A stretch of 42,439 nucleotides of DNA from an uncultured Candidatus Saccharibacteria bacterium (GTDB lineage: Bacteria > Patescibacteriota > Saccharimonadia > Saccharimonadales > Saccharimonadaceae), in assembly GCA_947306585.1 (NCBI GenBank), contig CAMZGX010000002.1, positions 1 through 42,439 of the forward strand. The letters run 5' to 3'. This document shows positions 1 to 42,439 of the stretch, piece by piece (the first letter of the stretch is position 1; each line of letters starts with the position of its first letter). Under the pieces are notes generated by a model. It had not been told where the DNA came from. It saw nothing but the letters and a program-made list of their open reading frames with translations, and did not search any database. The position numbers and the translations under genes are program-made.

Positions 1-37
1 AATAAATCTCACCCAATATATCAAAATGATTCTTCAT
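1..37 (-). CDS. 5' end of a cut-off gene, possibly a SAM methyltransferase
   Basis: An ATG at 37-35 opens a frame that runs off the left edge after 12 codons (MKNHFDILGEIY). It sits 8 bases after a -10 element TAAAAT (51-46) preceded by TATGG, with no ribosome binding site, the leaderless layout seen for several other genes here. The HFDILxxIY pattern resembles the start of many class I methyltransferases, but twelve residues are too few to assign a family. It is not the rnpA start that often follows rpmH. Confidence 0.35.
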   Translation of the reverse strand, partial: MKNHFDILGEIY

Positions 38-55
38 ATGCTTATATTTTACCAT

Positions 56-80
56 AAAAAATAGCCCCGAAGGGCTAGTT
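56..80 (-). terminator. Rho-independent terminator of rpmH
   Basis: On the minus strand a 6-bp stem (TAGCCC / GGGCTA, 62-67 and 72-77) with a 4-base TTCG-type loop is followed by TTTTTT. It lies directly after the rpmH stop codon. Confidence 0.8.
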
Positions 81-82
81 TT

Positions 83-220
83 TTAGTAAGTTAAGCGTGC
101 GCGGCCTTTAATGCGGCGGCGTTTGAGGACTTTTTGTCCGTTCTTTGTAGCGTTGCGCTTCATGAAGCCGTGCTCTTGTTTGCGCTGACGCTTATGTGGT
201 TGATAAGTACGTTTAGGCAT
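83..220 (-). CDS. rpmH: 50S ribosomal protein L34
   Basis: This gene encodes the small basic L34 protein of the large ribosomal subunit. The 45-residue product begins [11 protein letters not shown] and ends [11 protein letters not shown]. It has the family's usual length, the KRTYQP start, the HGFMKR centre and the arginine-rich tail that binds 23S rRNA. An ATG at 220-218 is preceded by GGAG at a normal distance (TTGGAGAAAATATG). It is divergent from dnaA across a roughly 250-base gap, the ancestral bacterial rpmH-dnaA arrangement. A terminator follows at 56-80. The usual downstream rnpA is not visible in the remaining 50 bases. Confidence 0.95.
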
Positions 221-330
221 ATTTTCTCCAAAATTTATTTTCTAATATTTGCAATCTATTCAACATTATACCCTAGTTTTCCTCTAAAATCAAGCAGTTT
301 TCCACCACCCTTTTAGATAAAAATCAAATA

Positions 331-427
331 TGTGGAAAACTATCACCCCTGTTATATCCTTACATATTAAAAAATATATTAAAATATCTGCATTTTCTGT
401 GGAAAAGTCGGAAATATTTGTTATAAT
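331..427 (+). promoter_or_regulatory. dnaA promoter with two DnaA boxes
   Basis: The -10 TATAAT is at 422-427. Two DnaA-box variants TGTGGAAAA (reverse of TTTTCCACA) lie at 331-339 and 399-407, the second over the expected -35 position. This suggests that DnaA represses or tunes its own gene, a common arrangement; binding itself is inferred. The rest of 221-472 is AT-rich and holds no gene. Confidence 0.6.
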
Positions 428-472
428 GAAGGTAATTTATTGGTCAGAGAGACAGGTTTAAAAGGAGGTATT

Positions 473-1831
473 ATGTTTGATGTCTGGAAAAATGTGCTTG
501 AGGAGTTGAAAAAAACTATCTCAAGTGAAAAGTTTAACACTTTTTTCCAGAAAACTTCCCTTATCTCAATCGATGATGGTGAAATCAAAATCGGTGTACC
601 AAACATCTTCATGCAAGCAAATATTAAAAAGAGTTTTGACAAAAACATCCGCGAAGCTCTCGAACATAATAATATCGAAGTCAAAACTACTGAGTATGTA
701 ATTGCTGAGGCAAATAAAGTTAAGAAAAAATCTCGCGAAGTAGTTTCAATCGAAGACATCAAACCTCATAAATCTCGCACTTATATCTCAAACTCTCCAG
801 CTAAAAGCATTGAAACTGGTCTCTCTAAAGATTATACTTTTGAAAATTTCGTCGTTGGTACTAATAACGACCTTGCTGTTTATTCAGCAAAAACTGTGAT
901 TGATGATCCAGGTGGAAAAAGAAATCCATTCTTCCTTTATGGTAAATCTGGTGTTGGTAAAACTCACCTTATTCAAGCAATTGGTAATGAGCTTTTAAAA
1001 AAGAATCCTAATTTAAAGATTCTTTACACTCCAATTAGCCACTTCTATTCTGACTTTATCGCAGCTATTCGTAGTAAAAATCCAGACTCATGGAAAACTA
1101 AATATGAAAATCTCGATGTTTTAATTATTGATGATTTCCAATTAATCTCTGGAAAAGATAAAAGCCAAGTTGAATTCTTCAACCTCTTCAATGATATGTA
1201 TTTATCGAAGAGGCAAGTTATTGTTGCTTCCGATCGTCTTCCAGAAGAAATTAAAGACGTTGACGTTCGTTTAGCTGGAAGGCTTACTCAAAACGGTGCA
1301 TTTGATATCCAACTTCCTGGATATGAAGAAAAATGCGCAATCCTTCAAGCTAAGGCTGAATATGAAGGTAAAGAAATCGAGCAAAAAGCAATCGAATACA
1401 TCGCAGAAAATGTTAAAACCAACATTCGCGATCTTAATGCTGAGTATGAAAAACTCATTGCGCTTTCAGAACTCCGTGGTATGACTCCACTCGAGATTAT
1501 TAATAGTGGTTTTTCAAAACCATCAGTTTCCTCAACCAGAAGAAATACTACTGCAAAGAAGATTATCGATAAAACTGCTAAATATTACGAGATGAGCACC
1601 GATACAATGCTTTCAAAATCACGCGTAGCACATATTAAAAACGCCCGCCAGGTTGCAATGTATCTACTTCAGAATGAATTACACCTTTCAACCACTAGAA
1701 CTGCTTCTGAGCTTGGTATGAAAGACCATACGACCGTTATGAATGGAGTTAAGCGTATTAATACTGAAATGAAACTTAACTTCAAACTCCGCGAAGATAT
1801 CAATATCTTAAGAGAGAAAATATATGAGTAA
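473..1831 (+). CDS. dnaA: Chromosomal replication initiator DnaA
   Basis: DnaA is the AAA+ ATPase that binds DnaA boxes at oriC, melts the origin and loads the helicase. The 452-residue protein has an N-terminal domain I that begins MFDVWKNVLEELKKTIS. The AAA+ domain has Walker A GKSGVGKT and Walker B VLIIDDFQLI. The C-terminal helix-turn-helix carries the DnaA signature KDHTTVMNGVKRI. The frame stays open upstream to a TTG at 440, but the ATG at 473 is preceded by AAAGGAGG at ideal spacing and gives the family's usual N-terminus, so I start there. It is the first gene of the origin set dnaA-oriC-dnaN-recF. Confidence 0.97.
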   Translation: MFDVWKNVLEELKKTISSEKFNTFFQKTSLISIDDGEIKIGVPNIFMQANIKKSFDKNIREALEHNNIEVKTTEYVIAEANKVKKKSREVVSIEDIKPHKSRTYISNSPAKSIETGLSKDYTFENFVVGTNNDLAVYSAKTVIDDPGGKRNPFFLYGKSGVGKTHLIQAIGNELLKKNPNLKILYTPISHFYSDFIAAIRSKNPDSWKTKYENLDVLIIDDFQLISGKDKSQVEFFNLFNDMYLSKRQVIVASDRLPEEIKDVDVRLAGRLTQNGAFDIQLPGYEEKCAILQAKAEYEGKEIEQKAIEYIAENVKTNIRDLNAEYEKLIALSELRGMTPLEIINSGFSKPSVSSTRRNTTAKKIIDKTAKYYEMSTDTMLSKSRVAHIKNARQVAMYLLQNELHLSTTRTASELGMKDHTTVMNGVKRINTEMKLNFKLREDINILREKIYE

Positions 1832-2066
1832 TGTGGAAAAAGTTGTGAATAAGTATGTTGAAAAGCTGTTTAAAAATTATGGAAAAGATTTAGTGGAAAA
1901 CTCCGAGATTTATAGTTTTCCATACAATTCCACAAATTTAGAAAACTTTTTCCAAACGAAACCCACAACTAAATCCACAAGAAAAATTAACAATTTATCT
2001 CTGTTAAAAATGAGTTTTACACATTTTCCACATAGCTTATTATTACTACTATTAAATAACTTTATA
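1832..2066 (+). other. Probable origin of replication (oriC) between dnaA and dnaN
   Basis: The gap holds DnaA-box-like 9-mers: TGTGGAAAA at 1832-1840, TGTGAATAA (reverse of TTATTCACA) at 1844-1852, and TTTTCCACA at 2024-2032. Weaker variants are AGTGGAAAA near 1892-1900, AATTCCACA at 1926-1934 and AAATCCACA at 1971-1979. Just 4 bases after the last box, 2037-2054 reads TTA TTA TTA CTA CTA TTA, that is six DnaA-trios (3'-[G/A]AT-5') on the lower strand, followed by AT-only DNA. This matches the bacterial basal unwinding module (box, short spacer, trios). An 84-codon frame across the region looks accidental. The location is strongly supported; function is inferred. Confidence 0.85.
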
Positions 2067-2078
2067 AAGGAGGTATAA

Positions 2079-3194
2079 ATGGAAATCACCGTCGATCAAA
2101 GTAAGCTTGCTAAAGCACTTGCTATCGTCTCAAAAGTCGCTACAAGTTCTAGAACAACACTTCCTATTCTCAGTAACGTCTTAATTAAGGTTTTAAATGG
2201 TAAAGTAACTCTTACCACCACCAATTTAGATATGGCAGTAGTAGACTATCTCCCTACTTCAAGCTCTAAAAATGGAGAAATCACTGTTCCAGCACGTCTT
2301 TTAGCCGATTTTGTAGCTAACCTCCCAAAAGGTGAGGTAAAAATTTCTGTAAAAGAAACTAAGATTACCACAACATCTGGAAAATACAAATCCACAATGA
2401 ATGGAACTTCAGCATCTGACTTCCCTGAACTTCCTGAATTAAATGAAAAAGAAGCAGTTATTTATAAAATTCCAGTAGATGATTTTAAAGATGGTATGAG
2501 CTCAGTGAAAATTGCAGCTTCAAATGATACAACTCGTCCATCATTTACCGGTGTATTCTTTAATACTGACAGCGAAAATCTTTATATCGCAGCAACAGAT
2601 GGTTATCGTTTAGCTGAAAGAAAATTAATTTCTGGTATTTCATCAGAAGTAAAAGCAATTGTACCAGCTTCAACAATTACTGAAGTTTTATCTTCAATTT
2701 CAGACGATGTAGAAGAAGTTGAAATCTTATTTGATGAAAGCCAAGTTTGCTTTAGAATGGGTGAAATTGAAATTACTTCAAGATATATTGATGGATCATT
2801 CCCTGATTATAGGAAACTTATTCCAAATTCTGAAACTACAGCTGAATCAATTGAACTTATTTTAAAACGCGATGAAATTTTACGCGTCACAAAACTTGCT
2901 GCATTATTTGCAAAAGAAGTTGGCGGTTCAATTGTGCTTGAAACATCTGCTTCAAAATCAGCACTTTTAGTTTCTTCGGTTGCTAACGAATATGGTGAAA
3001 ACGTCTCAGAAATCGAAACTAGTGTAGATAAAGACATGAAAGTTGTCTTAAACTCAAGATATCTTTTAGATGCAATTAACGCTCTTTCTTCAGATGAAAT
3101 GAAACTCTCAATGTTTGGCGGATTAATGCCAGTAAAAATTGAGGATGCTAAGGATACAAATTACGTTCATATCGTAATGCCTCTTAAGGGTTAA
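2079..3194 (+). CDS. dnaN: DNA polymerase III sliding clamp (beta subunit)
   Basis: DnaN forms the ring-shaped clamp that holds replicative polymerase on DNA and serves as a docking site for repair enzymes. The 371-residue length is typical. The sequence starts MEITVDQSKLAKALAIVSK, has the conserved TRPSFTGV and ATDGYRLA stretches in the middle, and ends with the clamp signature VKIEDAKDTNYVHIVMPLKG (compare the usual P-V-x-I, then MPM/MPL near the C-terminus). The ATG is preceded by AAAGGAGG at 2066-2073. recF follows after 2 bases, so the two are probably one transcript. Confidence 0.97.
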   Translation: MEITVDQSKLAKALAIVSKVATSSRTTLPILSNVLIKVLNGKVTLTTTNLDMAVVDYLPTSSSKNGEITVPARLLADFVANLPKGEVKISVKETKITTTSGKYKSTMNGTSASDFPELPELNEKEAVIYKIPVDDFKDGMSSVKIAASNDTTRPSFTGVFFNTDSENLYIAATDGYRLAERKLISGISSEVKAIVPASTITEVLSSISDDVEEVEILFDESQVCFRMGEIEITSRYIDGSFPDYRKLIPNSETTAESIELILKRDEILRVTKLAALFAKEVGGSIVLETSASKSALLVSSVANEYGENVSEIETSVDKDMKVVLNSRYLLDAINALSSDEMKLSMFGGLMPVKIEDAKDTNYVHIVMPLKG

Positions 3195-3196
3195 TA

Positions 3197-4228
3197 ATGG
3201 TTATTTCCTCAATTAAACTGAAAAATTTTCGTTGTCATGAAGATTTTTGTTACCAATTTTCAAAGAAAACTTCAGTGATAATTGGGGAAAACGGCAGTGG
3301 AAAAACTTCAGTTTTGGAAGCAATTTATGAAGCTTTACGTGGAAAAAGTTTTCGTGCAACTGATCTGGATATTTTAAAAAGACAATCGGATTTTTATCGT
3401 ATTGAAGTTGATTTTAAAAACGGTGAAAAAACCGTAGTGGCGTTTGGTTCCCTTTCTGAAAATGAAATGGCGAAAAAGCAGTTTTTAGTTGGTGGTAAAA
3501 AATATGCACGACTTCCAAAAAAATATCGTTATCCAATTGTTTTATTTTTGCCGGATGATTTACATTTAATTTCATCTTCACCAACTAGAAAACGCGATTT
3601 TTTCGATCGTATTTTATCGGAACTTAATGATACTTATTCTTCAACTTTAAACCGTTATGAAAAAGCTTTAAAACAGCGAAACGATCTTCTTAAAAGCTAT
3701 ACGGAAGGTTCGATTGAAGAAATTCGAAGTGTGATCTTTTCATGGAATTTATTACTCGCAAAATATGGTACTGAAATTCGTCGCGAGCGTAAGAAATTTA
3801 TAGCTGAAATGAATAAACGATTAACAAAAACTTATCGTTCAATTGCTGAAAATAAAGATGAAGTTTTTGTGGAATATAAACTTCAAGGCGATGATATTTC
3901 CGAGAATGATTATTTTAGAAAACTAGAAAGTGAATTGCCGCGTGATTTAATTTTAGGCCATACTGGATTTGGTGTGCACCGTGATAGTTATGAGTTTTTA
4001 TTTAATAATTCCGACGCAAATGGTTCGGCTAGTCGTGGTGAAGTTCGTTCAATAATTCTTGCTATGAAATTTATTGAAGCAGAGCTTATTTATGAAAAAA
4101 TCGGAAAACGACCAATTGTTTTACTAGACGATGTTTTCTCGGAACTTGATGAAATGAGACAGAAAGCTTTAACTCGAAACTTTAAAGAAAATCAAGTAAT
4201 TATTACGAGTGTAGAAGTTGCGGAATGA
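3197..4228 (+). CDS. recF: Recombination mediator RecF
   Basis: RecF is an SMC-like ATPase that acts with RecO and RecR to load RecA at gapped DNA. The 343-residue protein has Walker A GENGSGKTS near residue 31, a coiled region around residues 170-225, the ABC-type signature region and Walker B RPIVLLDDVFSELD near the end. Length is slightly below the usual 360. It follows dnaN by 2 bases with no clear ribosome binding site of its own, so translation is probably coupled. The stop is TGA, one sign that TGA is a true stop in this genome. A bidirectional terminator follows. Confidence 0.95.
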   Translation: MVISSIKLKNFRCHEDFCYQFSKKTSVIIGENGSGKTSVLEAIYEALRGKSFRATDLDILKRQSDFYRIEVDFKNGEKTVVAFGSLSENEMAKKQFLVGGKKYARLPKKYRYPIVLFLPDDLHLISSSPTRKRDFFDRILSELNDTYSSTLNRYEKALKQRNDLLKSYTEGSIEEIRSVIFSWNLLLAKYGTEIRRERKKFIAEMNKRLTKTYRSIAENKDEVFVEYKLQGDDISENDYFRKLESELPRDLILGHTGFGVHRDSYEFLFNNSDANGSASRGEVRSIILAMKFIEAELIYEKIGKRPIVLLDDVFSELDEMRQKALTRNFKENQVIITSVEVAE

Positions 4229-4255
4229 AAAAGCCCCCGAGATGGGGGCTCTTTG
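4229..4255. terminator. Shared terminator between recF and the convergent lipoprotein gene
   Basis: A GC-rich hairpin AGCCCC...GGGGCT spans 4232-4250. The U-run is good on the minus strand (TTTTT) and weak on the plus strand (CTCTTTGG), so it acts best for the lipoprotein gene and perhaps partially for recF. Confidence 0.7.
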
Positions 4256-4258
4256 GTG

Positions 4259-4876
4259 TTAATAGATATAGCCGTCAATAATAGGTTTTTCTTCACCTTT
4301 GGAATTAGAAATGCGAATAGCTTTAATTAATTCTTCGAGTGAATCGATAGTGATTTGGTGAACCATTGTTCCCTTGTCATCTACGCTAATAATGATAGTG
4401 GATTTAAAATCTTCATAATCAATATCTTTGTAAAATCCACTAATACTAGGATCTTCATTCCAGACATAAATATTTGCATACTGCTCATAATTGTCTGTGT
4501 AGATATCAATATACCAACTACCGAATTTAGCTTCAATGTAAGAAATATCTGGTCCAAGGTTATCAGTTTCTTCTGTAATACTTTCAGCTCCGCAATCATT
4601 TAAGAAATCATAAAGATAAAAACGGTTGAGATTCCAATATTTTTCAGCAGAAGGCATAAGAATGTCTACTTCAGTTTCTTCGGTAGCTTCTTCTACTACT
4701 TCTTCAGGAATCTCTTCAACTTCTTCAATTTCTTCTTTTTGAATCGGAGTTTCAATAGTTACTACAGCTTTTTCTTCTATCATGGCTTCATTCTTTTTCA
4801 CTTCCTGCTTACCGCAGCCGGTGATTATGAATAAAGCTACGATGATACAAGTTGCAAAAAAGAAATGTTTTCTCAT
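4259..4876 (-). CDS. Putative lipoprotein of unknown function
   Basis: The 205-residue product starts with a lipoprotein signal peptide: MRKH, a hydrophobic stretch, then the lipobox ITGC, with Cys21 as the lipid-attachment site. Residues about 25-75 are a glutamate-rich, low-complexity linker (many EE, EEV, EET repeats) that would project the C-terminal domain from the membrane. The C-terminal part (about 78-205) is a mixed alpha/beta domain rich in Tyr, Asp and Asn that I do not recognise. A strong AGGAGG precedes the ATG, and a TATAAT-type promoter lies near 4934-4939. It lies just downstream of the T4SS-like block and reads the same way, so a surface role linked to that machine is possible but unproven. 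Confidence 0.75.
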   Translation of the reverse strand: MRKHFFFATCIIVALFIITGCGKQEVKKNEAMIEEKAVVTIETPIQKEEIEEVEEIPEEVVEEATEETEVDILMPSAEKYWNLNRFYLYDFLNDCGAESITEETDNLGPDISYIEAKFGSWYIDIYTDNYEQYANIYVWNEDPSISGFYKDIDYEDFKSTIIISVDDKGTMVHQITIDSLEELIKAIRISNSKGEEKPIIDGYIY

Positions 4877-4984
4877 AATAACACCTCCTAAGGTACGAGC
4901 GGTTAATTGTGATTCCTAACTACTATACCTATATTATACCATAAATGCATCAAAAAATCAATGATGCTTATGTATATACCTCTG

Positions 4985-5635
4985 TTATCTGTCGTCTTTT
5001 AAGAGGTCGGAAATGTCATAAACTGGGTTTTTAATATATTGAGAATTTACCCAATTATTAAGGTATTCTTTGTAATTAAATTCTTCGCCGAAGTATAGTT
5101 CATCTTCGTTATAATCATAAAACACGAAGTCATTTGTGTATTTATCGGTCCTTTTAATAATAGTTCCAACATAGAAACGACCAAAGCTGCCATCTTCGAT
5201 GGTTGTTACTTGATATTCCCTACCATCAGAAATTGAAACTGTGAATGTGAAAAGATAATCTGATTCGAGAGATTGTTTTTGGATTGGATTAATAGTGGTG
5301 ACGTAAGTAATGTAACGGTCAGTTGGAGACTCATTATCTTTTGGAGCTGATTTTACTTCGTCGTCATTTAAAACTACAGTTTCGATGTGTGAAGAAACTT
5401 CGTCGCCAGGGTATTTATCAAGTTTATTTAAGAGTTGATCACGGTTATAAAAATATACAGCAGGTGGAATGTCGTCACCTTCGCCAGCATCTTGGCCTGG
5501 ACCGGTAATTTTAATGAAAATATAAACGCCAATAATTATGATTGCAATGATAATAAAAGCAATGGTGCCGGCAAAAAATAGTCTTTTATTTTTTAAATCT
5601 TCATTTAAAATTTGTTGTTCTTGATTATTTTGCAT
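4985..5635 (-). CDS. Membrane-anchored protein of unknown function in the T4SS-like block
   Basis: The 216-residue product has a short cytoplasmic start (MQNNQEQQILNEDLKNKRL), one strong membrane helix at about residues 19-43 (isoleucine-rich), and an extracytoplasmic domain of about 170 residues with many acidic and aromatic residues. This bitopic layout resembles VirB8-like or small accessory T4SS subunits, but I see no diagnostic motif, so the family is not assigned. AAGGAG precedes the ATG. It begins 8 bases after the wall-hydrolase gene and is probably the last gene of that transcript. Confidence 0.7.
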   Translation of the reverse strand: MQNNQEQQILNEDLKNKRLFFAGTIAFIIIAIIIIGVYIFIKITGPGQDAGEGDDIPPAVYFYNRDQLLNKLDKYPGDEVSSHIETVVLNDDEVKSAPKDNESPTDRYITYVTTINPIQKQSLESDYLFTFTVSISDGREYQVTTIEDGSFGRFYVGTIIKRTDKYTNDFVFYDYNEDELYFGEEFNYKEYLNNWVNSQYIKNPVYDISDLLKDDR

Positions 5636-5643
5636 AAATCTCC

Positions 5644-7230
5644 TTAGTTAGGTAAATCTTCCCAAAGTGCATCAATTACATCAATAATATAGTGATCATT
5701 TGCAGATTGTGGAGAAACGTTGATATGGAGATGGGCTTGGGTGGTTTGCGCACATTGTGGTAAACCAACTTCACCGATAACTTGGCCAGCTGTGACAGTA
5801 TCACCGCCTTTAACCGCACCAGGATAAGCCATATGGCCTAACCAATATTTCTTACCATCTTCACCTTCTAGTTGTGCTTGTCCGCAACGATTGTGATAAG
5901 CGCTAGGAACTTTATTAGTATACTTTGAGAAGTAGCTGATTTTTCCACCAACTAAAGCAACAACTTTAACGCCAGTTGAATAGTAATACATATCACTTAA
6001 TCCGTCACCAGGGCGATCAGAAGCCTTGAGTTCGGTGTAACCGGCCATACTTGCACGTAGACCAAGGTCGACAGCGTTATAGTCGTGGTGACAGGTGCCA
6101 CTACCACAAGGAACTCTTGATAATACGCTATCTCCTGCTGAACCGCCTGGGTTGAGATAGTTTGATTTAGTTGCGCCTTTTAGCGGAAAGGCGTAGGTGT
6201 AATCGCCAATTTCACGCTTAGTTGGATCGCCACTATCGTCGTCATTTCCACAAATAACTTCGTCTTTCTTCTTTTCTTCTCCTTCTTCAGAGCTTTCTTC
6301 TTCGGATGAGATATCACCGCCACTTTCGACGGAATCAAAACCACCATTTAGATATTGCTGATAGTAGGCCTTAGCTGACTCAACGCGGGCATTGTATGAA
6401 GCGCTTCCCTTTTTACAGCCACTACAAACTTCGTATGAAGCGGCAATATAGCCAGCCATTTCTTCTACGCTATCGAGGCTAAAGAATGCGGAATAAGAGC
6501 CGCTATGAAGCTCTTCGTTGATATATGCGATAGCTGCACACCAAAGGCTCCAGTAATCCTCATCACTGCCGGTTGTGCTTTCGATTTTTGCTTTAAGTTG
6601 AGCATCAGTTAATGAACCCCATTCCTTATAAGCGTCACCTTCAAAATAAGTATCTTTAAGATCTAGGGCGTCGAGTTTTGCGAGATAGCCTTCACGACGA
6701 CCAGCTGATGACCATTGAACAAAACCAAGACCAATACCTACGACTGGTTTACCGTCGCTATAGTGGCTATAAATGGCTTGCATACAAGCAGCGTGGTGTT
6801 CGTTGGTTGTAGTGTGAATTGTGTAGGCTTTTCCCTCTTTAGTTTTACAATTTTTATTACGAGCAATTACATAAGCGGACTCTTGGGTAGTTGGAGTACC
6901 ACCTTCATGGGCGAAGTTACCAAGCAGTGCAGCGGTTTGTTCTGGAGTGAAGCCGTAGCCCCTAATACCGGACCAAAGTTTTTCATCCTTAGTATCACCA
7001 ATAATATTACAGTTTGCACCAACAACTGATCTACATTTTTTCTTTCCCTTTTTCCCGTCAGGGTTATAGAAAACGATGTTGTTTTCGCCAAATTCATCGT
7101 CACGTCCGTTAGGGAGTTGTACTTTTGCGAAGACTGGTTTTGATAAACCAGCGCTCACTAAAATAATGACAGCTGATAGATAACACAAAAAAGATTTAAA
7201 AAAGTTTTTAAGAGAATTCTTAACCTTCAT
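5644..7230 (-). CDS. Secreted two-domain wall hydrolase: phage-tail-type lysozyme plus M23 peptidase
   Basis: The 528-residue protein begins with a signal peptide (about residues 1-35, ending VFA). Residues about 80-295 match the phage tail lysozyme fold: GFTPEQTAALLGNFAHEGG, with Glu109 as the probable catalytic acid, followed by GIGLGFVQWSSAGRR. A Ser/Glu-rich linker covers about 300-330. Residues about 345-515 form an M23 (LytM-like) zinc metallopeptidase with the ligand pattern H381/H382 to D388 (HHDYNAVD) and H500-L-H502. It would cut both glycan strands and peptide crosslinks, opening the wall for the secretion channel, a VirB1-like job. Four or more cysteines suggest disulfides. A -10-like TAAAAT lies 9 bases before the ATG, and I see no ribosome binding site. 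Confidence 0.85.
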   Translation of the reverse strand: MKVKNSLKNFFKSFLCYLSAVIILVSAGLSKPVFAKVQLPNGRDDEFGENNIVFYNPDGKKGKKKCRSVVGANCNIIGDTKDEKLWSGIRGYGFTPEQTAALLGNFAHEGGTPTTQESAYVIARNKNCKTKEGKAYTIHTTTNEHHAACMQAIYSHYSDGKPVVGIGLGFVQWSSAGRREGYLAKLDALDLKDTYFEGDAYKEWGSLTDAQLKAKIESTTGSDEDYWSLWCAAIAYINEELHSGSYSAFFSLDSVEEMAGYIAASYEVCSGCKKGSASYNARVESAKAYYQQYLNGGFDSVESGGDISSEEESSEEGEEKKKDEVICGNDDDSGDPTKREIGDYTYAFPLKGATKSNYLNPGGSAGDSVLSRVPCGSGTCHHDYNAVDLGLRASMAGYTELKASDRPGDGLSDMYYYSTGVKVVALVGGKISYFSKYTNKVPSAYHNRCGQAQLEGEDGKKYWLGHMAYPGAVKGGDTVTAGQVIGEVGLPQCAQTTQAHLHINVSPQSANDHYIIDVIDALWEDLPN

Positions 7231-7274
7231 ACTACTTTTATTTTACCATAATCACGATGGAAAAAGTAGAAAAA

Positions 7275-7943
7275 TTAGTCGCAGCTAGAATATTTAACGG
7301 TATATTTTGTGAGATCGATTTTCTTTTCTTCGAGATATTCTTTGGCTTTGGCTTTTAATTTTTCAATACGAGAATTATCGCAGGTGTAAAGATAGATATT
7401 AATATCGATATTTCCCGATTCTTCTTTTTCGGCATAGATTTTGTAACCAGATGGATAATCGTCGTATGGAGTTACATTCCAAATATTATCAGTGCCAGTG
7501 TAATTTTGTTGAAAAATATCAGCGATTTTGTCGGAAATTTTCTGAGCGCGAGCAGCTTCTTTTTCGTTATCTTTATAATAAGTTCCGTCTTCACTTGATT
7601 CGTTTAGATATTCATAAATATAAGCGGTCTCGCCGTCATTAGCTTTAATGGAGCCATTATAAGAAATAAAGCCATCTTTTTCGATTTTTACAGAATAAAC
7701 GCCAGGCTTAATTTTAATAGTGGTATCGGTTGGAAAAATGTGGCCATCAATGATTAATTTAGCATCTGATGGAGCAACAAGTACTTCAATAGTAGCAGTT
7801 TTATCGGCGTTAACAATTAAATCAACAACAGAATAAACTGCAATACCAACAAAAGCTAAAACGATTAAAATACCAGTCCAGCGAACAATTTTCTTTTGTT
7901 TTTCATTCGACTCGAAACGAAAGAGATTTTTCTTTTCAATCAT
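7275..7943 (-). CDS. PEGA-domain membrane protein
   Basis: The 222-residue product has a cytoplasmic start, one membrane helix at about residues 22-44, then a PEGA domain (TIEVLVAPSDAKLIIDG through PGVYSVKIEKDGF) at about 53-105. PEGA domains are small beta folds found in surface and S-layer-linked proteins and in CPR envelope proteins. The rest is an unassigned alpha/beta region with one Cys pair near the end. A GTG at 7958 is in frame, but the ATG at 7943 shares its A with the stop of the upstream gene (TAATG) and has GGAAAGGAA before it, so I start there. Translational coupling to the transglycosylase gene suggests that the two products work in the same apparatus. Confidence 0.8.
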   Translation of the reverse strand: MIEKKNLFRFESNEKQKKIVRWTGILIVLAFVGIAVYSVVDLIVNADKTATIEVLVAPSDAKLIIDGHIFPTDTTIKIKPGVYSVKIEKDGFISYNGSIKANDGETAYIYEYLNESSEDGTYYKDNEKEAARAQKISDKIADIFQQNYTGTDNIWNVTPYDDYPSGYKIYAEKEESGNIDINIYLYTCDNSRIEKLKAKAKEYLEEKKIDLTKYTVKYSSCD

Positions 7944-9202
7944 TAATTTCCTTTCCACCTGTAGGCTTTAAATGTAGCAGAGTTATCATAGAATGGGCCG
8001 ATCTCACCGGTACGGCCGCCGTAGCTTGCGCTGGCAATTTTACCAACACCATCAACTTCAACATACATTTCAATGTGTCCATTTGAAAGGCGTATATCAC
8101 CCGGCTTGAGTGAGCCAGCTTTATTTAGCACCTCGACAAATTTACCGGAGTTTACGACGTAGTTGTAAGTTGCACCATGGTTGGAAACGCCGCAGCAAGC
8201 GAAGTTTGGATCAACGCCAGAATATCTGAAAACGGTGGTGACGAAGGCGTCACAGCTGGCGCCAATACGAGCGTAATAATCACCGTAGTTACTGAGTCCA
8301 ACTTCAGCTAAAGCGGTTTTATAAGTATCGCGTGGAGTGAGTCCGTGACCGTGTTCTGGCCAGGCAAGGTTGATTGCAGTTTGGTTTAAATCACCATTAC
8401 CACTACCGTAGTTTGAGCAGCTAGAAAAGCCAGAGCTACCACCGAGTGAGGCATAAATAACAAATGCACCTGGTTGAAGGTTGGCTGGGCTATTTAAGCC
8501 GCCGCCATCGGTTTTAATTTGTTTCCAGTTAGGATTTTTACGAGAATCACGTTTCTCGTCAGCAAGGTTCATGACATATGGAGAACCTTCACCACGGTTA
8601 GCCTCAGCTTCTGAAAAACCAAGATCGCGAGCTTGAGAAATGTAAGCTTTGGCGGTACCGTTGTAGCGGAAGAAGAAAGTCTTTACGCCATCGTCAGTAT
8701 TGAGATTAAGACCGGCGCCATAATTATCACGAATAAGTTTTGCTACGATGTCGGTTTGGCGTTGGAATTCTGAATCAGAAATTGGGCCAGCTGGAAGGAA
8801 GGCATTACTGTTTGAACCACCAGCGGTGTATGAATAAAGCTGATATGCACCTTGACCGTTGCTTGGGTTGTAACGAACAAGTCCAGATTCACGGAAATGA
8901 AGAGCAGCGATTAGTTGCCATGAAAGACCATATTTATTAGCAGACTTTTCATAGAATGGCTTGTTCTCGGAAATCTTTTTAAGAGCATCGGCTGTTAAAA
9001 CTGGATCACCATTATAAAGCTTATTGTCGCCAGAAGTTACGGAACCGGAGCTTGGATTACAATCTTCTCCATCTGGATCGTAGTAATAAATGTAGTTTAA
9101 ATCGAATTTATCCCAAGTTTTTTCTTTTAATGCAAAAACTGCAGCACTAGAATGAAGTGTAAGAATGGTTGCGATCGAGAGAATACTTAAGAGTTTTTTC
9201 AT
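7943..9202 (-). CDS. Secreted lytic transglycosylase with C-terminal NlpC/P60-like domain
   Basis: The 419-residue protein has a signal peptide (about 1-24, ending VFA). Residues about 85-200 look like a lysozyme-type transglycosylase: SWQLIAALHFRESGL, with Glu105 as catalytic acid, then GQGAYQLYSY. Residues about 290-415 resemble an NlpC/P60 or CHAP amidase/endopeptidase: Cys317 in GASCDAFV and His376 in NGHIEMYV are the expected nucleophile and base. This pairs a glycan cutter with a peptide cutter, as VirB1-like proteins of Gram-positive T4SSs do. Its mature N-terminus (YYYDPDGEDC) resembles that of the hydrolase at 5644 (VFYNPDGKKG). The start overlaps the preceding gene's stop by 4 bases (ATGA). 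Confidence 0.8.
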   Translation of the reverse strand: MKKLLSILSIATILTLHSSAAVFALKEKTWDKFDLNYIYYYDPDGEDCNPSSGSVTSGDNKLYNGDPVLTADALKKISENKPFYEKSANKYGLSWQLIAALHFRESGLVRYNPSNGQGAYQLYSYTAGGSNSNAFLPAGPISDSEFQRQTDIVAKLIRDNYGAGLNLNTDDGVKTFFFRYNGTAKAYISQARDLGFSEAEANRGEGSPYVMNLADEKRDSRKNPNWKQIKTDGGGLNSPANLQPGAFVIYASLGGSSGFSSCSNYGSGNGDLNQTAINLAWPEHGHGLTPRDTYKTALAEVGLSNYGDYYARIGASCDAFVTTVFRYSGVDPNFACCGVSNHGATYNYVVNSGKFVEVLNKAGSLKPGDIRLSNGHIEMYVEVDGVGKIASASYGGRTGEIGPFYDNSATFKAYRWKGN

Positions 9203-11916
9203 GCTGCAAAACTCCTATTTCTGAGATCGTAAAACTCAACACTACTAAAGACGTAAGCTAAAATGTCATTCTTAATTCCCTGCTTCAAATGTAATTTGTA
9301 TTTAGTTTTTTCTTCTTCTGGTGGATGATAATTTGCGAGATAATCGTAATAATAAACTAACGCAATTACATCTTCTGCTTCATCTTTTGTCATACCAGTA
9401 TAACGAGCGATTAAGCCAGATTCGGAAGTATCGATTGGGTTAACTTCATACCAAGCTTCCTTGAAAGCAAGAACTGGTGATTTAATAGAACCGTCTTCTT
9501 TTCTGGTTTCTTCGAGTTCGATTTGAGTTGCAATGCGTTGATCTTCTGCAAAATGTTGTGCATATAATAATTCGTCGAAGTGTGGGTTGGTTTCTTCGTT
9601 CATAACACAGAATCTACCAGTTGACCAACCTTCAGTTTCTGGATCCATGTCTTCTACGGCATTAAGAAGATCAATAGCGTCATTTAAGATTGGGATTTGG
9701 TCAGCGAAACCGAAGCTAGTTTCAAATGCGGCAGCAATGTTTGCGTCGTAGACGCCAAATGGGCTATCGCGTTCATCGCAGTACATAGTTTTGTTGGCGA
9801 GGAATGAGTTTGGAATAATTTCATAAGTACCGTCAGCTTGTTTTCTAACGTTCTTTTCAAGGAAGACGACATAGTCTGGATCGTCACTTGCAAGATTCAT
9901 GACTTTTGGATGGGTAGCAGTAATTTCTTCACCATACATACCACAATCTGCGCCGATGCTTGCGAGATTCTCACAAGTTGATTGATCTGCGAAAACAGTT
10001 GAATAGTCGGTGCCAGCTAAGTCGTAGTCGACAGTATAATCTGGGTCGGTGATGCTATTGGCAAAGGTTTTAGTTGTACCCATGTTGAAAAGATTTGCAA
10101 AAGTTGTACCAACGAGATTTGAGGTATTTGCAATAGTGCTGACGACTGATGTGCTGCCAACGATAGTTGAGAAATTGCGAGCAATTTTACCATAGAAAGT
10201 GTCTGGAGATGAGGCATCGAATGGGCTCTTATTTTTGCGACCTAATTCAGATTCCATAGCGTTGGCGATTTGGGTTTGGCGAGCGTAAGCGGTTGCAGTT
10301 TCTTTAGTAGCAAGAGCTTGTCCACTTGTGCTTCTAGCAACCTTTTTATTGCCAAGTGCAGCACCTTTAACGAAGTTTTCGCCAGCTGGAATGCCAGCGA
10401 GTGAGTCAGCAGTGTTTTCAAAGAGACTCATAGCGATTTTTGGAATCATAACTGAAAGCATGGCGGTAATACCAGCTTGGAGTGCGGCGTTAATGATAGT
10501 GACCTTAGCGAGAGTTGCGATAGATTTTACGATGCCACCACCCATGAGGCCGACCGCGATAGATACGGTTGCGCCAACGGCGCGAAGACCACCGCAAACA
10601 GTGTGGCTGGTAGCGCCAAGGCCAACTGCTGCAATAGTAGAAGTCATGAAGGCTGATTCAACAGCAAAGTTTTTAGTTTGATTGAGATTTGGATTTGTAC
10701 CAGCAAGAACATTTGCGAAACCTTGAGCTTCGATTGGAGCGCCAGTGATTTCCTTTTCTTCACCAGTTTCGGCATCGGTATAAGTTGTCGTAGTAGGTTC
10801 ATTTAAGAAATTCAAAAGATAGTTTTGAGCAGCGTTGTTGCCATCGCCAGCTTTGGTTTTACTAATGTTTTCAGCATTACTTAGGAAGTAGTTGATAGCT
10901 TGATAAATTTCAGCAGCTGCGACAGTTACGGAAATCATGTTAGCAACTTTAAGTGCTGCACAAGCGAGGCTGGTGCTATCAGCAACGCGGCCAGCAATAT
11001 CCATGAGGTAGCCTTTAGCCTTAACTCTTGAATCGCCACCTTGAGAGCTGGTGACATCTTCACCGGAGCGAACTTTTTCCATGACTGGATTGCCGTCGTC
11101 ATCGTAGACTGGTTTACCATCCTCGTCAGTTTTTTGACGTTCAGTGATTGTGTTCATTGAACCAGTAGTAGCATCGTCAAAAAGATCGGTTTCAACTTTT
11201 TTATAAGCCTTGGTGTCGGCGTCAGCATCGCCGGTTTGGCGATAACTTCGATAAAGGTTTCTGGAAATACCAAGTCTCGTAAAGGCAAAGGTTGCGCTTA
11301 AATCAAAGAAGTTTGAAGTACGACCACGTTTAGCTTTAGTGAAAGCTTCGCGGAAATTAACGTCGCTACTATAAGTACTACGGAAAGTTGATGAGGTTAC
11401 TTGGATGCCAGACCAATCGAGAGTGTAACCACCTTCTCCACCGGAAACGCTAATTCCCTGGTCTTTTAAGCGGTCTTCAAAATATTCTGGAAATTCACCA
11501 CGTTTGCCGGCTAATAATTCTTCGGTAACACGAATGGTGTTTTCTGAGTAAGATCCAAACATAGTGTCAGTTGCACGAGTGATGAGGGTTTCAATTTGAT
11601 TGCCAAGTGAGCCAACCATGGTAAACATGACAAAGATAGCAGTGAAAGCTAAGCCGCCAATTAAAAGAAGCGGAAGACTCTTTTTAATTCTGGCGCCACG
11701 TGAAAGTTTACGTGATTTTTTGAAACGTTCAGCTAAATGTTTGCCGTGTCCAGTGTAGCTAAAATTCTTTTCAGTATGTTCTTCAACGTTTTTCGCAGAG
11801 TCAGTTGCGGTCTCAGTTTTTGCTTCAACTTTTGGTGTTTTAACGGCTGAAGCTTCGGCAGCGCGCAAAAAATCAGGAGTAATAGAATCTTTGCCGAAAT
11901 AAGCTTCTTTAACCAT
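9199..11916 (-). CDS. Large multi-helix membrane protein of the T4SS-like block, family unknown
   Basis: The 905-residue product has a charged cytoplasmic N-terminus (about 1-83), a strong membrane helix at about 84-108 and a large soluble region (about 110-320). Hydrophobic, alanine- and glycine-rich segments at about 320-345 and 430-500 look like further helices. A long C-terminal soluble domain (about 510-905) contains several cysteines. I recognise no motif. Its position between VirB4 and the wall hydrolases, and its size, suggest a structural channel subunit in the place where VirB6/VirB8-type proteins sit, but this is inference. Its ATG lies directly against a perfect 12-bp hairpin (11917-11947). 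It ends with a 4-base overlap with the transglycosylase gene. Confidence 0.75.
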   Translation of the reverse strand: MVKEAYFGKDSITPDFLRAAEASAVKTPKVEAKTETATDSAKNVEEHTEKNFSYTGHGKHLAERFKKSRKLSRGARIKKSLPLLLIGGLAFTAIFVMFTMVGSLGNQIETLITRATDTMFGSYSENTIRVTEELLAGKRGEFPEYFEDRLKDQGISVSGGEGGYTLDWSGIQVTSSTFRSTYSSDVNFREAFTKAKRGRTSNFFDLSATFAFTRLGISRNLYRSYRQTGDADADTKAYKKVETDLFDDATTGSMNTITERQKTDEDGKPVYDDDGNPVMEKVRSGEDVTSSQGGDSRVKAKGYLMDIAGRVADSTSLACAALKVANMISVTVAAAEIYQAINYFLSNAENISKTKAGDGNNAAQNYLLNFLNEPTTTTYTDAETGEEKEITGAPIEAQGFANVLAGTNPNLNQTKNFAVESAFMTSTIAAVGLGATSHTVCGGLRAVGATVSIAVGLMGGGIVKSIATLAKVTIINAALQAGITAMLSVMIPKIAMSLFENTADSLAGIPAGENFVKGAALGNKKVARSTSGQALATKETATAYARQTQIANAMESELGRKNKSPFDASSPDTFYGKIARNFSTIVGSTSVVSTIANTSNLVGTTFANLFNMGTTKTFANSITDPDYTVDYDLAGTDYSTVFADQSTCENLASIGADCGMYGEEITATHPKVMNLASDDPDYVVFLEKNVRKQADGTYEIIPNSFLANKTMYCDERDSPFGVYDANIAAAFETSFGFADQIPILNDAIDLLNAVEDMDPETEGWSTGRFCVMNEETNPHFDELLYAQHFAEDQRIATQIELEETRKEDGSIKSPVLAFKEAWYEVNPIDTSESGLIARYTGMTKDEAEDVIALVYYYDYLANYHPPEEEKTKYKLHLKQGIKNDILAYVFSSVEFYDLRNRSFAA

Positions 11917-11947
11917 AAAATAAGAGACCTTTTATGTCTCTTATTTT
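11917..11947 (-). promoter_or_regulatory. Perfect 12-bp inverted repeat between virB4 and the 905-residue protein gene
   Basis: On the minus strand the arms (AAAATAAGAGAC and its exact complement) flank a 7-base loop, and the last arm ends immediately before the ATG at 11916. The AAAAGG in and beside the loop is the only ribosome-binding-site-like sequence. A TGTTAAAAT extended -10 overlaps the outer arm (TAAAAT at 11948-11943). It could be a weak terminator after virB4, a translation-control hairpin, or both. Confidence 0.6.
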
Positions 11948-11980
11948 AACATCTTTTCCCCTATTTTAAAAGCATAAAAA

Positions 11981-13819
11981 CTAACGTTGCCCAGGCTGAT
12001 TCATGCGAGCAGCTGGGTTAGTTGTAATGAGTCCTTCCTCAGTCTCAGAAGCGATAACTTGAATATGAACGTGGTTTTGTCCAGCAAAGAACAAACCTTG
12101 TCCGACTGGGAAGTTAGCAAGACGTTTTTTCTCTTCTTCGGTGAGTTTGAAGACGTCTGAAAGCACATCAACCGCAGCGGCAGATTGCTTCAAAAGAAGC
12201 TGGAGTGATGAGTTGTGAACGATTGCACGACCCATTTTGCTGGACATGAAGTCTTCAACGTCCTGAGTGATAGTAGTAAGGCCAAGATAGTACTTACGAG
12301 CACGCTTAGCAAGGCTGAAGAGGAAGTTTGCGGAGTCATCATATTTCATGAGTTGCCATGCCTCATCAACGATGAGAAGGCGTTTTCTTTGATCGGCGCG
12401 AACGACGTTCCAAATGTGTGAAAGCACAATGTACATTGCAACTGGACGAAGTTCATCTTCAAGGTCACGAATGTTGAAGACAACCATTTGGTTATTGATG
12501 TCGATGTTTGATTGTTGGCTGAAGATACCTGCAAAAGTACCAGTGGTGTATTTGCGAAGACGCTGTGCGAGTTGTGGACCAGTTCCACCCATGTGAAGCA
12601 ATGTATCGTAAAGATTGATGATAGTTGGTGGAGTAGACTGATGTGTTAATGGATCAGAAGTAATACCAGCACGAGCATAAGTATCAATCAAAGCCTGATC
12701 AAGGTCAGCTTCTTCGTTTGGTGAAAGAGCTGGGGTGGCAAGACCATTTGGACCAATTTGAGTGCCACCAAGCATGAGACGGAAGAGGCCGTGAAGAGTG
12801 ACGAGGTTAGCGCGAAGCGCATCGGAAGCGTCTTCGGTATCGATTACCTTTGGAAGGTCGAATGGGTTAATACGAACATCTGAGTTAAGTGATAAACGAA
12901 CATATGAACCACCAACAGCGTCACAAAGACGTTGATACTCGTTTTCAGGGTCAATAATCAAGATTTCAGCGCCAAGCATCATTGAGCGGAGAGCTTCAAG
13001 CTTAACGGTGAAGGATTTACCTGCACCAGATTTAGCGAAGACAACCATGTTGGCGTTCTCAAGTGTGAAGCGGTCGAAAATGACGAGACCGTTGTTGTGC
13101 ATGTTGATACCATAAAGAATACCACGCTCCTGAGTAAGGTCAGCTGAGGTGAATGGGAAGGAAGTTGAAATTGCGCCAGTGTTCATGTTGCGGCGAACTT
13201 GAAGCTGATCGGTACACATTGGCATGGTGGTGTTCATTCCCTGCTCTTGCTGTGATGAAGCAACCTTTGAGAAAACCATTTGTTGGCCGAAGAGAGTTTC
13301 AATCTTGTGTTGAACGAAGTTCAATTCGTCGAGAGAATCTGCCCAAATTGTGACATAAAGACCAAAGCGGAAGAACTTTTCTGAGCCAACTTGGAGAGCG
13401 TCACGAAGTTCCTCGGCATCCTGGATAGCAGCGTCGGTTTCTGGGTTACGAATTCTTCCCTTTTCAGCATTAAGAGAGATATCAGCTTCGAGCTGAGTAA
13501 CTTTCTTACGAAGGTTTTTCATAACGATTGCAGTATCAACTGGATAAATGTACATTGAAATATCGAGCACTTCATCGATGTTGATGAGTGGTGAAAGCCA
13601 ACCAGTATAGAGTGTACGTGGATAGCCATAAACATACATAGTACGGCCATACTTAGTACCAAGACGGAAGTAGCTTGAATGAATTTCAATTGAGCTTGGA
13701 GAAATAAGATCACGGAGAGTAGTGATACCTTGCTCGAAGGCGCGCTGAATTTCTGCGTCTTCCATAGTCTGAGCTTGTGCGGCAAGCTCGGCTGCGGTGA
13801 GTTTCTTCTTCTTTGCCAT
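11981..13819 (-). CDS. virB4: VirB4-family T4SS ATPase
   Basis: This is the motor ATPase that powers pilus assembly or substrate transport at the inner membrane. The 612-residue protein has a VirB4/TrbE-type N-terminal part (about 30-230) and a RecA-like ATPase core. Walker A is AKSGAGKS at 262-269, followed by EILIIDPENEYQRL. Walker B is RLLIVDEAW at about 480-488, then GLTTITQDVEDFM with the Gln expected in this family. It is shorter than a full VirB4 (about 800). The neighbouring 260-residue TraC-like protein, which shares a TAATG stop-start, may supply the missing N-terminal portion. GGAGG precedes the ATG at 13819. Confidence 0.93.
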   Translation of the reverse strand: MAKKKKLTAAELAAQAQTMEDAEIQRAFEQGITTLRDLISPSSIEIHSSYFRLGTKYGRTMYVYGYPRTLYTGWLSPLINIDEVLDISMYIYPVDTAIVMKNLRKKVTQLEADISLNAEKGRIRNPETDAAIQDAEELRDALQVGSEKFFRFGLYVTIWADSLDELNFVQHKIETLFGQQMVFSKVASSQQEQGMNTTMPMCTDQLQVRRNMNTGAISTSFPFTSADLTQERGILYGINMHNNGLVIFDRFTLENANMVVFAKSGAGKSFTVKLEALRSMMLGAEILIIDPENEYQRLCDAVGGSYVRLSLNSDVRINPFDLPKVIDTEDASDALRANLVTLHGLFRLMLGGTQIGPNGLATPALSPNEEADLDQALIDTYARAGITSDPLTHQSTPPTIINLYDTLLHMGGTGPQLAQRLRKYTTGTFAGIFSQQSNIDINNQMVVFNIRDLEDELRPVAMYIVLSHIWNVVRADQRKRLLIVDEAWQLMKYDDSANFLFSLAKRARKYYLGLTTITQDVEDFMSSKMGRAIVHNSSLQLLLKQSAAAVDVLSDVFKLTEEEKKRLANFPVGQGLFFAGQNHVHIQVIASETEEGLITTNPAARMNQPGQR

Positions 13820-14601
13820 TATTGTGCTCCTCCCTGTTCAGGTTTTGCGCCTTTCTTTACATATGTGGTTGCCATTTTGTTGAAATCTACGAATGGTTCG
13901 CGGACTGCTGTGTCTGGGTTGTTGAAGTTATAGAAGAGTTCCGAGAGCTCTTTAGTGTTTAAGCGGACCGAGTGAATACCGATTTGGAAGAGACCAGAAA
14001 TGATCGATTCAACACGGTTGTTAATTTCAGTGACGGCTTTGTCATAGGTTGCACGATCGATTTTAGTGACGATTGGTTCCTTTGAACCGAAGACACCGGA
14101 GAAAATACCTTTAACCTGAGTTGAGGCTTTTTCAGCGTCAGCATTGGTGTAATATGGAACAACGATGAAGAATGATTTGTCCATAATGTTTGCTTCTTGG
14201 GAGAGGATGTCGATGAAGTTGATGTAATCGTCCATGAGAACGCCGAGAAGCATGTTGTCGGTGTTACGACGAATGTCGGAGAGTCTTTCAAGATAAGGGC
14301 CAATATCGACGCGCTGTGAGCGAATCATGATCTGAGTAGTGAAGTTTAATGAGTTGATGAATCCTTGATATGAGTACTCAACAGCTTCACGTTCGGTCTC
14401 GGACATGAGGTCGAAGTTGATTGATTTACAAGCAATGACAGCGCGGAATGAGCCGTCTTTCATAATTGCGAGCCCGTCACGAAGCTCGGAAATTAATAAT
14501 GTGGTTTGAGTAGCGGTGTTGCTGTCTGGGATAGGATGTTCCGCTCCGTTTGGAGCTTCCGGAATCGCCATCGCTACACCTTGTGGTTGTTGTGGATTCA
14601 T
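13819..14601 (-). CDS. TraC-like T4SS protein
   Basis: The 260-residue soluble protein has a low-complexity, Pro/Gln-rich start. Residues about 30-180 resemble the N-terminal part of TraC/VirB4-type proteins: DGLAIMKDGSFRAVIACKSINF, then SETEREAVEYSYQGFINSL and the IRSQRVDIGPYL segment. There is no Walker motif, so it is not itself an ATPase. It probably partners the VirB4 ATPase encoded immediately downstream (1-base overlap, TAATG). AGGAG precedes the ATG. The PrgI gene lies 31 bases upstream, so PrgI, TraC-like and VirB4 form one translational unit, the typical order in CPR and Gram-positive T4SS loci. Confidence 0.8.
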   Translation of the reverse strand: MNPQQPQGVAMAIPEAPNGAEHPIPDSNTATQTTLLISELRDGLAIMKDGSFRAVIACKSINFDLMSETEREAVEYSYQGFINSLNFTTQIMIRSQRVDIGPYLERLSDIRRNTDNMLLGVLMDDYINFIDILSQEANIMDKSFFIVVPYYTNADAEKASTQVKGIFSGVFGSKEPIVTKIDRATYDKAVTEINNRVESIISGLFQIGIHSVRLNTKELSELFYNFNNPDTAVREPFVDFNKMATTYVKKGAKPEQGGAQ

Positions 14602-14632
14602 CTATTTTCTCTCCTTAATCTTTTCTCGGTTA

Positions 14633-15715
14633 TTAACTAAATATTGCGGTTGGTGGGCCATAGAGGTCTGGACGGTCATTGACCGGTTTTTGCTCTTCCT
14701 GAATTGGCTTATAAAGTTGGCCAGGCTCAGTTTCGTGAGGTAGTGGCATTGACATTGGCTCAAATGTCGGAGCTTTAAGTCCAGCTTCGTTATTTTGCAT
14801 CATAGCAGCACCACCATTAGTGATACGGTGAGCTTGTTGTGCGATAGTTTGGATGGTGAAAGTATTGTTGTTGGCAAGGTCTTGCATTTGTTGGTTAATA
14901 GCAGCTTGATTAAGGGATGCTTGGGTAAGCTGCTGAATACTTGGTTGTGGTGCTGGAGCAGGAGCAGGCATTGGCATAGTAGTGACTGGTTGTGGTGCTG
15001 GTGTAGGAGTCGGATTGTAGTTTGCACCAGGAGCTTGAATTGGACGAGGCTCAAATTGTTGAGGCTGTGGTAAAGGCATAGTAGTGACTGGCTGTGGTGT
15101 TGGTGCAGGAGCTGGCTGATCGTTGACGAGATTGTCGGTACGATTGATAGCGGTGCGCATTTGAGCAACGAGCTCTTGTTTCCTAGCAGTTTGTTCCTGT
15201 TCGATAATGCGATCGATAACTGGGTTATCAGCATCAAGTACATCTTCAATAGTATCTGCTTCGGCAGCATACTCTTCTTTCATGGCAGAGTCGCCACGAA
15301 TAGCGTAACCTTCGGTATCGACGATGGTTGCGAGGAATGAAAGGCGGTGTGAAGCTTCTTCTTCAGTAATGTCGCGAACACGAGATTTTTCAACCTTCTT
15401 TGGAGCGGTAATTTTAATGGTTGATTCCCTTTGGCCGGCAGTCCAGATGCGACGGTTTGGTTTTAGATAAAAGCTAACAAGTGCAGCGAGATAAGTTTCC
15501 ATTGGCTGATCTTTGCGGATTGGTAGAGCTAAAATTCCAAAAAAGAATACAAAAGGAAGCGGAATTAACGCTAAGAGTGGGAAAAGTTGAAAAAGACCCC
15601 ACGCCCCAGCAATTCCGGCCGCAGCAATAAGTAGATAGACAAACTGACGGAAAGTAAATGGTCCGAGAAGCTTGTCTTCTGCCTCAACATCTTGAGGGAC
15701 CTTATATTGAGCCAT
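14633..15715 (-). CDS. PrgI-family (VirB3-like) membrane protein with Pro/Gln-rich tail
   Basis: The first 115 residues match the PrgI family: MAQYKVPQDVEAEDKLLGPFTFRQ, two membrane helices at about 26-42 and 45-65, then the PLRIRKDQ-like turn and FYLKPNRRIW. PrgI corresponds to VirB3, which joins the VirB4 ATPase to the inner-membrane pore. The tail (about 130-360) is unusual: disordered, rich in Pro, Gln, Ala and Thr, with two copies of a PQPVTTMP repeat also visible in the DNA. PrgI proteins usually lack such a tail, so it may bind partners in the cytoplasm. TATAAT at 15731-15726 leaves a leader of only about 3 bases, with no ribosome binding site. Confidence 0.85.
   Translation of the reverse strand: MAQYKVPQDVEAEDKLLGPFTFRQFVYLLIAAAGIAGAWGLFQLFPLLALIPLPFVFFFGILALPIRKDQPMETYLAALVSFYLKPNRRIWTAGQRESTIKITAPKKVEKSRVRDITEEEASHRLSFLATIVDTEGYAIRGDSAMKEEYAAEADTIEDVLDADNPVIDRIIEQEQTARKQELVAQMRTAINRTDNLVNDQPAPAPTPQPVTTMPLPQPQQFEPRPIQAPGANYNPTPTPAPQPVTTMPMPAPAPAPQPSIQQLTQASLNQAAINQQMQDLANNNTFTIQTIAQQAHRITNGGAAMMQNNEAGLKAPTFEPMSMPLPHETEPGQLYKPIQEEQKPVNDRPDLYGPPTAIFS
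14973..15111 (-). repeat. Two copies of a 37-bp direct repeat inside the PrgI gene
   Basis: Copies at 14973-15009 and 15075-15111 differ at three positions. They encode the repeated Pro/Gln/Thr segment around PQPVTTMPLP and PQPVTTMPMP in the disordered tail. Confidence 0.85.
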
Positions 15716-15725
15716 AGATAAATAT

Positions 15726-15731
15726 ATTATA
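15726..15731 (-). promoter_or_regulatory. -10 element of the PrgI-TraC-VirB4 transcript
   Basis: A perfect TATAAT (15731-15726) preceded by ATGT lies 10 bases before the PrgI ATG and after the terminator of the VirB6 gene. It is the only promoter-like site seen before the run of genes down to about 11981. Confidence 0.6.
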
Positions 15732-15753
15732 ACATGAGCACAATAAAAAACCT

Positions 15754-15785
15754 AAAAAATAACCCCAATTTTTGGGGTTATTTTT
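15754..15785 (-). terminator. Terminator of the VirB6-like gene
   Basis: A 9-bp stem AATAACCCC / GGGGTTATT (58-66 and 74-82 of 15700) is flanked by A and T runs, so it works on the minus strand directly after the stop at 15787. Confidence 0.85.
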
Positions 15786-15786
15786 C

Positions 15787-18700
15787 CTAGTCAGTAAGGT
15801 CGTCCGAACCGTCACCATCGTTTGCGGAAGGAACCGGAGCGTTTGGATTTGGAGCTGGAGTCTTTCCCTTTCTGAGTTCATCGCGAATGCGTTGATTTTC
15901 AGCTTGACGTTCACGATAGATTTCTTCGCGGCGTTCGCCAATGTGGAGGGCTTTGTAGATAGGCTCTTTCATCATATCCACGTTCATGTTACCAGAAGCA
16001 ACCTTGGTGATGAGACCACTGAGCTGACCTCTGAGTTGTTCGTGAGCAAGAGCTTCGGCTTGCGCATAGCCTTCTTCAGTATCAATCTTGATATTATGTT
16101 CTCTAGCTTTATCAGCGGTGATACGAGCAACGATACCGCCCCAAGTATCTGACTTCATTGAGATGAGATCACGAGCAGTAAGTGCGCCGAGGTATTTATC
16201 CATAACGGTCTTAGTAACTCTTGTTTCGACTTCTTGGTCAAAGGCAGAGCGGCTATCAATATGGATATTATCTTTCCATTTACCAGTAGCTGAATCATAC
16301 TTCATACCAGTCATATGGCCAACCATTGAACGGATTTGTTCTGAACCAGAAGCGAAGGTTGGGAGAGCTGAAACTTCCTGTGGAAGCATTGCACTTTCAA
16401 TAGCCATACGAGCATTATATGCGTCATCGACAGAGTAACCTTTTTCTGCGGTGAACTGTTTGGTAATAGCTTCGAGTGCGCCGTAAGCAGTACGGTCGAT
16501 ACCGACAAGCTTAGTACCCTCAAGACCAGATGCAAGGTTAATCTTAGTTTTGTATGGTTCACCCTTTTTATTAATATCACCCTCAACAACACCAGTGAGG
16601 TATTGTTCCATGGTAATTTCCTGAGTTTGGCGGTTACCGTCGGTGTATGCCCAAGTTTCCATGTTCATGAATTTACCGAGACGAGCAAGTGCAGGTGCAG
16701 AATCTTTCATGCCAAGGAAGTTCATCGCGAGTACGTTTGAAGCATCTTCGCCGAGTTTAATCTTGCCAGAGTTCATGTAGTCTGTCATGTGGGCAGCGAT
16801 CTTATCGTAGTCACCACGTTTTGCAAGAATATTATGGGATGCGATGATACCGTCGATGTTGTCGTACTTGATCATATCTTCATATTGACGAACAACTTCC
16901 TTAGTAACCTGTTTATCCATGTAAGCTTCGAAGCGCTTAATATTTGCAGCGCGTTGTGCTTCGTTTCTACTGTAAGCATCACCAACGACGTTGATGCGAG
17001 CTTGGTCAGCAAGACGGGCACCTTCTGCAGTAGTCTGGTTAACATCGTAGCCAGTTGCACCAAGTGCGCCATTGACGAGCTTGTTATAAAGAGCAGCATT
17101 CTTGAGGTCGCCAGCTTTGACGCCCTTCTCGGCATCATCGAGTTGATAACGTTCAGCGGCTTTCATGACGGATTCGTTATAGAAGCGGTCATCAGCTTCT
17201 TCGTTTCTAGCTTTAGCCGCCATTTGAGTGCGGAGATCGAGGTAGTGGCCACCCATTCTAGCACCGTTCTTGATAGCACGGCCGTGGCGGATACCCTTTT
17301 CCTTCTGGTAATCAGCAAGGTTGTCGTAAGCGTTGTCTACAGAAAGATTGTCTGCCATGTTTCTGAGGCCGATTTCACGAGATTCAGCTTCAGCGTCCAT
17401 GTACTTATTAGTACGTCTAATTGGGAGCTGAGTATAGATTGGCTGATCGTTCTTATCGTAGCCAATAATACGGCTGTTCTTTCTAAGCGCGTTTAAGTTC
17501 TCATTGACAAGGCCAGCATTGGTCTTATCATATTGTTCTTGACGGAATTTGAGGTTTGCTTTTCTCTTTGCGGAGTATGCACGCCATGAACCACCAGAGA
17601 GTGGGTTGAATGGTTTACGCATTGACTTTGAGAGCTGTTTTGCGCGAGCAAGGTCTTTGTATGGGTCGGTGAAACCACGGACACCAGAGGTTGCTTTGTC
17701 GCCAAGACGACCAAGTGCGTTACCAATACCACCGAGGACGGTACCAGCCATCTTCATGAGTGAGAGAGCAAGAATAAGTGGGAGAACTTGGACTGCGAGA
17801 CCAAGAATAATACCAAGCATACTGTTTGCTGAGCTAATGAAGATCCATGATGCAAGTTTTGATGCACCAAAGAGAAGGCTAAACATTGGGTAGAAGAAGA
17901 GCATCTGTGAGAAGATTTGAGTCCACTTCTTGTACCACTTTTCAGTGTTTGGAAGGAGGTATGCTACGAATGCGAGTGGTGAGATTGCGACGAGCAAGAT
18001 AATAACAGCTTGGCGGAGTGAGATGGTAACGAGACCGATAATAACAGAGATAATACCACCAAGGATGATTGGCATAAGTGCGAGGAGAAGTCCAAGTGGA
18101 CCGCCAGCGAGACCAACTGCAAGGGCGCCGATTACGCCACCAGCTGCGATAGTAGTAAATACGCTATAGAAGTCAACAGAGACATCTGCGCTTACTACGC
18201 CATTATTGAGTGCTTCTTGAGCAACATTGCCGAGGAAGTCATGAAGACCTCTACCGACGATATTGCTTACGTCAACAGCGATTGCTGAGAGAACATAAGA
18301 TAAGTTAACTAGGATAGCAGCAATAATGAGCTTTGGAAGAGCCTTTTTGATGCCATAGTTAGAGATACCAAAGCCGGTAATTTGTGAATAGATGATAAAT
18401 AGGAAGAAAATTACGAAGACGACGTTGGTAATATTGCGGATGTAGAGCCAGATGACATGAACTGGGGAGTCATTTTCCATTGAAATTGGTTCGACAACGA
18501 GGAAATCTTCAATAACACCGTAAATTGTGTCGATACCCTTTGAAAGGAAGGCCATAGTTGGACAAAGGAGCCAGCCAAGACCGCCAACCTGTGAATAACA
18601 GGTAGCATTTTCGGTTGCTTCCGTCTCTTTTTCATCGTCATCCTTCTCTTCTGAGTCTTCTGGTTCTTCAGTATCGCGGTCACTAGGTTCTCCCGGGACT

Positions 18701-18825
18701 ACGGTTCCGGTTTCTGGTGTAGGATCTGCGTAAACAGGGGTAGTGAAGGTGAGAGCGGAAGTTGCAAAAATTATTCCAATCAACGGAAAGATTAATGCCC
18801 TTTTAAGTTTTTCAAATAGTTTCAT
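15787..18825 (-). CDS. VirB6/TrbL-like T4SS inner-membrane channel protein
   Basis: The 1012-residue protein starts with a signal peptide (about 1-33, ending VYA), then an acidic linker. Residues about 120-395 hold six to eight hydrophobic helices with the Gly-rich LAVGLAGGPLGLLLALMP segment, the layout of VirB6/TrbL proteins that form the inner-membrane pore. The remaining 600 residues are a highly charged, helical region, likely cytoplasmic or coiled, ending in a Pro/Asp-rich tail. Such long C-terminal extensions are known for VirB6 proteins of symbionts and of Gram-positive T4SSs. It has its own TATAAT promoter near 18863-18858 and a strong terminator. It faces away from the pilin genes across a 160-base gap. 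Confidence 0.82.
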   Translation of the reverse strand: MKLFEKLKRALIFPLIGIIFATSALTFTTPVYADPTPETGTVVPGEPSDRDTEEPEDSEEKDDDEKETEATENATCYSQVGGLGWLLCPTMAFLSKGIDTIYGVIEDFLVVEPISMENDSPVHVIWLYIRNITNVVFVIFFLFIIYSQITGFGISNYGIKKALPKLIIAAILVNLSYVLSAIAVDVSNIVGRGLHDFLGNVAQEALNNGVVSADVSVDFYSVFTTIAAGGVIGALAVGLAGGPLGLLLALMPIILGGIISVIIGLVTISLRQAVIILLVAISPLAFVAYLLPNTEKWYKKWTQIFSQMLFFYPMFSLLFGASKLASWIFISSANSMLGIILGLAVQVLPLILALSLMKMAGTVLGGIGNALGRLGDKATSGVRGFTDPYKDLARAKQLSKSMRKPFNPLSGGSWRAYSAKRKANLKFRQEQYDKTNAGLVNENLNALRKNSRIIGYDKNDQPIYTQLPIRRTNKYMDAEAESREIGLRNMADNLSVDNAYDNLADYQKEKGIRHGRAIKNGARMGGHYLDLRTQMAAKARNEEADDRFYNESVMKAAERYQLDDAEKGVKAGDLKNAALYNKLVNGALGATGYDVNQTTAEGARLADQARINVVGDAYSRNEAQRAANIKRFEAYMDKQVTKEVVRQYEDMIKYDNIDGIIASHNILAKRGDYDKIAAHMTDYMNSGKIKLGEDASNVLAMNFLGMKDSAPALARLGKFMNMETWAYTDGNRQTQEITMEQYLTGVVEGDINKKGEPYKTKINLASGLEGTKLVGIDRTAYGALEAITKQFTAEKGYSVDDAYNARMAIESAMLPQEVSALPTFASGSEQIRSMVGHMTGMKYDSATGKWKDNIHIDSRSAFDQEVETRVTKTVMDKYLGALTARDLISMKSDTWGGIVARITADKAREHNIKIDTEEGYAQAEALAHEQLRGQLSGLITKVASGNMNVDMMKEPIYKALHIGERREEIYRERQAENQRIRDELRKGKTPAPNPNAPVPSANDGDGSDDLTD

Positions 18826-18988
18826 AAATAAGCTCTCAATTGCTTTGCCCTTATTATATCACACATAAGCGCAATAGTCAAGGTATATTATTGATATGAT
18901 GGGTCTAAAACCACTTAAAAATATGTTCTAATATGTTTATGCCTAATTTGTTTTGTAATTTAATCTTAAAATATGGTATTATTAAGGT

Positions 18989-19435
18989 ATGAGAAAGATT
19001 CTTTCATTTATATTCGCTATGTTTATGGCTGGATCAGTTGCGACCGTTGCGCTCCCAGCAAATACTTATGCTGCAGATTGTGGTGGCGTAAATAATATGC
19101 TACTTGGTCTTAGAGCTTGGTATGCTGGTCTTGCAGAAGACGTTGGCGGTACTTGCGATATGAAGAAACCACCTTCAGATGGCAACGGCTTAGCCGGTTA
19201 TGTCTGGACAATCGTCCTTAACATTCTGTATGATATCACACTACTTGCTGGTTTAACAGCACTTATTTTAGTAGTTTTCGGCGGATATAAATATATTCTT
19301 AGTAATGGTGAACCTGGAAAAATTGCCCAAGCCAAGACAATTATCACCAATGCCATGATTGGTTTAGTAATTGCAATCTTAGCCGCAGTAATCGTAAATA
19401 CAATTCTAATTGTGATTGGTAACGCAGCAAAATAG
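18989..19435 (+). CDS. VirB2-like pilin paralogue 1
   Basis: The 148-residue product has a signal peptide (about 1-28, ending TYA), a short extracellular loop with two cysteines (DCGG, GGTCD), and two membrane helices joined by the cytoplasmic loop SNGEPGKIAQAKTII. The helix-loop-helix pattern G-G-Y-K-Y-I-x-S-x-G-x-P-G-K-I is that of T4SS pilin-like proteins in CPR bacteria and mycoplasmas. It is the most divergent of the set. TATTAT at 18977-18982 places transcription start at or next to the ATG, so the mRNA seems leaderless. It heads the pilin run and is divergent from the VirB6 gene. Confidence 0.82.
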   Translation: MRKILSFIFAMFMAGSVATVALPANTYAADCGGVNNMLLGLRAWYAGLAEDVGGTCDMKKPPSDGNGLAGYVWTIVLNILYDITLLAGLTALILVVFGGYKYILSNGEPGKIAQAKTIITNAMIGLVIAILAAVIVNTILIVIGNAAK

Positions 19436-19447
19436 TAAGGGAGAAAT

Positions 19448-19729
19448 ATGGAATTATTTGCGGATTTAAAATCAAGCCTTAGTGGCGCAACCCAAAATAT
19501 GCCAAAAAACACCAGTGTCGAGATCGTCGGAATTTTAAACTGGGTATATGCTTTTGCTGGCTTAGTTGCAGCAGGTTTTATCGTTTATGGCGCAATTAAC
19601 TATGTAATGACCCAGGGCGATCCTGGAAAAATTAAACAAGCTAGCCAGACTATTGCTTTTGCAATCGTAGGTTTAATTATTGTCTTGCTCGCAGCAGCTA
19701 TCACAAACTTTGTGGCAGGAGCAGCATAA
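19448..19729 (+). CDS. VirB2-like pilin paralogue 2 (short, no signal peptide)
   Basis: This 93-residue protein is the smallest of the family. It keeps both membrane helices (about 27-50 and 63-90) and the loop MTQGDPGKIKQASQTI, but starts MELFADLKSSLSG with no cleavable signal peptide and has no cysteines. It may be an inner-membrane accessory of pilus assembly or a non-exported variant. The ATG is preceded by AGGGAGAAAT, and it follows paralogue 1 by 12 bases, so the two are likely cotranscribed. Confidence 0.8.
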   Translation: MELFADLKSSLSGATQNMPKNTSVEIVGILNWVYAFAGLVAAGFIVYGAINYVMTQGDPGKIKQASQTIAFAIVGLIIVLLAAAITNFVAGAA

Positions 19730-19737
19730 GGAATAAT

Positions 19738-20157
19738 ATGAAGAAAAAAATCTTAAGTATTATCGCAGTTTTAACTATCGTTCTCTCTGGAGCTTTTGTT
19801 TATGCCCCAGTTTATGCTGGTACTTGTAGCGGCGGCAATAGCGATGCTAAGTGTAATAAGGTTTGTCAGGATTCAACCATTTCAGCTGAAGTAAAAGAGG
19901 CTGCGGGTTGTTCAATGACTACCTCTGATACTCTCCCAAGTCATATTGAGAATATTATTAACGTGGCAATTTCCGTAGTTGGCATTATTGCGGTAATTGT
20001 AATTGTGATCGGTGGGCAAAGAATGGTTACATCATCTGGTGACCCAGGCAAGGTTAAGCAGGCAAAGGATATGATTTTGTATGCTGGAATTGCTCTTGTC
20101 ATAGCAACCCTTGCATATGCAATCATCAATTTTGTTGGTACCGCTATTGGAAAATAG
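19738..20157 (+). CDS. VirB2-like pilin paralogue 3 (four cysteines)
   Basis: The 139-residue protein has a signal peptide (about 1-27, ending VYA), then an exposed N-terminal segment with four cysteines (GTCSGG, AKCNKVC, AAGCSM) that could form two disulfides. Two membrane helices flank the SSGDPGKVKQAKDMI loop. It begins 8 bases after paralogue 2, with AAGGAAT before the ATG. The cysteine-rich segment differs from its neighbours and suggests a distinct surface, for instance a tip or minor subunit; that is inference. Confidence 0.82.
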   Translation: MKKKILSIIAVLTIVLSGAFVYAPVYAGTCSGGNSDAKCNKVCQDSTISAEVKEAAGCSMTTSDTLPSHIENIINVAISVVGIIAVIVIVIGGQRMVTSSGDPGKVKQAKDMILYAGIALVIATLAYAIINFVGTAIGK

Positions 20158-20165
20158 CCCCTTTC

Positions 20166-20193
20166 TTGCATAACTGGAAAGATGTGATAAAAT
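20166..20193 (+). promoter_or_regulatory. Internal promoter of the main pilin gene
   Basis: A -35 TTGCAT (20166-20171), a 16-base spacer and a -10 TAAAAT (20188-20193) with upstream TGTG lie in the 66-base gap before the pilin gene at 20224, which also has an AAAGGA ribosome binding site. A separate promoter here fits the gene's high-expression codon use. Confidence 0.65.
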
Positions 20194-20223
20194 AATACTA
20201 AAATAATAATTAAAGGAAATACA

Positions 20224-20634
20224 ATGAAGATTTCTAACAAAATTAAAACTATCGCAGCAGGAACCGGTTCTATCGTTGCTGCTGGTCTTAATGCAGGTGC
20301 AACTTACGCTGCAGGTAAAAGACAAGTTCTCTGCCCAGGTACAACTAACCAGTACAAAGACGATCTTTCTCAGTGTAGCAACCTCAATGCTAACTCAAAC
20401 AAGAACGACCTTATGGATGTCGTTAACACCATCATCAACGTTATCATCGGTGTTATCGGTTTCGTAGCTGTTGTCGTTATCATCCTCGGTGGTGTTCAGT
20501 ACACAACTTCAGCAGGTGACCCAGGTAAAGTTAAAAAAGCTAAAGACACTATCCTTTACGGTATCATCGGTCTCGTTGTCGCTCTTCTTGCTTACGCAAT
20601 CGTCAACTTCGTTCTCTCTTCAATCCTCGGATAA
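20224..20634 (+). CDS. VirB2-like pilin paralogue 4, probable major pilin
   Basis: The 136-residue protein has a signal peptide ending near ATYA (about residue 28), a short exposed segment with two cysteines (VLCPG, SQCSN), and two membrane helices separated by SAGDPGKVKKAKDTI. The last third, KDTILYGIIGLVVALLAYAI, is nearly identical to that of paralogue 5. Codon use is strikingly different from other genes here: almost all Ile codons are ATC, all Tyr are TAC, Phe is TTC and most Asn are AAC, whereas replication genes nearby favour ATT, TAT and AAT. This is the mark of a very highly expressed gene. It has its own promoter and AAAGGA. I infer that it is the main structural subunit. Confidence 0.87.
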   Translation: MKISNKIKTIAAGTGSIVAAGLNAGATYAAGKRQVLCPGTTNQYKDDLSQCSNLNANSNKNDLMDVVNTIINVIIGVIGFVAVVVIILGGVQYTTSAGDPGKVKKAKDTILYGIIGLVVALLAYAIVNFVLSSILG

Positions 20635-20643
20635 GGAGGCTGA

Positions 20644-21075
20644 ATGAAGATTAAGAATCTTTTAGGCGCTGCAGCAATTATTGTTGCTACAACATTTACT
20701 AGTGTCAATGCAAATGCAGTAACCTGCCCAACAGGTTCAAAAAGAGCTGAAGCTAGCTCATTAGCAGGCTGTAATATCGTAGAAGACGACTCATTAGTTC
20801 CAACTCTTCAAAGAATTATTGAGGTTATCATCGGTCTTCTCGGTCTGATTGCAGTAATCTTCATCATTCTTGGTGCAGTAACCTTTGTTACATCATCAGG
20901 TGATCCTGGTAAGGTTAAGAAAGCTAAGGACACAATCCTTTATGGTGTAATTGGTGTAGTCGTTGCATTACTTGCATATGCAATTGTGAACTTTGTACTC
21001 TCAAGTGTATTTTCTTCATCACCTACTGGTGGCGGAAGTCCAAGTCCAGTTCCAACACCAACCAAAACTGTCTAG
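20644..21075 (+). CDS. VirB2-like pilin paralogue 5
   Basis: The 143-residue product has a signal peptide (about 1-22, ending ANA), a mature start with two cysteines (VTCPTG, AGCN), and two membrane helices around SSGDPGKVKKAKDTI. It is closest to paralogue 4 but has ordinary codon use and an extra Ser/Pro/Gly/Thr-rich tail of about 20 residues after the second helix. It starts 9 bases after paralogue 4, with AAGGAGG before the ATG. A strong terminator follows, closing the pilin run. Confidence 0.85.
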   Translation: MKIKNLLGAAAIIVATTFTSVNANAVTCPTGSKRAEASSLAGCNIVEDDSLVPTLQRIIEVIIGLLGLIAVIFIILGAVTFVTSSGDPGKVKKAKDTILYGVIGVVVALLAYAIVNFVLSSVFSSSPTGGGSPSPVPTPTKTV

Positions 21076-21080
21076 GTTTA

Positions 21081-21108
21081 AAAAATCCCCCGATTTGGGG
21101 GATTTTTG
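21081..21108 (+). terminator. Terminator of the pilin run
   Basis: An 8-bp stem AATCCCCC / GGGGGATT (21084-21091 and 21097-21104) with a 5-base loop and a T-run follows the last pilin stop. Confidence 0.88.
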
Positions 21109-21144
21109 ATTCCCTTTTTATAGTATAATAAAGGTAACACTAAC

Positions 21145-21175
21145 AAAAAATCTCCCAGCAAGAGGGAGAATTTTT
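21145..21175 (-). terminator. Terminator of the Hsp20 gene
   Basis: On the minus strand the stem TCTCCC / GGGAGA (21151-21156 and 21164-21169) is followed by TTTTTTG. Confidence 0.8.
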
Positions 21176-21191
21176 GTTTCTAGGTGAATAA

Positions 21192-21665
21192 TTATTGAAC
21201 GTCGATCTTGACTGGTGCTTCGACTTTCTCTTTTTCGAAAGTGATTGTAAGAACACCGTCTTTGAGTTCAGCTTTTACGCCTTCTTCACGAACTTGTACA
21301 GGAAGAGCAATTGTACGTGAGAACTCACCCCAATAGCATTCCTGGATGTGCCAACGAGTTGTTTGTTCATCTTCACCACCTGATAGAACACCAGAGATTG
21401 TTAAGATGTTGTCGTTGATAGTTACGTCGAGATCGTTCTTTGAAATACCAGCGGTACGTGCTTTAACAACAAGCTTGTCTGCGGTTTCATAAACGTCTAC
21501 GGCTAATTGACCTGGGAAATCCTCAGGTTCTTCCCACTCTTCATCTTCTGCTGGAACTTCATCAACAGCTACACCTTTTGGAGACTCTTCAACAGCGTCA
21601 TCGTCCAAAAAAGCAGCAGCTAATTCGTCTTCCATAAGCATGTCGTCGTCATTCGAACGAGCCAT
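21192..21665 (-). CDS. Hsp20/alpha-crystallin small heat-shock protein
   Basis: This ATP-independent chaperone binds unfolding proteins and keeps them refoldable by GroEL or others. The 157-residue protein has an acidic N-terminal arm (about 1-48) and an alpha-crystallin domain (about 50-145), with DVYETADKLVVKARTAGI, DVTINDNILTISG, the GEFSRTIALP strand and the closing LKDGVLTITF (equivalent to the A-x-x-x-n-G-V-L motif). The C-terminal I-x-I/V anchor is weak (VKIDV). GGAGG precedes the ATG. A textbook promoter lies upstream, with no CIRCE site. Confidence 0.93.
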   Translation of the reverse strand: MARSNDDDMLMEDELAAAFLDDDAVEESPKGVAVDEVPAEDEEWEEPEDFPGQLAVDVYETADKLVVKARTAGISKNDLDVTINDNILTISGVLSGGEDEQTTRWHIQECYWGEFSRTIALPVQVREEGVKAELKDGVLTITFEKEKVEAPVKIDVQ

Positions 21666-21700
21666 TTGCTTTCCTCCACATAATTAATATTGTTATGTTT

Positions 21701-21729
21701 ATTATAAAACTTTAATCTATAAAAGACAA
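21701..21729 (-). promoter_or_regulatory. Promoter of the Hsp20 gene
   Basis: The -35 TTGTCT (21729-21724), an exact 17-base spacer and the -10 TATAAT (21706-21701) form a near-consensus sigma-70 type promoter. Confidence 0.75.
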
Positions 21730-21737
21730 GGATTTTC

Positions 21738-22430
21738 ATGAAATTTTATGTAAAAAATACAACAATTGGATTAATACTAAATTTTATTTACCCCTGTTAC
21801 TGTAGGGGTTGCGGCAAAATTGGAACCGCTTTTTGTTATTGTTGTTATTTTAACAACACCAGAGAAAATCCGGCATTTTTTAGTAAAAAAGATAAGAATT
21901 TTCGCATAATTATGGCTTGCGGGATGAGGAAGGGTGTTCTGGGGGCTATGGTGGCGGAATATAAATATTATTCCAGGCGTCATTTTGCGCCAGTGTTTGC
22001 AAAATATTTACTTGATACGATAAAATGCTTCAAAAAGGATGAGCGGTTTGTTTTAGTTCCCTTGCCAACGATTTCAAAGCATATTCGGAGTCGTGGTTTC
22101 GACCATATCAGACGGATCTGCGAGGATTTGTCGCGCATTTCGGGGTTTAAGACCTGCTTGGTGCTAAATAGAGATAAATCGGCTGTACAAGTCGGCGCTG
22201 ATGCTAAAACCCGCTTAAAACAGGCGAAAGAGGCCTATAAGATCAATTCTAAGGCTAGTTTTGATCCAAAGAGCCATTTCCTACTGGTTGACGATGTTTG
22301 GACAACAGGGGCGTCGATGCGGGCTGCTAGAGATGTTTTAGAGGCAGAACTTGTGCGGCGGGGGCTGAAGAAATCGGAAATAAAAATATCCGCCATCTGT
22401 TTGGTTAAGAATGACGGATATGAGTTTTAA
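21738..22430 (+). CDS. comF: ComF-family phosphoribosyltransferase-like protein
   Basis: ComF proteins are needed for DNA uptake in naturally competent bacteria. The 230-residue product has an N-terminal four-cysteine zinc site (YPCYCRGCGKIG and FCYCC) and a type I phosphoribosyltransferase fold with the PRPP loop FLLVDDVWTTGASM near residue 190, plus the LVPLPTISKHIRSRGFDHI stretch typical of the family. It has a short AAGG before the ATG. Its stop overlaps that of the convergent pilin gene by 2 bases. Closeness to the pilin genes hints that these pili may serve DNA uptake, but ComF is often found without local partners. Confidence 0.88.
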   Translation: MKFYVKNTTIGLILNFIYPCYCRGCGKIGTAFCYCCYFNNTRENPAFFSKKDKNFRIIMACGMRKGVLGAMVAEYKYYSRRHFAPVFAKYLLDTIKCFKKDERFVLVPLPTISKHIRSRGFDHIRRICEDLSRISGFKTCLVLNRDKSAVQVGADAKTRLKQAKEAYKINSKASFDPKSHFLLVDDVWTTGASMRAARDVLEAELVRRGLKKSEIKISAICLVKNDGYEF

Positions 22431-22843
22431 GCGCCTTGGATGTAATTTACGCCGACAACTGAAGTAAGAACGAAGTTGACGATTGCGTAAGCGAGAAGTG
22501 AGATAATAAGGCCGATAATTGCGTAAAGAATTGTGTTCTTTGCATCGGTAACCTTCTTTGAGTCACCACCTGAAAGAATGTAACGAAGACCGCCGTAAAT
22601 AAGCATAATAACTGAGACGATACCGACGATAAGAAGAATAACGTTTGTGATTCTTCCGAAGACACCGTTGTCTCCAATAAGTTCAGCTGGCATTCCTGAT
22701 GCGCGTGCGGCTTCTGCGCCTTCTTCTACTGATGTTTTAGGAGCTTCTTCTGCGTATACTGAGATAGCTTTACCGGTCCAAAGACAAATGGCTGCTCCTG
22801 CTCCGGTAAGGATTTGAGAGATGTTTTTGACAATTTTTTTCAT
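22427..22843 (-). CDS. VirB2-like pilin paralogue 6, separate from the main run
   Basis: The 138-residue protein has a signal peptide (about 1-31, ending VYA), an acidic, cysteine-free exposed segment (about 32-58), and two membrane helices around SGGDSKKVTDAKNTI, ending in LLAYAIVNFVLTSVVGV. It clearly belongs to the same family as the five pilins at 18989-21075, but it reads the other way and stands alone. Codon use leans to AAC, TAC and ATC, so it may also be well expressed. TATAAT lies at 22884-22879; the leader has no clear ribosome binding site. Confidence 0.82.
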   Translation of the reverse strand: MKKIVKNISQILTGAGAAICLWTGKAISVYAEEAPKTSVEEGAEAARASGMPAELIGDNGVFGRITNVILLIVGIVSVIMLIYGGLRYILSGGDSKKVTDAKNTILYAIIGLIISLLAYAIVNFVLTSVVGVNYIQGA

Positions 22844-22945
22844 ATAAAGTTTTAATCTCGCATTTAGATTATGAATCTATTATATCATGGCGAGTTAATT
22901 ATGCAAGTTTATGGTATTATTAAGGTAAATGTAAAAGGAGTAGGA

Positions 22946-23362
22946 ATGAAATTTTACACAGTGAGTGGGCGTGAAATAAGTTTTTATGGCGCCGGTATAA
23001 ACGAAAACATCGATAAATTCTTTGGTATTTTACTAAAAAGTTGGATTAAAAGAGACGAAGACTACGATTTTAATAATGACCCAGCTCATAACCAGTGCAC
23101 GGTAACCGCAATGGTAGTGCAGGATTACTTTGGTGGTGAAATTTTAGGATTAAAGATGCCGGGTGGTGGTATGCATTATCTTAATATGATTAATGGTAAG
23201 AAGTTTGATTTAACTTCAGACCAGTTTACTTCGCACGGAATTGAGCTAGATTATTCTGAAACTATTATTATCCCTCGACCAGAGCTTGGAACAGAAGGTA
23301 CAGCACCGGAGCGATATATGAAACTCAAAGTTAATGTCGAAGGCCACCTGGCAGCAAAATAA
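22946..23362 (+). CDS. YunG-like protein
   Basis: The 138-residue protein resembles the YunG family of small cytoplasmic proteins of unknown function. Diagnostic stretches are DPAHNQCTVTAMVVQDYFGG (Cys in NQC), GGGMHYLNMINGKKFDLTSDQF (His in MHYLN) and the end of the domain at about residue 100. The conserved Cys and His suggest a papain-like or related fold, but no activity is established. The frame opens at 22871, but AAAGGAG directly before the ATG at 22946 fixes the start there. TATTAT at 22915-22920 is the likely -10. It is monocistronic and precedes the tRNA-Ser. Confidence 0.75.
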   Translation: MKFYTVSGREISFYGAGINENIDKFFGILLKSWIKRDEDYDFNNDPAHNQCTVTAMVVQDYFGGEILGLKMPGGGMHYLNMINGKKFDLTSDQFTSHGIELDYSETIIIPRPELGTEGTAPERYMKLKVNVEGHLAAK

Positions 23363-23390
23363 AGGGGTGGCGGAGTTCCCTGTTTTATGC

Positions 23391-23396
23391 TAAAAT
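23391..23396 (+). promoter_or_regulatory. -10 element of the tRNA-Ser gene
   Basis: TAAAAT preceded by TATGC, an extended -10, lies 10 bases before the mature tRNA start. Confidence 0.55.
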
Positions 23397-23406
23397 AATT
23401 GGTATT

Positions 23407-23499
23407 GGAGGGTTACCCAAGTGGCTGAAGGGGACGGTTTGCTAAATCGTTAGTCTGGGGAAACCTGGAGCGGGAGTTCGAATCTCCCACCCTCCGCCA
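23407..23499 (+). tRNA. tRNA-Ser (anticodon GCT)
   Basis: The 7-bp acceptor stem GGAGGGT / ACCCTCC, the discriminator G and an encoded CCA (23497-23499) are complete. The anticodon stem ACGGT / ATCGT encloses GCT at 23441-23443. A long variable arm (about 23451-23470) confirms a class II serine tRNA, which reads AGC/AGU. Confidence 0.96.
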
Positions 23500-23504
23500 A
23501 ATGT

Positions 23505-23530
23505 GCAAGGTGTTTATCCTTGCCTTTTTT
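23505..23530 (+). terminator. Terminator of tRNA-Ser
   Basis: The stem GCAAGG / CCTTGC with a 7-base loop is followed by C and six T. Confidence 0.88.
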
Positions 23531-23576
23531 CTTTCTTGGTGTTACAATACCTGCACAATAATAAGGTTGTTAGGTT

Positions 23577-23678
23577 ATGAGAAATACACTACGTATTGCA
23601 AGCAACATGGCGTTAGTAGTATTAGCAATCATTGCTAGCTGCTTCGTGATTTATGCTTGGAGTTATTTCGAACAATAA
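23577..23678 (+). CDS. 33-residue single-helix membrane microprotein
   Basis: The ATG opens a 33-codon frame: MRNTLRIASNMALVVLAIIA, then SCFVIYAWSYFEQ and stop. It has two basic residues before, and an acidic and aromatic end after, one hydrophobic helix of about 20 residues (N-in orientation predicted). A TACAAT -10 lies near 23543-23548. The spacing to the ATG leaves a leader of about 22 bases with AAGG/TTAGG elements. A strong terminator starts 2 bases after the stop. Having its own promoter-like site and terminator argues for a real gene. No family is recognised. Confidence 0.6.
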   Translation: MRNTLRIASNMALVVLAIIASCFVIYAWSYFEQ

Positions 23679-23679
23679 A

Positions 23680-23707
23680 AAAGAGCCCGCGTATGGCGGG
23701 CCTTTTT
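23680..23707. terminator. Bidirectional terminator between microprotein gene and pyrF
   Basis: The stem GCCCGC / GCGGGC (23685-23690 and 23696-23701) has an A-run on the left and a T-run on the right, so it serves both convergent genes. Confidence 0.88.
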
Positions 23708-23715
23708 CATAGGAA

Positions 23716-24480
23716 TTAACTGTTAATGTTGGCCAGGATTTTTTCGTAGTTTTCAGCTACGCGAGTTAAGATACTGATCTCTTTGTCTCCGCGAATAAGA
23801 TCGCGACCAATGACAAGGCGGTTAGCACCGGCATTTAAGGCATCGTGTGGTGTCATAATGCGAGCCTGATCATCGCTAGATGAGTTTGGCAAGCGTACGC
23901 CTGGGGTGTTGATCCACATGTCGTTATACTCTTTGTGTTCGCGGATAAAGGCAGCTTCTTTTGGGCTACAAACGATATCGGACATACCAGCATCATGTGC
24001 GGCTTTGACATACTTTAAAACCTGATATTTGGAGCTTGCACCGTATTCGTATTGGCAAGCTTCCTCGGTTTTAGAAGTAAGAACCGTAACAACGCAGCTA
24101 AGAGTACCAGCCTTATTGCAGTCGAGTGTAAAGCGTTTTAGAGCGTCCATGTCTTTAGGATTAGCTTCATTATCGAAATTAATGTTCGAAAGAGCTGCAC
24201 CCATAACATTGATCATGAATGGTTTGTACTCTAAGTAAGCCCTGGCAATAGCGAGCACCTTTACGGGAACCTCGTCGATTTTGACGTCGCAGAAGACCGG
24301 ATAGCCGTGATCTTGGCAATAGCCGATAAAAGATCTATCTTCCGTTGCAAAGAACGCGCGGTCGAGTTTGATAACGGTTCCCTCTGGTAGGATCTTTGCG
24401 TCGATGACAGCCTGAATTTCTTCTCGCGGCACATCGGCACTCCAAATGATTTGATTGTTAGTGAATTGACTTCTTCCCAT
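23716..24480 (-). CDS. pyrF: Orotidine 5'-phosphate decarboxylase
   Basis: PyrF removes the carboxyl group of OMP to give UMP, the last step of pyrimidine synthesis. The 254-residue protein has the catalytic D-x-K-x-x-D motif in FCDVKIDEVP (about residues 71-79), the upstream Lys in VIKLDRAFF, and the phosphate-binding end PGVRLP...VIGRDLIRG. It is slightly longer than the usual 230-240. AGGAGGG precedes the ATG at normal spacing. No other pyrimidine gene is in this window, so substrate supply is unclear; reduced pathways are common in episymbionts. Confidence 0.9.
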   Translation of the reverse strand: MGRSQFTNNQIIWSADVPREEIQAVIDAKILPEGTVIKLDRAFFATEDRSFIGYCQDHGYPVFCDVKIDEVPVKVLAIARAYLEYKPFMINVMGAALSNINFDNEANPKDMDALKRFTLDCNKAGTLSCVVTVLTSKTEEACQYEYGASSKYQVLKYVKAAHDAGMSDIVCSPKEAAFIREHKEYNDMWINTPGVRLPNSSSDDQARIMTPHDALNAGANRLVIGRDLIRGDKEISILTRVAENYEKILANINS

Positions 24481-24586
24481 AACACAAAACCCTCCTTCCT
24501 ATGTTTAAATGTGCAAACCTCTGGCAAAAGCCATTTTAGTTAGGGATATTCTAACATAGTTCTTCTCTGTTGTTAAGGGGTGATGG

Positions 24587-24616
24587 TAGTAGTAGTAATA
24601 ATAATAATAATAATAG
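24587..24616 (+). repeat. Trinucleotide microsatellite (TAG/TAA, ten units)
   Basis: Three TAG, six TAA and one TAG units follow each other without interruption in the gap 24481-24802. The rest of that gap holds a 7-bp hairpin CTTTTAC-TTC-GTAAAAG (24635-24651), the terminator at 24679-24705 and a tRNA fragment. Confidence 0.95.
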
Positions 24617-24678
24617 ACTTATTTTATGGTAAGCCTTTTACTTCGTAAAAGTCTTTCCAAACTGCGTCGATTAGCAAC

Positions 24679-24705
24679 TAAAAAAGCAAGCTTTTTCTGC
24701 TTGCT
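24679..24705 (-). terminator. Terminator-like hairpin downstream of the tRNA-Glu fragment
   Basis: On the minus strand the stem GCAAGC / GCTTGC with a 7-base loop is followed by six T. A competing 9-bp pairing GATTAGCAA (24669-24677) with TTGCTAATC (24701-24709) would exclude it. It looks like the terminator of a lost tRNA-Glu copy. Confidence 0.7.
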
Positions 24706-24717
24706 AATCTTCTTGTT

Positions 24718-24762
24718 TGGTGATCTCGGCGGGAGTAGGCTACGCCTTCTCTCCTTCTCGCT
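24718..24762 (-). pseudogene. Partial tRNA-Glu copy joined to a short repeat
   Basis: 24716-24736 repeats exactly the sequence 24801-24821, which is the 3' end of the intact tRNA-Glu (acceptor arm, CCA and part of the T arm). The copy stops after AGT and continues into AGGCTACGCCTTCT and a CTCGCT end (to 24762), a sequence resembling 25122-25149 next to tRNA-Arg(TCT). Confidence 0.75.
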
Positions 24763-24769
24763 CCCCAAA

Positions 24770-24798
24770 TAAAAAATTGAACCTTTCGGTTCATTTTT
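24770..24798. terminator. Terminator of tRNA-Glu
   Basis: The stem TGAACC / GGTTCA (24778-24783 and 24788-24793) has an A-run before and a T-run after it, so it works on the minus strand just downstream of the tRNA. Confidence 0.85.
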
Positions 24799-24802
24799 AA
24801 TT

Positions 24803-24877
24803 TGGTGATCTCGGCGGGAGTCGAACCCGCGTTGACGGGATGAAAACCCGTTGTACTAACCGTTATACTACGAGACC
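24803..24877 (-). tRNA. tRNA-Glu (anticodon TTC)
   Basis: The acceptor stem GGTCTCG / CGAGATC, discriminator A and encoded CCA (24805-24803) are complete. The anticodon arm CGGGT-TTTCATC-CCG carries TTC. The T arm GCGGGTTCGACTCCCGC is intact. A TATAAT -10 lies at 24902-24897, upstream on the minus strand. Confidence 0.96.
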
Positions 24878-24955
24878 AGTTAGAAACGCTAGGTATATTA
24901 TAGCAAAATTTTCAGATATTTCAAGAGATAACTAGAAAAAAAGAGTTTAATCTGT

Positions 24956-24961
24956 TATAAT
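24956..24961 (+). promoter_or_regulatory. -10 element of the tRNA-Arg pair
   Basis: TATAAT preceded by CTGT lies 12 bases before tRNA-Arg(CCT). No terminator with a T-run is seen before tRNA-Arg(TCT), so both may be one transcript. Confidence 0.6.
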
Positions 24962-24973
24962 GGATGAATACCG

Positions 24974-25050
24974 GGCCTGGTAGCTCAATTGGATAGAGCG
25001 GCTCCGTCCTAAGGAGAAGGTTGTGGGTTCAACTCCCGCCCGGGTCACCA
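24974..25050 (+). tRNA. tRNA-Arg (anticodon CCT)
   Basis: The acceptor stem GGCCTGG / CCGGGTC (with G-U pairs), discriminator A and encoded CCA (25048-25050) are complete. The anticodon loop GTCCTAA carries CCT, flanked by GCTCC and GGAGA. The T arm GTGGGTTCAACTCCCGC is normal. Confidence 0.95.
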
Positions 25051-25156
25051 AAACTTCCGGTGGAAGTTTTGGAAAGGCAAACTCGCGAGCTAGCGAGCGA
25101 GGCAAACTTACCATTCGGGGCAGTAGGCTGAAGCCTTCTTCCCCTCGCTAACACTC
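25048..25156 (+). repeat. Spacer of hairpins and repeats between two tRNA-Arg genes
   Basis: A perfect 11-bp palindrome CCAAAACTTCC-GGT-GGAAGTTTTGG (25048-25072) begins with the CCA of the upstream tRNA. AGGCAAACT occurs at 25075-25083 and 25100-25108 around a GCGAG-rich palindrome. TCGGGGCAGT, covering the 5' end of tRNA-Arg(TCT), occurs at 25115-25124 and 25155-25164; after the first copy comes AGGCTGAAGCCTTCTT and CTCGCT (to 25149), similar to 24734-24762. Confidence 0.8.
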
Positions 25157-25231
25157 GGGGCAGTCGTTCAACGGATAGGACATATCCCCTCTAAGGATAC
25201 AATGCTGGTTCGATTCCAACCTGCCCTACCA
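25157..25231 (+). tRNA. tRNA-Arg (anticodon TCT)
   Basis: The acceptor stem GGGGCAG / CTGCCCT, discriminator A and encoded CCA (25229-25231) are complete. The anticodon stem TATCC / GGATA encloses the loop CCTCTAA with TCT. The T arm CTGGTTCGATTCCAAC is normal. Confidence 0.95.
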
Positions 25232-25236
25232 CATTT

Positions 25237-25264
25237 AAAAAACACCCTTTCGGGTGCTTTTTGT
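25237..25264. terminator. Terminator between tRNA-Arg(TCT) and the YgjV-like gene
   Basis: The stem CACCC / GGGTG with a TTTC loop has an A-run before and a T-run after it. It can serve both convergent transcripts. Confidence 0.85.
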
Positions 25265-25272
25265 TTGAGTTT

Positions 25273-25821
25273 TTATAAAACTTTTTTCTGCCAGGTTTTT
25301 TTCTTTTTGCCAATAATATCAATATTAATAAAGCCAATGGTAGCTGCGGCAACTTCAAGGAAAGTCATAATAAAGAGTGCGTAGTTTCCGGTAGCGAAGG
25401 TATAGACGAGATATGGCGAATTGCCAACGGCATTGCCAAGACGGATCCATTTTACCTTGCCATACCAGAGTGAAAAAGCAAAAATTAGGGATCCTGCATA
25501 AGGTAAAATTGATAGTGGACCAGACCAGCTGACAATAGTGCAAATCGTCATGGCGATATAGATCAAAATGAGTACCCAGAATGGTGCGCGCTTTTTGCCA
25601 AATCTAGTGAAGATGTAATCACGGACAAAACTTACGGATGCCATTAGAGCACCAGTGAATGCGTTCTTGGTTAAGTACTGTGCAACAATAAAAGCTTCGG
25701 AAGCGGTCTGTAGAATCATAAGTGGACGCTTCTTTTTGAGTTGCATACTGACAACTGTACAAATAAGTGCAAGCACACCAAAAGTCTGCCCCAAAATAAA
25801 TGCCACAAGCTCATTATCCAT
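25273..25821 (-). CDS. YgjV-like inner-membrane protein
   Basis: The 182-residue protein has about six hydrophobic helices and matches the YgjV family of small bacterial inner-membrane proteins of unknown function: GQTFGVLALICTVVSMQLKK, then LTKNAFTGALMASVSFVRDY, and LGNAVGNSPYLVYTFATGNY. The C-terminus is strongly basic. A perfect TATAAT (25833-25828) lies 6 bases before the ATG, with no ribosome binding site, so the message is probably leaderless. Confidence 0.82.
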   Translation of the reverse strand: MDNELVAFILGQTFGVLALICTVVSMQLKKKRPLMILQTASEAFIVAQYLTKNAFTGALMASVSFVRDYIFTRFGKKRAPFWVLILIYIAMTICTIVSWSGPLSILPYAGSLIFAFSLWYGKVKWIRLGNAVGNSPYLVYTFATGNYALFIMTFLEVAAATIGFINIDIIGKKKKTWQKKVL

Positions 25822-25846
25822 AACTCAATTATAGCATAAGCGATTT

Positions 25847-26803
25847 TTAGTATTTGAGATATCTTTTAGTAATCTTTGGAGTCTTTGCTAATTGTTTTTG
25901 ATCTTCAAAAGAAATAGTAGTGAAATAAGTTGGATAGGCAAAATTAATTCTATGAAGATCTTTATGCCAAGTTGTGACGGCGCCAGAAATAATAAGTCTC
26001 TTTTGAAGAGTTTTCTTGTCAAGGCGAGTATTTTTTGCAAGTAGATTGCGGGTTGGACTAACTACTCCGCGACTGCTTCGCCAGACAATATCGATGATTG
26101 GCGGTACGACGCCATTGTGCATGTGTCCAGAAACGAAATAGTCAAATTCTTTTAGTTTTGTTTGAACTTTAGGATCTGTTAATACGACTGGAGAGTGAAT
26201 AAGCGCAAACTTTTGCTTCCCAGCTGGAAGTTTAGAAAGAAGTGATTGATCGAGACTATCGAGCTCGTTAATAAACTCTTCGACACTTTCTTTGGTTGGA
26301 GTGAATACGGTAGTTTTCTTGTCACTATGATAGAAATTATAATAAGCAGCTTTTTGAGTGATACCGACAACGAAAATATTTTCATCTTCATATTTTTCAT
26401 TATCAAGATAGAAAACATTAGCTAAGTTATTTAGTTTTTTTATGAACTTCTCATTTTTATAATAGGCGTATTTTTCGCCAGTTTTCTTTCGATGCTCCTT
26501 GGTAGCTAACTTATATTCATCGTGGTTACCAACTGAAATGAGAGTGGTTGCGATCTGACCAAGTTTTTCGAAAAAGTCGAGTAATCTGTTTTCTTCTTTT
26601 TCGTCAAAAATTAAATCGTTATAATCAACAATGTCACCAGGTACAAAAATATAGTTTGGTTCCCTTTTCTTGATAATTTGAACAAGGGCGTTAAGTTTTC
26701 TTGAAGAAACGCGATCACTAAAATGAATATCTGATATTACGCAGATTTTTAACTGTGACTTTTCTGAATATAATTTAATCTTAGTTTCGTGAAATAATTT
26801 CAT
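25847..26803 (-). CDS. Calcineurin-like metallophosphoesterase
   Basis: The 318-residue protein carries the five metal-binding motifs of the family in order: ISDIHFSD (D-x-H, about 25-32), VPGDIVDY (G-D), SVGNHDEY (G-N-H-D), ALIHSP (H) and VSGHMHNG (G-H-x-H). It has no signal peptide or membrane helix in the first 30 residues. Substrate cannot be told; related proteins cleave phosphodiesters such as lipid A precursors or nucleotides. Its ATG overlaps the TAA of the methyltransferase gene (TAATG), so the two are translationally coupled. Confidence 0.87.
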   Translation of the reverse strand: MKLFHETKIKLYSEKSQLKICVISDIHFSDRVSSRKLNALVQIIKKREPNYIFVPGDIVDYNDLIFDEKEENRLLDFFEKLGQIATTLISVGNHDEYKLATKEHRKKTGEKYAYYKNEKFIKKLNNLANVFYLDNEKYEDENIFVVGITQKAAYYNFYHSDKKTTVFTPTKESVEEFINELDSLDQSLLSKLPAGKQKFALIHSPVVLTDPKVQTKLKEFDYFVSGHMHNGVVPPIIDIVWRSSRGVVSPTRNLLAKNTRLDKKTLQKRLIISGAVTTWHKDLHRINFAYPTYFTTISFEDQKQLAKTPKITKRYLKY

Positions 26804-27552
26804 TATTTCTTTATGAGCTTATAGTAAATGCTTGGGGCAAAACGAACGGCTGCAAAAGGTTTTTGAACCGCTTTCTCCATTTTTACGAGAGTCTTAGTCT
26901 TAAACATTTTCTTGAGACGAGCAGAGCGGAAGTTGGAAACGGAAAGAATATTGTCGATTTCAAAACCAGTTTTCTTAAAGAGATCTTCGATCCATTTTGG
27001 GTGATAGTTGAAGAAGCCGTCTTTATCGATTTCGGTAAGGTTTGAAGGTTTTTTATCAAAAGGATTAACCTTTGATTTCTTGAACCAATAGCGGAACATT
27101 CTTGGAAGAGTCTTCTTGTTTGCAACTTCGATAACGAGTACGCCACCTGGCTTTAAGATGCGGTGAAGTTCTTTCATAACCTTCTTCATATCTTTGAAGT
27201 GGTGGGTTGCGCGAACCATGATCATGCCATCAAAAGTATTATCTTTGAATGGAATGTTATAGATATCGCCCTGTTTGGTATTAACTTTTTTGCCAAATTC
27301 TTTCTTTGCATCATCGAGCTCGGTTTGAGAGTAATCAAAAATCCAAACTTTCTTAGCGCGGTCGAGATATTCTTTAGCGAGGCGGCCGTAACCACCAGCA
27401 ATATCAACAAATTCATCCATTTGTTCTGGAAGGAGGCGACGAATAGCAATGCGGTCTGCCATATCTTCATATTTGCGATCGGCATCTTCCCAGAAGATTT
27501 TTCTATAATCGTATCCGTTATAATCTGAAACAATGTTTTCTGCTTTTTTCAT
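26803..27552 (-). CDS. Class I SAM-dependent methyltransferase
   Basis: The 249-residue protein has a Rossmann methyltransferase core. Motif I is VDIAGGYGRLA (SAM binding), motif II is VWIFDYSQTELDDAK, then QGDIYNIPFKDNTFDGMIMV and the late motif HRILKPGGVLVIEV. This resembles the UbiE/Methyltransf_11 type. The C-terminus is basic and hydrophobic, which may bring it to the membrane. Substrate is unknown. TATAAT at 27564-27559 lies 6 bases before the ATG with no ribosome binding site, so it is another leaderless candidate. It is divergent from the gene at 27641, which is arranged the same way. Confidence 0.85.
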   Translation of the reverse strand: MKKAENIVSDYNGYDYRKIFWEDADRKYEDMADRIAIRRLLPEQMDEFVDIAGGYGRLAKEYLDRAKKVWIFDYSQTELDDAKKEFGKKVNTKQGDIYNIPFKDNTFDGMIMVRATHHFKDMKKVMKELHRILKPGGVLVIEVANKKTLPRMFRYWFKKSKVNPFDKKPSNLTEIDKDGFFNYHPKWIEDLFKKTGFEIDNILSVSNFRSARLKKMFKTKTLVKMEKAVQKPFAAVRFAPSIYYKLIKK

Positions 27553-27640
27553 TCTTATATTATAACATAAAAGCGTGTTTCTTGGGGTGAGCCGGGCTTT
27601 AATACTATTTTCTAAATAACGGTTATGTTATAATGATGGT

Positions 27641-28312
27641 ATGAATCCAGAGCAACAACAACCTGTTATGCCACCTGCAAATGATTTTTTGTCAAGGATG
27701 GATATGGCAACTATGCCACAACCAACTGAGCCTGAGAAAAAAGGCCTTTCAAAGAATGCTATTATTGGAATCGTCGCAGGTGTAATCGTGTTAATCGGTG
27801 CAGTAATTGGCATCGTAATGATGATTAGCCCTCAGAAGGCTGAACCAACATTGCCAAGCAATCCTGAACAGGGTGATGATGATCCAGAAGGTCCTGATGT
27901 TAATGAAGAACTTGAAGCTCGTAATAAGCTTCGCGCAGATGACTTACTTGCAGTAAAACAGGCAGTGAACGCTTACCAAGCAGCGCCAGCTGCAGACGGA
28001 CAGCTTCCTGGTCCAGAAGTAGAAGAATGGGAGTGGATGATTAAAAATTATTCGCCTAATGGCGTAGTAAAAGATGGCGCAGATGATTCAATCTATACGG
28101 TTGGAGCAGTTTGTAAGTTTGGTGAATCTTGTGTTGATATTTCTTCCCTAACTTGGGAAAATGACAAACATAAAATCTTTGCACTTTATAATGCGGATTG
28201 TAAAGGCAAAACTAAAGAAAACGTAATTGTCTCAAGTACAAGAAAACGTCGTGTTGCAATCTTTGCAATCATCGAGAATGACGAGTTTATTTGTACCACA
28301 AATGGTGATTAG
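27641..28312 (+). CDS. Bitopic membrane protein with Cys-containing outer domain
   Basis: The 223-residue product has a Pro/Gln-rich cytoplasmic start (about 1-44), one membrane helix (about 45-67), an acidic Pro/Glu/Asp linker, and an outer domain (about 85-223). That domain starts with a helix (NKLRADDLLAVKQAVNAYQ) followed by a small beta region with two Cys pairs (CKFGESC; later Cys in ADCKG and FICTT). The helix-plus-beta layout recalls pseudopilin-like proteins of CPR bacteria, but the cytoplasmic extension is not normal for them, so I leave the family open. TATAAT (27629-27634) is 6 bases before the ATG. The stop overlaps that of dnaG. Confidence 0.72.
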   Translation: MNPEQQQPVMPPANDFLSRMDMATMPQPTEPEKKGLSKNAIIGIVAGVIVLIGAVIGIVMMISPQKAEPTLPSNPEQGDDDPEGPDVNEELEARNKLRADDLLAVKQAVNAYQAAPAADGQLPGPEVEEWEWMIKNYSPNGVVKDGADDSIYTVGAVCKFGESCVDISSLTWENDKHKIFALYNADCKGKTKENVIVSSTRKRRVAIFAIIENDEFICTTNGD

Positions 28313-29940
28313 TTAAGTTTACTGCGGAGAGCTTGGATCTTTCTAAGAATCTTCGCAGTTTTTTCATCGTCTTCTTCAGCGGCTTCGAGTTCTTTGGTGA
28401 GGTCATCGATTTCAGATTGAATGATTTCTTCATTGTAGCGATCCATCAAGAATCTTGCTTCCCTCTTCAGTTGCTCTTCGTCATATTTAGAAAATTCCTT
28501 TTCGAAGATTAATTCTAGTTCAGAAATTCTGGTTTCATCTTCTGGAAATTCGAGTCTAATTTCGCCGCCAGCAGCACCACCATAAACAAGAATAGCCTCG
28601 AGTGAATCACGAAGTTTTTTAGCTTCATCGGAAGTTATTTTCTTCTTTTCGGTCTTAATGGTTTTGAGATGAGGCTTTTTCTCCTTTTGCTCAACTTTCT
28701 TTTCTTCGAGATCAGAAACAGAGACCTCAAGTTTTTCAGCAACCATGTTCATGTAATGTTTGCGTTCAACAGCATCAGGAATTGATTCGATTAATTTCAT
28801 AGCGATATCGGAATATTCTTTCTTACCTGGTCCAGAATAAATGTCGACGCGCTCCTCGTATTTATTAAGTAGCCAGTCAATAGCAGGCTCACAACGCTCG
28901 ACACATTTTTGCCAAGCTTCTGGTGACTTCTGGATTAGTTCGTCTGGGTCTTTGGCGCCATCATAGCCAGAGATAATTTTAAGATTGATGCCAAGATTAT
29001 TGGCAAGGTTGATTGCGCGTTCGGCAGCTTTTACACCAGCTTCGTCGCCGTCATAAGCGAGACGAATATCATCGGTTAAGCGGTTTAAGATTTTTAGGTG
29101 TTGTTCAGTCATAGCGGTACCAGAAGTTGCGACTGCTTCAGGGACACCTGCTTGGTGTGAGCTGATCACGTCCATGTTTCCTTCAACAATCACAACGTAA
29201 CCAGAGCGACGAATGTGCTCTTTAGCCTGAGCGAGGCCGAAGATGAAACGAGACTTATTGAAGAGTAGAGTTTCGGGGGTGTTGAGATATTTTGGTTCAC
29301 CTTCACCAACGATGCGTCCAGTATAGCCAATAATGTTTTCAGAATTATCAAAGAATGGAATCATCATGCGACCTTTAAAAAGATCGCCATTGTATTGGTT
29401 AACAAGTCCAGCATCTTTGAGTTCGGTCAAAGTGAAGCCTTTAGATTTTAGGAATTTAATAAGGTTATCTTTCCCTTTTGGTGCATAGCCGATACGAAAA
29501 TCGAGCACGGTCTTTTTGTTCATGTTGCGTTTATAGAAAACGTACTCGCAGACAGCTTTATTTTTTGAAAGACAGAACTGATAGTATTTGGTGGCAAGTT
29601 CAAGAGCTTCTTTCATGCGAGTCTTGTGCTTAGCAACCTTTTGATCGTCGCCAGAATATTGTTTGAGTTCGACGCCAGCTTGTTGAGCTAGTTTTTCCAT
29701 AGCTTCACGGAATGAGATTCCCTCCACTTCCATTACGAAGGTAAAGATGTCACCACCTTTGTTGGCGGAGAAATCGTGCCAGATGCCTTTATCTGGAGAC
29801 ACCATAAAACTAGGGGTTTTATCTACACCCCATGGTGAACGGCCTTTCAAGGTTCGCCCAGCACGCTTAAGTTCGATGTATTGCCCGACTACATCTTCAA
29901 CTGGCAACCTCGCCTTAATTTCCTCCTTGGCGTCTTGCAT
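28309..29940 (-). CDS. dnaG: DNA primase lacking zinc ligands
   Basis: DnaG makes the RNA primers for DNA replication. The 543-residue protein keeps the whole family layout: the N-terminal CHC2-type domain with DKTPSFMVSPDKGIWHDF, the primase core, and the Toprim domain with EGNMDV and YDGDEAGVKAA. The four zinc ligands expected in the first domain are all replaced: S35 and G38 instead of C-P-F-H, D56 and A59 instead of the C-F-G-C pair. So the domain probably folds without zinc. The C-terminal helicase-binding part is present, with Lys/Glu-rich coils. TATACT (29955-29950) lies 9 bases before the ATG, with no ribosome binding site. Confidence 0.93.
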   Translation of the reverse strand: MQDAKEEIKARLPVEDVVGQYIELKRAGRTLKGRSPWGVDKTPSFMVSPDKGIWHDFSANKGGDIFTFVMEVEGISFREAMEKLAQQAGVELKQYSGDDQKVAKHKTRMKEALELATKYYQFCLSKNKAVCEYVFYKRNMNKKTVLDFRIGYAPKGKDNLIKFLKSKGFTLTELKDAGLVNQYNGDLFKGRMMIPFFDNSENIIGYTGRIVGEGEPKYLNTPETLLFNKSRFIFGLAQAKEHIRRSGYVVIVEGNMDVISSHQAGVPEAVATSGTAMTEQHLKILNRLTDDIRLAYDGDEAGVKAAERAINLANNLGINLKIISGYDGAKDPDELIQKSPEAWQKCVERCEPAIDWLLNKYEERVDIYSGPGKKEYSDIAMKLIESIPDAVERKHYMNMVAEKLEVSVSDLEEKKVEQKEKKPHLKTIKTEKKKITSDEAKKLRDSLEAILVYGGAAGGEIRLEFPEDETRISELELIFEKEFSKYDEEQLKREARFLMDRYNEEIIQSEIDDLTKELEAAEEDDEKTAKILRKIQALRSKLN

Positions 29941-30013
29941 ACTACTATTAGTATAGCATATTATCTCTGTTAAAGTCTTGTTGTTTTTCGAAGATTTATG
30001 CTACAATATGCTT

Positions 30014-30661
30014 ATGGATAATATGGCTTATCTTCAGCAAATTGCTGGAGTCGACAATAGTATGAAAGCTAAGGCTAACCCAAAAAGCCCATTTAGTAAA
30101 TTTTTAAATGTTTGGACTTTTGTTGGTTTAGGTATTTTTATTGTTTTGATCATCGGTGTTGCTTTGCTTGTAGCAGCCTTAAATAAAGTTGATACTAAAG
30201 ATCAGGACTTAATGCAACAGAGTTATTGGAGATCTCGCTATATTGTTGAAGAAACAATGGAGAAATATTCTGAAAACTTGAAGAATTCTGATATTCGCGA
30301 TAAAACCTCTTCCCTTAAAAGCGTCTTGAATGAAATCATGCTGAATAGCAAAAACTTGCTTTTGGATAAAAATGGCTTTGATATTGAAAGTATAAATGAA
30401 GACGATGATCCAATCGCAGTGGAACAAAAGAAATTTAACACTGAATTTAATACAGAGCTCGAGAATGCACGCCTTAATGGTATTTTAGATAGAATTTATA
30501 TTCGTGAAGTAGCAATGCAAATCGCTTACCTCAGATCATATCAATCTGAGATTGTTGAACGTACAAAAGATGATGATATTAGAAGTGTCGCAGAAAAGGC
30601 TAAGAATAACTTAGATAATTTATACGATCAGTTCCAAAACTTTAATAGCTTAATGATTTAG
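30014..30661 (+). CDS. Bitopic membrane protein of unknown function
   Basis: The product is about 215 residues with a short cytoplasmic start, one strong membrane helix near residues 35-57 and a mostly helical, charged outer or coiled domain. I do not recognise the family. The frame is open from 29978, but TACAAT at 30002-30007 puts the transcription start at about 30013, so the ATG at 30014 (MDNMAYLQQIAG) is the likely start of a leaderless message. The next gene follows after 7 bases, and its ribosome binding site overlaps this stop. Confidence 0.68.
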   Translation: MDNMAYLQQIAGVDNSMKAKANPKSPFSKFLNVWTFVGLGIFIVLIIGVALLVAALNKVDTKDQDLMQQSYWRSRYIVEETMEKYSENLKNSDIRDKTSSLKSVLNEIMLNSKNLLLDKNGFDIESINEDDDPIAVEQKKFNTEFNTELENARLNGILDRIYIREVAMQIAYLRSYQSEIVERTKDDDIRSVAEKAKNNLDNLYDQFQNFNSLMI

Positions 30662-30668
30662 GAGGAAT

Positions 30669-31148
30669 ATGCCGAAAGAAGAAAAAAAGACCGGACTTAG
30701 AGTAAGCTGGGAAGCTGAAGAATATGTAACTTATGATAAAAATTCGGGTTGGTATATTGGACTTGCAATCGTTGGTATCGCATTGGTTGCGCTTGCGGTT
30801 TGGCTCCAACAATGGATTTTCGCAGCAGTGATCGTATTAGCATTTATTTCCCTTTTGATTTACGAGCTTCGTCCACCAAGGAAGATTAAGTACGTGGTTG
30901 ACGCAAAAGGTTTAACTGAAGGCGAAAGAGTTTACCGCTTTGAGGATTATCGTGCATTTGGAATTTTGCAACACGACAAACACTTCGCAATTGTCTTAAT
31001 GCCAAGAAAAAGATTTTCACCAGCTGTAACTGTTTATTTCCCTGAAGCTAAGGGTGAAGAAATCGTAGATGTCTTTGGCGCAAGGTTACCAATGGAAAAT
31101 GTAAAACTTGATATGATTGATAAAATCGTAAGAAAGTTGCGTATCTAA
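30669..31148 (+). CDS. Small membrane protein with PH-like C-terminal domain
   Basis: The 159-residue protein has a charged start (KEEKKTGLRVSWEAEEYVTYDK), two adjacent membrane helices (about 30-50 and 51-68), and a C-terminal soluble domain of about 85 residues with alternating beta strands and a final helix (LDMIDKIVRKLRI). The two-helix-plus-beta arrangement resembles bacterial PH-like membrane proteins, but I see no diagnostic residues. AGGAGG overlaps the previous stop, so the two genes are one transcript. Confidence 0.72.
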   Translation: MPKEEKKTGLRVSWEAEEYVTYDKNSGWYIGLAIVGIALVALAVWLQQWIFAAVIVLAFISLLIYELRPPRKIKYVVDAKGLTEGERVYRFEDYRAFGILQHDKHFAIVLMPRKRFSPAVTVYFPEAKGEEIVDVFGARLPMENVKLDMIDKIVRKLRI

Positions 31149-31211
31149 GAAGCTTATGCTAAACTATAGATAACTTTAGGTTATATAACAATTAAACATG
31201 AAGGTGGGAAA

Positions 31212-31766
31212 ATGAGTGACACTCAAAACGATGATCTACAAAACGCCATCGACGGAATCGTAAATTCTGGCGATGCTGTTAATGCTGAAGCTCCTGCTGC
31301 AGGTTTACCTGATTTGGGTGAAGCTCCTGCACCTGCGCTTGGCGGAGATGCTCCTGATCTTGCATTGCCATCAATGCCAGTACCAGATCCAGAAGCAGGC
31401 TTAATGAACGCAGTACCAGAACCAATTGAAGAACTAGCAAATATTGCTGCACCAGCACCAGTTGCTGAAGTTCCTGAACCAGTTGATGGTACATTATCAG
31501 AAACAGCAGTTGATAAAATGGAGGAGACAATAGAAAAAATGCCAAGTGAAATGTCTGATGTAAAGAAAAGCATGATTACGGATCTTATTCCCCTCATGGA
31601 TAAGGTTTCACTAGCTCCAGAAAAGCAATATGGTTTCTATAAAGAGATCATTGATGCAACTCACGATACAAGCTTAATTCCTGGCGCCTACACTGCAGCT
31701 AAGAAGATTGCAGATGATAAAGAACGTGCAGAAGCTTTGCTTTACTTAATTGATCAATCTGAATAA
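31212..31766 (+). CDS. Ala/Pro-rich soluble protein of unknown function
   Basis: The 184-residue product has a long disordered N-terminal half (about 1-100) rich in Ala, Pro, Glu and Gly, with repeated APAP and PEP motifs, and a compact helical C-terminal half (about 105-184), KMPSEMSDVKKSMITDLIPL onward. There is no signal peptide or membrane helix. GGTGGG precedes the ATG, and a -10-like TATAGA lies near 31167. A strong terminator follows. No family is recognised. Confidence 0.7.
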   Translation: MSDTQNDDLQNAIDGIVNSGDAVNAEAPAAGLPDLGEAPAPALGGDAPDLALPSMPVPDPEAGLMNAVPEPIEELANIAAPAPVAEVPEPVDGTLSETAVDKMEETIEKMPSEMSDVKKSMITDLIPLMDKVSLAPEKQYGFYKEIIDATHDTSLIPGAYTAAKKIADDKERAEALLYLIDQSE

Positions 31767-31773
31767 GATAAAA

Positions 31774-31804
31774 ATAACCCCGAGTCAAAGCTCGGGGCTT
31801 TTTG
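31774..31804. terminator. Bidirectional terminator before pgsA
   Basis: A 7-bp stem CCCCGAG / CTCGGGG (31778-31784 and 31791-31797) with a TCAAAG loop is followed by CTTTTT on the plus strand and by TTATTTTT on the minus strand. Confidence 0.9.
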
Positions 31805-31813
31805 TGGGAGATG

Positions 31814-32350
31814 CTATTTGGTCTGATTAATGACGGATCGATTCTTCCATAAATAGTCTATCATTGAGACTAAGGTTAATGCGAGCGTTATCCAAAAGAT
31901 AACGGCAGTGATGACTGCGAGTTCCTCGAGATTAATGAGGAGCAAAATGATCAAAGTCATCTGAAATGTGGTTTTAAATTTTCCCCACCAGCTGGCAGCG
32001 ATGACAATTCCGTTGTCGACAGCAATTAAACGTAGGCCGCTGACGACGAATTCGCGCGCAATTACAATCACTACAAACCATGATGGCAGTAGCTTTAGAT
32101 CGATGAGGCAAATTAGTGCAGAACAAACTAATAGCTTGTCTGCAAGTGGATCCATGAATTTGCCAAAGTCAGTGATGAGGTTATATTTCCTGGCGATTTT
32201 GCCATCCAGAAAATCCGTGAAGCAGGCTACGCAAAAGATACCAAGAACGATCCATTTGTTTGCGGTACCGAAAAGCGGATTTAATAAAAGAAAGACAAAG
32301 ACTGGAACCAAGAAAATACGTAACATTGTAAGTTTGTTTGGTAGATTCAT
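31814..32350 (-). CDS. pgsA: CDP-alcohol phosphatidyltransferase (PgsA-like)
   Basis: The enzyme probably makes phosphatidylglycerophosphate from CDP-diacylglycerol and glycerol-3-phosphate at the membrane. The 178-residue protein has about five membrane helices and the family motif D-G-x2-A-R-x8-G-x3-D-x3-D, visible as DGKIARKYNLITDFGKFMDP followed by LADK near residues 40-65. The frame opens upstream at a GTG (32359), but AGGGGG sits 8 bases before the ATG at 32350, so I start there (MNLPNKLTMLRIFLVP). The substrate alcohol is inferred from overall similarity. Confidence 0.88.
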   Translation of the reverse strand: MNLPNKLTMLRIFLVPVFVFLLLNPLFGTANKWIVLGIFCVACFTDFLDGKIARKYNLITDFGKFMDPLADKLLVCSALICLIDLKLLPSWFVVIVIAREFVVSGLRLIAVDNGIVIAASWWGKFKTTFQMTLIILLLINLEELAVITAVIFWITLALTLVSMIDYLWKNRSVINQTK

Positions 32351-32403
32351 AAATAACACCCCCTAACTTTTAAGATGCTCCCACGTTGGAAAATATTATA
32401 GCA

Positions 32404-32431
32404 TAAAAAATAACCCCCGAAGGGGTTATTT
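32404..32431 (-). terminator. Terminator of the groES-groEL transcript
   Basis: On the minus strand the hairpin AACCCC-TTCG-GGGGTT is followed by ATTTTTT. It lies 4 bases after the groEL stop. Confidence 0.88.
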
Positions 32432-32435
32432 CCTT

Positions 32436-34046
32436 TTAATACATCATGCCGTCATCAGCAGCTGGAGCTTTTGGTTCAGGAACGATGGTGATAAGTGCGC
32501 CCATAGTAATGGTGGTTGCAGCGATTGAAACGGCGTTTTGAACGGCTTCACGAGTAACGCGAGCTGGATCAATGACGCCAATCTTCTTCATATCGAGAAT
32601 GCCTTTTTCTGGCTCCATAACGTTGAAGCCAAAGCCATCTTTTTCGTTTTCAACTTGAGCAAGAAGAGCTTGGGCATTAAGGCCAGCATTTTCCATAATG
32701 TGAATGAATGGAGCCTTAAGAGCGTTTTTAACGATCTTAGTACCATTGTCATTTCCCTTGAGAGTCTTAGCGAGGTTGACGAGAGTTACGCCACCACCAG
32801 CAACGATTCCCTCTGCGAGTGCAGCGCGGGTTGCAGAAACAGCATCATCAACACGATATTTCTTTTCGTCGATTTCAGGTTCAGTTGCACCGCCAACTTT
32901 AATGACTGCGACTTTACCAGAAAGAGCAGCTTTACGTTTTTCGAATTCACCACGTTCGTAATCAGATTTAGCAACTGCAGCTTGTGATTCAATGAGGAAG
33001 ATACGGTCTTTGACAGCTTTCTTTGAGCCAGCACCTTCGATGATGGTTGAATCATCTTTGGTTGCAATAACTTTCTTTGCAGAACCTAAGACTTCGAGAC
33101 CAGCGTCTTCGAGCTTCATGCCCTTATCTTCTGAAACAACTGTAGCGTCGGTGAGAACTGCGATGTCTTCCATGATTTCTTTACGGCGATCACCGAAAGC
33201 TGGAGCTTTAAGAACAATAGTATTGAAGACACCTTTAAGCTTGTTAAGAACGAGAAGTGAAAGTGCTTCACCTGAGACTTCTTCAGCAATAATAACGAGA
33301 TCCTTTTTGCCAGATTGAGCAATTTTTTCGAGAAGTGGAAGGATGTCTGAGCTTGCGGTAATCTTTTTGTCGGTTAGAAGGATGAGAGGCTTGTCCATGA
33401 TAGCTTCTTGGCGATTGACATCGGTAACAAAGAATGCAGAAGCATAGCCTTTATCATAGTTGAAGCCTTCGACGATTTCTTCTTCCATGTCGAGACCTTG
33501 GCCAGCTTCAACAGTAATGACACCGTCTTTGCCAATCTTTGAAATGACGTCAGCAATTAATTCACCGATTTCTTTATCGCCAGCAGAGATAGTTGCAACT
33601 TCAGCAACTTTCTTTGAATCGCCTTCGATCTTTTCAGAAAGTCCGTCGATCTTTTTGACGATATCGCTACCTGCTTTTTCAATTCCCTTTCTGAGTTCCA
33701 TTGGGTTTACGCCAGCAGCAATAAGTTTGTTTGCTTCAGCAAGAATATTGTAAGTAAGAACAGTAACGGTTGTGGTACCATCACCTGCGACTTTGTTGAG
33801 TTTTTGAGCGGCAGCTTTAATTAAATCAGCACCAACTTTTTCACCCATGTTTTCTTTGGTCTTGCCGAGATCAACAGCTTCAGCAACGGTGACACCATCG
33901 TGAGTGATGACTGGAGCGCCGTACTCTTTTTCGATGACAACGTTTTGGCCTTTTGGACCATAAGTAACTTTTACGGCATCATAAAGTTTCTTTGCGCCAG
34001 AGAGAACTTTCTCGCGAGCGGCTTGTTCGTAAAAAATATCTTTCAT
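32436..34046 (-). CDS. groEL: Chaperonin GroEL
   Basis: GroEL forms the double-ring chamber in which proteins fold with ATP and GroES. The 536-residue protein has the family features: VTYGPKGQNVVIE, the ATP-binding GDGTTTVTVL stretch (about residues 86-95), the apical-domain segment and the AAVEEGIV-like motif as AALAEGIVAGGGV. It ends PAADDGMMY with no long GGM repeat tail, a small difference from E. coli type GroEL. GGAAAT lies before the ATG, and groES ends 11 bases upstream. Expression is probably controlled by the CIRCE operator before groES. Confidence 0.98.
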   Translation of the reverse strand: MKDIFYEQAAREKVLSGAKKLYDAVKVTYGPKGQNVVIEKEYGAPVITHDGVTVAEAVDLGKTKENMGEKVGADLIKAAAQKLNKVAGDGTTTVTVLTYNILAEANKLIAAGVNPMELRKGIEKAGSDIVKKIDGLSEKIEGDSKKVAEVATISAGDKEIGELIADVISKIGKDGVITVEAGQGLDMEEEIVEGFNYDKGYASAFFVTDVNRQEAIMDKPLILLTDKKITASSDILPLLEKIAQSGKKDLVIIAEEVSGEALSLLVLNKLKGVFNTIVLKAPAFGDRRKEIMEDIAVLTDATVVSEDKGMKLEDAGLEVLGSAKKVIATKDDSTIIEGAGSKKAVKDRIFLIESQAAVAKSDYERGEFEKRKAALSGKVAVIKVGGATEPEIDEKKYRVDDAVSATRAALAEGIVAGGGVTLVNLAKTLKGNDNGTKIVKNALKAPFIHIMENAGLNAQALLAQVENEKDGFGFNVMEPEKGILDMKKIGVIDPARVTREAVQNAVSIAATTITMGALITIVPEPKAPAADDGMMY

Positions 34047-34057
34047 GATTTCCTTTC

Positions 34058-34315
34058 TTAGAGAGTTGCGAGAACGTCTTTATCCTCGACTATGATGTAT
34101 TTTTCATTTTCGAGTTCAACGTTGGTTGCGGTATATTCTTTGTAAATAATTTTGTCACCTACTTTGATGTTTTTTGCGTCTGGACCAGTAGCTTCAACTA
34201 CGGCATAGGCGGTTTCAGTTTTGTTTGTGTCCGGAAGAAGGAGGCCAGATGCAGTCTTTTTTGCCGGCGTTTCTAACTTCGCGACAACGTGATTGGTAAG
34301 CGGATTTAATTTCAT
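34058..34315 (-). CDS. groES: Co-chaperonin GroES
   Basis: GroES caps the GroEL chamber. The 85-residue product is shorter than the usual 94-97 but has the family pattern: the start LNPLTNHVVAKLETPAKKTA, the mobile loop TASGLLLPDT, AVVEATGP, the KVGDKIIYKEY segment and the end YIIVEDKDVLATL. AAAGGAG precedes the ATG. First gene of the CIRCE-controlled operon. Confidence 0.96.
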   Translation of the reverse strand: MKLNPLTNHVVAKLETPAKKTASGLLLPDTNKTETAYAVVEATGPDAKNIKVGDKIIYKEYTATNVELENEKYIIVEDKDVLATL

Positions 34316-34357
34316 TTATACTCCTTTATCTACGGATTTACCTCCGTGCTTATATCT

Positions 34358-34385
34358 ATTGTAGCACAAAAATTAGCACTTGCAA
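34358..34385 (-). promoter_or_regulatory. groES-groEL promoter
   Basis: The -35 TTGCAA (34385-34380), 16-base spacer and -10 TACAAT (34363-34358) form a sigma-70 type promoter. The -35 lies within the CIRCE repeat, so bound HrcA would block it. Confidence 0.8.
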
Positions 34386-34399
34386 GCATAGAGTGCTAA
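34373..34399. promoter_or_regulatory. CIRCE operator (HrcA binding site)
   Basis: TTAGCACTT, nine bases, then GAGTGCTAA: the CIRCE inverted repeat with one mismatch from the consensus. CIRCE is bound by the repressor HrcA, which loses activity when GroEL is busy. It lies between divergent groES and queH. Confidence 0.92.
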
Positions 34400-34436
34400 T
34401 GGATTTAACAAATATAAATGTGATATAATAACAGAG

Positions 34437-35060
34437 ATGAAATTATTGCTTCATACCTGCTGTGCACCTTGTAGTGTGTACTGCATTAAGACCTTAAGAT
34501 CGGAAGGAATTGAACCGACTTTATTTTGGTATAATCCAAATATTCATCCTATGAATGAGTATGTTTTGCGTCGTGATTGTCTTAAATCATATGCAGAGTC
34601 GATTAAAGTTGAACTCGTAATTGAAGATGAATATGGACTAGATGAATTTGTCTGTAATGTAAATAAAAATACTTTGGATGATTTATCGAAACGTTGCGAA
34701 AAATATTGCTATCCTTTGCGTTTAAGGAAGGTCTGTGAGTATGCTAAAGCAAACGGATTTGATACCGTTTCAACTACTCTTCTCTACTCGATTTATCAGA
34801 AGCATGATTATATTGCAAAGTTATTTGAAGAATTAGCAAATGAGTATGGTTTAACTTTCCTTTATCGAGATTTTCGTGAAGGATGGCGTGAAGGCCAAGA
34901 CGAAGCTAGAGCGGCTGGGCTTTATATGCAAAAATACTGTGGCTGTGTTTATTCTGAAGAAGAATCAACTTTTGCGCGTCAAAATAAGAAGTTATTTAAA
35001 GAAAAAGATTTAAAACCAACTAATGAAAATGCGCGTAAGCTTATGACTCAAGGTCTTTAA
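34437..35060 (+). CDS. queH: Epoxyqueuosine reductase QueH
   Basis: QueH carries out the last step of queuosine synthesis, reducing epoxyqueuosine in tRNA; it replaces the cobalamin-dependent QueG. The 207-residue protein starts LLLHTCCAPCSVYCI with the CC-x2-C cluster motif. It has RCEKYCYPLRL, then the substrate region and ends with YMQKYCGCVYSEEE, giving the further Cys residues. TATAAT (34424-34429) lies 7 bases before the ATG with no ribosome binding site, so the message is likely leaderless. It lies just beside the CIRCE operator. The convergent DUF2130 gene overlaps its last 20 bases. Confidence 0.92.
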   Translation: MKLLLHTCCAPCSVYCIKTLRSEGIEPTLFWYNPNIHPMNEYVLRRDCLKSYAESIKVELVIEDEYGLDEFVCNVNKNTLDDLSKRCEKYCYPLRLRKVCEYAKANGFDTVSTTLLYSIYQKHDYIAKLFEELANEYGLTFLYRDFREGWREGQDEARAAGLYMQKYCGCVYSEEESTFARQNKKLFKEKDLKPTNENARKLMTQGL

Positions 35061-36225
35061 ACTTTTTCGCCATTGTTGGATTATTGCGGGTGAGATGCTT
35101 GATTGATAAGTCGTCGAGTTTTCCTTCGGCAATTCCAAGATGTTTATCGGACATCATAAGTGCATCGCGAGTTTTCTCGAGATCTTTGATTGCTTTGTTG
35201 ATTTGCTCGATAGCTTCAAGGTGCTTTTTGCCAGCATTCTTCATGGTGCTTGCCCAGGAAGCTTTCCAGTCGTTCATGTCTTTCTCAAAGTTAGTGATGT
35301 CGATGTCTTGGTTCTTAATGACAGCAAGTTCGTTTTTGTACTGCATTGAGTTGAGTGCGGCATTGCGAAGTAAAGTAATCATTGGAATAAAGAACTGTGG
35401 ACGAATGACATACATCTTTTCGTAGCGATGAGAAACGTCAACGATACCGGTGTTGTAGAGTTCATTGTCAGCTTCAAGTAACGTAACTAAAACTGCATAC
35501 TCGCAGTGCTTTTCGTTGCGGTCTTTATCGAGTTCCTTTAAGAAGTCTTCATTTTTATGTTTCGTTGAAGTGGTCTCATTTTCGTTCTTCATCTCGAACA
35601 TAATGGAAACGATTTCAGTACCATTATCATCGGTCTCACGAAAAATATAATCACCTTTACTGCCGGACTTTGAAACGTCATTATCCTTTTCGAAATAGGC
35701 ATTCTTAAAGCCGGTAGCACGAAGTTTATTAAATTCGATTTCACAGTGTTGTTCAAGAGTCTCGCCAACCATTTTGGTGCTGAGTTTTGATTTGAGATCC
35801 TTTAAACGTTCGATCTCTTCATCTTTAAGTTCGAGGGCACCTTCGTATTTTTCTTTGAGGGATTGTTCGCGAAGTTTAATCTCAGTATCTTTATTGTTAA
35901 GATTATTCTTAAGTTCATCGCGCTCTTTTTCGATTGGAGCGAGCGCCTTTGAAATGGCAAGTTCTTTGGCGGTATCAGAATTAATGAGCTGAGATTTAAG
36001 CTCGGTAATTTCAGAGTCTTTTTTGGATAATTCAAGTTGAAGTTCATTCTTTAATTTTTCTTCTTGAAGTTTTAATTCAGTCTTGTGCTGTGACTCAATT
36101 TGTTCGAGTTTCTCATGAACTTCATTATCGAATTCTTGGGTACGGATTTGCGACAAAATGGCAGCGTAGTTTGATTCATCTACTTTAAAGGTTTTGCCAC
36201 AATTTGGACATTTAATTTCAGGCAT
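35041..36225 (-). CDS. DUF2130 protein with coiled coil and nuclease-like domain
   Basis: The 394-residue protein starts with a zinc-ribbon-like CPNCGKTF (about 6-12), followed by a long coiled coil (about 30-165, rich in Glu, Leu and Lys). The DUF2130 domain (about 175-330) has FEMKNENETTSTKHKNEDFL and VLVTLLEAD, a PD-(D/E)xK-like fold, so DNA cleavage is possible. A helical tail follows. An in-frame upstream start exists near 36330, but the ATG at 36225 has GAGG at normal distance and gives the family's usual MPEIKCPNC start. It overlaps the stop of the gene at 36218. Function is unknown. Confidence 0.85.
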   Translation of the reverse strand: MPEIKCPNCGKTFKVDESNYAAILSQIRTQEFDNEVHEKLEQIESQHKTELKLQEEKLKNELQLELSKKDSEITELKSQLINSDTAKELAISKALAPIEKERDELKNNLNNKDTEIKLREQSLKEKYEGALELKDEEIERLKDLKSKLSTKMVGETLEQHCEIEFNKLRATGFKNAYFEKDNDVSKSGSKGDYIFRETDDNGTEIVSIMFEMKNENETTSTKHKNEDFLKELDKDRNEKHCEYAVLVTLLEADNELYNTGIVDVSHRYEKMYVIRPQFFIPMITLLRNAALNSMQYKNELAVIKNQDIDITNFEKDMNDWKASWASTMKNAGKKHLEAIEQINKAIKDLEKTRDALMMSDKHLGIAEGKLDDLSIKHLTRNNPTMAKKFKDLES

Positions 36226-36940
36226 TTTGGATTTCCTCGAGAATTTCTGTTTGTTCCTTTTCCTTCTCTTCAGCTTCGATAGTATCAAGAATTTCTTCAA
36301 CACTTGTACCACTTGCAGAATCAACGCCATTAAAGAAATCGGTGAGAGTTGGGTTAATAGTGCCGGAAGTAATATATGAGACTACATCCTTCCCTTCTTT
36401 GGCAGCACGTTCACGAACGCCAGCAAAGCGATCGTCGTTTTCGAGTGCTTGAAGAAGTAACTTCATTTGCCTAATGGCATCGTTTTGGTCGGTGTCTTTC
36501 TCTTCTTCGATATCAGTTTCTTTGAGATCTTTATTAATTTCATGGAAGAGATTCTTTCTCTCATCTGGATCTGGTACGAGACGAGAGTAAATTGAAGCCA
36601 TTGGATTTAAGGCGTCACGATCAGTTTCGTCGGTTTCTTCGATGGTTTTTAGAACTGTATCAAGACCATAAATTCTAGATGCGGTATCAAGACCAAAAGA
36701 AGAGAGGCTTCTTGCGCCACCACGAGTTTTCTCTTTGGATTCGACGGCATTGTCTTCGGTTTCAAGTGTTTGATCGATTGCTTCGATTGTCTCAGCTGCA
36801 GGAGCGTATGGGTCTTCACCTTGGAAGGCAGGAGCGTCTTCCATCATATTTGCTTGTTCCCAGATGTCAGCATATTCGCCACGAGTTTCTAATTCTGGAT
36901 TTGAGGTTGGAAATTTTTCACCTGCTTTTTCGTCGTACAC
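36218..36940 (-). CDS. Acidic soluble protein of unknown function
   Basis: The 240-residue product is rich in Glu and Asp, with no signal peptide or membrane helix. Residues about 85-190 form amphipathic helices (SSFGLDTASRIYGLDTVLKT). The start is GTG, fixed by AAGGAGG seven bases upstream, inside the end of the glycosyltransferase gene. The stop overlaps the start of the DUF2130 gene, so the three read as one transcript. I do not recognise the family. Confidence 0.68.
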   Translation of the reverse strand: MYDEKAGEKFPTSNPELETRGEYADIWEQANMMEDAPAFQGEDPYAPAAETIEAIDQTLETEDNAVESKEKTRGGARSLSSFGLDTASRIYGLDTVLKTIEETDETDRDALNPMASIYSRLVPDPDERKNLFHEINKDLKETDIEEEKDTDQNDAIRQMKLLLQALENDDRFAGVRERAAKEGKDVVSYITSGTINPTLTDFFNGVDSASGTSVEEILDTIEAEEKEKEQTEILEEIQNA

Positions 36941-36941
36941 C

Positions 36942-38705
36942 TTAAGCCTCCTTTTTCTTTACAACTTTTTTAGTAACATCAAACTTTTCCATGTATAAGC
37001 CGAGCATGAGACGGGTTTGTGAATAGAATGCGGCAAAACTCTGATAGACGATGGCGATAACTGGCATTAGAACCCATTGAAGAATCATAACGATTTTTGG
37101 AATCTTCTTTGATTCTGGTGGACGTGGTGGAAGCATGCGTAATGAAACGATGATTGTAGCAAGAAGACCTACGGCTGCAAAAGTTTGAACGATTGAAACA
37201 GTATTTGGGAGATTATAGGTAAAAAGGTTGCCAGAATAATAATTTACAAGACGTGGAATCCAGCCACCGAAAGCTACGATTGGGCTCATAGCGGCAAGCA
37301 TAACGTGGCCATCAAGCAAGCGCCAGAACTTAGCGAATAATGGGAAGAATTTCATCTTGCCACGTTTTTTACGATCTCTTGAGAATAAACGAACGCCAAC
37401 ATAAGCAACGTCACTTGCACCATAGTCCCAACGACGAAGTTGGATGAATTGAGCTTTCAAAGTTTTAATGAAGGATTCTTCCATGACAGCATCTTGGTAG
37501 ATGGCGACATGAATAGGTACGACATCGTAGTTGCCATGGAAATGGAAAAGACTACGCCAATATTGGTGACCATCTTCGACGATGGTGCGCTTTGACCAAA
37601 AGTCCATGTCAGCTAAAGCTTTAAGTGGCTGTGAATGGGATGCGAAGTTTCTCAAAGTATGAGGACGCATGGTAGAAATGATGTTGAAGAATGAGTTTGA
37701 GATTGCAATCACGCGACATGGTGCAGTAGCATCCCAAATGTTGTTCATGAAAAGTGAGACTGGTTGATAACTGAGATTTTGACGATTTGGACGAGTGATA
37801 AATTCGTATGCTACGTAGTCGAGATACTTCTCGCTCATGCGGTTATCGGAATCGAGTGAGGTAACGATAACATTTTCGACTGGGATATTTTTCTCTTCGA
37901 CATAATTTAAGAGAGCTTTACCAGCATAGCAGAGGTTTGGACCTTTACCCTTAATTTCACCCGGAAGACCGTCTGGGTGTTTGACGATCATAAATTCAAA
38001 GAAATCTTTGCCATATTTCTTTTCAAGTTTCTTGGCGGTTTTTTCCATTTCTTCACCACCGCGTTCTTCGTAGCCGAGTACGACAATAACGTGGTCCATC
38101 GGGAAGGTAGATTTTTTGATTGCTTCGATTGAAGGTCCAAGTACTTCTTCGCCTTCGTTGTATGCCATGATTAAAATTGCATGATAGATATCAGCAGGCT
38201 TCATGAAGGTTCCCTCTTTTGCTGCAGCCATGCGCTTTAGGTTGGCAATATGAATATCAATATCGAAAGAATATTTTTCGAGTTCTTGCTTCTGCTTCTT
38301 ATTGTGCATGACATGTGCAAGGTCGAGTAACTTTAAACGTTTTACTTCGGCAGTATAGTGCTTTTCGTAACTATCATGTGGAGTTTCAAGATCGAGTACA
38401 CGTTTGTGCCAATCTACGCGTTCAGCTTTTTTAACGGTGTCATAACCTTGGACGGTACGATAGGCGATACCGACTGCTTTAACGAGAGTGGTTGAAATAA
38501 TGACTAGAAGATAGATTGAGCCAGCAACTGGCCAAACAATAGAAAGAATAATCAAAATAAGAATAAATGAATATGCGAGAAAGCCTGGAAGAATCTCAAA
38601 AAAACGGTACTTTCTTGTTCTAAGTCCTTGTGGAATTTCGTTGTCTGCCCAGTCGCTTTTTGTATGTGGTTTGAATCTTGGACTTTTTCTTTTAAGTCTT
38701 TGCAT
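36942..38705 (-). CDS. Membrane glycosyltransferase, family 2 (processive type)
   Basis: The 587-residue protein has two N-terminal membrane helices (about 40-85), a cytoplasmic GT-A domain (about 170-430) and about four C-terminal helices (450-580). The processive motifs are present: D-x-D as LDSDN (285-287), ED in IVEDGH (377-378) and QLRRW (422-426). This layout is that of cellulose-synthase-like or related polysaccharide synthases, which build and export a glycan. Which sugar is unknown. The start is taken at the ATG at 38705; the following small membrane protein gene ends 2 bases upstream. Confidence 0.85.
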   Translation of the reverse strand: MQRLKRKSPRFKPHTKSDWADNEIPQGLRTRKYRFFEILPGFLAYSFILILIILSIVWPVAGSIYLLVIISTTLVKAVGIAYRTVQGYDTVKKAERVDWHKRVLDLETPHDSYEKHYTAEVKRLKLLDLAHVMHNKKQKQELEKYSFDIDIHIANLKRMAAAKEGTFMKPADIYHAILIMAYNEGEEVLGPSIEAIKKSTFPMDHVIVVLGYEERGGEEMEKTAKKLEKKYGKDFFEFMIVKHPDGLPGEIKGKGPNLCYAGKALLNYVEEKNIPVENVIVTSLDSDNRMSEKYLDYVAYEFITRPNRQNLSYQPVSLFMNNIWDATAPCRVIAISNSFFNIISTMRPHTLRNFASHSQPLKALADMDFWSKRTIVEDGHQYWRSLFHFHGNYDVVPIHVAIYQDAVMEESFIKTLKAQFIQLRRWDYGASDVAYVGVRLFSRDRKKRGKMKFFPLFAKFWRLLDGHVMLAAMSPIVAFGGWIPRLVNYYSGNLFTYNLPNTVSIVQTFAAVGLLATIIVSLRMLPPRPPESKKIPKIVMILQWVLMPVIAIVYQSFAAFYSQTRLMLGLYMEKFDVTKKVVKKKEA

Positions 38706-38707
38706 GT

Positions 38708-39112
38708 TTATCCTTCAGCAAGTAATCTAATGAAAACTACAAATGTTGCGAGTACGAGAACGACTGAGAATAAGACGAAATATCCTGCAGCACCACTTCC
38801 CTTTTTCTCGAAGATTTTAATTGCAATTAAGTTATGAAGAATTCCAAAGACAATTGCAAGAAGAGGATATGCAAATCTTTCAGTCCAAGCGTCATCGTGA
38901 TAGCCACCAGAGTTTGCCATTGATGACCAATCACCACCTTGGTAACGACCGATGTCGCCATAAGATGTTTTAACAACTGTAGTGTTTGAACCAAGATTTA
39001 AGAGCGTAAAAATAAAGAGTGCAATTGAAATAACAAGCAAAAATGCCTGTGCTAAAAGTAGCCCTTTATGACTTTCAAAAATCTTCTTAAAATTTTCTGG
39101 AATTTTTTTCAT
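38708..39112 (-). CDS. Small membrane protein with three helices
   Basis: The 134-residue protein has a basic start, membrane helices at about 17-38, 77-95 and 105-127, and a polar loop (about 40-75) rich in Gly, Ser and Tyr, exposed on one side. I do not recognise a family. TATAAT at 39131-39126 gives a leader of about 6 bases with no ribosome binding site. It precedes the glycosyltransferase gene by 2 bases and is likely its partner. Confidence 0.72.
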   Translation of the reverse strand: MKKIPENFKKIFESHKGLLLAQAFLLVISIALFIFTLLNLGSNTTVVKTSYGDIGRYQGGDWSSMANSGGYHDDAWTERFAYPLLAIVFGILHNLIAIKIFEKKGSGAAGYFVLFSVVLVLATFVVFIRLLAEG

Positions 39113-39140
39113 AAACAGTACTTATATTATACCACAACCT

Positions 39141-41597
39141 CTATAATTCACCCCAATTTTTGCCGGTTGTGACTTCGACTGCGAGTTTAATTTTTAGCTC
39201 TGGAGCAACGTTTTCCATTTCGGTTTGAAGCATTTTTGAAACCATTTCAGCTTTATCTTCATCACATTCAATGATGATGGAATCGTGAATCTGAAGAATC
39301 ATTTGAGCGCCAGCTGGAAGAATGTGATCGAGTTTAATCATCACGCGTTTCATTAAGTCGGCTTCAGTTCCCTGAATTGGCATGTTTTGAGCTGCGCGTT
39401 CTGCACCCATGCGAACGATAAAGTTTGAAGACTTTACATCTGGGGTTGGGCGACGACGACCAAAGAAAGTTTCGACGTATCCTTGGCCCTTAGCTTGGAC
39501 AAGAACTTGATCGAGATAATCTTTGATTGGGCTACGGACGCGGAAGTAATCGTCAATAAATTCTTTAGCTTCATAAAAACTCATACCAGCAGCATCAGCG
39601 AGTCCTTTTGGACTCATACCATACATGACGCCGAAGTTAATTACCTTTGCAGCGCGACGCTGATCTTTTGTGACTGCTTCCATTGGGATATTGAAGACTT
39701 CGCTAGCGGTCTTCGTGTGAATATCAACGCCGGAGTTGAAGTTTTCGATCAGTTTTTCATCGCCAGACAGAATAGCAGCGAGACGAAGTTCGAACTGTGA
39801 GTAGTCGGCAGAGATGAAGACTTTGCCTTCCCTTGCGATAAAACCTTTACGAATTTCCTTACCGATTTCAGTACGGACTGGAATATTCTGAAGATTTGGA
39901 TTTACGCTCGACAAACGACCAGTAGCGGTGACGTTTTGAGTGAAGGTAGTATGAATGGAATCGGTTTCATCGGCAAGAGTTGGAAGTGGCAAGATGTAAG
40001 TCGAAAGTAATTTAGCGTTTTCACGATACTCTTCAATGAGTGGAATAATTTCATGAGTGCCCTCGAGTTTCTCGAGTTCTTTTGCGCCGGTTGAATAGCC
40101 TCTTGAAGTCTTTTTAATTCCCTTAGTTGGGAGTTCGAGTTTAGTGAAAAGAATATCGGAAAGCTGGATTGGTGAATTGACATTGAATTCCATGCCAGCG
40201 AGCGCATGAATTTTTTTCTCAATTTCAGCAACCTTTTTTGAAAATTCTGTTTCAAGTTTTTTGAAATGTTCGCGATCGATTTTGACGCCAGTTTTTTCCA
40301 TTTTATACAGAACTGGGATCATTGGTAGATCAAGGTTTTCGTAAACTTCTTTAAGCTTTGGATATTTTCTAAATTCGGTAACTTCGTGTTTGTAGTCGCC
40401 TTCATTATCTTCGTTAAATGAAAGTCCGAGTTGCTCATCGTTCTCTTTTCTAGCGAGAGGGTTTAGCAAGAATTCAGCCTGAGAGATGTCCCAATATTTT
40501 TTGCCATTCAAAATTTTTTCAGCAAATTTCTCATCGGCATGCATGGCAGTTTTAACGTCGCGAGCGATGATTAGATCTTTCGGAATTTCGACTTCGATTG
40601 GAGTGGATTCAATCTCGGCGATAGCTTTAACTTCTTGAACTTTCCCCATTAAAGCTTCAATTCTGGCTTTAACGTCTTCGTGTTGTTCTTTGGCAGAAAC
40701 TGGGTCGAGCTTATCGAGTTCGGCACTGTATTTGCGGACGAGTGAGAAGAATTCAAGATTTTTTAGAGCGGAAATAATTTCATTTTTATTAATGACGAGA
40801 TCTGGAATTTCGGAAAGACTGACTGGCGCATCAAACATAATCTCAGCAAGTTGCTTTGACATGTAAGCGGATTCTTTGCCAGCGATTAGTTTCTTTTGAG
40901 TAGCGCCTTTGATTTCATTGATGTGTTCATAAATGCCATCAAGCGTGCCATAAGTATTTAAGAGAGTAGCTGCTCCCTTTTCGCCAATTCCTGGGACGCC
41001 TGGAATATTATCGGAGTTATCACCCTTAAGAGATTTAAGGTCGAGGAACTGAGATTTTTTAATGCCATATTTTTCTTCTACGGCTGGAACATCAAGTTCT
41101 TCGAGAGTTGAGAAACCTTTTAGTAAACGATACATTTTAGTATTGTCGTCGACAATTTGGAGCATATCGAGATCGGAAGAAACGATGTAAGTTTCCCATT
41201 TACAGATACCGTCTTCATCTAGGTCGTCGTCAGCTTGTTTGGCAAGAGTACCAATGATATCGTCAGCTTCATACTCATCAACTTCAAGAAAGCCCCAACC
41301 AAGAGCTTTAATTAAGTCTCTTAAAAGTGGGATTTGAGCATAAAAATCTTCTGGTGGTTTTACGCGACCAGCTTTATATTCTGGATAGATTTTTGTACGC
41401 TTGGCAGTTGAAGTGTGGGCTTTATCCCAGGCAACCACAACTTTGGTTGGAGAAAGTTTGCGGACGATCTCCATCGCGATGGTAGCGAAGCCATAGACTC
41501 CGGAAGTTGGTGTACCATCGGCACGAGAAAGATTTCCCATTGCATAATATCCACGATAAAATACACTTTTGCCGTCGATAATCACCAACTTATTCAT
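39141..41597 (-). CDS. polA: DNA polymerase I
   Basis: PolA fills gaps and removes RNA primers. The 818-residue protein has an N-terminal 5'-3' exonuclease domain (about 1-285, IIDGKSVFYRGYYAM, then EADDIIGTLA and GVPGIGEKGAATLL). The middle region (about 290-450) replaces the 3'-5' exonuclease but lacks the D-x-E and other acidic residues, so proofreading is probably lost. The polymerase domain (about 450-818) has motif A DYSQFELRLAAILS, the O-helix RRAAKVINFGVMYG and motif C QIHDSIIIE. AGGAGG precedes the ATG. The kinase gene at 41612 ends 14 bases upstream. Confidence 0.95.
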   Translation of the reverse strand: MNKLVIIDGKSVFYRGYYAMGNLSRADGTPTSGVYGFATIAMEIVRKLSPTKVVVAWDKAHTSTAKRTKIYPEYKAGRVKPPEDFYAQIPLLRDLIKALGWGFLEVDEYEADDIIGTLAKQADDDLDEDGICKWETYIVSSDLDMLQIVDDNTKMYRLLKGFSTLEELDVPAVEEKYGIKKSQFLDLKSLKGDNSDNIPGVPGIGEKGAATLLNTYGTLDGIYEHINEIKGATQKKLIAGKESAYMSKQLAEIMFDAPVSLSEIPDLVINKNEIISALKNLEFFSLVRKYSAELDKLDPVSAKEQHEDVKARIEALMGKVQEVKAIAEIESTPIEVEIPKDLIIARDVKTAMHADEKFAEKILNGKKYWDISQAEFLLNPLARKENDEQLGLSFNEDNEGDYKHEVTEFRKYPKLKEVYENLDLPMIPVLYKMEKTGVKIDREHFKKLETEFSKKVAEIEKKIHALAGMEFNVNSPIQLSDILFTKLELPTKGIKKTSRGYSTGAKELEKLEGTHEIIPLIEEYRENAKLLSTYILPLPTLADETDSIHTTFTQNVTATGRLSSVNPNLQNIPVRTEIGKEIRKGFIAREGKVFISADYSQFELRLAAILSGDEKLIENFNSGVDIHTKTASEVFNIPMEAVTKDQRRAAKVINFGVMYGMSPKGLADAAGMSFYEAKEFIDDYFRVRSPIKDYLDQVLVQAKGQGYVETFFGRRRPTPDVKSSNFIVRMGAERAAQNMPIQGTEADLMKRVMIKLDHILPAGAQMILQIHDSIIIECDEDKAEMVSKMLQTEMENVAPELKIKLAVEVTTGKNWGEL

Positions 41598-41611
41598 GAG
41601 TCCTCCTAGAC

Positions 41612-42190
41612 TTAAAAATCAATTTTCTTCAAAATTCCATCGACGTCAGTTTCAAGCTCTTCGACGGATGAGTTGTTGAGAAGATAATAATCTGCAATAG
41701 CGATTGGGCCACCTTTTTCTAGGTTTTCAATTTCAGAACGATCGCGTTCTTGGATTTCTTCGGTGTTGAATGGACGCTCTGGGCGCTTTGCGACACGTTT
41801 GTGACGGATAGATTTATCAACAACGACTGCAAGCACAGAAATCTGGCCTGGGAATTCTTTCTTCAAGATTTTATATTCAGTCCAAGTGTAGAGGCCGTCG
41901 AGCACAATTCTCTTTTGACCAGCAGCAATAAGGTTGTGAACTTCTTTAATGACTTGTTGAACAACCCAATCTTTGCCTTCGGTTTCACGAATCATTTCGC
42001 GGAAATTCTTTTCAGTTTCAGGACTGATACCAATACCGCGTTTTTCCATTTCTTTTAAGATCATTCCACCAAAGTAGACCTTTGGGAAACCTAAGCCTGT
42101 AAGATGATCGACGACGACTGACTTTCCGGAACCAGACATACCAACGACCGCTATAATTTTGACATCTTTATCTTTCGTATCTTTATCCAT
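41612..42190 (-). CDS. P-loop kinase, dephospho-CoA-kinase-like
   Basis: The 192-residue protein has a P-loop (GMSGSGKS, about residues 17-24), a lid-like region rich in Arg (KRVAKRPERPFNTEEIQERD) and the central KRIVLDGLYTWTEY strand, the layout of dephospho-CoA kinase and similar nucleotide kinases. The substrate cannot be decided from sequence alone; dephospho-CoA kinase is one option, an adenylate-kinase-like enzyme another. TATAAT at 42202-42197 lies 6 bases before the ATG, without a ribosome binding site, so it is a leaderless candidate. Confidence 0.78.
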   Translation of the reverse strand: MDKDTKDKDVKIIAVVGMSGSGKSVVVDHLTGLGFPKVYFGGMILKEMEKRGIGISPETEKNFREMIRETEGKDWVVQQVIKEVHNLIAAGQKRIVLDGLYTWTEYKILKKEFPGQISVLAVVVDKSIRHKRVAKRPERPFNTEEIQERDRSEIENLEKGGPIAIADYYLLNNSSVEELETDVDGILKKIDF

Positions 42191-42214
42191 AGTTATATTA
42201 TATCATGCAACCCC

Positions 42215-42439
42215 TTAAAAATGGCGGCAATGTAGGTTTGAATAGGTCTGACTTTGTTCGATTCTAGCCTTGATGCGCGTGATCTCTTGGTCGCCCATGA
42301 TACGGATGTAATAAAAATGTCGACGGTTGTTAAATTTTAGAGGTCTAGTGAGTAAAAATAGCATCTTTCCGTCAATCAAAAGATAACGATCATTAAACTC
42401 ATTGGTCTCGTAAAAATAAAAGCCGGATCTAAATTTGAT
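42215..42439 (-). CDS. 3' end of a gene cut by the window edge
   Basis: A frame open from the right edge encodes 74 residues and ends in TAA at 42217-42215. The residues include NDRYLLIDGKMLFLL and YIRIMGDQEITRIKARIEQ and look protein-like, with a balanced composition. The D-R-Y-L-L-I-D run followed by a charged helix faintly recalls phospholipase-D-like proteins, but this is weak. The start and function are outside the window. Confidence 0.5.
   Translation of the reverse strand: MKFRSGFYFYETNEFNDRYLLIDGKMLFLLTRPLKFNNRRHFYYIRIMGDQEITRIKARIEQSQTYSNLHCRHF

Follow-up and report, generated by a model that had tools for sequence, protein, structure and literature searches.

A predicted DnaA-trio unwinding module between dnaA and dnaN in an uncultured Saccharibacteria bacterium

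Introduction

The dnaA-dnaN gap of an uncultured Saccharibacteria bacterium raises the question of whether the place at which its chromosome opens for replication can be read from the sequence. The window analysed here is a stretch of 42,439 nucleotides, contig C2 of a draft genome of 709,102 bases in 55 contigs, and its gene order is rpmH (minus strand, identified by eye), dnaA, dnaN and recF, with a dnaA-dnaN gap at 1832-2078. The relatives retrieved with its DnaA were Saccharibacteria, such as Candidatus Nanosyncoccus alces (DnaA identity of 52%).

As described in the main text of Pelliciari et al. (2021; PMC8287927), elements of the basal unwinding system (BUS) were predicted in 1755 of 2070 bacterial oriCs, the rules being at least three DnaA-trios and a DnaA box within 16 bp, with tandem boxes as the commonest arrangement; the same authors suspected that deviant trios exist. 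Saccharibacteria are not discussed in that main text, and none of the papers listed by our literature search combined DnaA-trios with Saccharibacteria or CPR. In a closed Saccharibacteria genome, that of Candidatus Teamsevenus rhizospherense, Starr et al. placed the origin between dnaN and dnaA (PMC6031116), the same gap as the one considered here.

Results and discussion

Architecture of the dnaA-dnaN gap

The complete module consists of tandem DnaA boxes, a 4-nt spacer and six DnaA-trios (Table 1). The original prediction had described a box, a spacer and six trios between dnaA and dnaN, and on re-reading the sequence these coordinates proved exact; a second box, abutting the first on its upstream side, had been overlooked, and the DNA between the trios and the dnaN ribosome binding site, which had been called AT-only, contains one C. 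Both boxes differ from the standard motif at no more than two positions, the limit used for BUS boxes, and the six strict trios begin 4 bp from the box, where the BUS rule asks for at least three trios with a middle adenine at a distance of at most 16 bp.

Table 1. Features of the dnaA-dnaN region (positions in the window)
Feature	Position	Strand	Remarks
Two DnaA boxes upstream of dnaA	331-339, 398-406	-	perfect; TTTTCCACA
Second copy of conserved element	346-354		CCCCTGTTA; upstream of dnaA
dnaA	473-1831	+	452 aa; Pfam Bac_DnaA (7.7e-51), Bac_DnaA_C, DnaA_N; TIGR00362 above cut-off
Two DnaA boxes, left end of gap	1832-1840, 1844-1852	-	perfect; TTTTCCACA, TTATTCACA
Conserved element	1998-2006	+	TCTCTGTTA; approximately 25 nt before the downstream box
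Upstream DnaA box of tandem pair	2015-2023	+	TTTTACACA; 2 mismatches to TTATCCACA; in nearly all relatives
Downstream DnaA box	2024-2032	+	TTTTCCACA; 1 mismatch to TTATCCACA
Spacer	2033-2036	+	TAGC, 4 nt
Six DnaA-trios	2037-2054	-	upper TTA TTA TTA CTA CTA TTA; lower 3'-AAT AAT AAT GAT GAT AAT-5'
AT-rich stretch, trios to dnaN RBS	2055-2065		one C at 2060
dnaN RBS	2066-2073		AAAGGAGG
dnaN	2079-3194	+	sliding clamp; TIGR00663 above cut-off
recF	3197-4228	+	TIGR00611 above cut-off

The DnaA encoded directly upstream would be the initiator expected to bind the module. It keeps the arginine finger R270 together with I196 and I199 (R264, I190 and I193 in Bacillus subtilis), the arginine finger and hydrophobic ISM residues expected of a cognate initiator.

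The module lies in a cluster of DnaA boxes: 11 boxes with at most one mismatch were found in 1800-2080, compared with 2.3 per kb elsewhere. On the long contigs of relatives, DnaA boxes are likewise most concentrated at the dnaA-dnaN gap in G175, G181 and G201; in G129 the gap ranks second, behind the region upstream of dnaA. No trio array was found beside the two boxes upstream of dnaA in the window.

In 28 of the 72 same-family gaps analysed below, a YYTGTT motif precedes the box by 15-32 nt, compared with 2.9% of other windows in the same gaps. In the window, a YCYCTGTTA-like element precedes both the unwinding module and dnaA. The possibility that CTGTT represents an extended -10 promoter was rejected because the positions 3' of CTGTT are too variable.

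Uniqueness of the trio array

To estimate how often such an array arises by composition, the 247-nt gap was subjected to dinucleotide shuffling, and at least four strict trios lying 0-8 nt from a box with at most two mismatches were sought. None of 5000 shuffles reached four trios, compared with the six observed, and 1440 shuffles of the 72 gaps gave at most three trios beside a box. In addition, the exact sequence CCACANNNNYTAYTAYTA is present in a single copy in the whole 709,102-base draft genome, from which its reversed control is absent. Runs of at least five trios with a box were confined to the dnaA-dnaN gap in the contigs searched from two relatives (160 kb and 554 kb), and a loose form of the pattern gave 36 matches in 99 genomes of the genus, all but two of which adjoin the end of the dnaA gene; the two others lie off the dnaA contig (G234:C9 and G164:C10). 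A low-complexity repeat arising by chance would suit an AT-rich gap and so simple a repeat, but this explanation is refuted by the shuffles, by the single genomic copy and by conservation, the module being kept in relatives at about 50% DnaA identity, and its probability is negligible.

Conservation in relatives

Alignment of the dnaA-dnaN gaps of Saccharibacteria, which had been proposed as a check of the module, bore it out, as the module is kept in the same gap of 72 genomes of the family. Every one of these gaps (72/72) contains a box-like 9-mer, then 4 nt, then a YTA triplet; the genomes comprise 41 members of the genus of the window and 31 of other genera, and they are not independent samples. 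Since this anchor was itself the search pattern, the value of 1.00 for the first triplet holds by construction, while choosing the best anchor gives triplets 2-6 no more than a mild advantage. Strict YTA was found at triplets 1-7 in fractions of 1.00, 0.88, 0.78, 0.54, 0.85, 0.59 and 0.10 of the 41 genus genomes, and at triplets 1-4 in 1.00, 0.74, 0.58 and 0.13 of the 31 others. As three trios persist in the other genera and six in the genus, the family core comprises three trios, the fewest allowed in PMC8287927, and the genus of the window carries a longer, six-triplet array.

Conservation over triplets 1-6 in the genus has a period of three, with the other frames near 0. The third base is A in 1.00, 1.00, 0.98, 1.00, 0.98 and 0.83 of the 41 genomes, and the middle base is T in 1.00, 0.90, 0.80, 0.59, 0.85 and 0.68; that is, the third trio base (T on the lower strand) is kept in approximately 97% of cells and the middle adenine in approximately 80%. 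At triplet 4 the middle adenine is often missing, the sequence being CAA, a kind of deviant trio whose existence Pelliciari et al. suspected. The better retention of the third base than of the middle adenine distinguishes this genus from the B. subtilis BUS. The spacer length of 4 nt is nearly constant among the Saccharibacteria relatives, and a clade of 21 genus genomes has a one-base overlap between its two boxes, unlike the predicted BUS set as presented in the main text of Pelliciari et al. (PMC8287927).

The same arrangement is seen again in other CPR groups. Among 36 dnaA-dnaN gaps of other, named CPR, 14 have at least three NTA triplets located 3-6 nt from a box, compared with 3.5% of shuffles, and their spacer is 3 or 4 nt. 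This recurrence extends the evidence that opening through a box, spacer and trios is ancestral to bacteria.

An alternative hypothesis is that the conserved stretch represents the dnaN promoter and 5' leader, with the YTA repeat as an incidental part of an AT-rich leader. A sigma-70-like TTTACA-16-TATTAT does overlap the module (2016-2043), the conserved CTGTT element lies upstream and the ribosome binding site follows directly. However, promoter matches were not above those in shuffles (6 found, 7.3 expected), and a promoter leaves unexplained both the near-constant 4-nt box spacing and the period-3 conservation of six triplets in untranslated DNA. We therefore regard this explanation of the conserved stretch as very unlikely, although the module may possibly double as a dnaN promoter.

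Strand composition and the position of the origin

Because the window contig begins 472 nt before dnaA and lacks the left flank, relatives were used to locate the skew step. In seven of them, per-gene GC skew at 4-fold sites was fitted by a regression with gene strand and one step as its terms. Measured from the end of dnaA, the best step lay at +0.1 kb in G175, +2.6 kb in G201, -1.6 kb in G210, +4.5 kb in G126, -3.8 kb in G072 and +0.1 kb in G129. Six of the seven relatives therefore place it within 4.5 kb of the dnaA end, G175 and G129 exactly in the gap; in the seventh, G181, the best step is at +54 kb, with an interval that includes dnaA. The breakpoint interval runs from -4.5 to 1.3 kb in G129, and that of G210, from -56 to +27 kb, is wide. 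In all seven relatives the gain from the step exceeded the permutation 95% maximum.

In place of the switch in GC skew by which the original prediction was to be judged, a step at or near the gap is present in six of seven relatives once gene strand is corrected for, and in this genus the origin is marked by this corrected step alone; the raw skew keeps its sign at dnaA. On both sides of dnaA, raw synonymous skew is positive in G175 (554 kb), G181 (385 kb), G210 and G126 and negative in G201. The sign does not change in this genus because a chromosome-wide strand bias is superimposed, and this bias was the least expected observation of the study. By comparison, the cumulative GC skew of Candidatus Teamsevenus rhizospherense is symmetric, whereas the tested genus members show no sign change at dnaA. 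At 4-fold sites, dnaN is more G-rich than dnaA in 36 of 41 genus members and in 21 of 31 other genomes of the family; as these genomes are kin and gene-specific codon bias is possible, p-values for these counts are optimistic. In the window itself the difference is opposite to the expected direction (dnaA -0.69, dnaN -0.77).

These data also bear on the possibility that opening occurs elsewhere, either upstream of dnaA or approximately 50-60 kb downstream, with the gap serving only as a DnaA-binding regulatory site. In its favour, G175, G181 and G129 show a flip in gene orientation approximately 40-70 kb downstream of dnaA, the single-contig genome G129 has its raw skew minimum at about +52 kb, and two perfect boxes stand upstream of dnaA. 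Nevertheless, after regression on gene strand the G129 breakpoint moves to the gap and five other genomes concur, and the contigs searched hold no other array of at least five trios with a box; an opening site away from the gap is thus highly improbable. Most G129 genes within 60 kb downstream of dnaA are oriented against the direction of the fork, which accounts for the position of the raw minimum in this genome. Raw cumulative GC skew was rejected as an origin marker, being misleading in this genus and 52 kb off in G129; used alone, raw skew would misplace or miss the origin in the genus of the window.

A monotone cumulative skew has been described in some Microgenomates, for which one-directional replication was suggested (PMC7143001). 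Forks fired mostly one way round the chromosome from the origin at the module would explain the constant skew sign across dnaA, the step at the module and the clade-dependent sign, but we consider such a mode in this genus unlikely. If forks did run one way, the polarity of the module would not be what determines their direction, because this polarity is the same in all genomes while the bias of G201 is opposite.

Because gene orientation in the genus still diverges around dnaA, it is at odds with the skew on the left side. Within the genus the skew of dnaA at 4-fold sites spans -0.97 to +0.74, and close relatives can have opposite signs, even very close ones (-0.70 and +0.44 in L001 and L031, -0.66 and +0.37 in L032 and L033). 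These opposite values suggest fast flips of strand composition.

A basal unwinding system and its likely mode of action

Together, the conservation of the module in the gap, the skew breakpoint and the box cluster support the proposed match to the box-spacer-trio unwinding module of other bacteria. Given the sequence, arrangement, conservation and uniqueness of the module, the box cluster and the skew step in relatives, all of them direct observations, the module between dnaA and dnaN is almost certainly the BUS of the chromosome origin. The sequence also argues strongly that the melting site can be pinned to one place, as had been predicted, and it gives this reduced and probably host-dependent lineage a precise candidate site of origin melting. 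It is well supported that the device itself is one already known from most bacteria, and that what is new are its lineage-specific details.

The BUS of the B. subtilis oriC (PMC6669920, PMC10721633) likewise has tandem boxes, a short spacer and trios on the strand whose 3'-5' direction leads away from the boxes, and the complex solved for that species engages six trios, the number present in the window. The boxes are TTTTCCACA and TTTTACACA here and TTATCCACA in B. subtilis. The trios lie 13 bp (9 + 4) beyond the upstream box, which matches the commonest spacer given in the main text of PMC8287927.

By analogy with B. subtilis and with six other species in which strand separation has been demonstrated, DnaA would bind the tandem boxes (2015-2032) as double-stranded DNA, and the orientation of the boxes would pass the DnaA filament across the 4-bp spacer onto the lower strand. 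The filament would then extend from 2037 in the direction of dnaN, each trio taking up one protomer, and the resulting stretching of the lower strand would open the DNA from 2037 to approximately 2065, which would allow the replicative helicase to load.

DnaA residues predicted to read the trios

In the B. subtilis structure, Asn187 touches the middle adenine and Arg202 and Glu228 touch the guanine; these base-contacting residues are helpful, yet not universally conserved (PMC10721633). The DnaA of the window keeps the glutamate (E234) but has S193 in place of N187 and K208 in place of R202. The N187 position is serine in 36 of 41 genus members. At the R202 position, lysine or arginine is found in 5 of 41 genus members, in none of the 31 other family members and in 34 of 36 other CPR; most Saccharibacteria have N, S, A or T there, and K208 of the window is unusual among them. 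Near the ISM the alignment is nearly gapless for the window, while gaps of one or two residues occur just before R202 in some other genera. In most Saccharibacteria, DnaA no longer carries the Arg/Lys that in B. subtilis touches the trio guanine, and the trio arrays are kept; other CPR retain Lys. Altered trio recognition in Saccharibacteria is a possibility that these sequences raise. Three-trio and six-trio arrays, interrupted triplets, the one-base box overlap and the lost base-reading residues constitute natural variants that could reveal which trio contacts matter.

Genes adjoining the origin region

Soon after dnaA-dnaN-recF, the window carries a type IV secretion-like cluster on the minus strand (5644-18825), whose members include a lysozyme/M23 protein (5644-7230) and a VirB4-like ATPase (11981-13819); T4SS genes close to dnaA have been reported in Patescibacteria (PMC12102498). 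The 4-fold sites of five minus-strand genes in this interval are nearly without G (31 G vs 452 C), a stronger bias than that of dnaA-dnaN-recF (28 G vs 61 C).
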